Assembly: GCA_012841405.1 (NCBI GenBank)
Contig: DUUT01000196.1
Coordinates: 1-37,886 of the forward strand
Length of the DNA stretch: 37,886 nucleotides
DNA from: Chloroflexota bacterium
Lineage (GTDB): Bacteria; Chloroflexota; Anaerolineae; UBA1429
Direction: 5' to 3'
Shown here: positions 1 through 37,886 of the stretch, piece by piece
How positions within the stretch are numbered: the stretch's first letter is position 1
Layout: each line of letters begins with the position of its first letter
Position numbers and translations under genes: made by a program
Notes under the pieces: model-generated
What the model saw: only the letters and a program-made list of their open reading frames with translations
Database searches by the model: none
What the model was told of the DNA's origin: nothing

Positions 1-49
1 GAGAGCGCAACGTGGCCTCAGCCGCCGCTCAGAGAGAAGGAGGAAAACC

Positions 50-1261
50 ATGGCGGCGCGCGGCGGTTTACGGATCGGACGCTTGTTCGGGATCACCCTG
101 CAGATCGACTTTAGCTGGCTGTTCATCCTGGTGTTGGTGACCTGGAACCTGGCCTTTGTGTTCGGCCAGTTTCACCCCGAATGGGGCGCGGGCGTCCAGT
201 GGGGGCTGGCTCTGGTCGCGGCGCTGCTTTTCTTTGCCTCGGTGTTGGCCCACGAGCTGGCGCACTCTCTGGTAGCCAAGGCGCGGGGTGTGCCCGTACG
301 CAACATCACCCTGTTCCTCTTTGGCGGCGTGTCGAACATCCAGCGCGAGCCCGACACGCCCCAGCACGAGTTTGTTATGGCCATCGTGGGGCCCCTGACG
401 AGCCTGGTGGTGGGCGGGCTGCTGTTGGTCTTGGCGGGGGTGCTGGCCGGCCCGATCGCGGCGGCGCCCACGGACCCGGGCAACGTCATCGGCCAGCTCT
501 CGCCGATCACCACCATGGTCTATTGGCTCGGCTCGATCAACGTCGTGCTGGGCCTCTTTAACCTCACCCCAGCATTCCCCCTCGATGGTGGCCGCGTGCT
601 GCGCTCGATCCTGTGGGCGGCTACCGACAACCTGCGCCGTGCCACGCGGTGGGCGAGCTGGATCAGCCAGGGGATCGCCTGGCTCATGATCGTGGCGGGC
701 ATCGCCATGGTGTTTGGCGTCACCATCCCATTCTTTGGCACCGGGTTGGTGGGCGGGCTGTGGCTGGCCTTCATTGGATGGTTCCTGAGCAACGCGGCCA
801 GCCAGAGCTACCGCCAGGTGGTGATCAACGACATGCTCGACGACGTCCCCGTGGCGCAGATCATGCGCCGTGATCCGCCGGTGTGCTCTGCCGATGTGGT
901 CGTCAGCACCATGGTCCAAGAGTGCATCATGGGCACCGATGACTATGGGTTTCCGGTGGTCGATGCGGCCGGCACTCTCGTGGGCATGGTCACGCTGCAG
1001 GACGTGCGCGGCGTCGCACGCCGCGAGTGGGAGACCACGCCGGTGCGGCAGATCATGACGCCCATGGACAAGCTCATCATCGTGCACTCGGGAGAGGATG
1101 CCTCCGAGGCACTCAACCAGCTCCTGCAGCGCGACATCCGCCAGCTCCCCGTCATGGACGACGGGCACCTGGTGGGGATGGTGCGGCGCCGCGACATCAT
1201 CCGTTGGCTGCAGCTCGCACCCGGGGAGCGGGGGCGCGAGGGCGAGTGGCGGGAGGACTGA
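50..1261 (+). CDS. M50 (site-2 type) membrane zinc protease with paired CBS domains
   Basis: Likely an intramembrane metalloprotease that cleaves membrane-embedded substrates, with a nucleotide-sensing tail. The 403-residue protein has several hydrophobic segments in its first ~260 residues. The zinc motif HELAH is at residues 68-72 and the second motif, PLDGG with its metal-ligand Asp, is near 177-181. Two CBS repeats follow from about 265 to 390; each contains a VGMV-type strand. This is the usual architecture of the Rip/SpoIVFB-like branch with C-terminal CBS domains, which in known relatives bind adenine nucleotides. The ATG is preceded by a strong AAGGAGG at 38-44. Dodecin follows after about 30 bp and is probably cotranscribed. 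The substrate cannot be deduced. Confidence 0.9.
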   Translation: MAARGGLRIGRLFGITLQIDFSWLFILVLVTWNLAFVFGQFHPEWGAGVQWGLALVAALLFFASVLAHELAHSLVAKARGVPVRNITLFLFGGVSNIQREPDTPQHEFVMAIVGPLTSLVVGGLLLVLAGVLAGPIAAAPTDPGNVIGQLSPITTMVYWLGSINVVLGLFNLTPAFPLDGGRVLRSILWAATDNLRRATRWASWISQGIAWLMIVAGIAMVFGVTIPFFGTGLVGGLWLAFIGWFLSNAASQSYRQVVINDMLDDVPVAQIMRRDPPVCSADVVVSTMVQECIMGTDDYGFPVVDAAGTLVGMVTLQDVRGVARREWETTPVRQIMTPMDKLIIVHSGEDASEALNQLLQRDIRQLPVMDDGHLVGMVRRRDIIRWLQLAPGERGREGEWRED

Positions 1262-1291
1262 GCGCCAAAGGTACTGGGGAGGAATGGAGCC

Positions 1292-1513
1292 ATGGCCGTC
1301 GTCAAGGTGATCGAGATCCTGGCCGAGTCGGAGGTGAGCTGGGAGGATGCCGCCCAGCAGGCACTCACCGAGGTGGCGCGCACGGTGCGCAACATCAAGA
1401 GGATCTATGTCCAGGATTTCCAGGCCATCGTGGAGAACAACCGTATCGTGCGCTATCGGGTGAATGCCAAGGTGTCCTTCCTCGTCGAGTCGCGCCGCGG
1501 CCTCGAGGCCTAG
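1292..1513 (+). CDS. Dodecin family flavin-binding protein
   Basis: A 73-residue protein matching dodecins in length and pattern: an N-terminal strand VKVIEILAES, a helix with SWEDAAQQAL, then the strands with IKRIYVQDF and YRVNAKVSFLVE. Dodecins form hollow dodecamers that bind flavins or CoA and are thought to buffer free flavin. The conserved Trp of the flavin-stacking site is visible (residue 21). The start is ATG with GGGGAGGAATG upstream. The gene lies 30 bp after the M50 protease gene and probably belongs to the same transcript. Its TAG stop (1511-1513) is part of the CTAG that borders a MITE-like element. Confidence 0.9.
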   Translation: MAVVKVIEILAESEVSWEDAAQQALTEVARTVRNIKRIYVQDFQAIVENNRIVRYRVNAKVSFLVESRRGLEA

Positions 1514-1645
1514 GTAGTGTTTGAAAAGAGAGGGCCACAGCGCCGTTCTGAGCGTGGCGAGAAACCCTGGCGGTGGGCGTCAAGGCCGCTCACTTGCGCT
1601 CGGGGCGACATCGTTGCGGCGTCGGGTGCGCTGTTGAAACACGAC
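1514..1645 (+). mobile_element. MITE-like element, copy A
   Basis: A 132-bp element bounded by CTAG at 1510-1513 and again at 1646-1649. Its ends form imperfect terminal inverted repeats: the left end GTAGTGTTTGAAAAG matches the reverse complement of the right end (GTCGTGTTTCAACAG) at most positions. Three similar copies lie at 12135, 13839 and 15498 in the same orientation. It has no transposase gene, so it would need one in trans. The left CTAG contains the dodecin stop codon. Boundaries could be shifted inward by 2 bp if the duplicated target is TA instead of CTAG. Confidence 0.8.
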
Positions 1646-1785
1646 CTAGGCGACAAGGCGCAGGCGCGCCTGGAGGCGGGGGCGTTCGTGGCAAGATCGG
1701 GCTACGTGTCGTCGAGTCGTGATCCAGCGTGCGGGGCACTGTCGTGTCGGCACGCGGGTGGGACAGCCCCGCGGAGCGGAGGCGC

Positions 1786-2991
1786 ATGGAGCTAGCAGAG
1801 TACCGTGAGCTGCGACGTGCGGAGGCGACCAAGATCGTGCTCCTCGTGATGGACGGGTTGGGCGGCTTGCCGCGCGAGACCGATGGTCTGACCGAGCTCG
1901 AGGCGGCCCACACCCCCAACCTCGATCGCCTCGCCGCTGAGGGGATCTGTGGCCTCCACGAACCGGTCGCGCCGGGTGTTACCCCCGGGAGTGGGCCCTC
2001 GCACCTGGCGCTGTTTGGCTACGATCCCCTCACCTACCGGGTAGGGCGCGGGGCGCTGTCGGCGATGGGGATTGGCTTTGATCTGGGGCCCCACGACGTG
2101 GCGGCGCGGGGGAACTATGCGACCGTCGACGCGGATGGCCGGGTGACCGATCGGCGAGCGGGGCGCATCAGCACCGCCCTGAACCGCGAGTTGTGCGCTA
2201 GGCTACGCGCCATCGAGCTGCCGGACGCCGAGGTCATGGTGGAGACGGTAGCGGAGCACCGCTTTCTGCTCGTCCTGCGGGGCGAGGGGCTGTCCGAGGC
2301 GATCAGCGACACCGACCCGCAGAGCGTCGGGGAGTACCCCCTCGAGCCGCGCGCCACCGATCCTGCCGCGGACAGGACGGCGCGCCTCGTGGCCGCGTTC
2401 GTGGCGCAGGCACGCGAGGTGCTGGCGGATCAGCCGGCGGCCAACATGGTGCTGCTGCGTGGCTTTGCGCGGCGGCCCGCGTGGCCATCGATGGAAGAGG
2501 CCTTTGGGCTGCGTGGGGCGGCCATCGCGGCCTATCCCATGTATCGCGGCCTGGCGCGGCTCCTGGGGATGGATGCTCTGGAGGTGGAGGATTCGCTCCC
2601 CGCCGCGGTCGAGGTGCTGGAGCGCCACTGGGCGGCGTACGACTTTTTCTACCTCCACGCCAAGCATACGGACAGCGAAGGGGAGGATGGCGATTTCGAG
2701 GGCAAGGTAGCCGAGATCGAGCGCGTCGACGGCGTGGTGCCCCGCATCATGCAGCTCGCGCCGGACGTCATCATTGTGACGGGCGACCACTCGACGCCCG
2801 CGGTGCTGCGCAGCCATAGCTGGCATCCGGTGCCGGTGCTGATACGCTCACCGTACTGCCGTCGCGATCGCGTCGAGCGCTTTGGGGAGCGCGCCTGCAT
2901 GGCGGGGGGGCTGGGGCCAAGGATCCCCGCGACGGCCCTGATACCCATCGCCGTCGCGAGCGCGCTGCGCCTGGAAAAGTATGGGGCTTGA
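1786..2991 (+). CDS. apgM: Cofactor-independent phosphoglycerate mutase, archaeal (ApgM) type
   Basis: Interconverts 3- and 2-phosphoglycerate in glycolysis and gluconeogenesis, using a metal centre and a phosphoserine. The 401-residue protein is the length expected for ApgM. Alkaline-phosphatase-fold metal motifs are visible: VMDGLGG with Asp23, TPGSGPSHLALFGYDPL with the probable catalytic Ser69, the LHAKHTDSEGEDGD segment near 288-300, and VTGDHSTP near 328. An earlier in-frame ATG exists at 1729, but the ATG at 1786 has GGAGG at 1778-1782 and gives the family N-terminus. The ApgM form is typical of archaea and some bacteria such as Chloroflexota, which helped the taxonomic guess. Confidence 0.9.
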   Translation: MELAEYRELRRAEATKIVLLVMDGLGGLPRETDGLTELEAAHTPNLDRLAAEGICGLHEPVAPGVTPGSGPSHLALFGYDPLTYRVGRGALSAMGIGFDLGPHDVAARGNYATVDADGRVTDRRAGRISTALNRELCARLRAIELPDAEVMVETVAEHRFLLVLRGEGLSEAISDTDPQSVGEYPLEPRATDPAADRTARLVAAFVAQAREVLADQPAANMVLLRGFARRPAWPSMEEAFGLRGAAIAAYPMYRGLARLLGMDALEVEDSLPAAVEVLERHWAAYDFFYLHAKHTDSEGEDGDFEGKVAEIERVDGVVPRIMQLAPDVIIVTGDHSTPAVLRSHSWHPVPVLIRSPYCRRDRVERFGERACMAGGLGPRIPATALIPIAVASALRLEKYGA

Positions 2992-3028
2992 ACGCAGGCC
3001 CCCTCGTCCATCGGTAGGGAGGTACGTG

Positions 3029-3433
3029 ATGAATTTCGACGAGTTTATCGGCCAGGTACAGAGTCGGGGCCGTATGGCGTCGCAGGATGAGGCGCTCAAG
3101 GCGACGCGCGCCACCCTCGGGGTTCTGGGGCAGCGGCTGGCAGGAGGCGAGGCGAGCGACCTTGCCGCACAGCTTCCCGAAGAGATTGCTAGGTTCTTGC
3201 ATAGCGATGGGGGCACCGGAGAGCGGTTCGACCTGGACGAGTTCTTTCGGCGGGTGAGCGAGCGCGAGGGCGTCGACCTGCCGGTGTCCGTGCATCATGC
3301 TCGGGCGGTCATCTCGGTGCTGCAGGAGGCCGTCTCGCGCGGCGAGATGCAGGATGTGCGGGCGCAGTTACCAGAGGATTTCGCTCCCCTCTTTGAGGCC
3401 GGGAGCGAAGGGGAAATGACGCGCAACCGCTGA
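3029..3433 (+). CDS. DUF2267 family protein
   Basis: A 134-residue soluble, acidic, mainly helical protein. It has two similar halves: MNFDEFIGQVQSR with a following LGVLGQRLAGGEASDLAAQLPEE segment, and FDLDEFFRRVSER followed by ISVLQEAVSRGEMQDVRAQLPEDF. This duplicated helix-bundle pattern is characteristic of DUF2267, a family of unknown biochemical role often found beside stress genes. The start ATG follows GGGAGGTACGTG. The gene lies 37 bp downstream of apgM and 46 bp upstream of the trypsin-like protease gene, so a shared transcript is possible. Confidence 0.85.
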   Translation: MNFDEFIGQVQSRGRMASQDEALKATRATLGVLGQRLAGGEASDLAAQLPEEIARFLHSDGGTGERFDLDEFFRRVSEREGVDLPVSVHHARAVISVLQEAVSRGEMQDVRAQLPEDFAPLFEAGSEGEMTRNR

Positions 3434-3479
3434 CCAGCGCTTTGCACTGGTGCAGCCTAGGGGAATCACGGAGGATGCG

Positions 3480-4736
3480 ATGCGTAACCGGCAGTGGGCG
3501 ATCCTCGCGGCGATTGGCTGTTTGGCTCTGGTCGTATTTGTTGTGGTGGCGCTTCCGCTGGTGTTCTTCCTGCCAGGGTGGCTCCGCGCCGAGGTCCGCG
3601 AGGATGCCGGCACGGCTCAGGCCACGGTGGCGCCGGAGGTGATTGAGACACAGCAAGCGGTGCCGACGTTTACGCCGTCTGTCACCATGCAGCAGCAGCA
3701 GTCCCCCGAGGGGCGGACAGTGCAGGCGCTTCTGGGGCTGCAGCAGGGCACGGACCTCACCCGGCTCTACGAGCAGCTCAGTCCCGGCGTGGTGAGCATT
3801 CAGGTCTTTGCGCGGCGTGCGGGGCAGGTTGGCGAAGGCGCTGGATCGGGGTTTATCATCGATGAGCAGGGGCATATCGTCACGAACAACCACGTTGTCG
3901 CTGGGGCGCAACAGGTGACGGTGATCTATTTCAACGGCATCGAGGCCCGCGCCGAGATCGTGGGCACGGACGATGACAGCGATCTGGCGGTGATCCGGGT
4001 GGATCCCACGACCTTTCCCGAGGGCGTCGGGGTGCTACCCCTGGGTGATTCGGGGCAGGTGGTCCCCGGCGAGTGGGTGGTGGCCATCGGTAATCCCTTT
4101 GGGCTCGGCGGCAGCCTCACCTTGGGGATTGTGAGCGCTACGGGGAGGCTTATCCCCTCGGGGGCGACATCGTTCGCCATCCCACAGGCCATCCAGACCG
4201 ATGCGGCGATCAACCCCGGGAACTCGGGAGGGCCGCTGCTCAACCTCGACGGGGAGGTGATCGGCGTCAACGCCCAAATCGCCACGGGTGGCGGCGGCGT
4301 CAACTCGGGCGTTGGCTTTGCCATCCCCGCGAACGTCGTGCGGCTCGTCGTGCCGTCCCTCATCGCGACGGGCAGCTATCAATGGCCGTGGATGGGCGTC
4401 GAGGGCACAAGCGTGAATCTGCTGATCCAGGACGCGAACGATCTCGAGACGCAGCAGGGCGCCTACATCGATCGCGTGGTCCCGGGAAGCCCCGCCGCAC
4501 AGGCGCAGTTGCAGGGCTCGAGGGGGCAGACGTCGGTTGGCGGCATCACCGTCCCGACGGGGGGTGACGTGATCATCGAGGCGAACGGAACCCAGATCCG
4601 CGACTTTGCGGACCTGCTGGTGGTTACTGCCTTTCGTAACGTGGGGGATCAGCTGGAACTCACCATCCTCCGCGACGGGCAAGAGATCACCGAGACGGTG
4701 ACCCTCGCCCCACGGGCCGAGCGCATCCCACAGTAG
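3480..4736 (+). CDS. Membrane-anchored trypsin-like serine protease with PDZ domain (S1C, HtrA/Deg family)
   Basis: Extracytoplasmic quality-control protease of the HtrA/Deg type. The 418-residue protein begins with a short basic stretch and one membrane segment (about 7-33), then a low-complexity Gln/Thr-rich linker. The protease domain carries His138 in TNNHVV, Asp168 in DDSDLAV and Ser249 in NPGNSGGPLL, an intact triad. A single PDZ domain follows from about 310 to the end. An in-frame ATG lies 30 bp upstream at 3450, but the ATG at 3480 has GGAGG at 3470-3474 and gives a normal membrane anchor. No lipobox is present. Confidence 0.93.
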   Translation: MRNRQWAILAAIGCLALVVFVVVALPLVFFLPGWLRAEVREDAGTAQATVAPEVIETQQAVPTFTPSVTMQQQQSPEGRTVQALLGLQQGTDLTRLYEQLSPGVVSIQVFARRAGQVGEGAGSGFIIDEQGHIVTNNHVVAGAQQVTVIYFNGIEARAEIVGTDDDSDLAVIRVDPTTFPEGVGVLPLGDSGQVVPGEWVVAIGNPFGLGGSLTLGIVSATGRLIPSGATSFAIPQAIQTDAAINPGNSGGPLLNLDGEVIGVNAQIATGGGGVNSGVGFAIPANVVRLVVPSLIATGSYQWPWMGVEGTSVNLLIQDANDLETQQGAYIDRVVPGSPAAQAQLQGSRGQTSVGGITVPTGGDVIIEANGTQIRDFADLLVVTAFRNVGDQLELTILRDGQEITETVTLAPRAERIPQ

Positions 4737-4771
4737 GCTATGGGGAGCAGGAGCGAGAGCCGAGGCCGAGC

Positions 4772-6520
4772 ATGGAACGAACGCGCACCATCAGTAATGC
4801 CGACATTGCGCGCATGCTGTATGCGTACGCCGATCTCCTCGAGATCGAGGGCGCCAACGCCTACCGCGTGCGCGCCTACCGCAATGCTTCCAGCACAATC
4901 GCCGTCATGTCGCGTGACGTGGCCGAGATGGTGCACCAGGGCGAGGACCTGACCGAGATCTGGGGCATCGGTGAGGCGCTGGCAGAAAAGCTCCAAGAGA
5001 TCGTCACCACCGGCCGGCTACAGGTGCTGGACGAACTCGAGCACAAGCTCGGCCCGGGCATCGCCACCCTGCTCAAGGTAAGGGGCTTGGGACCCAAGCG
5101 GGTGAACATCCTCTACCAGCAACTCGGCATCACCTCACTGGACAAGCTCGAGGAGGCGGCACAGATGGGCCGCATCCGCGAGCTCCGGGGTTTCGGCGAA
5201 CAGACCGAACGCACCATCCTGGAGGACATTGAGCGGGTGCGGCGCGAGAGCCAGCGCGTCCTGTGGGCGGTTGCGGACCAGGCCGTGGGGCCCCTCATCG
5301 CCTACCTGCGTGAGGACCCCAACGTCGAGATCGTGTCCGCGGCGGGGAGCTACCGCCGCGGACAGGAGACCGTCGGTGACCTGGACGTCGTCGCCGCGAG
5401 CGACGTCGGAGGGCAGGTCATCCGCCGGTACCTGCAGTATGGTGAGGTTGAGGAGGTGCTCTCCGAAGGGGAGACGCGCTCCAGCGTGCGCCTGCGCTCC
5501 GGGCTGCAGGTCGATCTGCGCGTCGTGCCGCGCGAGAGCTATGGCGCGGCGCTGCAATACCTGACGGGCTCCAAGGAGCATGGCGTCGCCCTCCGTGGGC
5601 GCGCCCAACGCCAGGGGCTCAAGGTGAACGAGTACGGCGTGTTCCGTGGGGAGGAGCGCATCGCCGGTGAGACCGAAGAAGGCATCTACGAGGCGCTCGG
5701 ACTCGTCATGATCCCGCCGGAACTGCGCGAGAACCGCGGCGAGATCGACGCCGCCGATCGGGAGCGCCATGGGCGCGAGGGGGCGCTGCCCCACCTCCTT
5801 ACGCTGGACGCCATGCGCGGCGACCTGCAGGCACACACCGATGCCAGCGACGGCGCTTCGACGCTCGAGGAGATGGCGCGCGCCGCTCAGGAGCGGGGCT
5901 ATGCCTACCTGGCCATCACCGATCACTCGCGCCACATCGGCGTAACGAACGGGCTGGATCCCGAGCGCCTGGCGCGGCAGGTCGAGGCGATTGACCGGCT
6001 GAACGAGGTGCTGGAGGGGATCATGCTGCTCAAGGGGAGCGAGGTCGACATCCGTGAGGATGGGACCCTCGCCCTGCCCGATGACACTCTCGAGCTCCTC
6101 GATGTCGTCATCATCGCCGTGCACTCGCATTTCGACCTCTCGCGGGAGGCACAGACGGAGCGCATCCTGCGGGCCATGGATAACCCGCGCGCGCACATCC
6201 TGGGGCACCCCACGGGCCGCGTCATCGGCGAGCGCCCACCCTACGACGTGGACGTGCCCAGGCTGATCGAGGCCGCCCGAGAGCGGGGCGTCATCCTGGA
6301 AATCAACGCGCAACCGCAGCGGTTGGACCTGGACGACGTCTATGCCAAGGCGGCCAAGGATGCGGGGGTGCTGATGGCCGTCTCGACGGACGCCCACCAT
6401 GCCACGCAGCTCGGCGCTATGCGGTTCGGGGTGATGCAGGCGCGACGTGGGTGGCTGGAAGCACGAGACGTGGTCAACACGCGACCGTTGGAGGAGCTGC
6501 GCGCCCTCCTCAGGCGCTAG
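4772..6520 (+). CDS. polX: DNA polymerase X family protein with C-terminal PHP nuclease domain
   Basis: Gap-filling repair polymerase with a 3'-5' exonuclease/AP-endonuclease PHP domain. The 582-residue length is standard for bacterial PolX. Helix-hairpin-helix DNA-binding segments lie in the first ~150 residues (WGIGEALAEKL, VRGLGPKRVNIL, LRGFGEQTERTIL). The nucleotidyltransferase motif AAGSYRRG precedes the metal ligands Asp203 and Asp205 (GDLDVV); the third, Asp248, is in LQVDLRV. The PHP domain starts near 350 with GDLQAHTDASDG and includes ITDHSRH and STDAHH. All catalytic carboxylates of the polymerase appear intact. The ATG is preceded by GAGCCGAGGCCGAGC, a weak ribosome site, 35 bp after the protease gene. 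Confidence 0.95.
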   Translation: MERTRTISNADIARMLYAYADLLEIEGANAYRVRAYRNASSTIAVMSRDVAEMVHQGEDLTEIWGIGEALAEKLQEIVTTGRLQVLDELEHKLGPGIATLLKVRGLGPKRVNILYQQLGITSLDKLEEAAQMGRIRELRGFGEQTERTILEDIERVRRESQRVLWAVADQAVGPLIAYLREDPNVEIVSAAGSYRRGQETVGDLDVVAASDVGGQVIRRYLQYGEVEEVLSEGETRSSVRLRSGLQVDLRVVPRESYGAALQYLTGSKEHGVALRGRAQRQGLKVNEYGVFRGEERIAGETEEGIYEALGLVMIPPELRENRGEIDAADRERHGREGALPHLLTLDAMRGDLQAHTDASDGASTLEEMARAAQERGYAYLAITDHSRHIGVTNGLDPERLARQVEAIDRLNEVLEGIMLLKGSEVDIREDGTLALPDDTLELLDVVIIAVHSHFDLSREAQTERILRAMDNPRAHILGHPTGRVIGERPPYDVDVPRLIEAARERGVILEINAQPQRLDLDDVYAKAAKDAGVLMAVSTDAHHATQLGAMRFGVMQARRGWLEARDVVNTRPLEELRALLRR

Positions 6521-6590
6521 CGAGCGGGGGGGGGAGCGATCCGCCGGTACGCCAGCGGCGCGACCGCCGAGTGAACGCGAGGTGAAAGCG

Positions 6591-7274
6591 ATGTTCAATC
6601 CGTTATTCCGCGATCGCAGCGAAGCGGGTCGCGTACTGGCCGAGCGGCTCTCCGACTATGAGGGGCGCGATGACCTGCTGGTGTTGGGGCTACCCCGCGG
6701 CGGCCTGCCGGTCGCCTATGAGGTGGCCCGGGCACTCCACGCCGCGCTGGATGTCTTTGTCGTGCGCAAACTGGGGGTGCCTGGTCAAGAGGAGCTGGCC
6801 ATGGGCGCCATCGCCTCCGGCGGCATCCGCGTGCTCAACGAGGATGTGGTGCGTATGCTGGGCATCTCGCAAAAGACGATCGAGCGTGTGGCCGCCGCGG
6901 AGGAGCAAGAGCTGGAGCGCCGCGAGCGGGCCTATCGCGGCGACCTGCCGCCGGTGGCCATCGAGGGGCGGCATGTGATCCTCGTCGATGACGGCTTGGC
7001 GACGGGCGCCACCATGCGCGCCGCCATCGCTGCGGCGCGCCAGAAAGCGCCGTCGGGGGTCACGGTGGCGGTGCCCGCGGCGTCCTCCGAGGCTTGCGCC
7101 GCACTGGCCCGGGAGGTCGATGCCATCGTCTGCGCGGCGACGCCCGAGCCCTTTGTAGCCATCGGCATCTGGTACGCAGACTTTCGACAGATCTCGGATG
7201 CCGAGGTGCGCGCGTTGCTGGCCGCCGCCGAGGGCTGGCTCACGTCGCAGCGGCAGGATGAGGGGGCCCGGTAA
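6591..7274 (+). CDS. Phosphoribosyltransferase family protein
   Basis: A 227-residue protein with the type I phosphoribosyltransferase fold. The PRPP-binding loop is VILVDDGLATGATMRAA, near residues 124-140, and the earlier LGLPRGGLPVAYEVA segment supplies the first loop. It resembles the uncharacterised predicted phosphoribosyltransferases often found fused to or beside a dienelactone-hydrolase-like protein, and such a hydrolase gene follows here after 11 bp. The substrate is unknown; it is not a recognisable Apt, Hpt or PyrE. The frame stays open upstream, but ATG 6591 has GAGGTGAAAGCG before it and matches the usual family start. Confidence 0.85.
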   Translation: MFNPLFRDRSEAGRVLAERLSDYEGRDDLLVLGLPRGGLPVAYEVARALHAALDVFVVRKLGVPGQEELAMGAIASGGIRVLNEDVVRMLGISQKTIERVAAAEEQELERRERAYRGDLPPVAIEGRHVILVDDGLATGATMRAAIAAARQKAPSGVTVAVPAASSEACAALAREVDAIVCAATPEPFVAIGIWYADFRQISDAEVRALLAAAEGWLTSQRQDEGAR

Positions 7275-7285
7275 AGGGGAGAGGT

Positions 7286-7957
7286 ATGGACCGTCCGGTA
7301 CGCGAAGAGGAAGGGACGCCGGTGCGAGTGTCGGCCGGCCCGGTAACGGTGGAGGGCAACCTGGCATTGCCCGCCGCCGCTCGGGGGATCGTGCTGTTCG
7401 CGCACGGCAGCGGGAGCAGCCGGTTCAGTCCGCGCAACCGCTATGTGGCGCGCATGCTCCAGGAGGGCGGCCTCGGCACGCTGCTCATCGACCTGCTCAC
7501 CGAGGAAGAGGAGCGCGTCGATATGCGCACGCGCGAGGTGCGCTTTGACATCCCCCTGTTGGCAGAGCGGTTGGTGGGCGCCATCGACTGGTTGCAGGAG
7601 TACGAGGCGACACGAGCGCTGCGCATCGGCCTGTTCGGCTCGAGCACGGGCGCGGCAGCGGCGCTCATGGCTGCGCCGCGGCGGCCTGATGCCATTGGGG
7701 CCATCGTGTCGCGGGGGGGCCGGCCCGATCTCGCCGGTGCCGCGCTGCAGGAGGTTCGGGCGCCGACGCTGCTCATCGTCGGCGGGCGCGATACGGTGGT
7801 CATCACGTTGAACACGCAGGCGTTGGAGCAGCTCACTGCCGAGAAACGGCTCGAGATCGTGCCGGGCGCCACCCACCTCTTTGAGGAGCCGGGCGCCCTG
7901 GAACAGGTCGCCGCGCTGGCGCGCGACTGGTTCCAGCAGCACCTGACACCATCCTGA
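7286..7957 (+). CDS. Alpha/beta hydrolase (dienelactone hydrolase-like)
   Basis: A 223-residue single-domain alpha/beta hydrolase. The nucleophile elbow is GSSTG with Ser120; the acid is probably Asp169 in VGGRDT and the base His197 in GATHLF, giving a full triad. The oxyanion-hole region is LFAHGSGSS near 38-45. The gene starts 11 bp after the phosphoribosyltransferase, with AAAGGGGAGAGGT upstream of ATG. Fusions and neighbours of these two families are common in bacteria, suggesting a linked but undefined role. The stop codon (7955-7957) lies inside the first unit of a 17-bp palindromic tandem repeat, so the last codons are formed by the repeat. Confidence 0.87.
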   Translation: MDRPVREEEGTPVRVSAGPVTVEGNLALPAAARGIVLFAHGSGSSRFSPRNRYVARMLQEGGLGTLLIDLLTEEEERVDMRTREVRFDIPLLAERLVGAIDWLQEYEATRALRIGLFGSSTGAAAALMAAPRRPDAIGAIVSRGGRPDLAGAALQEVRAPTLLIVGGRDTVVITLNTQALEQLTAEKRLEIVPGATHLFEEPGALEQVAALARDWFQQHLTPS

Positions 7958-8010
7958 GGATGGCACCATCCTCAGGATGGCACCATCCCAAGGATGGCAC
8001 CATCCTAAGG
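7947..8010. repeat. 17-bp palindromic tandem repeat over a gene end
   Basis: Three full units and one partial one: CACCATCCTGAGGATGG at 7947-7963, then near-identical units at 7964-7980 and 7981-7997, and a partial unit at 7998-8010. Each unit holds the near-perfect palindrome CCATCCT-N-AGGATGG, so the RNA could form serial hairpins, or adjacent units could pair. The TGA stop of the hydrolase is in unit 1. The differences between units (CTGAGG, CTCAGG, CCAAGG, CTAAGG) fall in and beside the palindrome centre. There is no U-tract, so this is not a standard intrinsic terminator. Confidence 0.9.
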
Positions 8011-8170
8011 CGCGCCCGGGAGGGGCAGGCGAGGCCGCCCATCGATCGGGACGATGAGTGACGGTGGTACGCGCACCATGGCTGGGCGCGGTACTGGACG
8101 CACGAGGGAGGGGTGGCGCTCGTAGCGCTGAGGAGAGGCGTGCCCTCTGGCGCGCCAGATGGGAGGACAC

Positions 8171-8593
8171 ATGCCGACGGATAGCGTCGCCGTAGTGGAC
8201 GGGTCCAACATCGCCTATACCGAGCTATCGGCCAACGGCGATCCCAAGGTTTCGAACATTGTCGCCGTCTGTCGTGATCTCAGGGATCGTGGCTACCGGC
8301 CGGTGGTCATTGTCGACGCGTCTCTGCGGCACGAGATCGATGATCCCGACCAGCTCGAGGCGCTGCTGGACGACCAGGATGTACGCCAGGCACCAGCCGG
8401 GACACAAGCGGACTATTTTGTGCTGGAGGTGGCGGACGAGCTGGGGGCGCTGGTGATCTCGAACGACGGATTTGACGAGTACCGCGAGCAGTACCCGTGG
8501 ATCGATGAGCGGCGCGTCCCCCTGATGATTGTGGGCGGGGAGGTGATGCTGCACGAGCCCAGCCTGCGACAGAACCGCCAACGGGCGGACTAG
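8171..8593 (+). CDS. NYN/PIN-like ribonuclease domain protein (Zc3h12a-like)
   Basis: A 140-residue protein made almost wholly of an NYN-type nuclease domain. Acidic metal-site candidates are Asp10 in VVDGSNIAY, Asp50 in VIVDASL, Asp81 in TQADYFVLEVA and Asp99 in ISNDGFDEY. This order matches the Zc3h12a-like branch of PIN-fold ribonucleases. The ATG at 8171 has GGGAGGAC at 8161-8168; an upstream ATG at 8159 overlaps that ribosome site and is unlikely. It stands alone between a repeat-containing spacer (7958-8170) and the lipid-kinase gene. No antitoxin partner is seen. Confidence 0.8.
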   Translation: MPTDSVAVVDGSNIAYTELSANGDPKVSNIVAVCRDLRDRGYRPVVIVDASLRHEIDDPDQLEALLDDQDVRQAPAGTQADYFVLEVADELGALVISNDGFDEYREQYPWIDERRVPLMIVGGEVMLHEPSLRQNRQRAD

Positions 8594-8640
8594 GGCTGAC
8601 CCGGCGCAGCGGCCCCGCGGCAGGTAGCGACGAGGTAACC

Positions 8641-9540
8641 ATGCCGAAAGCCTTTGTGGTGGTCAACCCCGTGGCTGGGAGTGCCGAGGACAGCGCACAC
8701 GGCGACATTGCGGCGCATTTCGCCGCGCAGGGCTGGGAGTCCGAGATCCACGGGATGAGCGGCGACGAGGATGTGAGCGCACTGGTGCGTGAGGCCGTAG
8801 CGCGCGGCTGTGACCTGTGCGTCGGCTCTGGCGGGGATGGCACCGTCTCGGCGGTGGCTGATGGGCTGGTGGGTACGGACGTCCCCCTCGGCATTCTGCC
8901 GGCTGGAACGGGGAACGTGCTAGCCCGGGAGCTGGGCATCCCCACCGAGATGGACCAAGCCCTGGACCTGCTGACCGGCGAGCACGACATTGCTCCTCTG
9001 GACATGATTCGGGTGGGCGACACGCGCTATGTGCTGAACGTGAGCATCGGCATCGGCTCCCTTTCGATGCGCGACACCAAGACGACGGCGAAGCAGCGCT
9101 TTGGGGTGCTGGCCTACGCTCTAACGATACTGCGCACCCTGATCGGCTACCAGCCAGGCCTCTTTACCGTGACGGTGGACGGCCGCCGGCGCGTCATTCG
9201 TGCGGCCGAGGTGATAGTGGCCAACAGCGCTGCCATCGGGAACCCCGATGTGCGCCTCAGCCATGACGTCCACCTGGATGACGGGCGATTGGACGTGTGC
9301 GTCGTCCGCGCTAGGACCCTTCTCGGCTATGTCCGTGTGGCGTGGGACGTCCTCTCGCGCCGCCAGGAGGATAGCCGCACCGTGCGCTGCATCCCCGTCC
9401 AGGAGACGGTGCGCATCGAGACGCGCCGCACCCTGCCGGTGGAGGCGGATGGCGATATCATCGGCGACACGCCGGTGGAGGCCACCCTCGAGAGGGCGGC
9501 CGTGCGGGTGGTGGTGCCGAAGGACAGGCGGCGGTACTGA
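8641..9540 (+). CDS. Diacylglycerol-kinase-family lipid kinase
   Basis: Phosphorylates a lipid such as diacylglycerol, or a related polyprenol or sphingoid substrate, using ATP. The 299-residue length is typical of the DagK/YegS/LCB5 family. The N-terminal strand VVVNPVAGS, the catalytic GGDGT at 64-68, and the nucleotide-site segment LPAGTGNVLARELGIP at 87-102 are all present. The C-terminal half has the family beta-sandwich, ending in VPVEADGDIIGDTPVEATL-like sequence. The start ATG follows GCGACGAGGTAACC. The true substrate cannot be told from sequence. Confidence 0.88.
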   Translation: MPKAFVVVNPVAGSAEDSAHGDIAAHFAAQGWESEIHGMSGDEDVSALVREAVARGCDLCVGSGGDGTVSAVADGLVGTDVPLGILPAGTGNVLARELGIPTEMDQALDLLTGEHDIAPLDMIRVGDTRYVLNVSIGIGSLSMRDTKTTAKQRFGVLAYALTILRTLIGYQPGLFTVTVDGRRRVIRAAEVIVANSAAIGNPDVRLSHDVHLDDGRLDVCVVRARTLLGYVRVAWDVLSRRQEDSRTVRCIPVQETVRIETRRTLPVEADGDIIGDTPVEATLERAAVRVVVPKDRRRY

Positions 9541-9717
9541 GGGAGACGACGTCGTGAGCGATGGGACGGTGGCGCACGTTTCCGGGGGCCTGCCCACCAG
9601 CGCCCAAGCCGTCGGCGCGAGGGACGAGCTGCCGCGCGAGGAGCAGTGCTCCCATCATGCTGGCGGTGCCTGGGCCATCCCCCCACTGATCCACAGCCCA
9701 CAGAAAGGATACGTAGC

Positions 9718-10746
9718 GTGAGGATCGCAGTGTTTGAGGTTGAGGACTGGGAGCGCGAGGCCTTCCAGCCTTTGCAGGCGGAGCACGATATCACCTTCCT
9801 GAACGAGCCACTGAGCGCGGAGAACGCCAAGCGCTACGCCGATGCCGAAGTGGTCTCGACGTTCATCTATTCGAACCTGAGTCGTGCCGTGCTGGAGCAG
9901 CTCGGGCGGCTCAAGCTGATTGCCACGCGTTCCACCGGGTACGACCACATCGATGCCGACTACTGCCGAGAGCGCGGCATCATCGTTTCCAACGTGCCCA
10001 CCTATGGGGATACGACGGTGGCGGAGCACGTCTTTGGCCTGCTCCTGGGTATCAGTCACCGGCTGGTCGAAGCGGTGGATCGCACGCGCCGGGGCGAGTT
10101 CTCGTTGATCGGGCTGCAAGGGTTTGATCTGCGCGGCAAGGTGCTGGGTGTCGTCGGCACCGGCAGCATCGGCTTGTGCGTCATCGAGATCGCCAACGGC
10201 TTCGGCATGGAGGTGGTCGCGTTTGACGTGCGCCACAACGAGGAGGCGGCCCGCGACCTGGGCTTTCGCTACGTCACGATGGACGAGCTGCTGGCCGTTT
10301 CGGATGTGGTGACGCTGCACGTGCCTATTACCCCCAGCACGTACCACATGATCGACGCCGAGGCGTTCGCCAAGATGAAGGACGGTGTCGTGCTGATCAA
10401 CACCTCGCGGGGGCGCCTCGTCGACACGCGGGCACTGGTGAACGCCATCGGTGAGGGCAAGGTGGCAGCGGCGGGGCTCGACGTGCTCCCCGAGGAGCCG
10501 ACCATCCGGGAGGAGGCTGAGCTGCTGCGCTCGGTGTTTCGCGAGGGGCACGACCTACAGGCGCTGCTGGCGGATCATATCCTGTTGCGGCTGCGCAACG
10601 TGATCATTACGCCGCACAGCGCCTTTTACACCCGAGAGGCAGTGCAGCGCATCCTCGAGACATCGGTGGAAAACATCGTCCGCTTTTTCGAGGGGCGCCC
10701 GCAGAACGTGGTGATCGGCCAGGAGCGCGTGCCCGTTGCCGGGTAG
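9718..10746 (+). CDS. D-2-hydroxyacid dehydrogenase (D-lactate dehydrogenase-like)
   Basis: NAD-dependent oxidoreductase for D-2-hydroxyacids. It has the Rossmann motif GTGSIG at 147-152, Arg231 in NTSRGRLVD, Glu260 in DVLPEEP and His300 in ITPHSAF, the complete catalytic set. The RSTGYDHID segment and the insert before the last motif are as in the D-lactate dehydrogenase branch. The start is GTG at 9718 with AGAAAGGA at 9701-9708; the frame runs further upstream but without a ribosome site. The preceding 177 bp carries no convincing gene. Confidence 0.88.
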   Translation: MRIAVFEVEDWEREAFQPLQAEHDITFLNEPLSAENAKRYADAEVVSTFIYSNLSRAVLEQLGRLKLIATRSTGYDHIDADYCRERGIIVSNVPTYGDTTVAEHVFGLLLGISHRLVEAVDRTRRGEFSLIGLQGFDLRGKVLGVVGTGSIGLCVIEIANGFGMEVVAFDVRHNEEAARDLGFRYVTMDELLAVSDVVTLHVPITPSTYHMIDAEAFAKMKDGVVLINTSRGRLVDTRALVNAIGEGKVAAAGLDVLPEEPTIREEAELLRSVFREGHDLQALLADHILLRLRNVIITPHSAFYTREAVQRILETSVENIVRFFEGRPQNVVIGQERVPVAG

Positions 10747-10765
10747 TGTCGAGGGCGCTGGCCGC

Positions 10766-11518
10766 GTGGGAGGGGGCAGCGTCCGCATCGGGACGACGGG
10801 GTGGCACTACCGCCACTGGCTGGGCACGTTCTACCCTCCTGAGCTGTCGCCCGATGCCATGCTGGCCTACTATGGCAAACACTTTCACACGGTAGAGGTG
10901 AACTATACCTTCTACCATCTGCCGGACGCCGCAGCAGTGGCCGCCTGGCGCAGTGCCGTTGAGGAGGATTTTACCTTTGCCGTGAAGGCGAGTCGCTATC
11001 TGACGCACATGAAAAAGCTCAAGGACCCTCAGCAACCGATGACGTTGCTGTGCGAGCGCTTGGCGCCGCTCGGGCACACGCTGGGGCCGATCCTGTTCCA
11101 GCTGCCACCTCGCTGGCACCGCAACACCGAGCGGTTGGCGGCCCTGCTCGCCGATCTGCCACCCGGCCGACGCTATGCCTTCGAGTTCCGCGATCCGTCC
11201 TGGTTCGCGACAGAAGTCTATGCGTTGCTGGCGGAGCATGGCGCGGCACTCTGCTGGTACGATCGCTTCGGAGAGCGGACGGCGCTGGTGCGGACGGCGG
11301 ATTTCATCTACCTGCGCATGCACGGCCCCGCCGGCGCCATGGAGCGACCCTATGGCGACCGAGAACTGGCGGCGTGGGCGAGCGCCATCGGCGACTGGAG
11401 CGCGCGCGGCGTCGATGTGTACGTCTATTTCAACAACGATCCCTTTGGACACGCGCCGCACGACGCGATGCGGCTGATGGCGATGCTCGAGACGGCACGT
11501 GCCGAGGTCGGGCAGTGA
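10766..11518 (+). CDS. DUF72 family TIM-barrel protein
   Basis: A ~250-residue DUF72 (YecE-like) protein. Hallmarks are the N-terminal RIGTTGWHYRHWLGTFYP, then VEVNYTFYHLP, FAVKASRYLTH, ILFQLPPRW, FEFRDPSWF, YLRMHGP and VYFNNDPFGHAPHDAMRL. The family has a TIM-barrel fold and unknown activity, possibly related to endonuclease IV-type barrels. The start is uncertain: GTG at 10766 has GAGGG about 8 bp upstream; a TTG at 10736, inside the end of the dehydrogenase gene, would add ten residues. Close spacing indicates cotranscription with the dehydrogenase. Confidence 0.87.
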   Translation: MGGGSVRIGTTGWHYRHWLGTFYPPELSPDAMLAYYGKHFHTVEVNYTFYHLPDAAAVAAWRSAVEEDFTFAVKASRYLTHMKKLKDPQQPMTLLCERLAPLGHTLGPILFQLPPRWHRNTERLAALLADLPPGRRYAFEFRDPSWFATEVYALLAEHGAALCWYDRFGERTALVRTADFIYLRMHGPAGAMERPYGDRELAAWASAIGDWSARGVDVYVYFNNDPFGHAPHDAMRLMAMLETARAEVGQ

Positions 11519-11561
11519 TCGCGGTGATCACGAGGGCTAGCAGAGGGAGAGGAGTCTCGAG

Positions 11562-12134
11562 ATGGCGAGCACGTACACCTATATCGCGCGTAGCGCGGAC
11601 GATCCGAGGCGCGCGGCGATCTTGACGCTGCACGGGCATCGTGTTTCCATCGAGCCCGCCGCGGCGCCGGGGTACTACCTCATGGCGGAGCGCATGGGGG
11701 GGCGCCAGGGCACCTTCGGTCGGTTCCGACGCATGATGCCCTGGATGATGCCAGCGGGCATATCGGCGATGGAACGGTTGCTGCACCAGGACTTTCGCGT
11801 GAGCGACCTGATGGTGCGTACCAAGGACGAGGGGCTGAGCGTCTCGGCGTGGGTGCGGCTCGGGGGGTTACGCCTGTTACCCGTGACCATGACCTGGAAC
11901 CGCGTCGACAACCCCGATGCGGCTCAGGCGTTCGTCCAAGAGGTTGACAGACGCCGCCGCCAGGCCGGCGCGCACCGAGGTCTCCCGGGCCCCCTCGATT
12001 ACTGGGCCAGTTGGCTGGCCGGGGGAATGGCGACGGTCTCTACGGCCGCCTGGATGGTTGTGCGCGCGCGAGAGGCCAGCAGGGCGACACGGTCGGCGGG
12101 CCTCCGCGGCTGGATGGCGCGGCTGCGCCGCTAG
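11562..12134 (+). CDS. Unknown protein, 190 residues
   Basis: I do not recognise this protein. It starts MASTYTYIARSADD after AGAGGGAGAGGAG. It has a Met-rich stretch (RRMMPWMMPAGIS, near 57-69), a Trp-containing strand region (LPVTMTWNRVD), and a hydrophobic segment near 148-168 (YWASWLAGGMATVSTAAWMVV) that could be a membrane helix, followed by a basic Arg-rich tail. Base composition matches its neighbours. It lies 43 bp after the DUF72 gene, so it may be in that transcript. Its TAG stop (12132-12134) sits in the CTAG that borders MITE copy B. Confidence 0.7.
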   Translation: MASTYTYIARSADDPRRAAILTLHGHRVSIEPAAAPGYYLMAERMGGRQGTFGRFRRMMPWMMPAGISAMERLLHQDFRVSDLMVRTKDEGLSVSAWVRLGGLRLLPVTMTWNRVDNPDAAQAFVQEVDRRRRQAGAHRGLPGPLDYWASWLAGGMATVSTAAWMVVRAREASRATRSAGLRGWMARLRR

Positions 12135-12264
12135 GTAGTGTTTGGAGAAAGGGCCACAGCGTCGTTCTGAACGTGGCGAGAAACCTCGCCGATGGGCATC
12201 AAGGCCCCTTGCTTACACTCGGGGCGACAGCGTTACTACGTCGGGTGCGTTTCTGAAACATGGC
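12135..12264 (+). mobile_element. MITE-like element, copy B
   Basis: A 130-bp copy of the same element, with CTAG at 12131-12134 and 12265-12268. The left end starts GTAGTGTTTGGAGAAAG and the right end finishes TTCTGAAACATGGC, again an imperfect inverted repeat. The core shared with the other copies includes GGGCCACAGCGTCGTTCTGA and CTCGGGGCGACA. The left CTAG contains the stop of the preceding unknown gene. The next gene's ribosome site (AAGGGAGGG at 12281-12289) lies just outside the right border, so the insertion keeps both neighbours intact. Confidence 0.8.
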
Positions 12265-12290
12265 CTAGCGCGCGGCCTGCAAGGGAGGGC

Positions 12291-12626
12291 ATGGTGGCTA
12301 CCGAGTTTTACGTGGAGTTCCGTGCGGAGGGCTCTCCGGACGAGGCTGACCTGCGTGAAGAGGCGGAGCGTCGCCTGGGCGCACTGGCTGACAAGCGCGA
12401 CGACATGATCGGCGCCAGTGTGGTTATCGAGCGCATGGAGCGGGCCGAAACGCCGCACCGCTTCCGGGCGCGGGTGGTCGCCTACGTGCGGCCGGACAAC
12501 ATTGCGGCGACGGAACAGGCCGAATCGGCGCGGGGGGCGCTCAAGGGGGCACTGCGTGCCATTGAGCGCCAGGTGCGCGAAAAGCGCATCAAGCTGGGCA
12601 GGCCTTGGGAGCGCGAGGATCTCTAG
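12291..12626 (+). CDS. HPF/RaiA-like ribosome-associated protein
   Basis: A 111-residue protein resembling the short ribosome hibernation factor / sigma-54 modulation family. The beta-strand FYVEFRAEGSPD, helix EEAERRLGALADK, strands GASVVIERMER and HRFRARVVAYVRP, and a final amphipathic helix (AIERQVREKRIKLGRPWE) match the alpha/beta fold, and the Arg/Lys-rich last helix is where such proteins contact 16S rRNA. It lacks the long-form C-terminal dimerisation domain. The ATG follows AAGGGAGGGC. It lies just upstream of a baeRF-like gene, another predicted ribosome-linked protein. The divergence is enough that the exact role is uncertain. Confidence 0.7.
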   Translation: MVATEFYVEFRAEGSPDEADLREEAERRLGALADKRDDMIGASVVIERMERAETPHRFRARVVAYVRPDNIAATEQAESARGALKGALRAIERQVREKRIKLGRPWEREDL

Positions 12627-12663
12627 CGCGCCGAACGCGCCGGGGACCAATGGGAGGACAGCT

Positions 12664-13971
12664 GTGAACATACCGACGAGAGCCGACCTGCAGACGCTCA
12701 TCGAGGAACGTGGAGATCCAGCGGTGACCATCACCATGCCGACCCATCCGGCGAGTGATCTCGTGCAGCAGGATCCGATTCGGCTCAAGAACCTGCTGAA
12801 CGAGGCCGAGGAGCGGCTCGTCGCCTGGGGTCTGCGAGCGCCTGCGGTGCGCTCCCTCCTCGAACCGATGCGCGAGCTGACCATCTCGGAGAGCTTTTGG
12901 GAAGAGTCCGGGAATGGCCTGGCGCTGTTCCGGACGGCAGACGCCTTCCGTCTCTATCGCCTGCCGTTCGACCTCCACGCTGAGGTCAAGGTGTCCGATC
13001 GCTATCACCTGAAGCACCTCCTGCCGTTGCTTACCGGCGATGGCCACTACTACATCCTGGCGCTGAGCCAGAATGAGGTGCGAATGCTGTACGGCACCCG
13101 CTATGAGATCGAACAGGTAGAGCTGGAGAGCGTACCCCCGAGCCTCGCGGAGGCGCTCAAATACGACGAGCCGTCGCGGTACCTGCAGTGGCACAGCAGC
13201 ACTATGACGCCGATGGGGTCTCGCCGGCCGGCGATGTTCCACGGGCACGGCGCAGCCAACGCCACGGGCGCCAAGGATGCGATCCGCCGCTACTTCCACA
13301 AGGTGAACGCCGGCCTCCAAGAGATGCTGGCAGATGAACGAGCGCCCGTGGTCTTGGCGGCGGTGGAGTACCTCATCCCCATCTACCTCGAGGTCAGCGA
13401 CTATCGGCACGTCCTGGAACGCGGGGTGACGGGCAACCCGGAGGAGCTGCGCGCCCACGAGCTACACGCGCGGGCGTGGGAGATCGTGGCGCCCCTCTTT
13501 CAGCAGGAGCGACACGAGGCGGAGGAGCGCTTCCTCAAGCTGTACGGCGAGGGGAGTGGACTCGCCTCGGCCGATGTGGTCGAGGTGGTCCGGGCAGCCC
13601 ACGCGCAGCGCATCGACACGCTCTTTGTGGCCGACGATCTCCATCGCTGGGGACGGTTTGACCCTTCCAGCTATGAGGTGGAGCTCCACGACGAGGAACA
13701 GGTCGGCGATGACGACCTGCTCGATCTGGCGGCCATCGAGACGTACCTGCATGGCGGCGCCGTGTATGCCGTTGACCCGGCGGAGGTGCCCGGTGGCGGC
13801 GAGGTGGCGGCGAGGTGGCGGCGATCATGCGCTACTAGGTGGTGTTTAGAAAAAGGGCGACAGCGTCGTTCTGAGCGTGGCGAGAAACCTTGTCAACGGG
13901 CGTCAAGGCCGCTCGCCTACGCGCGGGCGACATCGTTTCGACGTCGGGTGCATTTCTTGTACACGGCTTGA
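12664..13971 (+). CDS. baeRF-like (bacterial archaeo-eukaryotic release factor family) protein with frameshifted C-terminus
   Basis: Predicted member of the bacterial aeRF1-like families (most like family 3), related to archaeal/eukaryotic release factor 1 and Pelota; the role is unproven but probably ribosome-linked. The start is GTG with GGGAGGACA upstream. Diagnostic segments are TITMPTHPAS, QQDPIRLKNLLNEAEERL, ALFRTADAFRLYRLP, YYILALSQNEVRML and the C-terminal RIDTLFVADD with YLHGGAVYAVDPAEVPGGG. An 11-bp tandem duplication at 13801-13822 shifts the frame after residue 383. Without it the protein would end four residues later, IMRY, at a TAG (13836-13838). As read, 52 unrelated residues are added from MITE copy C and the stop is at 13969-13971. 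Confidence 0.82.
   Translation: MNIPTRADLQTLIEERGDPAVTITMPTHPASDLVQQDPIRLKNLLNEAEERLVAWGLRAPAVRSLLEPMRELTISESFWEESGNGLALFRTADAFRLYRLPFDLHAEVKVSDRYHLKHLLPLLTGDGHYYILALSQNEVRMLYGTRYEIEQVELESVPPSLAEALKYDEPSRYLQWHSSTMTPMGSRRPAMFHGHGAANATGAKDAIRRYFHKVNAGLQEMLADERAPVVLAAVEYLIPIYLEVSDYRHVLERGVTGNPEELRAHELHARAWEIVAPLFQQERHEAEERFLKLYGEGSGLASADVVEVVRAAHAQRIDTLFVADDLHRWGRFDPSSYEVELHDEEQVGDDDLLDLAAIETYLHGGAVYAVDPAEVPGGGEVAARWRRSCATRWCLEKGRQRRSERGEKPCQRASRPLAYARATSFRRRVHFLYTA
13801..13822. repeat. 11-bp tandem duplication causing a frameshift
   Basis: GAGGTGGCGGC occurs twice in direct succession (13801-13811, 13812-13822), and a partial third match (GGTGGCGGC) precedes it. Removing one copy restores the reading frame so that the baeRF-like protein ends EVAAIMRY-stop at the CTAG. 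This is a slippage-prone GC-rich repeat, so a real mutation, strain variation or an assembly error are all possible. Confidence 0.85.
13839..13967 (+). mobile_element. MITE-like element, copy C (degenerate right flank)
   Basis: A 129-bp copy with CTAG at 13835-13838 on the left; the right flank is TTGA (13968-13971) where the others have CTAG, so the right side has decayed or the duplication was imperfect. The left end is GTGGTGTTTAGAAAAAG and the right end CTTGTACACGGC. The core GACAGCGTCGTTCTGAGCGT matches the other copies. Because the upstream gene is frameshifted, this element now encodes nearly all of that protein's added C-terminal tail. Confidence 0.75.
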
Positions 13972-14138
13972 GCGCAGCGCACGGTGGATGCACGGGACGG
14001 GGATCGGCTCTCGGGTGTGTAGGGGTGTTGGCAAGAGTTGGACAGCATCGGACCCGTGGCGGCTGGATCGTCCGGCGGCATGCCAGCCGAGGTGCGCATG
14101 CGCGTGGTTTGTGCGATCTCGGCGAGGGGAGAGCGGAG

Positions 14139-14288
14139 GTGACGGCAACAGTGTACGACGGAGCCGTCGGTGAGCAAGAGCTGTCGCGGCTTGATGCACA
14201 GCAGTGCTTGGACACGATGGCTGCGCTGCTGGCTGGCGAGAAGGAGCCTACCTTGCCCAGAGTATGCGGCGGCTCACGGCATCTCTAG
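14139..14288 (+). CDS. Possible small protein, 49 residues
   Basis: A GTG start with GAGCGGAG just upstream opens a 49-residue frame: VTATVYDGAVGEQELSRL..., ending near GGSRHL. I do not recognise it. It is the only plausible coding segment between MITE copy C and the SRPBCC gene (13972-14380), where the sequence otherwise holds nothing I can name. It could be an N-terminal remnant of a larger gene or chance. Confidence 0.3.
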   Translation: MTATVYDGAVGEQELSRLDAQQCLDTMAALLAGEKEPTLPRVCGGSRHL

Positions 14289-14380
14289 AGCCCGTCGCCG
14301 GCGCTACCAGGCAAGCACCGCGCGTGGTAGCGGCTGGCACCGCGCCCAGAGAGGCACCTTCCCGTGAAGGAGGAGCAGAG

Positions 14381-14878
14381 ATGAACGTCAGAGTGCGAAC
14401 CAAGGACCTCGTCCTGACCCGCGTCATCGATGCACCGATCGAGGACGTCTGGAAGGCGTGGACCGACTGCGAGCAGGTGAAGCGCTGGTGGGGGCCCAAG
14501 GGCTTTACCTCGCACACGTGCACGATCGATCTTCGTGTGGGCGGCACGTACCTGTTCCACATGCGGGCTCCAGAGGACCAGGGCGGCCAGAACTATTACC
14601 TTACCGGCGTCTACAAGCGTATCGTGCCGCTGGAGCTACTCGAGTTCGGCCAGAGCCTGGCGGATGCGGACGGCAACGTGATCGATCCGATGGAGACGGG
14701 TCTGCCTGCTGATATCCCGAAGGAGATGCGCACCACCGTGACCTTTCGGCGCGTCGGAGATCGGACCGAACTGACCGTGACTGAGCACAACTGGGAGGTG
14801 GGCGAGCAGCGCGACCTCTCCGAGGCCGGCATGAACGAGTCGTTGGACAAGCTGGAGGAGGCTCTCGCCACGCGGTGA
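14381..14878 (+). CDS. SRPBCC / AHSA1-like domain protein
   Basis: A 165-residue START/Bet v1-fold protein of the Aha1-C-terminal-like (AHSA1) group. The opening LTRVIDAPIEDVWKAWTD, then VKRWWGPKGFT, IDLRVGGTYLFHMR, and the final helix MNESLDKLEEAL are family hallmarks. Such proteins usually bind a hydrophobic ligand or act in stress or detoxification; the ligand cannot be inferred. ATG follows a near-perfect AAGGAGGAG at 14368-14376. No ArsR regulator, a frequent partner of this family, is seen next to it. Confidence 0.87.
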   Translation: MNVRVRTKDLVLTRVIDAPIEDVWKAWTDCEQVKRWWGPKGFTSHTCTIDLRVGGTYLFHMRAPEDQGGQNYYLTGVYKRIVPLELLEFGQSLADADGNVIDPMETGLPADIPKEMRTTVTFRRVGDRTELTVTEHNWEVGEQRDLSEAGMNESLDKLEEALATR

Positions 14879-14972
14879 CCGCGGGGCGCGACGCCCCGCG
14901 GCGCACTCGAGCGCCAAAGGCGACGCAGCCCATCCGACTGGTGACTGGTGCGCTTCTGTCGTGAGGAGGGGT

Positions 14973-15497
14973 ATGCTCGAGCACGGTGCTGCGATCGTGC
15001 TGTTGCTGTTTGCCCTGGTGCTCGGCACCGCCTTTGGCGCTGGGCTGTTTGAGGCCCGCATCGAGTTCCCCCGATGGCTCGCACGGACGGCGGCTGGCCC
15101 GCGTTGGGACGCCGAAGCCGCGCGTCGCTCCGATACGGGCCGGAGGTTCTGGGCCTATGTGACGACCGGACCACTCACGCTGCTCACCGCGATCAGCCTG
15201 TTCGTCGCGGGCAGACGGCGAGATGCCGTGAGCCACTGGTGGCTCGCCGCGGCGGTTGTGGTCGCCGCAGAGCGGCTCTTCACGTTCACGTTCTTTATCC
15301 CGACGATGGTCCGGCTACAGAGCGCTACCGACCCCACCGCGCTGCACGTGGTGGCCACGGCGCGCCGGTGGGGTCACTTGAATCGTGTGCGCCTGCTGAT
15401 GGTCCTGGGGGCATGGCTGCTCGCCTTGCGCGCCCTGTCGCTCACGGGCCGCCGATGCGCGGCTCTGTGGATGCCCCGCGGGCGCCGTCGGCGCTAG
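14973..15497 (+). CDS. DUF1772-like integral membrane protein
   Basis: A 174-residue protein with four hydrophobic segments (about 5-25, 63-83, 89-110 and 140-160). The GTAFGAGLFEARIEFPRW segment in the first helix and RRFWAYVTTGPLTLLTAISL in the second resemble DUF1772, the anthrone-oxygenase-like membrane fold, but function in this group is unknown. ATG 14973 has GAGGAGGGG upstream; a GTG at 14961 overlaps that ribosome site. Its TAG stop (15495-15497) is within the CTAG at the left border of MITE copy D. Confidence 0.7.
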   Translation: MLEHGAAIVLLLFALVLGTAFGAGLFEARIEFPRWLARTAAGPRWDAEAARRSDTGRRFWAYVTTGPLTLLTAISLFVAGRRRDAVSHWWLAAAVVVAAERLFTFTFFIPTMVRLQSATDPTALHVVATARRWGHLNRVRLLMVLGAWLLALRALSLTGRRCAALWMPRGRRRR

Positions 15498-15627
15498 GTA
15501 GTGTTTCGAAAAAGGGCCACAGCGTCGTTCTGACCATGGCGAGAAACCTTGGCGGTGGGCGTCAAGGCCCCTCGCTTATGCTCGGGACGACATCGTTACG
15601 ACGTTGGGCGCGTTATTGAGACACGGC
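15498..15627 (+). mobile_element. MITE-like element, copy D, between convergent genes
   Basis: A 130-bp copy with CTAG at 15494-15497 and 15628-15631. The left end is GTAGTGTTTCGAAAAAG and the right end TATTGAGACACGGC. Uniquely, both flanking CTAG copies serve as stop codons: the forward DUF1772-like gene ends in the left one and the reverse-strand nucleotidyltransferase ends in the right one. Since CTAG is its own reverse complement, a single ancestral CTAG would have ended both genes. This gives strong internal support for a CTAG target-site duplication. Confidence 0.85.
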
Positions 15628-16392
15628 CTAGGCGTCGGGCCGAAAGAAGCGCGTGAAATCCTCGCAGGCGCGGCCCGTGACGCGCTGGGCCCAGTAGGCG
15701 CTGCTGCGGAAGAGGCTCTCAAAGGTGCCGGCGTCCGACCAAAAGCCGTCGAGGCGAGACCAGCGCAGTGCCCCGGCCTTGATGTACATGTTATTCACAT
15801 CGGTGATCTCGAGCTCGCCGCGCCCCGAGGGCTTGGTGCGACGGATGTACTCGAACACCTTGTTGTCGTACAGGTAGAGCCCGGTGACGGCGTACATGCT
15901 CGAGGGCTCTGCCGGTTTTTCCTCGATGGCGATGATCTTGCTCGGGTCGTTGGGATCAAAGACGGGCACGCCAAAGCGCTCGGGATCCGGCACCTCGCGC
16001 AGGAACACCATGGCGCCCCCGTCAAAGCTCTGGACCGCCTCCGAGATATCGGCGTCGGTGGTGTTGTCGCCCAGGATCACGGCGATGTCCCCGCCATCGC
16101 CGAAATCCTCGCAGAGGCTCAGCGCCTCGGCGATGCCCCCCTCGTGCTCCTGGTAGGCGTATTCGAGATGCGTGAGCCCCAGCTCTTTACCGTTCTTGAG
16201 AACGCGGATAAAGTCGCCCGCGTGGGGTCCGCCCGTCACCACGATCACCTCAGTAATCCCCGCCTGCACAAGCGTGCGGATGGGGTAAAAGATCATCGGC
16301 TGGTCGTACACGGGCAGCAGGTGCTTGTTCGTTGCGTAGGTGAGCGGGTAGAGCCTGGATCCCAACCCTCCGGCTAACACGACTCCCTTCAC
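15628..16392 (-). CDS. Sugar-phosphate nucleotidyltransferase (glucose-1-phosphate thymidylyltransferase-like)
   Basis: Couples a sugar 1-phosphate with dTTP (or UTP) to make an activated sugar. The signature GGLGSRLYPLT at 8-18 has Ser in place of the more common Thr. KHLLPVYDQPMIFYPI, ILGDNTTDADI and GRGELEITDVNNMYI follow, all typical of RmlA-like enzymes. At 254 residues it is the short form lacking the C-terminal helical extension of RmlA proper, so the exact sugar is uncertain. The start is GTG (16392-16390) with AAGGAGGA on the reverse strand. No other rhamnose-pathway genes are here. Its stop lies in the right-hand CTAG of MITE copy D. Confidence 0.85.
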   Translation of the reverse strand: MKGVVLAGGLGSRLYPLTYATNKHLLPVYDQPMIFYPIRTLVQAGITEVIVVTGGPHAGDFIRVLKNGKELGLTHLEYAYQEHEGGIAEALSLCEDFGDGGDIAVILGDNTTDADISEAVQSFDGGAMVFLREVPDPERFGVPVFDPNDPSKIIAIEEKPAEPSSMYAVTGLYLYDNKVFEYIRRTKPSGRGELEITDVNNMYIKAGALRWSRLDGFWSDAGTFESLFRSSAYWAQRVTGRACEDFTRFFRPDA

Positions 16393-16418
16393 GAGTCATT
16401 CCTCCTTCAGTAGGCAAT

Positions 16419-16440
16419 CGAGGCTCCGCGCTGAGCCTCG
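16419..16440 (-). other. Hairpin in the leader of the nucleotidyltransferase gene
   Basis: An 8-bp perfect inverted repeat, CGAGGCTC at 16419-16426 and GAGCCTCG at 16433-16440, with a 6-nt loop. It sits about 27 nt upstream of the GTG start, in the probable 5' leader. It could be a simple leader hairpin; there is no sign of a riboswitch. Confidence 0.5.
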
Positions 16441-16534
16441 TCGTGCATGGATAGATCGTTGCCCCTGGCGCATCGCTGGGGATCGAGGTCCCCGGCCCGC
16501 CGGCATGGCGCCGGCGCGGATGATGCGCTCGTTC

Positions 16535-16598
16535 GACGCGGCGCACTACCGATGCGGCGCACTACCGATGCGGCGCACTACCGATGCGGCGCACCTCC
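16535..16598. repeat. 16-bp tandem repeat, four units
   Basis: GATGCGGCGCACTACC repeated at 16535-16550 (first unit begins GACG), 16551-16566 and 16567-16582, with a diverged fourth unit at 16583-16598. The surrounding stretch, 16441-16908, has no convincing gene. Sixteen bp is not a codon multiple, and no unique spacers occur, so it is neither coding nor CRISPR. Confidence 0.9.
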
Positions 16599-16660
16599 TC
16601 GGGCGTGCCGCGCGCCAGGATGTCGATGTCGATACCCCTCAGGACGCTGCGGCGCCCTGG
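16590..16660 (-). pseudogene. Possible remnant of a URO-D-like gene C-terminus
   Basis: On the reverse strand, one short frame reads RSVLRGIDIDILARGTPEEVRR before running into the 16-bp tandem repeat and a stop. The ARGTPEEVR pattern resembles the end of uroporphyrinogen-decarboxylase-like proteins. No start or upstream coding continuation is seen. The match is short, so this is only a suggestion of gene decay in the spacer. Confidence 0.2.
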
Positions 16661-16908
16661 CCGTGGCGGGTCTGAAAGACGCTACCGACGGATTGCGCCC
16701 CACGAGACGATACCCTCGAGACGGAGCGCCCAGGATCCCCTAGCGTTGACGGCCATCTTAGCCAAGGGGGGCATTCGTGTCCAGTCGCCGCGTACGCGGA
16801 GTCCGGGTGGATCGTACTGTGCCGCGCGACGCTGGCCGTTCACGGCGCCGAGCCCTGCGGTTCGTCTGTACATGGAGGGCGTACGGACGAGGGCCAGCGG
16901 AGGTGGCC

Positions 16909-16937
16909 TTGCCCGGTGGTGTGCGTTTGGTTATACT
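16909..16937 (+). promoter_or_regulatory. Promoter of the methionine aminopeptidase gene
   Basis: TTGCCC (16909-16914), a 17-bp spacer, and TATACT (16932-16937). Transcription would begin near 16944, about 30 nt before the GTG start. Confidence 0.7.
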
Positions 16938-16974
16938 AGCGCTCGCAGGCTTGCCTGCCGTGGGAGGAGTGCGT

Positions 16975-17751
16975 GTGGCAATAATCATCAAATCCGATCA
17001 AGAGATTGCATTGATGCGCCAGGCGGGGCGCACCAATGGCCGCATTCTCGAGGCGCTCGCGCGTGCCGTGCGCCCGGGGATCACGACGCGAGCGTTGGAT
17101 CGTATGGCGCGCGACATGCTACGCGCGGCCGGCGCCACCCCCGCCTTCCTCAACTATCCGAACCCGAACCCTCTCCTTGTCGATGCCAGCTATCCGGCGG
17201 CCATCAATGCGAGCATCAACGACGAGCTGGTCCACGGTATCCCCAGCAGGCGTCGCCTGAAGGAGGGCGACATCCTCAGTATCGACTGCGGCACGGTGTA
17301 TGAGGGCTTTGTTGGCGATTCGGCCATCACCGTGCCCGTGGGGCGCATCAGCGCCGAGGCGCGACGCCTGCTCGAGGTGACGGAGGAGGCGCTGCGCCGG
17401 GCCATCGAGGTCTGTCGTGTGGGTAACCGCTTGGGGGATATCTCGGCCACCATCCAGGAATGGGTGGAGGGGCAGGGGTTCAACGTGGTGCGCGAGTACA
17501 CCGGCCACGGCGTGGGCCGTGACATGCACGAGGACCCCTCTATCCCCAACTGGGGCAAGCGCAACCGCGGCGTGCCCTTGCGCCCCGGGATGACCTTTGC
17601 CCTGGAGCCGATGGTTACCGCTGGGGCGCCCGATCTGGTGGTCCGCGCCGACCACTGGACGGTGGCAACGGCTGACGGCAGCCTATGCGCCCATTTCGAG
17701 CATACCGTGGCCGTGACGGACGGCGAGCCCGAGATCCTCACTCTACCCTAG
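16975..17751 (+). CDS. map: Type I methionine aminopeptidase
   Basis: Removes the initiator Met from nascent proteins, using a two-metal centre. The 258-residue protein starts IIIKSDQEIALMRQAGR. Family metal ligands are visible: Asp in SIDCGTVYEGFVGDSAITV (two Asp), His in TGHGVGRDMHEDP, Glu in FALEPMV, and Glu in FEHTVAVT. GTG 16975 has GGGAGGAG about 7 bp upstream; a GTG at 16969 overlaps that site. It has its own promoter at 16909-16937. The usual secY-adk-map cluster is absent, so this may be an additional map copy. Confidence 0.94.
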   Translation: MAIIIKSDQEIALMRQAGRTNGRILEALARAVRPGITTRALDRMARDMLRAAGATPAFLNYPNPNPLLVDASYPAAINASINDELVHGIPSRRRLKEGDILSIDCGTVYEGFVGDSAITVPVGRISAEARRLLEVTEEALRRAIEVCRVGNRLGDISATIQEWVEGQGFNVVREYTGHGVGRDMHEDPSIPNWGKRNRGVPLRPGMTFALEPMVTAGAPDLVVRADHWTVATADGSLCAHFEHTVAVTDGEPEILTLP

Positions 17752-17840
17752 CGTCGCTTCGGGGCCGTGATCGCCCGGCTGCATCCGCCGCGCCCCACCG
17801 GAGGTGGGGACGCCGAGTCCGATCTCAGGCAGGAGGAGCC

Positions 17841-18470
17841 ATGGCCAAGTCCGGGAGGATCTGGTATCTGGCGACGCTGGGGGCCGGCCTGGTGCTCATC
17901 GTCGCGATCGTCATCGCGTTGGGGCCGGGGGGTGGCCCGCTTGACCTGGCGATTCGCGCGGCAGCGATGCTCGGTCTCGTCGGTGTCTTTTTCGCGGCCC
18001 TCTCATCGGTGTTTATGCGGGACCTCACGCGCTTTTTCGGCACGCCGTTCATCAGGCTGCACCACTATGTGGTCGTTACCTCGTTGATCCTGCTGACGGC
18101 GCATCCTCTGGGTGTCGCCCTGCGGAGGGGCTCGCTGGCGGTGTTCGTGCCCGATGTTCGCTCGTGGGCCGGGTTCTTTATCAATGGTGGCCGGCCTGCG
18201 TGGTACCTGCTGGGCGTCGCGGCTCTTGTGGGATTGGCGGCGGTGCGGAGGCGACTGCCCAAGAGCTGGCGCACCATCCACATGCTGAACTATGTGGCCT
18301 TTGGCTTTGGCGCCATACACGCCTGGCTGCTGGGGAGTGACTTTCAGGGCACCTTTGGGCGGGTGGTACTTGTCGCCATGGCGGTCCTGCTCGGTGGGGC
18401 CTTTATCCAAAAGCGGCGACAGATTGCGCGGGTGGCCGCGCAGCGTCGGCGGAGACGGGACGCATCATAG
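17841..18470 (+). CDS. Ferric-reductase-like haem membrane protein
   Basis: A 209-residue integral membrane protein with about six hydrophobic segments and the ferric-reductase-like (b-type cytochrome) His pattern. His74/75 with His88 in one pair of helices and His147 with His160 in the other give two ligand pairs spaced by 13-14 residues, suited to binding haem across the membrane. No FAD/NAD-binding domain is attached, so it resembles MsrQ/YedZ-type electron-transfer subunits. No partner such as MsrP lies next to it. ATG follows GGCAGGAGGAGCC; the tail is Arg-rich. Confidence 0.82.
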   Translation: MAKSGRIWYLATLGAGLVLIVAIVIALGPGGGPLDLAIRAAAMLGLVGVFFAALSSVFMRDLTRFFGTPFIRLHHYVVVTSLILLTAHPLGVALRRGSLAVFVPDVRSWAGFFINGGRPAWYLLGVAALVGLAAVRRRLPKSWRTIHMLNYVAFGFGAIHAWLLGSDFQGTFGRVVLVAMAVLLGGAFIQKRRQIARVAAQRRRRRDAS

Positions 18471-18505
18471 GCGGCGTCACTTGCGACACGTCACAAAGGA
18501 GTGGC

Positions 18506-19282
18506 ATGCCCGGAATCGCGTACTTTGACTGTAACGTCAGCCTTGGCTACCCGGCCGCCGGCGTCTATCGGCCGTGTGGGACGGCGGATGAGCTCCTCGC
18601 CGAGATGGATTGGGTTGGCGTCGACGCGGCTCTGGTGCACCACACGCTCATGCGCGAGCAATCGCCGGTGGTGGGCAACCAGGCGTTGGCGGAGGCGATC
18701 GCCGGCTTCGAGCGCCTCGTCGGCAGCTGGGCGATTCTGCCGCCGCAGACGGGTGAGCTCGGCGATGCGGCCACGTTCCTGGCCTCCATGACCGCTGCCA
18801 ACGTGCGGGCCCTGTGGGCGTTTCCCGAGGAGCACCGTTACCTTCTCGATCGCCCAACCTTTGGCACTTTTCTCGGCGAGGTGAGCGCGCGGCGCATTCC
18901 CCTGTTCTTGCCACGCCATGCGGGCGGCCCACGGCCGCCCGATACCTGGACCCTCGTGGATCGCTTGCTGCACGAGTACCCCGAGCTGACGCTGGTGGTG
19001 GCGGCGCACGGCCCCTGGGGAGAGGACCGCTACTTCCGCCCCTTTCTCGAGCAGTATCCTCGGTTCCACCTCGACATCTCGCGCTACGAGTTGGACTGCG
19101 GACTGCGGGAGTTGGTGGGCCGGTATGGGCCGGAGCGCCTGCTCTACGGCAGCAACTTTCCGCACAACGCCATGGGAGGACCACGGCTGATGGTGGCGCG
19201 CGCCGAGATTGACGACGATGCCCGACGTGCCATCGCCGGGGGCAACCTCAGGCGCCTGCTGGCGGAGGTGGATCTGCCATGA
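18506..19282 (+). CDS. Amidohydrolase-fold protein with missing metal ligands
   Basis: A 258-residue TIM-barrel protein of the amidohydrolase-2 type. Fold landmarks are present (YFDCNVSLG, LTLVVAAHGPWGED, RFHLDISR, RLLYGSNFPH). The first-strand HxH motif is replaced by Asn10-x-Ser12, and the usual Asp of YGSDFP is Asn217. It therefore looks unable to hold the normal metal. It starts at ATG after AAAGGAGTGGC. Its TGA overlaps the next gene's ATG (ATGA), so the two are translationally coupled. A regulatory or structural partner role is my inference. Confidence 0.8.
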   Translation: MPGIAYFDCNVSLGYPAAGVYRPCGTADELLAEMDWVGVDAALVHHTLMREQSPVVGNQALAEAIAGFERLVGSWAILPPQTGELGDAATFLASMTAANVRALWAFPEEHRYLLDRPTFGTFLGEVSARRIPLFLPRHAGGPRPPDTWTLVDRLLHEYPELTLVVAAHGPWGEDRYFRPFLEQYPRFHLDISRYELDCGLRELVGRYGPERLLYGSNFPHNAMGGPRLMVARAEIDDDARRAIAGGNLRRLLAEVDLP

Positions 19283-20085
19283 TCGATTCGGCCATCGCAC
19301 GCGAGTACCTCGAGACGGGCAGGTGCGCCGATTGTGGCGTGGTGGACATGCACGCGCACTATGGGCCGTTTGGGGGCATCGCCATGGTGAACGACAGCCC
19401 CGAGCAGATGCTCGCCACCATGGAGCGCTGCGGTGTGGAGCTGATGGTGTCCAGCGGCCATACTGCGCTCGCCGATATGGTGCGCGGCAACGCCGAGATC
19501 ACGGCCATTACCGAGCGCCATGCGGGGCGCTGGTACGCCTACCTGACCTACAATCCGAACTACCCCGTGTTGGGGCGCCGGGAACTCGAGGAGTATGGGA
19601 ACCATCCCACCTATGTGGGGCTCAAGCTCCATCCGACGTTTCATCGATATCCCCTCACGGGGGACGCCTACCGGCCGGCCTTCGCGTTTGCCGCCGCGCG
19701 GCGGCTCATCGTGCTCACGCATACGTGGGGCGGATCGGCGTATGACCGTCCCGAGCTGCTGGCCGAGGTGGCGCGCCGCTATCCAGAGGTGACGTTCCTG
19801 GCGGGACATTCGGGGCACGGGCAGTTTGAGGAGTGCATGGCGGTCGCGCGCGAGTGCCCCAACGTCTACCTCGAGCTGACAGCCGCCTACGCGGTGCGAG
19901 GGCTCATCGAGAGCATGGTCGAGACGGTGGGCGCGCACAAGATCGTCTTTGGGTGCGACCTTCCCTGGTTCGATCCCCACTATGCCATTGGCTGTGTGGT
20001 GATGGCGCACATTAGTGAGGAGGCCCGGCGCGCCGTGCTGCGTGAGAACGCCTTGCGGCTGCTGGAGGGGCGTCGTCGGGTGTAG
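19279..20085 (+). CDS. Amidohydrolase-fold metal-dependent hydrolase
   Basis: A 268-residue amidohydrolase-2-type TIM-barrel enzyme. It keeps the expected metal and catalytic motifs: HAH at 25-27 in VDMHAHYGP, LKLHPTFH, VLTHTWGG, FLAGHSGHGQFEE and FGCDLPWFD. It overlaps the preceding degenerate paralog by 4 bp, and the two share only limited similarity beyond the fold. The substrate is not identifiable; related proteins include decarboxylases and lactonases. The stop at 20085 is followed by a 900-bp stretch without a forward gene until 20979. Confidence 0.85.
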   Translation: MIDSAIAREYLETGRCADCGVVDMHAHYGPFGGIAMVNDSPEQMLATMERCGVELMVSSGHTALADMVRGNAEITAITERHAGRWYAYLTYNPNYPVLGRRELEEYGNHPTYVGLKLHPTFHRYPLTGDAYRPAFAFAAARRLIVLTHTWGGSAYDRPELLAEVARRYPEVTFLAGHSGHGQFEECMAVARECPNVYLELTAAYAVRGLIESMVETVGAHKIVFGCDLPWFDPHYAIGCVVMAHISEEARRAVLRENALRLLEGRRRV

Positions 20086-20111
20086 ATCCACCCGCGGCAA
20101 GCGCTCGACAG

Positions 20112-20141
20112 AAAACAGCCCGAGGGAACTCGGCGGGGCTG
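20112..20141 (-). terminator. Reverse-strand intrinsic terminator
   Basis: On the reverse strand CAGCC and CGAG pair with CTCG and GGCTG around a TTCC loop, with a 4-nt bulge, and TTTT follows immediately. It points leftward, toward the end of the amidohydrolase gene, and would end a transcript coming from the promoter at 20689-20717. Confidence 0.6.
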
Positions 20142-20683
20142 AAAGAGGTCTTTGCGGGGCCCAGGGTCTCGGTGCATCCTCTCCGGCGGTAGAGGTCGTT
20201 GGCTGTGATGATGAGCACGCGGCTCAGCCGGACCCTACCGTCGACGGCATTCGTTGCTGTTGACCGGAGATGGATGTCAAGCGGCGTTGTCGGGTTACCG
20301 GGCAACAACAAGGCGCACGGTCTCTCGCGATGTGCTCGATGAAGCAGCTATGTGCGACGACGTGGCACGATGCTATGCGGCGATGAGCGTGTGATGTGCT
20401 GGCATGAGAGTGTGATGAGCGACAGTGGAGCTACGACGGCTGATGATGTGCTTGGCCGCGCGCCTCACGCGATCGCTGTTCAGCTCTCGACGCGACGGTT
20501 CTGGCGAACAGTGTGTTGCGGTGCCACGATGGCCAGAACTGGGATGAGGGTGCGATGAAGGGTATGCTTTGGACGGTGGGGCACGGAGGTGCAACCTCCG
20601 ACCCTGGTCCCCCCACACACGAGTTGGGCTCTCACGTCCGACGACGTTGAGGGTGGGATGTTTGGACGGGCGAGCCACAACTT
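20112..20683 (-). ncRNA. Candidate structured non-coding RNA, about 570 nt
   Basis: A near-perfect promoter (20689-20717) and an intrinsic terminator (20112-20141) bracket this stretch on the reverse strand, and no recognisable protein is encoded. The RNA would form many local stems. Examples are GGAGGT/ACCTCC around 20586-20600 nested within GTGGGG/CCCCAC, GTTCTGGC/GCCAGAAC near 20500-20540, CTGTTC/GAACAG, GTTGT/ACAAC and TTGAC/GTCAA. I looked for RNase P, tmRNA and SRP signature sequences and found none. A short motif, CGTCCAAA, occurs twice. It could instead be an untranslated remnant of a lost gene. Confidence 0.5.
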
Positions 20684-20688
20684 GCGCC

Positions 20689-20717
20689 ACTATACCATAG
20701 CGGCAGGAGGGTGTCAA
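20689..20717 (-). promoter_or_regulatory. Consensus reverse-strand promoter for the candidate ncRNA
   Basis: Reverse-strand TTGACA (20712-20717), 17-bp spacer, TATAGT (20689-20694), with TG one base before the -10 (extended -10). This is the closest match to the sigma-70 consensus seen in the window. Transcription would begin near 20681-20683 and run leftward. Confidence 0.8.
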
Positions 20718-20809
20718 TCGTTTTCGTGACATAACGGGACGATTTTGGCAAATTGGTACTATGGGTTGCGGTGTGGGGAGCAGATACCCCTAGCCATGGG
20801 GGTGCTACC

Positions 20810-20838
20810 TTGTGCCCCTGGCGCGCAGCGGCTACAAT
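20810..20838 (+). promoter_or_regulatory. Promoter for the unknown gene at 20979
   Basis: TTGTGC (20810-20815), 17-bp spacer, TACAAT (20833-20838). Transcription would begin near 20845, leaving a leader of about 130 nt rich in G. The stretch 20718-20978 holds nothing else I can name. Confidence 0.6.
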
Positions 20839-20978
20839 GGCGCCGCACCGTGAGGGGGCAGGGGTACGAGGGCCGGGGAACTGGCGTCGGAGAGAGGGGC
20901 AGTGGTGGGGGGCCTGCCACGTGGCCACCGCGAGGCTGTGGTAGTGTGAACGTCGTCCGCTCATCGAGGAGAGAAAGC

Positions 20979-21350
20979 ATGCTGAACACTGACGGTTCAT
21001 TCAGCTTCACTGAGGAGGTGCTGGCGCAGGTGGACGCCTTTCTCGCCGAGTACGAGCAAGTGCAGGGGCCCCTTACCGACGCCCTGGAGCGGGGGTTGGT
21101 CGTGTCCTACGCGCTGGGGGCCATGCTCTGCGATCTCGAACTGGTGTGGGAGGCGCTCTGCTCGGCGCCGATCTTTGGCCAGCAGAATCCCCGGGCACTC
21201 TGGGAAGAGTGTGTGCGGCGGAACGCCGACCGGAGCGCGGAGCGAGACGAGATCGCGGCCGAGCTCGTGCGGCATGGGTGGGTGCACGTTGAGGCAGAGG
21301 AGGAGGAGACGACAGCCGACGTCGGCGGCTCGGCTCCAGCCGAAGCCTAG
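20979..21350 (+). CDS. Unknown acidic protein, 123 residues
   Basis: I do not recognise this protein. It is soluble, acidic and mostly helical, begins MLNTDGSFSFTEEVL, and has two Cys residues in a hydrophobic central helix (ALGAMLCDLELVWEALCSAP). The tail is Glu/Ala-rich. ATG is preceded by GAGGAGAGAAAGC, and a promoter lies at 20810-20838. Its TAG stop shares the palindrome CTAG (21347-21350) with the stop of the convergent MBL gene, so the two coding regions overlap by 4 bp. Confidence 0.75.
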   Translation: MLNTDGSFSFTEEVLAQVDAFLAEYEQVQGPLTDALERGLVVSYALGAMLCDLELVWEALCSAPIFGQQNPRALWEECVRRNADRSAERDEIAAELVRHGWVHVEAEEEETTADVGGSAPAEA

Positions 21351-22177
21351 CTCTGGCGGAAGGTGCGGTACAGTGCCACGAGATTATCCAGGTGTAGGCG
21401 GCTTACCAGCCCATCCAGCGGGATGCGCGACTTGCCGCACTCCTCGATATCGATCTCCTTGAGCTTTTTGGGTGGTGCCCCCTGGCGGACCAGGTCTTGG
21501 ACGCGTTCCACAATCGCATGCAAGTAGGCGATGCTCGAATCGATCGATTCGTTGACCTCTCCCTTGAGGAGCACATCCCCATGGCCCTGCACGACAAAGT
21601 TAGGCTGCAGTGCCTTGATGCGCTCAAAGGTCTCGATGAGCTGTTCATAGTCGCCGCGGACGATGTGGGGGATCGGCATTACGGTGTCGCCGGCGATGAG
21701 CACCTTCTCGTCAGCGACCATCACGCTGATGCCATCCGGCGAGATGCCGGGTGTATGGAACAGGTTCAGGCTGCGATGCGCCAGGTGGAGGCTCATCTCC
21801 TCATCAAACGTGATGTCAGGCAGGCGCAGCGATACCTCGGCTAGGGCGGGGGTCTCGCGTCGAGCGCGCTGCAGGCTCGCCTGGCCGGCGGTTGCCAAGA
21901 TCCGTCGACACCGATCGTGGGCGATGACCTCGGCCTCGGGGAACAGGTAGGCGCCATAGACGTGATCGGCATGGTGGTGGGTGTACACCACATAGCGCAC
22001 GCTGTTGGGGCCCAACTGGTCTTCGATAAAGGAGACGATCTCGCGGGACTCGATCGGTAGTGGGAGTGTGTCGACCACGATGGCCCCGGCGGGAGTTGTG
22101 AGCACTGTCGCGGTCACCTGTGCATAGATGCCGCTAATAAAGACGTGAATATCCTCAGCGACCCTGTCGATCCTCAC
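21347..22177 (-). CDS. Metallo-beta-lactamase-fold hydrolase
   Basis: A 276-residue MBL-fold protein with the metal motif THHHADH, a later ligand His in LFHTPGISPDG, Asp in LIAGDTVMP, and His in VVQGHGDVL, so the binuclear metal site appears complete. The closest recognisable group is the broad beta-lactamase-like hydrolases acting on diverse substrates; no lactamase role is implied. The start is probably GTG at 22177, with AAAGGG upstream on the reverse strand; the frame remains open further upstream, but without a ribosome site. It is divergent from the RpiR regulator gene. Confidence 0.85.
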   Translation of the reverse strand: MRIDRVAEDIHVFISGIYAQVTATVLTTPAGAIVVDTLPLPIESREIVSFIEDQLGPNSVRYVVYTHHHADHVYGAYLFPEAEVIAHDRCRRILATAGQASLQRARRETPALAEVSLRLPDITFDEEMSLHLAHRSLNLFHTPGISPDGISVMVADEKVLIAGDTVMPIPHIVRGDYEQLIETFERIKALQPNFVVQGHGDVLLKGEVNESIDSSIAYLHAIVERVQDLVRQGAPPKKLKEIDIEECGKSRIPLDGLVSRLHLDNLVALYRTFRQS

Positions 22178-22266
22178 TACCTGGCACCCTTTCTCATGCA
22201 ATCTCTGGTGACGATAGCATAGGGGTGCCGCCGCTGTCAAGGCAGGACAGTGTCGCCCCGGCATTC

Positions 22267-22295
22267 TTGACAATTACTGTTGGCATTGCTACAAT
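22267..22295 (+). promoter_or_regulatory. Strong promoter for the RpiR-type regulator
   Basis: TTGACA (22267-22272), 17-bp spacer, TACAAT (22290-22295). Transcription would start near 22302, giving a leader of about 100 nt before the ATG at 22405. Confidence 0.8.
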
Positions 22296-22404
22296 CGCAT
22301 TGATCGGTATATTGCACACTGATTCCATGCCTCGTGTAGACTAATTCGTTACTTCATACACCGAGCGCTCGTCGTACTGGCACGGTCGCGAGGAGCAAGG
22401 CCAC

Positions 22405-23235
22405 ATGGTCCTCGAAAAGATCCGGCAGATCTACCCCAAGCTCACCAAGAGCCAAAAGCGCCTGGCGGACTATATTGCCGTGTCGTACCAAGAGGCGGCG
22501 TTCATGACGGCGTCGCGCCTGGCGCGTACGCTGTTGGTGAACGAGGCCACGGTCATCCGCTTTGCGCAGCGCCTGGGCTACCCTGGCTATCCCGAGCTGG
22601 TGCACGACATCCAAGAGCTGGTGCAGGGCGAGCTGCGGGCGCGGAGTCAGGAAGAGGCGAGTACGAACGGTGACGAAGCGTTCCTGGCGGCGCTCGATAC
22701 CGAGCTGGACACACTGCAGCGCGCTGTGGGGCGCATCACGCCCGAGGTAGCGCGTGCGGTCACTGGCCTGCTGTGCAACGCCGAGCGCATTGTCGTCGTG
22801 GGGGAAGGGATCTCGGGGGCGCTCGCCGGCGTAATGTCCGCATCGCTGCGCACGTTGGGCGTTCCGGCAGAGAACCCGCCGGCGGATCCGTTGGGCCTGG
22901 CCGTAGCGCTGGAGGAGGCGGCGCCGGGGTGGGTGGTCGTGGGGATCTCGGTGATCGGCGAGAGCTGGCCGGTCGCCAACGCACTGCAGTACGCATGCGA
23001 GCGCGGCGCCCGTACGCTGGCGCTGGCCTGGTCGCCCGTCGCACCGGCGGCACAATCGGCCGAGCTGGCCCTCTGCTGCCCGACGAACGAGCTCCAAGCG
23101 CCACCAGTAGCGGTCATTGCCACCATGATGGATGCCCTCGTGCAGATGGTGGCGACGCAACGCGCGGAGGCGATGCCTGAGCGCCAGGAGCGGCTCAGCC
23201 AACTGCGCGCCTACCTGGGAACGCAGCGGGCCTGA
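22405..23235 (+). CDS. RpiR-family (MurR/RpiR) transcriptional regulator
   Basis: A 276-residue protein with the N-terminal HTH_6 domain (1-77), including LTKSQKRLADYIAVSYQEAAFMTASRLA and the recognition part NEATVIRFAQRLGYPGYPEL. A SIS domain follows from about 105 to 250 (RIVVVGEGISGALAG and GWVVVGISVIGES). SIS domains in this family bind phosphosugars, so it probably regulates sugar metabolism. Its target is not evident: the nearest sugar gene is not adjacent. ATG has CGAGGAGC about 10 bp upstream and a near-consensus promoter is at 22267-22295. Confidence 0.9.
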   Translation: MVLEKIRQIYPKLTKSQKRLADYIAVSYQEAAFMTASRLARTLLVNEATVIRFAQRLGYPGYPELVHDIQELVQGELRARSQEEASTNGDEAFLAALDTELDTLQRAVGRITPEVARAVTGLLCNAERIVVVGEGISGALAGVMSASLRTLGVPAENPPADPLGLAVALEEAAPGWVVVGISVIGESWPVANALQYACERGARTLALAWSPVAPAAQSAELALCCPTNELQAPPVAVIATMMDALVQMVATQRAEAMPERQERLSQLRAYLGTQRA

Positions 23236-23260
23236 GGTCGCATGAATGTGCCCAAGGCAT

Positions 23261-23288
23261 TTGCCTTTCGGCGAAAGTATGGTAGACT
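23261..23288 (+). promoter_or_regulatory. Promoter of the 6S RNA gene
   Basis: TTGCCT (23261-23266), 16-bp spacer, TAGACT (23283-23288). Transcription would start near 23294, at the beginning of the closing stem of the RNA. Confidence 0.65.
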
Positions 23289-23293
23289 GGGAG

Positions 23294-23482
23294 GTGTAAT
23301 CCCTGCGGTGTGCGTGATCTCTCGATTGTTTTGAGCCAACACATTGGTTGAGGGAGCCGATTTCCGGATGAGTGGCTCTGCAGGGCTTCTGCGGAGGTCC
23401 TCTGGGTCACTGGTAGGCGCCCACCTGCGTAAGCAGGTTCAAGACCACGAGGACACGGCATGGCAGGGGTTACCCTTGAGAC
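23294..23482 (+). ncRNA. ssrS: 6S RNA
   Basis: A ~190-nt RNA that binds the sigma-70 RNA polymerase holoenzyme by mimicking an open promoter. The 5' end GTAATCCCTGC pairs with the 3' segment GCAGGGGTTAC (11 pairs with one wobble), forming the closing stem. The typical GCGGTGTGCGTG follows the 5' stem strand. A hairpin ACCTGC-GTAA-GCAGGT lies on the 3' side of the central region, and GGGAGCCGAT and an apical GAGCC/GGCTC stem are present. The overall long, interrupted hairpin fits 6S. It has a promoter, an intrinsic terminator, and a position beside aspS; I recall a 6S gene next to aspS in Bacillus too. Confidence 0.8.
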
Positions 23483-23485
23483 CCA

Positions 23486-23518
23486 AAACGGGCCGCGGGA
23501 GCGGCCCGTTTTCTTTTC
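23486..23518 (+). terminator. Intrinsic terminator after 6S RNA, usable in both directions
   Basis: ACGGGCCGC (23488-23496), loop GGGA, GCGGCCCGT (23501-23509) and then TTTCTTTT. On the reverse strand the same stem is followed by TTTT, so it could also end aspS transcription, whose stop codon lies 20 bp away. Confidence 0.9.
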
Positions 23519-23537
23519 CCAGCGCTGGGGGCGTTGG

Positions 23538-25298
<1,761 letters not shown>

Positions 25299-25347
25299 CG
25301 CTGACTGCCTTCTGTGTGGGCATAGGGTCGACAAAACCGGACACTTG

Positions 25348-25375
25348 ATTATACCTGTCCAGAGGAGCGCCTCAA
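25348..25375 (-). promoter_or_regulatory. Promoter of aspS
   Basis: Reverse-strand TTGAGG (25370-25375), 16-bp spacer, perfect TATAAT (25348-25353). Transcription would start near 25341, about 43 nt before the ATG. No T-box elements fit in so short a leader. Confidence 0.75.
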
Positions 25376-25380
25376 AACAC

Positions 25381-25454
25381 GGGCGAACACCAGGGCTCTT
25401 GGTGCTGGTGAGAACCTGCAACGCGCCGATGGGCAGAGCCCTGGGGCGAACACC
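25381..25454. repeat. Paired direct and inverted repeats between divergent aspS and DksA-like gene
   Basis: GGGCGAACACC occurs at 25381-25391 and 25444-25454, and the inverted pair CCAGGGCTC (25390-25398) / GAGCCCTGG (25436-25444) lies between them, sharing edge bases. The cassette sits between the aspS and DksA-like promoters. It could be a protein-binding site or a decayed small element. Confidence 0.75.
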
Positions 25455-25464
25455 CTGGCGCTGA

Positions 25465-25492
25465 TTGCCTTTTGGGGGGCTTCCGCTACAAT
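25465..25492 (+). promoter_or_regulatory. Promoter of the DksA/TraR-like gene cluster
   Basis: TTGCCT (25465-25470), 16-bp spacer, TACAAT (25487-25492). The start would be near 25499, about 35 nt before the ATG. It probably also drives lspA and the RluA gene. Confidence 0.7.
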
Positions 25493-25533
25493 ACATATAG
25501 CAGAGCAGTCTCGGCTGACTGGAGAGAAAAGCG

Positions 25534-25896
25534 ATGGAAGTGAAGGCCAAGTCGAAACGCATTGCGGACCTCAAGGCGTACCTTGAGGTAGAGCGGGATC
25601 GCTTGCGCAGGGAGCTCGAGCGCGTGGAGGAGCTCGGCACGGACGAGGAGCGCGCTGGGCTGGGGAACCACATGGCTGACGACGCAACCATCGTCTTTGA
25701 GCAAGCCAGGAACGTGGGCATGCATCGCGCCCAACAACGTATGCTCGCCGAGGTGGAGGATGCCCTGGCGCGCATCGATGACGGCACCTACGGCGTGTGC
25801 CGCCGATGCGGCAACGCGATCGACGCGGCACGGCTGCGCGCCATGCCCATGGCTACCCTCTGCCTCGCCTGTCAGGAAGAGATGGACGCGCGCTAA
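25534..25896 (+). CDS. TraR/DksA-type C4 zinc-finger protein
   Basis: A 120-residue protein with an N-terminal coiled coil (about 8-35 and 55-80) and a C-terminal four-Cys zinc finger: Cys89, Cys92, Cys110, Cys113 ([10 protein letters not shown] ... TLCLACQEE). Family members bind in the secondary channel of RNA polymerase; DksA itself acts with ppGpp, though this Chloroflexota-like form has not been assigned that role. The segment between coils, [12 protein letters not shown], carries the acidic residues expected at the tip. ATG follows GGAGAGAAAAGCG. It heads a cluster with lspA (32 bp) and the RluA gene. Confidence 0.88.
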
Positions 25897-25927
25897 GGTC
25901 ACGGCCATTCAGCACCGGAGTCTGCCC

Positions 25928-26455
25928 GTGAAGAGACATGTCGATTGGCGTGGTGCAGTACTCTTTGCCATCGCGCTCGTTATCGCTGTGCTCGATCAGT
26001 ACACCAAGGCGCTGGTTCGTGCGAACCTGCCGCTCAACGTCTCCTGGATGCCGATCGCTTGGCTCGATCGCTTTGTCACCCTCACCCATGTGCGCAACAC
26101 CGGGGCCGCCTTTGGGATCTTGCCCCACCTCGGAGGCGTATTCCGCATCGTGTCGCTGGTCGTCATTGCGGCCATCATCTTTTACTTTCGGCAACTCGCC
26201 GGGACGTCGTGGCTGCTGCGCTTGGCCTTTGGCCTGCAGCTCGGGGGCGCTACGGGGAACCTCATCGACCGTCTCGCCCGCGGGTATGTGACGGATTTCA
26301 TCGATGTGCGCGTATGGCCCATCTTTAACGTCGCCGACAGCGCCATCGTCGTGGGCACCATCCTGCTGGCGTACTATGCCCTCTTTGTCGAGCCCTCTAC
26401 CCAGAGGGCCGAGGGAGCCATCCCGGAGCCGTGCGCCGATGGCGAATCAGGCTGA
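25928..26455 (+). CDS. lspA: Lipoprotein signal peptidase (signal peptidase II)
   Basis: Cleaves the signal peptide of prolipoproteins in the membrane. The 175-residue protein has four membrane segments and the family motifs VLDQYTKALV, VRNTGAAFGIL, GGATGNLIDRL and FNVADSAI; the catalytic aspartates are Asp114 and Asp137. The start is GTG 25928 with CCGGAG upstream; longer open frame to the left overlaps the DksA-like gene out of phase and has no family sequence. The tail beyond about 155 is hydrophilic and variable. Confidence 0.93.
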   Translation: MKRHVDWRGAVLFAIALVIAVLDQYTKALVRANLPLNVSWMPIAWLDRFVTLTHVRNTGAAFGILPHLGGVFRIVSLVVIAAIIFYFRQLAGTSWLLRLAFGLQLGGATGNLIDRLARGYVTDFIDVRVWPIFNVADSAIVVGTILLAYYALFVEPSTQRAEGAIPEPCADGESG

Positions 26456-26493
26456 GACCGGGGCGCCGGCCTGACAGCCAGCGGGAGCCTGTG

Positions 26494-27447
26494 ATGCCGT
26501 TGCTCGAACTCACCGTCGAAGAGCCCCAGGGGCGCATCGACCGGTACCTGGCCGAGCGCTTCCCCTCTCTCACGCGCTCGGCCGTGCAGCGTTTGATCGA
26601 TGAGGGGGCGGTGCTCGTCAACGGCCGCCCTACACGGCCCAGCTATCGCCCGGTCGCTGGCGATGCGGTGTCGCTGCGCCTCCCCGAACCTGAACCCCAC
26701 CGCCTCGAGCCCGAACCCCTGCCGCTGAACGTCCTCTATGAGGATGAGCACCTGCTGGTCCTCGATAAACCAGCGGGCATGGTCGTGCACCCGGGAGCCG
26801 GGCGTGCATCGGGGACGCTGGTGAACGCCCTGTTGGCCTACCGGCCGGACATTGTGCGCGCCGACCTCGACCCCCAGCGCCCCGGCATCGTCCACCGCCT
26901 CGACCGAGAGACTTCGGGGCTGCTGGTGGTGGCAGCGCACCGCGAGGCACAGGCCGCGCTCCAGGCGATGTTCAAACGCCGTGAGGTGCACAAGGGCTAC
27001 CTCGCGCTAGTGGTTGGCGTGCTGACGCCGGAGCGCGGCGCGATCGAGGCGCCCATCGGGCGCGACCCCATCCATCGGCGGCGCATGGCTGTGCTCGCCG
27101 AGGGAGGGCGTTTCGCTCGCACGGAGTACGTCGTGCGTGAGGTGATTGGGTCCTATGCCTTGCTAGAGGTGACGCTCGTAACGGGCCGGACCCACCAGAT
27201 TCGGGTGCATCTAGCATCCATTGGGCACCCCGTCGTTGGGGATCGGGTGTATGGGCGGCGACGTGAGACGCTGCACGTGCCGCGGCAATTCCTTCACGCC
27301 TGGCGGCTATCCTTCGAGCACCCCGTGCTCCGCACGCCACTGGCGTTCGAGGCCGAGCTGCCTGCCGATCTCGCCGGCATCCTCGATGACCTCCGCGATC
27401 ACGCGTCTCAAGGCGCCGGCAACCGCCTCCAGCTGCGCCGACGATAG
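26494..27447 (+). CDS. RluA/RluD-family pseudouridine synthase with S4 domain
   Basis: Converts specific uridines in 23S rRNA (or another RNA) to pseudouridine. The 317-residue protein has an N-terminal S4 RNA-binding domain (about 12-70, IDRYLAERFPSLTRSAVQRLIDEG) and a catalytic domain with HRLDRETSGLLV, where Asp137 is the nucleophile. The later TGRTHQIRVHLASIGHPVVGD motif is also complete. The lspA-rluD neighbourhood is common in bacteria, which favours RluD, but the target is not proven. The ATG at 26494 has GCGGGAGC upstream; a GTG sits directly before it. Confidence 0.92.
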   Translation: MPLLELTVEEPQGRIDRYLAERFPSLTRSAVQRLIDEGAVLVNGRPTRPSYRPVAGDAVSLRLPEPEPHRLEPEPLPLNVLYEDEHLLVLDKPAGMVVHPGAGRASGTLVNALLAYRPDIVRADLDPQRPGIVHRLDRETSGLLVVAAHREAQAALQAMFKRREVHKGYLALVVGVLTPERGAIEAPIGRDPIHRRRMAVLAEGGRFARTEYVVREVIGSYALLEVTLVTGRTHQIRVHLASIGHPVVGDRVYGRRRETLHVPRQFLHAWRLSFEHPVLRTPLAFEAELPADLAGILDDLRDHASQGAGNRLQLRRR

Positions 27448-27473
27448 CCCTCGTCCAGCTTGCCGCGAAAAAA

Positions 27474-27505
27474 ACAGCCGCTTCAGAGCAGAAGCGGCTG
27501 TTTGT
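27474..27505 (+). terminator. Bidirectional intrinsic terminator between convergent genes
   Basis: ACAGCCGCTTC (27474-27484) and GAAGCGGCTGT (27491-27501) form an 11-bp stem with a 6-nt loop. On the forward strand TTTGTGTGT follows; on the reverse strand seven T residues follow (27467-27473), so it best serves the HD nuclease gene and also ends the RluA cluster. Confidence 0.88.
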
Positions 27506-27527
27506 GTGTCTCGCCATCAGCGGGCCG

Positions 27528-28526
27528 CTAGAAGAGTGGCGGCTGCCTCTGAGCGGCGTTCGCTTCGGTGCTCTCGGGCCAATCCGACGCACCGCGATAG
27601 ATGCGCGTGTCGTGCATCATGCTCAGGTCGGTAAAGGCGCCGCCATCCGTCGATGCGCGTGCCATATGGTCGATGGCGCCGCGGGCGTCTCCATCCAGGT
27701 TATCGGCATAGTGCAGCACGATGGCCTCCAGGGTGCTAGGCACCACCGGCGAGCCGTGCTCGAGACGACCATGGTGGGCGAGTATGGCGTGGACGACGCG
27801 CAGCCGGAGCTCCGGTGAGAACCCGGGGAGGGCATCGATCGCGTGCTCTACCATGGACGCGCCCCGGTACAGATGCGTCCAGAGGATGCCCTCCTCGGTG
27901 AGCTGAAAGCTCACGGGGTCATAGGCGTGAATCTTGCCCAGATCGTGGAGCAGGGCTACCGTGAGCACCAAGTCTCTGTCCAACTCGGGGTACAGATCAC
28001 AGGCCGTCAGCGCGATCCGCGCCACGGCGAGGGTGTGCTCAAGCAGGCCGCCGATGCAGGCATGGTGGTTCACCTTGGCGGCAGGGGCGCGGGTAAAGGC
28101 GTCATAGATATCCTTGTCCCCCAGGATGGAATCCAGGAGGCGCGCAAGATCGGGTTGGGCAATGGCGGCGAGTAGGGCGTCGAGCTCGGCGCGCATCTCC
28201 TCCAGGGGGCGGCGCGCCATCGGCAGGAACTCCTCGAGGTTGGTGAGGTCGGTCGGCACGATGCGTTCGAGGCTTACCTGTAGCTGGTCGCGGAACTCGC
28301 CCACCTTGCCCGTCACCTCGACGCCGCTGCCGATGGCGAGCGAATCGGCCACGTGGGCGGGTACGTCAAACATCACGCCGGCCACGGTGCCCGTGCGGTC
28401 GGCCAGGATGACGCGCAGCATCGTGTTCCCCACGCGCGTCGTGCTCAGGATCTTGTCACGCAGCAAGAAGGGTTGCTTCTTGAGCGTCATGTTGAGTACG
28501 AGTTGGGCCACGGGGATGCGTGCCAT
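27528..28526 (-). CDS. HD-domain nuclease with OB-fold (YhaM-like)
   Basis: A 332-residue protein resembling 3'-5' exoribonuclease YhaM. An N-terminal OB-fold nucleic-acid-binding domain (about 10-95: QPFLLRDKILSTTRVGN and GTVAGVMFDVP) precedes an HD domain. The HD ligands are in NHHACIGGLLEHT, ALLHDLGKI (HD at 194-195), and AILAHHGRLEHGSPV, all intact. I chose ATG 28526, which has GGAGCGGCG upstream; an in-frame ATG at 28568 lacks a ribosome site. The C-terminal tail is variable. A promoter lies at 28592-28620. Confidence 0.85.
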   Translation of the reverse strand: MARIPVAQLVLNMTLKKQPFLLRDKILSTTRVGNTMLRVILADRTGTVAGVMFDVPAHVADSLAIGSGVEVTGKVGEFRDQLQVSLERIVPTDLTNLEEFLPMARRPLEEMRAELDALLAAIAQPDLARLLDSILGDKDIYDAFTRAPAAKVNHHACIGGLLEHTLAVARIALTACDLYPELDRDLVLTVALLHDLGKIHAYDPVSFQLTEEGILWTHLYRGASMVEHAIDALPGFSPELRLRVVHAILAHHGRLEHGSPVVPSTLEAIVLHYADNLDGDARGAIDHMARASTDGGAFTDLSMMHDTRIYRGASDWPESTEANAAQRQPPLF

Positions 28527-28591
28527 CGCCGCTCCGATCGCTAGGTGGTGGGTGCGTGTGTCGATCATGGGTGGACAGGTGGAGCGCCGGG

Positions 28592-28620
28592 ATTATAGCA
28601 CAACGTCGGTCAGCGCCCAA
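28592..28620 (-). promoter_or_regulatory. Promoter of the HD nuclease gene
   Basis: Reverse-strand TTGGGC (28615-28620), 17-bp spacer, TATAAT (28592-28597). Start expected near 28585. The stretch between this and the next promoter (28621-28835) shows no recognisable gene. Confidence 0.7.
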
Positions 28621-28835
28621 CCGCTGGGTTACCGCAAGACGGCGCTGGGGGGGCCAGGCCCGCCTGCGCGGGCTCAGATCGGCGCAGGCCGACTTGGCAG
28701 GGCTAGCGCCGGACGTGAGTCCGCAGCGTAGCGTAGGGCGGCATGACGCCGTTGCATGGCACCACGTTGCGCAGTATCGCGCTCACCCGGCGGAACGCCT
28801 CGAATCCTGGACCCACCTTCTCCCCGGTACGACTG

Positions 28836-28864
28836 TTGACCGGCGGTGGGTGGGGCGATAGAAT
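28836..28864 (+). promoter_or_regulatory. Promoter of the nucleoside phosphorylase gene
   Basis: TTGACC (28836-28841), 17-bp spacer, TAGAAT (28859-28864). Transcription would start near 28871, about 43 nt before the ATG. Confidence 0.7.
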
Positions 28865-28913
28865 CACGTGGACGCAAGTGAGCGCCAGAAGAGGGACTGT
28901 AAGGGAGTAGGCC

Positions 28914-30224
28914 ATGCGTGCAGTGGATATCATTGCCAGAAAGCGCGATGGAGAAGAGCTCTCTGCCGAAGAGATTGACTTTTTCGTGCAAGGGCTGGTG
29001 AGCGGCGCCATACCCGACTACCAGGTGGCCGCCTGGGCCATGGCCGTCCTCTGGCGCGGCATGACCGCCGCAGAGACGGCGGCCCTGACGATGGCGATGG
29101 TGCGCTCGGGAGAGGTGATGGATCTCGCCCGCCTCGGGCCGGTGGTAGTGGACAAGCACTCTACCGGCGGCGTGGGCGACAAGACGACCCTCGTGGTGGC
29201 GCCCCTCGTCTCGGCGGCCGGCCTGCCGGTAGCCAAAATGTCGGGCCGCGGGCTCGGATTCTCTGGCGGCACGCTGGACAAGCTCGAGGCGATCCCCGGG
29301 TTCAACGTCTCGCTCAGCACCGGCGCGTTTCTCGCCATTGCGCGGGAGGTGGGCGTCGTGGTGGCGGGGCAGACGGGCGACCTCGTCCCTGCGGATGGCA
29401 AGCTCTATGCGCTGCGCGACGTGACGGCCACCGTCCCGAGCCTGCCCCTCATCGCCAGCTCGATCATGAGCAAAAAGATCGCCGGCGGCGCCGATGCCAT
29501 CGTGCTGGACGTCAAGGTGGGCAAGGGTGCGTTCATGCGCACCCTGGATGAAGCGCGGGCGCTGGCCAAGGCGATGATCGCCATTGGCCAACAGGTGGGG
29601 CGCCGGGTGACGGCGGTGCTGTCCGATATGAACCAGCCCCTCGGTCAGGCCGTGGGCAACGGCCTCGAGGTCGCCGAGGCGATCGCCGCTCTACGCGGTG
29701 AGGGGCCGGAGGATCTCATTGCACACTGCCTGACGGTGGCTGCCGAGATGCTCGTCCTTGGGGAGCGCGCCGACGACGCCGCAACAGCGCGGCGCCAGCT
29801 CGAGGCGCTCGTGGCCGATGGCAGGGCGCTGGAGCGCTTTCGCCGTTGGGTGCAGGCGCAGGGTGGCGACCCCCGCGTGGCTGAGGACGTCGGTCTCCTG
29901 CCCGCCGCCCCGGTAGTGCGCGCCGTCGAGGCGCCCCGCAGCGGCTACATCGCCGAGATCGATGCCGAGGAGGTGGGACTCGCCTCGGTGATGCTGGGCG
30001 CTGGTCGGGAGCGCAAAGGGGAGCCTATTGATCCCTCCGTGGGCGTCGTGCTGGGACCCAAGGTGGGGCAGCGCGTGCAGGCGGGGGACCACCTCTTTAC
30101 GGTACATGCCCGCAGCGACCGAGAAGCATCCGAGGCGGCCAAGCGCTTGCTCGTCGCCTATACCTGGTCAGAGGAACCGGTGGCCGCACCGCCGCTGGTG
30201 TATGACATCATTCGTGGGGAGTGA
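28914..30224 (+). CDS. pdp: Pyrimidine-nucleoside phosphorylase
   Basis: Cleaves uridine, thymidine or deoxyuridine with phosphate to give the base and (deoxy)ribose 1-phosphate in nucleoside salvage. The 436-residue length and sequence fit the Pdp/DeoA family: [25 protein letters not shown] at the N-terminus, [24 protein letters not shown] as the phosphate-binding loop, and [35 protein letters not shown] and the [11 protein letters not shown] segment follow. Pdp versus DeoA specificity is not decided. The ATG follows AAGGGAGTAGGCC. It is convergent with the glycosyltransferase gene, 25 bp away. Confidence 0.93.
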
Positions 30225-30249
30225 GCGCGCCTCAGGAGCCAGCGAGCCG

Positions 30250-31452
30250 CTACCACTCTGTGGCCGCGCGCTCTTGCACCACCCGGCGATAGACGTCGAT
30301 GGTGCTGGCGGCGATGGTGTCCCACCCGTACACCGTAAGCACCTCGCGATAGGCGTTCTCTACACGCATGCGTGCCCACTCGGGGTGCTGGAGGGTGTGG
30401 ATGATGCCCCAAGCGCACGACTCGGGGTTGTTGGGATAGATGGTGATCCCCGTCTCGGCGTGACGCACCACCTCGCGCAGGCCGCCCACCTCACTCACCA
30501 CCACCGGCGTGCGTGCCGCCATCGCCTCTAGGGCGACGATGCCAAAGGGCTCGTACAGGCTGGGGAACACGGCGCAATCGGCCACCTTGTAGAGGCGATC
30601 GCGATCCTCAATGCTGACATAGCCGGGGAGCAGGATCTTGTGGGAGAGATCCATCTCCCAGACGAGCTGCCGGACACGGTCCCACTCGGGTCCCTTGCCG
30701 GCGATGACGAGCTTGGTCTCGGGGACCGCCTCCAGAACGAGCGGCATGGCGCGCACCAGCGTCTCGACGCCCTTTTCGTGGACGATGCGGCCCACATGGA
30801 GCACCAGCTTTTCCTCTACCAGGGCATAGCGCGCGCGGAACGCTGACAGGTCCACCCCCTCGAGGGCCTGGAACCGCCGAGGGTCGATGCCGTTGGGGAT
30901 GATGTCCACCTTGTCCGCGGGCGTCGAAAAATAGTCCTCGAGCTCCTCGGCCATGTAGCGCGTGGTGGTGATGACGCGCCACGCCTCATAGGTGAGCTCC
31001 CACTCGGCGTCGTTGATGCGCTGCGCCTCAGAGCCCCTCAAGTGGCCCCGGCCGCGGCCACGCTCGGTGGCGTGGATCGTCGCGACCAGCGGCAGGCGAT
31101 AGCGATGCTTGAGGTCGCGAGCGGCAAACGCCGTCAGCCAGTCGTGGTTGTGGATGAGGTCAAAGGGGCCCTCGCTCTCAATGATCGCCTGCGCCCCGAC
31201 GAACAGTGCCTCGTTGGTGTGGCGGGTGCCGGTGTAAAAGTCGGGATACCCGCCCGATCGCGCCGGCCGAGCGATGCGATGGATCGTCGCCCCATGGTCC
31301 ACCTCGCGTGCGGGCGCGTCGTCGACGCCCGGCGTCAGGACGTGCACCTCCATGCCCCGCTGAACCAGCGCCGGGACAAGTTCGGCCACGTGGCGGCCCA
31401 AGCCTCCCACCAGGTTGGGCGGATACTCCCAGCTGAGCATGAGTACACGCAT
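30250..31452 (-). CDS. GT4-family glycosyltransferase (glycogen-synthase-like)
   Basis: A 400-residue retaining glycosyltransferase of the GT-B fold. The start MRVLMLSWEYPPNLVGGLGRHV is that of actinobacterial/Chloroflexota glycogen-synthase-like GT4 enzymes. Donor-site motifs include IPNGIDPRRF, LHVGRIVHEKGVETLV, and the E-x7-E motif in SLYEPFGIVALEAMA. It probably makes alpha-glucan from a nucleotide sugar, but other acceptors are possible. ATG at 31452 has GAGGAGG just upstream; the longer open frame is not used. A promoter lies at 31535-31564. Confidence 0.9.
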   Translation of the reverse strand: MRVLMLSWEYPPNLVGGLGRHVAELVPALVQRGMEVHVLTPGVDDAPAREVDHGATIHRIARPARSGGYPDFYTGTRHTNEALFVGAQAIIESEGPFDLIHNHDWLTAFAARDLKHRYRLPLVATIHATERGRGRGHLRGSEAQRINDAEWELTYEAWRVITTTRYMAEELEDYFSTPADKVDIIPNGIDPRRFQALEGVDLSAFRARYALVEEKLVLHVGRIVHEKGVETLVRAMPLVLEAVPETKLVIAGKGPEWDRVRQLVWEMDLSHKILLPGYVSIEDRDRLYKVADCAVFPSLYEPFGIVALEAMAARTPVVVSEVGGLREVVRHAETGITIYPNNPESCAWGIIHTLQHPEWARMRVENAYREVLTVYGWDTIAASTIDVYRRVVQERAATEW

Positions 31453-31534
31453 TTGTGCCTCCTCGCGATCGTGAGCACCACGACGGGCCCATCGGCCGGA
31501 TGACGACGAGCGCCTGGGGGCGCACCGCGCGGTG

Positions 31535-31564
31535 ATTGTAGCCCAAGGGCGGGCCCCGCGACAA
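31535..31564 (-). promoter_or_regulatory. Promoter of the glycosyltransferase gene
   Basis: Reverse-strand TTGTCG (31559-31564), 18-bp spacer, TACAAT (31535-31540). Start expected near 31528, leaving a leader of about 75 nt. Confidence 0.6.
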
Positions 31565-31752
31565 GTGGCAGGGCCCACCGTCGCGGGCTGAACGCAGGTC
31601 CACGCAGGTGGATCTGGCAAGCTCAGGGGCCGTACCCGGCGACATCGCTGAGCCGTTAGCGCCAACCTTAGCGCCGGGTGTCAACCCGTGGCGGACGCTC
31701 TGGGGCGCGCCGTGCTCCTCGCGTTCTGGTCACCCTCCCCTGGTAGGTACAC

Positions 31753-31781
31753 TTGCCAACGCCGTCGCTCGCGCCTAGAAT
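31753..31781 (+). promoter_or_regulatory. Promoter of the tandem-repeat small protein gene
   Basis: TTGCCA (31753-31758), 17-bp spacer, TAGAAT (31776-31781). The start would be near 31788, so the ATG at 31789 would be nearly leaderless, whereas the ATG at 31819 keeps a normal leader and ribosome site. Confidence 0.7.
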
Positions 31782-31818
31782 AGGAGGCATGAGTATCACA
31801 CGCATACAGGGAGACAAC

Positions 31819-32214
31819 ATGGCTCAGGACATGATCCGTGTGGCGAACGAGATGGCTGTGGCGGGCGAGCTGGCCTGCGCTGACGCGCATGCCTTGGCAG
31901 CGCGGTTTGGGACCACGCCCGGCGCACTGGCCCGGGTGATCAACGAGGAGACCGAGCTGCGTTTCACCCGCTGCCAACTGGGCCTGTTTGGTTATGGGCT
32001 CAAGGCGGAGGGCAAGAGTAAGATCGTCCTCAAGGCCACCAACGTGCCCGACGACATTGCTGAGGCGATTCGGGCCAAGACTGTCGACGGCCGCATTGCC
32101 TGTAGCGATGTCTGGGCCATCGCGGAGCAGTTCAAGTACCCTCGCTTGGGGATCGCGAATGTCATCGAGGCACTGGGGTTCCGGGTGATTCCCTGCCAGC
32201 TCGGCTGCTTCTGA
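31819..32214 (+). CDS. Unknown protein with internal duplication ending in CQLG(L/C)F
   Basis: A 131-residue protein made of two similar ~50-residue halves. The first reads GELACADAHALAARFGTTPGALARVI... up to CQLGLFGYG; the second GRIACSDVWAIAEQFKYPRLGIANVI... up to CQLGCF at the C-terminus. Each half looks like a small helix-turn-helix-type unit, suggesting nucleic-acid binding, but I know no assigned function. The Cys of each CQLG motif is conserved. ATG 31819 has AGGGAG upstream, better than the ATG at 31789, which would be at the transcription start. Confidence 0.75.
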   Translation: MAQDMIRVANEMAVAGELACADAHALAARFGTTPGALARVINEETELRFTRCQLGLFGYGLKAEGKSKIVLKATNVPDDIAEAIRAKTVDGRIACSDVWAIAEQFKYPRLGIANVIEALGFRVIPCQLGCF

Positions 32215-32243
32215 TTGACGCCTCACGGGGCCGGTGCTATCAT
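32215..32243 (+). promoter_or_regulatory. Promoter of the unknown gene at 32273
   Basis: TTGACG (32215-32220), directly after the previous gene's stop, then a 17-bp spacer and TATCAT (32238-32243). Start expected near 32250, about 23 nt before ATG. Confidence 0.7.
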
Positions 32244-32272
32244 CTCGCCCTGGTGTGATCGGTGGAGGAGTC

Positions 32273-32575
32273 ATGGCACGCGCCGTTAAGCAGTTCAAGT
32301 ATGGGTTCTACCCGGCCTTGGCATCCAAGGCCGGTAACGATATCGAACGGATGAACCCCATCGCCCGCAAGGCCTACTTTGAGCGGCGTCTGCGGCTGAT
32401 CGAGACGCAGATTCACCTGCTCTCCGAGCGGATGGGCCTCTCGGAGGAAGACCTTGTCGGTGATTGGATGTGGTCCGTCGAACCGCTGGATGACGATCGG
32501 TGGGCGTCACTCGTGAGCCTCGACTATTTGCTCTCGGCTCGCGATGCGCTCATCGAGACGATCGAGACGCTATGA
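32273..32575 (+). CDS. Unknown small protein, 100 residues
   Basis: I do not recognise this protein. It starts MARAVKQFKYGFYPALASK after GTGGAGGAGTC and appears soluble, with a helical, basic-then-acidic layout (AYFERRLRLIETQIHLLSERMGLSEEDL) and two Trp near WMWSVEPL. The end, SLDYLLSARDALIETIETL, looks like a helix. It has its own promoter (32215-32243). A perfect 10-bp hairpin follows at 32602-32627. Context gives no clue to function. Confidence 0.7.
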   Translation: MARAVKQFKYGFYPALASKAGNDIERMNPIARKAYFERRLRLIETQIHLLSERMGLSEEDLVGDWMWSVEPLDDDRWASLVSLDYLLSARDALIETIETL

Positions 32576-32601
32576 CCGGTTGGACACAACGACCTCGCGT
32601 G

Positions 32602-32627
32602 GAGGGGGCGCCGCGACGCGCCCCCTC
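32602..32627 (+). other. GC-rich hairpin after an unknown gene
   Basis: GAGGGGGCGC (32602-32611), loop CGCGAC, GCGCCCCCTC (32618-32627): a perfect 10-bp stem, 26 bp beyond the stop at 32575. No U-tract follows, so it may be a transcript end by another mechanism or an RNA-stabilising hairpin. Confidence 0.6.
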
Positions 32628-32712
32628 TGCTGTACGCAGCGTGCGGCCACACTCCCGGGGGCAGAAGGCATCGCCCCGGGCTCGGGCGCGCACGCGTTCG
32701 GAGAGCTGATCC

Positions 32713-33024
32713 ATGCGCCGCCTGTGGCAACGCCTCCGCGAGATGGGCGATGCCGAGCGTGCGCGCGTTCTGGCCATGGTCTCGGCTAGCGCAGTCATCG
32801 GCCTGCTGTATGGTTTGGGGGGGCTGAGCCTCTACCTTCGTGCCAACTATTTGGCGACACCTACACCTGCGCCGGTGGCGGATTCCACCGCCTCACCGCC
32901 CCCAGCGGAGGCGGAGGGACCTACGCTCTATCCGACGGTGACGCCCCTGACGCCGCCTCCCGGCCAGACCGATAGGGCCGCTCCCACACTCTATCCGACG
33001 CTGACCCCACGACCGGGCGCCTGA
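32713..33024 (+). CDS. Small membrane-anchored protein with Pro-rich repeats
   Basis: A 103-residue protein with one membrane helix (about 20-42, VLAMVSASAVIGLLYGLGGLS) and a Thr/Pro-rich tail. The tail holds two copies of the motif PTLYPT(V/L)TP (near 69-77 and 88-96). It is probably an extracytoplasmic, stalk-like protein; I know no function. The ATG at 32713 has GGAGAGCT about 8 bp upstream. No signal peptidase or lipobox site is evident. It lies 80 bp before the first M42 peptidase gene, with no promoter I could identify between. Confidence 0.6.
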   Translation: MRRLWQRLREMGDAERARVLAMVSASAVIGLLYGLGGLSLYLRANYLATPTPAPVADSTASPPPAEAEGPTLYPTVTPLTPPPGQTDRAAPTLYPTLTPRPGA

Positions 33025-33104
33025 GGCCCGGTCTAAGGCGCACCCCCACGATGGACGAGGCGCGGCCCGACGATCGTCGGCTGTGCCAGCCAGAAAGGTG
33101 AGTG

Positions 33105-34160
33105 ATGAACGCCATAGAGTTGCTACGCGAGCTCTCGCAGGCGTCCGGCGTCTCTGGCTACGAGGCCGAGGCCGGCGCCATCGCCCGACGCGCGTTCGAG
33201 CCCCTGGCGGACGAGATCAGCTCGGACGCTTTGGGGAACGTCATCGCGCTCAAGCGGGGCGATCGCCCCCCGGAGGCCCCGCGCCGCTCGATCATGCTGG
33301 CAGCGCACGTTGACGAGATCGGCCTCATGGTCAAGGGGTGTGAGGAGAGCTTTATCCGGTTTGCCACGGTTGGTGGGTTGGACCTGCGCACCATCGTGGG
33401 GCAAGAGGTGGTGGTGCATGGCGTTCGCCCGCTCCCCGGGATCGTCGCCTCCCGGCCGCCCCACGTCCTGTCAGCGGAGGAGCGTCGCCAGGCGGTGCCC
33501 CTCGATGAGCTCTTTATCGACGTAGGCCTCTCACCGGAGAGCCTTGCGCAGGCTGTGCGCGTGGGCGATGTGATCACCATGCGCCGTGAGATGATCGAGC
33601 TGGCCGAGGGATACGTTGCCGGCAAGGCGATCGACGATCGCGCCGGCGTGGTCGCACTGGCGGTGTGCCTCGAAAACCTATCGACCCTGCGCCATACGTG
33701 GGACGTGTATGCCGTGGCGACCTCGCAGGAGGAGGTGGGCTTGCGAGGTGCGACGGTGAGCGCCTACGGTGTGGCGCCCGATATGGCCATCGCCGTGGAC
33801 GTGGGGTTTGGCGCCCAGCAGGGGGTGGATGAAAAGGAGACCATCACCATGGGCGGCGGCCCCGCCATCGCCAAGGGGCCCAACATCCACCCGGCCGTGT
33901 TCGACCGTCTGGTTCAGACTGCCGTGTCGCATGAGGTGACCCACCAGATCGAGTATGCGACCGGGGCGACGGGCACCGATGCCTGGGCGATTCAGGTGGC
34001 GCGAGAGGGGGTTCCCACGGGGCTCCTGTCGGTGCCGTTGCGCTACATGCACACATCGGTGGAGACGTTGTGCGTGCGCGACATGGAGCGTACCGGACGG
34101 TTGATGGCCCTCTTGATCGCGGGCCTCGACGAGGCGTTCGCTTCGCAGGTTGGAATCTAG
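33105..34160 (+). CDS. M42-family metallo-aminopeptidase (TET type), first copy
   Basis: A 351-residue member of the M42 glutamyl/leucyl aminopeptidase family, which forms large tetrahedral (TET) assemblies that trim peptides. Metal ligands and catalytic residues are intact: His in AAHVDEIG (His68), Asp in GKAIDDR, the Glu pair in TSQEEVGLRG, Asp in IAVDVGFG, and His in RYMHTS. The ATG at 33105 follows AAAGGTGAGTG; a GTG lies directly before it. Two more M42 genes follow, with a 14-bp gap and then a 4-bp overlap, so the three form one operon. Confidence 0.9.
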   Translation: MNAIELLRELSQASGVSGYEAEAGAIARRAFEPLADEISSDALGNVIALKRGDRPPEAPRRSIMLAAHVDEIGLMVKGCEESFIRFATVGGLDLRTIVGQEVVVHGVRPLPGIVASRPPHVLSAEERRQAVPLDELFIDVGLSPESLAQAVRVGDVITMRREMIELAEGYVAGKAIDDRAGVVALAVCLENLSTLRHTWDVYAVATSQEEVGLRGATVSAYGVAPDMAIAVDVGFGAQQGVDEKETITMGGGPAIAKGPNIHPAVFDRLVQTAVSHEVTHQIEYATGATGTDAWAIQVAREGVPTGLLSVPLRYMHTSVETLCVRDMERTGRLMALLIAGLDEAFASQVGI

Positions 34161-34174
34161 CCAGGAGGGATACC

Positions 34175-35224
34175 GTGCTGCTCAAGGACCTATCCGAGGC
34201 GCGAGGCGTCTCGGGCGATGAGGGCGCCGTGCGCGAGGTGCTGATCAAGGCGGTTGAGGGGCTGGTCGATGAGCACCGGGTCGATGCCCTGGGCAACCTG
34301 ATCTGCCTGCGCAGGGCGCGCCGCCCCGTCGCCGAGGGGCGCTGGCCGCGGACCGTCATGGTGACGGCCCACATGGATGAGGTGGGCCTCATGATCACCG
34401 GCATCAACAACGATGGGACGCTGCGCTTTGGCAAGGTGGGAGGCATCGATGACCGCGTCCTGCTCTCCAAGCAGGTGCTTGTCGGCAAGAACGCCGTCCC
34501 CGGCGTCATTGGCTACGCTCCCATTCACCTCATACCGCCCGCCGACCGCAGCAAGGCTCCAGACGCCAGCAAGGCCGCCATCGATATCGGCGCCAAGGAC
34601 AAGGCGGGAGCCGAGCGCCTCGTGTCCCTTGGGGACTATGCCACCTTTGCCACCTCCTTCGAGGTGCTCGATGAGGGGGGGCTGCGCACGGCCAAGGGCA
34701 AGGCGTTCGATGATCGCGTGGGCTGCGCGGCTCTGGTCGAGCTCCTCCGCGAGGACTATGCCTTTGACGTGTACGCCGTGTTCACAGCGCAGGAAGAGGT
34801 CGGGTTGCGCGGAGCGCGGGTGGCGGCATACGCTGCGCAGCCCGACGTGGCCTTTGCCCTGGAGGGCACCATCTGCGATGACCTCCCCAGGAAGAAGGAC
34901 GTGAGCCCCGTGACGGAGCTGGGCAAGGGGCCGGCCCTCACCTTTATGGACCAATCGGTGATTGCCGACCGCCGGCTCGTGCGTCTGTTGGTGGACACCG
35001 CCGAGCGCCTGGGCATCCCCTACCAGTTCAAGCGCGCCGCGGCGGGCGGCACGGACGCCGGAGCGATTCATCTGACGCGCGAGGGCGTCCCCTCCGCCGT
35101 GGTGGCCGTGCCCGCGCGCTATATCCACGCGCCCGTCAGTATGGTGAGTCTCGATGACCTGGACCACACGGTGCAGCTCATGAAGGCTGCCCTGCATGCG
35201 ATGGAGGGAGGGCTGAACGCGTGA
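34175..35224 (+). CDS. M42-family metallo-aminopeptidase (TET type), second copy
   Basis: A 349-residue paralog. Motifs are intact: TAHMDEVG, KAFDDRVG, TAQEEVGLRG and RYIHAP. At the fourth metal position it has Glu (FALEGTI) in place of the Asp of the other two copies; both residues occur in this family. The start is GTG 34175 with CAGGAGGGA upstream. The following gene overlaps its stop by 4 bp (GTGA). Three paralogs next to each other suggest different substrate ranges or mixed complexes. Confidence 0.9.
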   Translation: MLLKDLSEARGVSGDEGAVREVLIKAVEGLVDEHRVDALGNLICLRRARRPVAEGRWPRTVMVTAHMDEVGLMITGINNDGTLRFGKVGGIDDRVLLSKQVLVGKNAVPGVIGYAPIHLIPPADRSKAPDASKAAIDIGAKDKAGAERLVSLGDYATFATSFEVLDEGGLRTAKGKAFDDRVGCAALVELLREDYAFDVYAVFTAQEEVGLRGARVAAYAAQPDVAFALEGTICDDLPRKKDVSPVTELGKGPALTFMDQSVIADRRLVRLLVDTAERLGIPYQFKRAAAGGTDAGAIHLTREGVPSAVVAVPARYIHAPVSMVSLDDLDHTVQLMKAALHAMEGGLNA

Positions 35225-36213
35225 AGGATCTCATCAGAACGCTGACCGAAGCGTACGGGCCGTCGGGCGATGAGGGGCAGGTACGCGCACTGATCGAGGA
35301 CACCATTCGCGACGTCGTCACCGAGTTGCGCACGGATTCCTTGGGCAATCTCATTGCCCTCAAGCGGGGGAGTGGCGGCGGCAAGCGCGTGATGATTGCC
35401 GCTCACATGGACGAGATCGGCCTCATCGTTACGCACATCGACAAGAAGGGATTCTTGCGGGTAGGGCGCGTGGGCGGTGTCTTTGCGCCGACGCTGATGG
35501 GCGGACGCGTGCGCTTTGCGAACGGCACGGTGGGCGTTATCGGCTGGGAAAAGTGGCTGCGCTCGAATGACGCGCCCAAGTGGGAGGAGGTCTTTGTCGA
35601 CGTCGGCGCCTCCTCGCTCGATGACGCTCCGGTGCAGGTCGGCGATGTGGCCTGCTTTGACCGCCCCTTTGAGGAGCTCGGCGACCGGCTCATCGCCAAG
35701 GCGATGGACGATCGGTCCGGATGCGCGGTGCTCGTGCAGATGCTGCGCGAACTCGGGGAATCTCCCCACGATGTGTACGCCGTGTTCACCACGCAGGAAG
35801 AGGTGGGCACGCGTGGCGCCCTCGTCTCGGCGTTCGGTATCGAGCCGGAAGTGGCGTTGGCCATCGATGTCACCGATACGGGCGATGTCCCCGAGGCGAC
35901 CCCTATCGCGGTGGACCTGGGGGCAGGGCCGGCGGTCAAGGTGATGGATCGTGGCTTCTTGGCGCATTCTGGCGTCAAGGAGTGGCTGATCGATGGCGCG
36001 GAGCGCCTGGGCATCGCCTACCAGCGCGAGGTGCTGCAGGCGGGCAGCACCGATGCCCGGGCCATCCAGCTGACGCGGGCGGGCGTGCCCACCGGTGCCC
36101 TCTCGCTACCGGCGCGCTATATCCACTCGCCCTCTGAGATGGTGGACGTGCGGGATCTCCAAGGGGCCGTCAAGCTGCTCGTGGCGCTGCTCAGGGAACC
36201 CATCACGCTGTAG
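35221..36213 (+). CDS. M42-family metallo-aminopeptidase (TET type), third copy
   Basis: A 330-residue paralog, the shortest of the three, with motifs AAHMDEIG, KAMDDRSG, TTQEEVGTRG, LAIDVTDTGD and RYIHSP all intact. GTG start overlaps the previous stop, so it is translationally coupled. Pyrococcus has three TET peptidases with different specificity that can form mixed particles, which makes a similar arrangement here plausible, though unproven. A perfect 18-bp hairpin lies 93 bp beyond the stop. Confidence 0.9.
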   Translation: MKDLIRTLTEAYGPSGDEGQVRALIEDTIRDVVTELRTDSLGNLIALKRGSGGGKRVMIAAHMDEIGLIVTHIDKKGFLRVGRVGGVFAPTLMGGRVRFANGTVGVIGWEKWLRSNDAPKWEEVFVDVGASSLDDAPVQVGDVACFDRPFEELGDRLIAKAMDDRSGCAVLVQMLRELGESPHDVYAVFTTQEEVGTRGALVSAFGIEPEVALAIDVTDTGDVPEATPIAVDLGAGPAVKVMDRGFLAHSGVKEWLIDGAERLGIAYQREVLQAGSTDARAIQLTRAGVPTGALSLPARYIHSPSEMVDVRDLQGAVKLLVALLREPITL

Positions 36214-36305
36214 TGTGCCCGAGCACTGTCGTTTGGGGCAGCGCCGGTTGACGCCGCTTGATGGGTACAGTCCGCGCGTCACGACGCGCGCACACGGCAA
36301 ACCCA

Positions 36306-36342
36306 CACACCGCCGTCGACAGTTACTGTCGACGGCGGTGTG
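36306..36342. other. Perfect 18-bp hairpin with one-base centre
   Basis: CACACCGCCGTCGACAGT (36306-36323) is followed by one T and then its exact reverse complement (36325-36342). It lies between the third M42 gene and the promoter of the SMP-30 gene. There is no T-tract on the forward strand. It may be a terminator-like end for the M42 operon, a cruciform or protein site, or a small mobile palindrome. A smaller hairpin precedes it at about 36277-36294. Confidence 0.85.
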
Positions 36343-36411
36343 GCGTCTGGCCAGCACTAATATCGCCCATAACGCCTCGGGACAGGGCCGGCTACCGGTC
36401 GCTGCGAATCC

Positions 36412-36439
36412 TTGACGCTGCCCGCCAGCACCCTATACT
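36412..36439 (+). promoter_or_regulatory. Promoter of the SMP-30-like gene
   Basis: TTGACG (36412-36417), 16-bp spacer, TATACT (36434-36439). Start expected near 36446, 30 nt before the ATG. Confidence 0.75.
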
Positions 36440-36475
36440 CAAAAGAGAGACGTATGACGAGGGGGAGGAGGCTCG

Positions 36476-37321
36476 ATGAACCTGAGTCACGTGCTCGAGT
36501 CTATGGACGTTCTGGAGGTGGCCACGGGATTCCAGCGCGCTGGGGGACCGGTGTGGCACCCGGCCGATTGCTACCTGTTGTTCAGTGATATCGCCGCCGA
36601 TGCGATCTATCGCTACGAGGTGGGCGCCGAGCCCCGACCGTGGCGCAAACCGAGCAACAACGCGAGCGGATTGACCCTCGACCGCCAGGCGCGGCTCATC
36701 GCCTGTGAGCGCGGCAAGCGGCGCATCTCGCGTACCGAGGCGGACGGCAGCACGGTGACCCTGGTCGCGCGCTATCAGGACCAGCGGTTGAACAGCCCCT
36801 ACGACGCGGTGGTACGCAGCGATGGGACCGTGTTCTTTACCGATCCCTCCGATGGCGTTCGCCAGGAGGATCAGGAGCTGCCGTTCGACGGCGTCTATTC
36901 GCTATCGCCCGGTGGCGATCTGGTGCTACTGGCGGCCGATTTCAACCGGCCGAGCGGCCTGGCGTTCTCTCCGGACGAGGCCACGCTCTATGTCGCCGAT
37001 ATGGCCGTGAAGCATATCCGGGCGTTCGACGTCGCGGCGGACGGTGCCCTGGCCAACGGCCGGGTGTTTGCCGACCTGCGGACGGAGCTTCCCGGCGGCC
37101 CCGCCGGCATCGCCATCGACGAGATGGGCAACCTGTGCGTCGCTGGACCGGGCGGGATCTGGATCTTTCACCCGGAGGGTGAGCTGTATGGCGTAGCGCG
37201 CACACCGCAGCAGCCGGCCAGCCTGGCCTTTGGCGGTCCAGACTTTCACACGCTCTATATCACCGCACAGACGGGGCTCTACTCCCTGCGCACTCTCTTT
37301 GAGGGGCTGCACGTGTTCTAG
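36476..37321 (+). CDS. SMP-30/gluconolactonase-fold protein lacking metal-site residues
   Basis: A 281-residue six-bladed propeller of the SMP-30 lactonase family, well matched along its length (YLLFSDI, GLTLDRQARLIACE, DGTVFFTDP, LAFSPDEATLYVAD, LAFGGPDFHTLYIT). Yet the conserved site residues are changed. The usual EGPVW is GGPVW (Gly23), ANG is ASG (Ser64), SPNDV is SPYDA (Tyr109), PNGLAFSPD is PSGLAFSPD (Ser160), PDG is PAG (Ala210), and ANLAFGG is ASLAFGG (Ser249). It therefore looks like a non-catalytic or altered paralog. ATG has GGGGGAGGAGGCTCG upstream; the promoter is at 36412-36439. Confidence 0.85.
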   Translation: MNLSHVLESMDVLEVATGFQRAGGPVWHPADCYLLFSDIAADAIYRYEVGAEPRPWRKPSNNASGLTLDRQARLIACERGKRRISRTEADGSTVTLVARYQDQRLNSPYDAVVRSDGTVFFTDPSDGVRQEDQELPFDGVYSLSPGGDLVLLAADFNRPSGLAFSPDEATLYVADMAVKHIRAFDVAADGALANGRVFADLRTELPGGPAGIAIDEMGNLCVAGPGGIWIFHPEGELYGVARTPQQPASLAFGGPDFHTLYITAQTGLYSLRTLFEGLHVF

Positions 37322-37354
37322 CCCCCTGGGGCTCGTGGGGGGACGCTCCACTCC

Positions 37355-37387
37355 GAGGGCGCCGGGCGAGCACCGTCCGGCGCCCTC
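37355..37387 (+). other. Hairpin after the SMP-30-like gene
   Basis: GAGGGCGCCGG (37355-37365) and CCGGCGCCCTC (37377-37387), an 11-bp perfect stem with an 11-nt loop, 34 bp after the stop. No U-tract follows, so it is a possible but not standard terminator. Confidence 0.6.
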
Positions 37388-37416
37388 GCGCCATCCATGG
37401 TGCTCACGCGCTGCCA

Positions 37417-37717
37417 TCACTCTCCATGTCCTCGCCAGTCGCGCTGCAGCGTGACACCCGTACGGGCTCCCTCGGGGAGGTAATCCTCGTGCAGGTCAAG
37501 CAGCACCAGACGGTGCGTGCAGGTGACGCGCCAGAGTAGGTCCATGTCGTTCCAATCGGGCTGTGAGGCGTGGATGCCGTAGAGATTGGCGCTGGTGGCC
37601 ATCGGCTCGATGAACTGATCGCCCCCGTCCGCAGTAGTGGATGCAGCCCCCAAAGGCGTTGAGGATGCGCTGGTCGTAGGGGTACAGGAACTCGAGGTAC
37701 TGGGCGCGCGTTGACAC
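37417..37717 (-). pseudogene. Broken C-terminal fragment of a URO-D-like protein
   Basis: On the reverse strand, one frame reads AQYLEFLYPYDQRIL and continues to NAFGGCIHYCGRG, then the sense passes to the next frame as DQFIEPMATSANLYGIH and on to QPDWNDMDLLW. This order matches uroporphyrinogen-decarboxylase-like proteins. An extra G in a run of five (about 37618-37625) explains the frame change. The N-terminal two thirds are missing, so it is a decayed remnant, not just a sequencing slip. The gene that replaced or truncated it lies to the right (RraA family). A stop follows at 37417. Confidence 0.65.
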
Positions 37718-37791
37718 CTCTCCCTCCTCCGGGCTATGATGCCGCGCGACGGTAAGCTGCGCCCGAGGGCGCCCGAAAGGAGAGGAATCTC

Positions 37792-37886
37792 ATGGCCGAG
37801 ATTGACACCTATGCGCTGTTGCCACGGTTCAAGTACGTCCGTGTCGTCGATGTGGCCGACGCCATGGACGGCATCGGCTATTTTGA
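37792..37886 (+). CDS. RraA-family protein, N-terminal part only
   Basis: The window ends 95 bp into this gene. The 31 visible residues (MAEIDTYALLPRFKYVRVVD, then VADAMDGIGYF) match the start of RraA-like / HMG-aldolase-family proteins (older name: dimethylmenaquinone methyltransferase), which are aldolases, decarboxylases or RNase E inhibitors. Nothing further can be said from the fragment. ATG follows a strong AAAGGAGAGG at 37777-37786. The neighbouring SMP-30-like and URO-D-like sequences suggest a sugar-acid or aromatic catabolism locus, but that is inference. Confidence 0.75.
   Translation, partial: MAEIDTYALLPRFKYVRVVDVADAMDGIGYF

Follow-up and report, generated by a model that had tools for sequence, protein, structure and literature searches.

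The widest gap between genes in the analysed DNA, 893 nt when the start of the right-hand gene is set by homology at 20979, raises the question of whether it harbours an independent gene for a large noncoding RNA on its reverse strand, as the first-pass annotation proposed. The window, i.e., the whole stretch of DNA that was analysed (37,886 nt), is an entire contig (G000:C133) of a MAG from the Anaerolineae (Chloroflexota), whose genome comprises 4.0 Mb in 238 contigs and is 96% complete and 7.5% contaminated. The locus is read here, with a probability of about one half, as a real, lineage-specific noncoding transcription unit, and a noncoding transcript as such is rather likely. If transcribed, it would be an orphan noncoding RNA gene in a deep-branching, mostly uncultured group, and in a family in which no Hfq was found. 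To our knowledge, regulatory RNAs are little known in this group. If it is not transcribed, the locus serves as a caution that calling a structured RNA takes more than a strong promoter in a stretch without genes. The setting of the candidate is as follows.

19279..20085, forward strand: Amidohydro_2 gene, the convergent neighbour.
20112..20683, reverse strand: predicted noncoding transcript of ~570 nt, its putative start placed by the promoter and its putative end by the terminator.
20689..20717, reverse strand: sigma-70-type promoter TTGACA-N17-TATAGT with an extended -10 (TGG before TATAGT), recognised by consensus and genome-wide enrichment.
20718..20760, reverse strand: A/T-richer stretch upstream of the -35, UP-element-like as judged by eye only.
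20979..21350, forward strand: conserved hypothetical gene (123 aa), the divergent neighbour.

The reverse-strand promoter with a 17-nt spacer and an extended -10, on which the original proposal was built, is present at 20717-20689(-) and matches 11 of 12 consensus positions. It is the sole promoter-like site in 19000-22000, and shuffles yield 0.5 (sd 0.7) such sites at a looser 9-of-12 threshold. When up to one mismatch is allowed, the genome has 210 sites with the pattern TTGACA-N17-TATAVT (107 + 103), whereas a reversed-pattern control gives 0 + 1 sites. This pattern is the genuine housekeeping consensus of the genome, and because 210 genomic sites stand against one for the control, the promoter of the candidate is very likely real. 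Exact copies numbered 37 among the matches listed, and the downstream context of 30 of them was inspected. Apart from the candidate and one locus (L080), which was left out of this comparison because of too little flanking sequence, all are followed by a same-strand coding-like frame that starts within ~440 nt; such promoters also precede two tRNA genes (L076) and a cobalamin riboswitch (L062). Downstream of the candidate copy, no same-strand coding frame occurs for 1.5 kb, and the first frame met is that of the amidohydrolase, on the other strand. The candidate therefore has a promoter of its own.

It also has no coding frame of its own. The first-pass annotation had seen no convincing protein here, which agrees with the flat GC content over codon positions and with the negative codon log-odds. 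Across 20086-20720, third-position GC is 0.59-0.70 in every frame on both strands, compared with 0.76-0.87 in the neighbouring genes. Codon log-odds per codon range from -0.18 to -0.50 in the open frames of the region and from 0.18 to 0.54 (median 0.43) in whole genes of the window; the 123-aa neighbour scores 0.31. A Pfam search of the three longest frames of the region gave no match, and a codon-like pattern, which had been named as evidence against an RNA gene, was not seen in its frames. Because the promoter is very strong and there is no sign of coding, the stretch probably gives rise to a noncoding RNA.

With regard to its 3′ end, a hairpin followed by UUUU does exist ~570 nt downstream of the promoter, as had been claimed, but such sites are not above chance, since a scan of 3 kb found one versus 1.2 in shuffles. 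The hairpin pairs 20141-20136 with 20121-20116 and 20131-20129 with 20124-20122, with a predicted stability of -11.2 kcal/mol, and 13 of 500 shuffles are equally stable. Elsewhere in the window, a long near-perfect intergenic palindrome at 36306-36343, CACACCGCCGTCGACAG-TTA-CTGTCGACGGCGGTGTG, is likely a bidirectional terminator. The many potential stems described earlier are likewise found, but their signal is modest: the full-length fold has a z of -2.12 (matched by 2 of 100 shuffles), and local z values are no better than those of the other strand. In a local scan with 120-nt steps, the forward strand of 20161-20280 reaches a z of -5.1 versus -2.75 for the reverse strand, and the middle of the candidate RNA folds worse than shuffles. 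The predicted elements are listed below from the 5′ end; the hairpin and domain windows were picked after the fold had been viewed, which makes the single z values given for them flattering.

20622..20682, reverse strand: 5′ hairpin AGUUG-GGCUC...GAGCC-CAACU (10 pairs) plus CGUCC/GGACG, from the predicted start site (z -3.9; matched by 1 of 500 shuffles).
20600..20620, reverse strand: 5′ arm of a predicted long-range pairing with 20148-20168.
20584..20600, reverse strand: short hairpin CGGAGGU-UGC-ACCUCCG, with a Shine-Dalgarno-like GGAGG within the stem (z -4.5).
20498..20539, reverse strand: hairpin GUUCUGGC...GCCAGAAC, pair probability 0.98.
20402..20493, reverse strand: long irregular hairpin, pair probabilities mostly >0.9 (z only -1.0).
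20175..20276, reverse strand: predicted 3′ structured domain, CAUCC-UCUCCGG...CCGGAGA-GGAUG with an inner arm (folding window 20286-20164: z -3.35; matched by 0 of 500 shuffles).
20148..20168, reverse strand: predicted 3′ arm of the long-range pairing.
20112..20141, reverse strand: intrinsic-terminator-like hairpin, then UUUU.

The long-range pairing is a 21-nt imperfect inverted repeat (17 of 21 positions Watson-Crick), which would enclose the inner 430 nt and abut the 5′ hairpin; its best core score was reached by 9 of 400 shuffles. That the 5′ hairpin marks the start site was also considered and rejected: in a looser test anchored there, 59 of 300 shuffles did equally well, and many mRNA leaders were its equal. 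As modelled, the 5′ hairpin and the 3′ domain fold better than nearly all shuffles, which would support a noncoding unit. Short repeats of CATCCTNAGGATGGCAC, arranged head to tail and as palindromes, lie between two genes at 7940-8005(+) and, on both strands, rank with the strongest folding signals that the window shows.

A second property of the candidate RNA is a repeated short motif. CAUC is its most over-represented 4-mer, occurring 16 times compared with 5.95 expected from dinucleotides (0 of 300 shuffles) in a test made after the motif had been noticed, and the candidate is the densest 572-nt stretch for CAUC in the window (window mean 4.3). In the predicted fold, CAUC sites are on average 0.73 unpaired, versus 0.41 across the RNA. 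An extended form is clustered in the middle of the transcript.

20210..20451, reverse strand: six GCWCAUC repeats (at 20445, 20414, 20393, 20382, 20329 and 20210), mostly predicted unpaired.

These six copies of GCWCAUC share one strand within 572 nt, whereas stretches clear of the locus have at most two per strand. Elsewhere in the window, GCTCATC is scattered and probably encodes Leu-Ile; what is special is therefore the cluster, not the word. Genome-wide, a triple GCWCAUC pattern gave 17 matches, two of them overlapping at the candidate locus, and many of the others are probably coding Leu-Ile as well. Part of the cluster is explained by a 21-nt imperfect duplication (20371-20412); no tandem repeats were found.

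The over-representation of CAUC, mostly at unpaired sites, suggests, speculatively, an RNA for multi-site binding or titration, which is the most testable idea because of the repeated unpaired motif. In such a mechanism, the sigma-70-type promoter at 20717-20689(-) would drive a ~570-nt RNA ending at the hairpin 20141-20116. The paired ends (the 5′ hairpin, the long-range stem around the inner 430 nt, the 3′ domain, and the terminator) would stabilise the RNA, and the looser middle would expose many CAUC sites, most of them unpaired and six in the extended form GCWCAUC. In its most likely mode of action, the RNA would work in trans, using its many motif copies to capture and titrate either a protein or short sites on mRNAs. 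Titration is a guess that we consider unlikely as it stands, and if the RNA is made, the motif would offer a direct handle on its binding partner. Pairing of the Hfq type is not the first idea here, because no Hfq (PF17209) was found in this genome or in 14 genomes of the family, whereas control genomes expected to have Hfq do. More doubtful again is the bolder proposal of a new class of large, lineage-restricted RNA of ~570 nt, with a closing long-range stem and ~12 unpaired CAUC, serving in this family without a detected Hfq as a multi-site sponge for an RNA-binding protein or for mRNA sites.

Comparative evidence bears on whether the predicted transcript would have a function at all. The search of related genomes by sequence and synteny, which the first-pass annotation had put forward as a check, found no counterpart from either neighbour. 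No DNA homologues were found in 14 same-family genomes (none of the same genus), in the order, in 396 genomes of the class and 400 of the phylum, or in phages, plasmids and E. coli; these searches gave only chance pieces of 23-37 nt, the best of which in the own genome (on C212) lies inside a protein gene. Two exact patterns searched in viral contigs gave no match. When 298 class genomes were searched with a covariance model built from the 3′ domain as a single sequence, the only hit was the domain itself. The relatives located via the adjoining amidohydrolase gene are, where named, Anaerolineae or Chloroflexi MAGs; in the two that were read (L033, L035), different genes follow the amidohydrolase (polA or a cupin gene), and a word search of all eight loci gave no match. 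On the other side, the 123-aa protein (20979-21350(+)) is without a Pfam match, and its gene forms with a metallo-beta-lactamase-fold gene (21347-22273(-)) a convergent pair, which is kept in 11 family genomes at 31-51% identity. Other genes lie upstream of this conserved pair in the relatives. Among the genomes compared, the junction at which the locus lies occurs in this genome alone.

A serious rival, which we hold to be somewhat unlikely, is spurious transcription, in which intergenic DNA at a rearrangement junction carries a good promoter by chance and the RNA does nothing. It would account for a site unique to this genome, with other genes adjoining both neighbours in relatives, for an RNA without relatives in the collections searched, and for a modest folding signal. 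The lack of relatives in the collections searched, and hence of any signal of conservation or covariation, weighs against a noncoding unit, as do the modest fold, its local equal or better on the other strand, the anchored test of the 5′ fold, the chance-level terminator, the post hoc and partly duplicated motif, and the failure to find Hfq as a chaperone partner. On the other hand, the promoter is among the best of the genome, and the clustered motif, like the long-range stem, exceeds the usual outcome of shuffles, which speaks against this rival.

Alternatively, the locus might serve to control its convergent neighbours. The promoter opposes two amidohydrolase genes (19279-20085 and 18506-19282) and could limit them by polymerase collision, read-through antisense RNA or pairing with the 3′ UTR. 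The predicted 3′ end of the RNA and the stop codon of the convergent gene are 27 nt apart, no forward-strand terminator-like site exists in 19000-22000, so that forward transcripts may enter the region, and the forward copy of 20161-20280 is the one that folds well (z -5.1). However, a terminator-like hairpin stands between the RNA and the gene, and such convergence control appears improbable.

It is very improbable that the transcript is an mRNA for a small protein, such as the 66-aa frame at 20680-20480(-), which has no stop after the predicted start site, or an internal 34-aa GTG frame that has a Shine-Dalgarno-like GGAGG 10 nt ahead of the GTG. These frames score -0.25 and -0.19 per codon against the gene median of 0.43, GC3 is at most 0.70, and the GGAGG is locked in a predicted stem. 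Searches of 199 class genomes gave weak scattered matches only (best E 0.001, in one genome, ~40% over 40 aa), most of which sit within longer unrelated frames; small proteins in the region were rejected on the codon score. Least probable of all is a relic of a decayed protein gene, for instance of the gene that, in closer genera, adjoins the hypothetical gene on its upstream side. In three relatives (L081, L085 and L088), this position is taken by members of a single gene family that encode 218-244 aa. When their products were compared with the region by tblastn, the matches were only short, not collinear and spread over both strands (best E ~0.02 when 1 kb was searched); no recognisable relic emerged, and this reading was rejected. 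In another relative (L082, on G007:C69), a stop-broken frame occupies the ~0-650 nt ahead of the gene for the 123-aa protein, where closer genera have the intact 218-244 aa gene; BLAST between this broken frame and the intact gene gave no match.

The noncoding transcription unit favoured here was also compared with known RNA families. The failure of the first-pass annotation to match it to RNase P, tmRNA, SRP or 6S RNA was borne out, and a match to a known family, recognised at the outset as a result that would speak against a new RNA, was absent from Rfam at E ≤ 5. At the gathering threshold and at E ≤ 5, Rfam gave only 6S elsewhere in the window and chance-level eukaryotic or archaeal families. 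The covariance model of RNase P RNA (RF00010) had no match in the region, and the RNase P of the genome lies at G000:C89:19536-19952 (282 bits). The candidate had no ARAGORN or Rfam match to tmRNA and no Rfam match to bacterial SRP RNA, nor to OLE, ROOL or GOLLD at E ≤ 5. The 6S gene noticed earlier is confirmed at 23297-23473(+) (RF00013, 66.3 bits), which lies outside the candidate and is the sole 6S match of the window. Upstream of it, at 23257-23289(+), an apparent extended -10 of the form TATGG-TAGACT resembles, by eye, the TATGG-TATAGT of the candidate. Membership among the large structured bacterial RNAs, as first proposed, is reduced to a suggestion: the folding is modest (z -2.1) and locally not strand-specific, the terminator is at chance level, and no homologue was found, so that "large structured RNA" is a weaker reading than that of a noncoding unit.

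CsrB-type RNAs titrate a protein through many copies of a GGA motif in loops. The candidate resembles them as a putative promoter-driven noncoding RNA with many copies of one short motif, mostly predicted unpaired, which is an analogy of working principle only, and differs in that the motif is CAUC or GCWCAUC; GGA occurs five times in its 572 nt, compared with ~7 expected from composition. The 6S RNA gene shares the window with the candidate at a distance of 2.6 kb, but lies on the other strand, and the candidate has no match to it. A passage of PMC9723947 puts OLE at ~600 nt. Like OLE, ROOL and GOLLD, which are large ornate bacterial RNAs (PMC12286853), the candidate is noncoding, of similar length, and probably its own transcription unit; unlike them, it showed no conservation in the genomes searched, its predicted fold is less ornate, the window has no tRNA, and no phage match was seen. 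In occupying a long noncoding intergenic region without a known RNA, the candidate also resembles the orphan RNAs of the GC-IGR type (PMC11109978).
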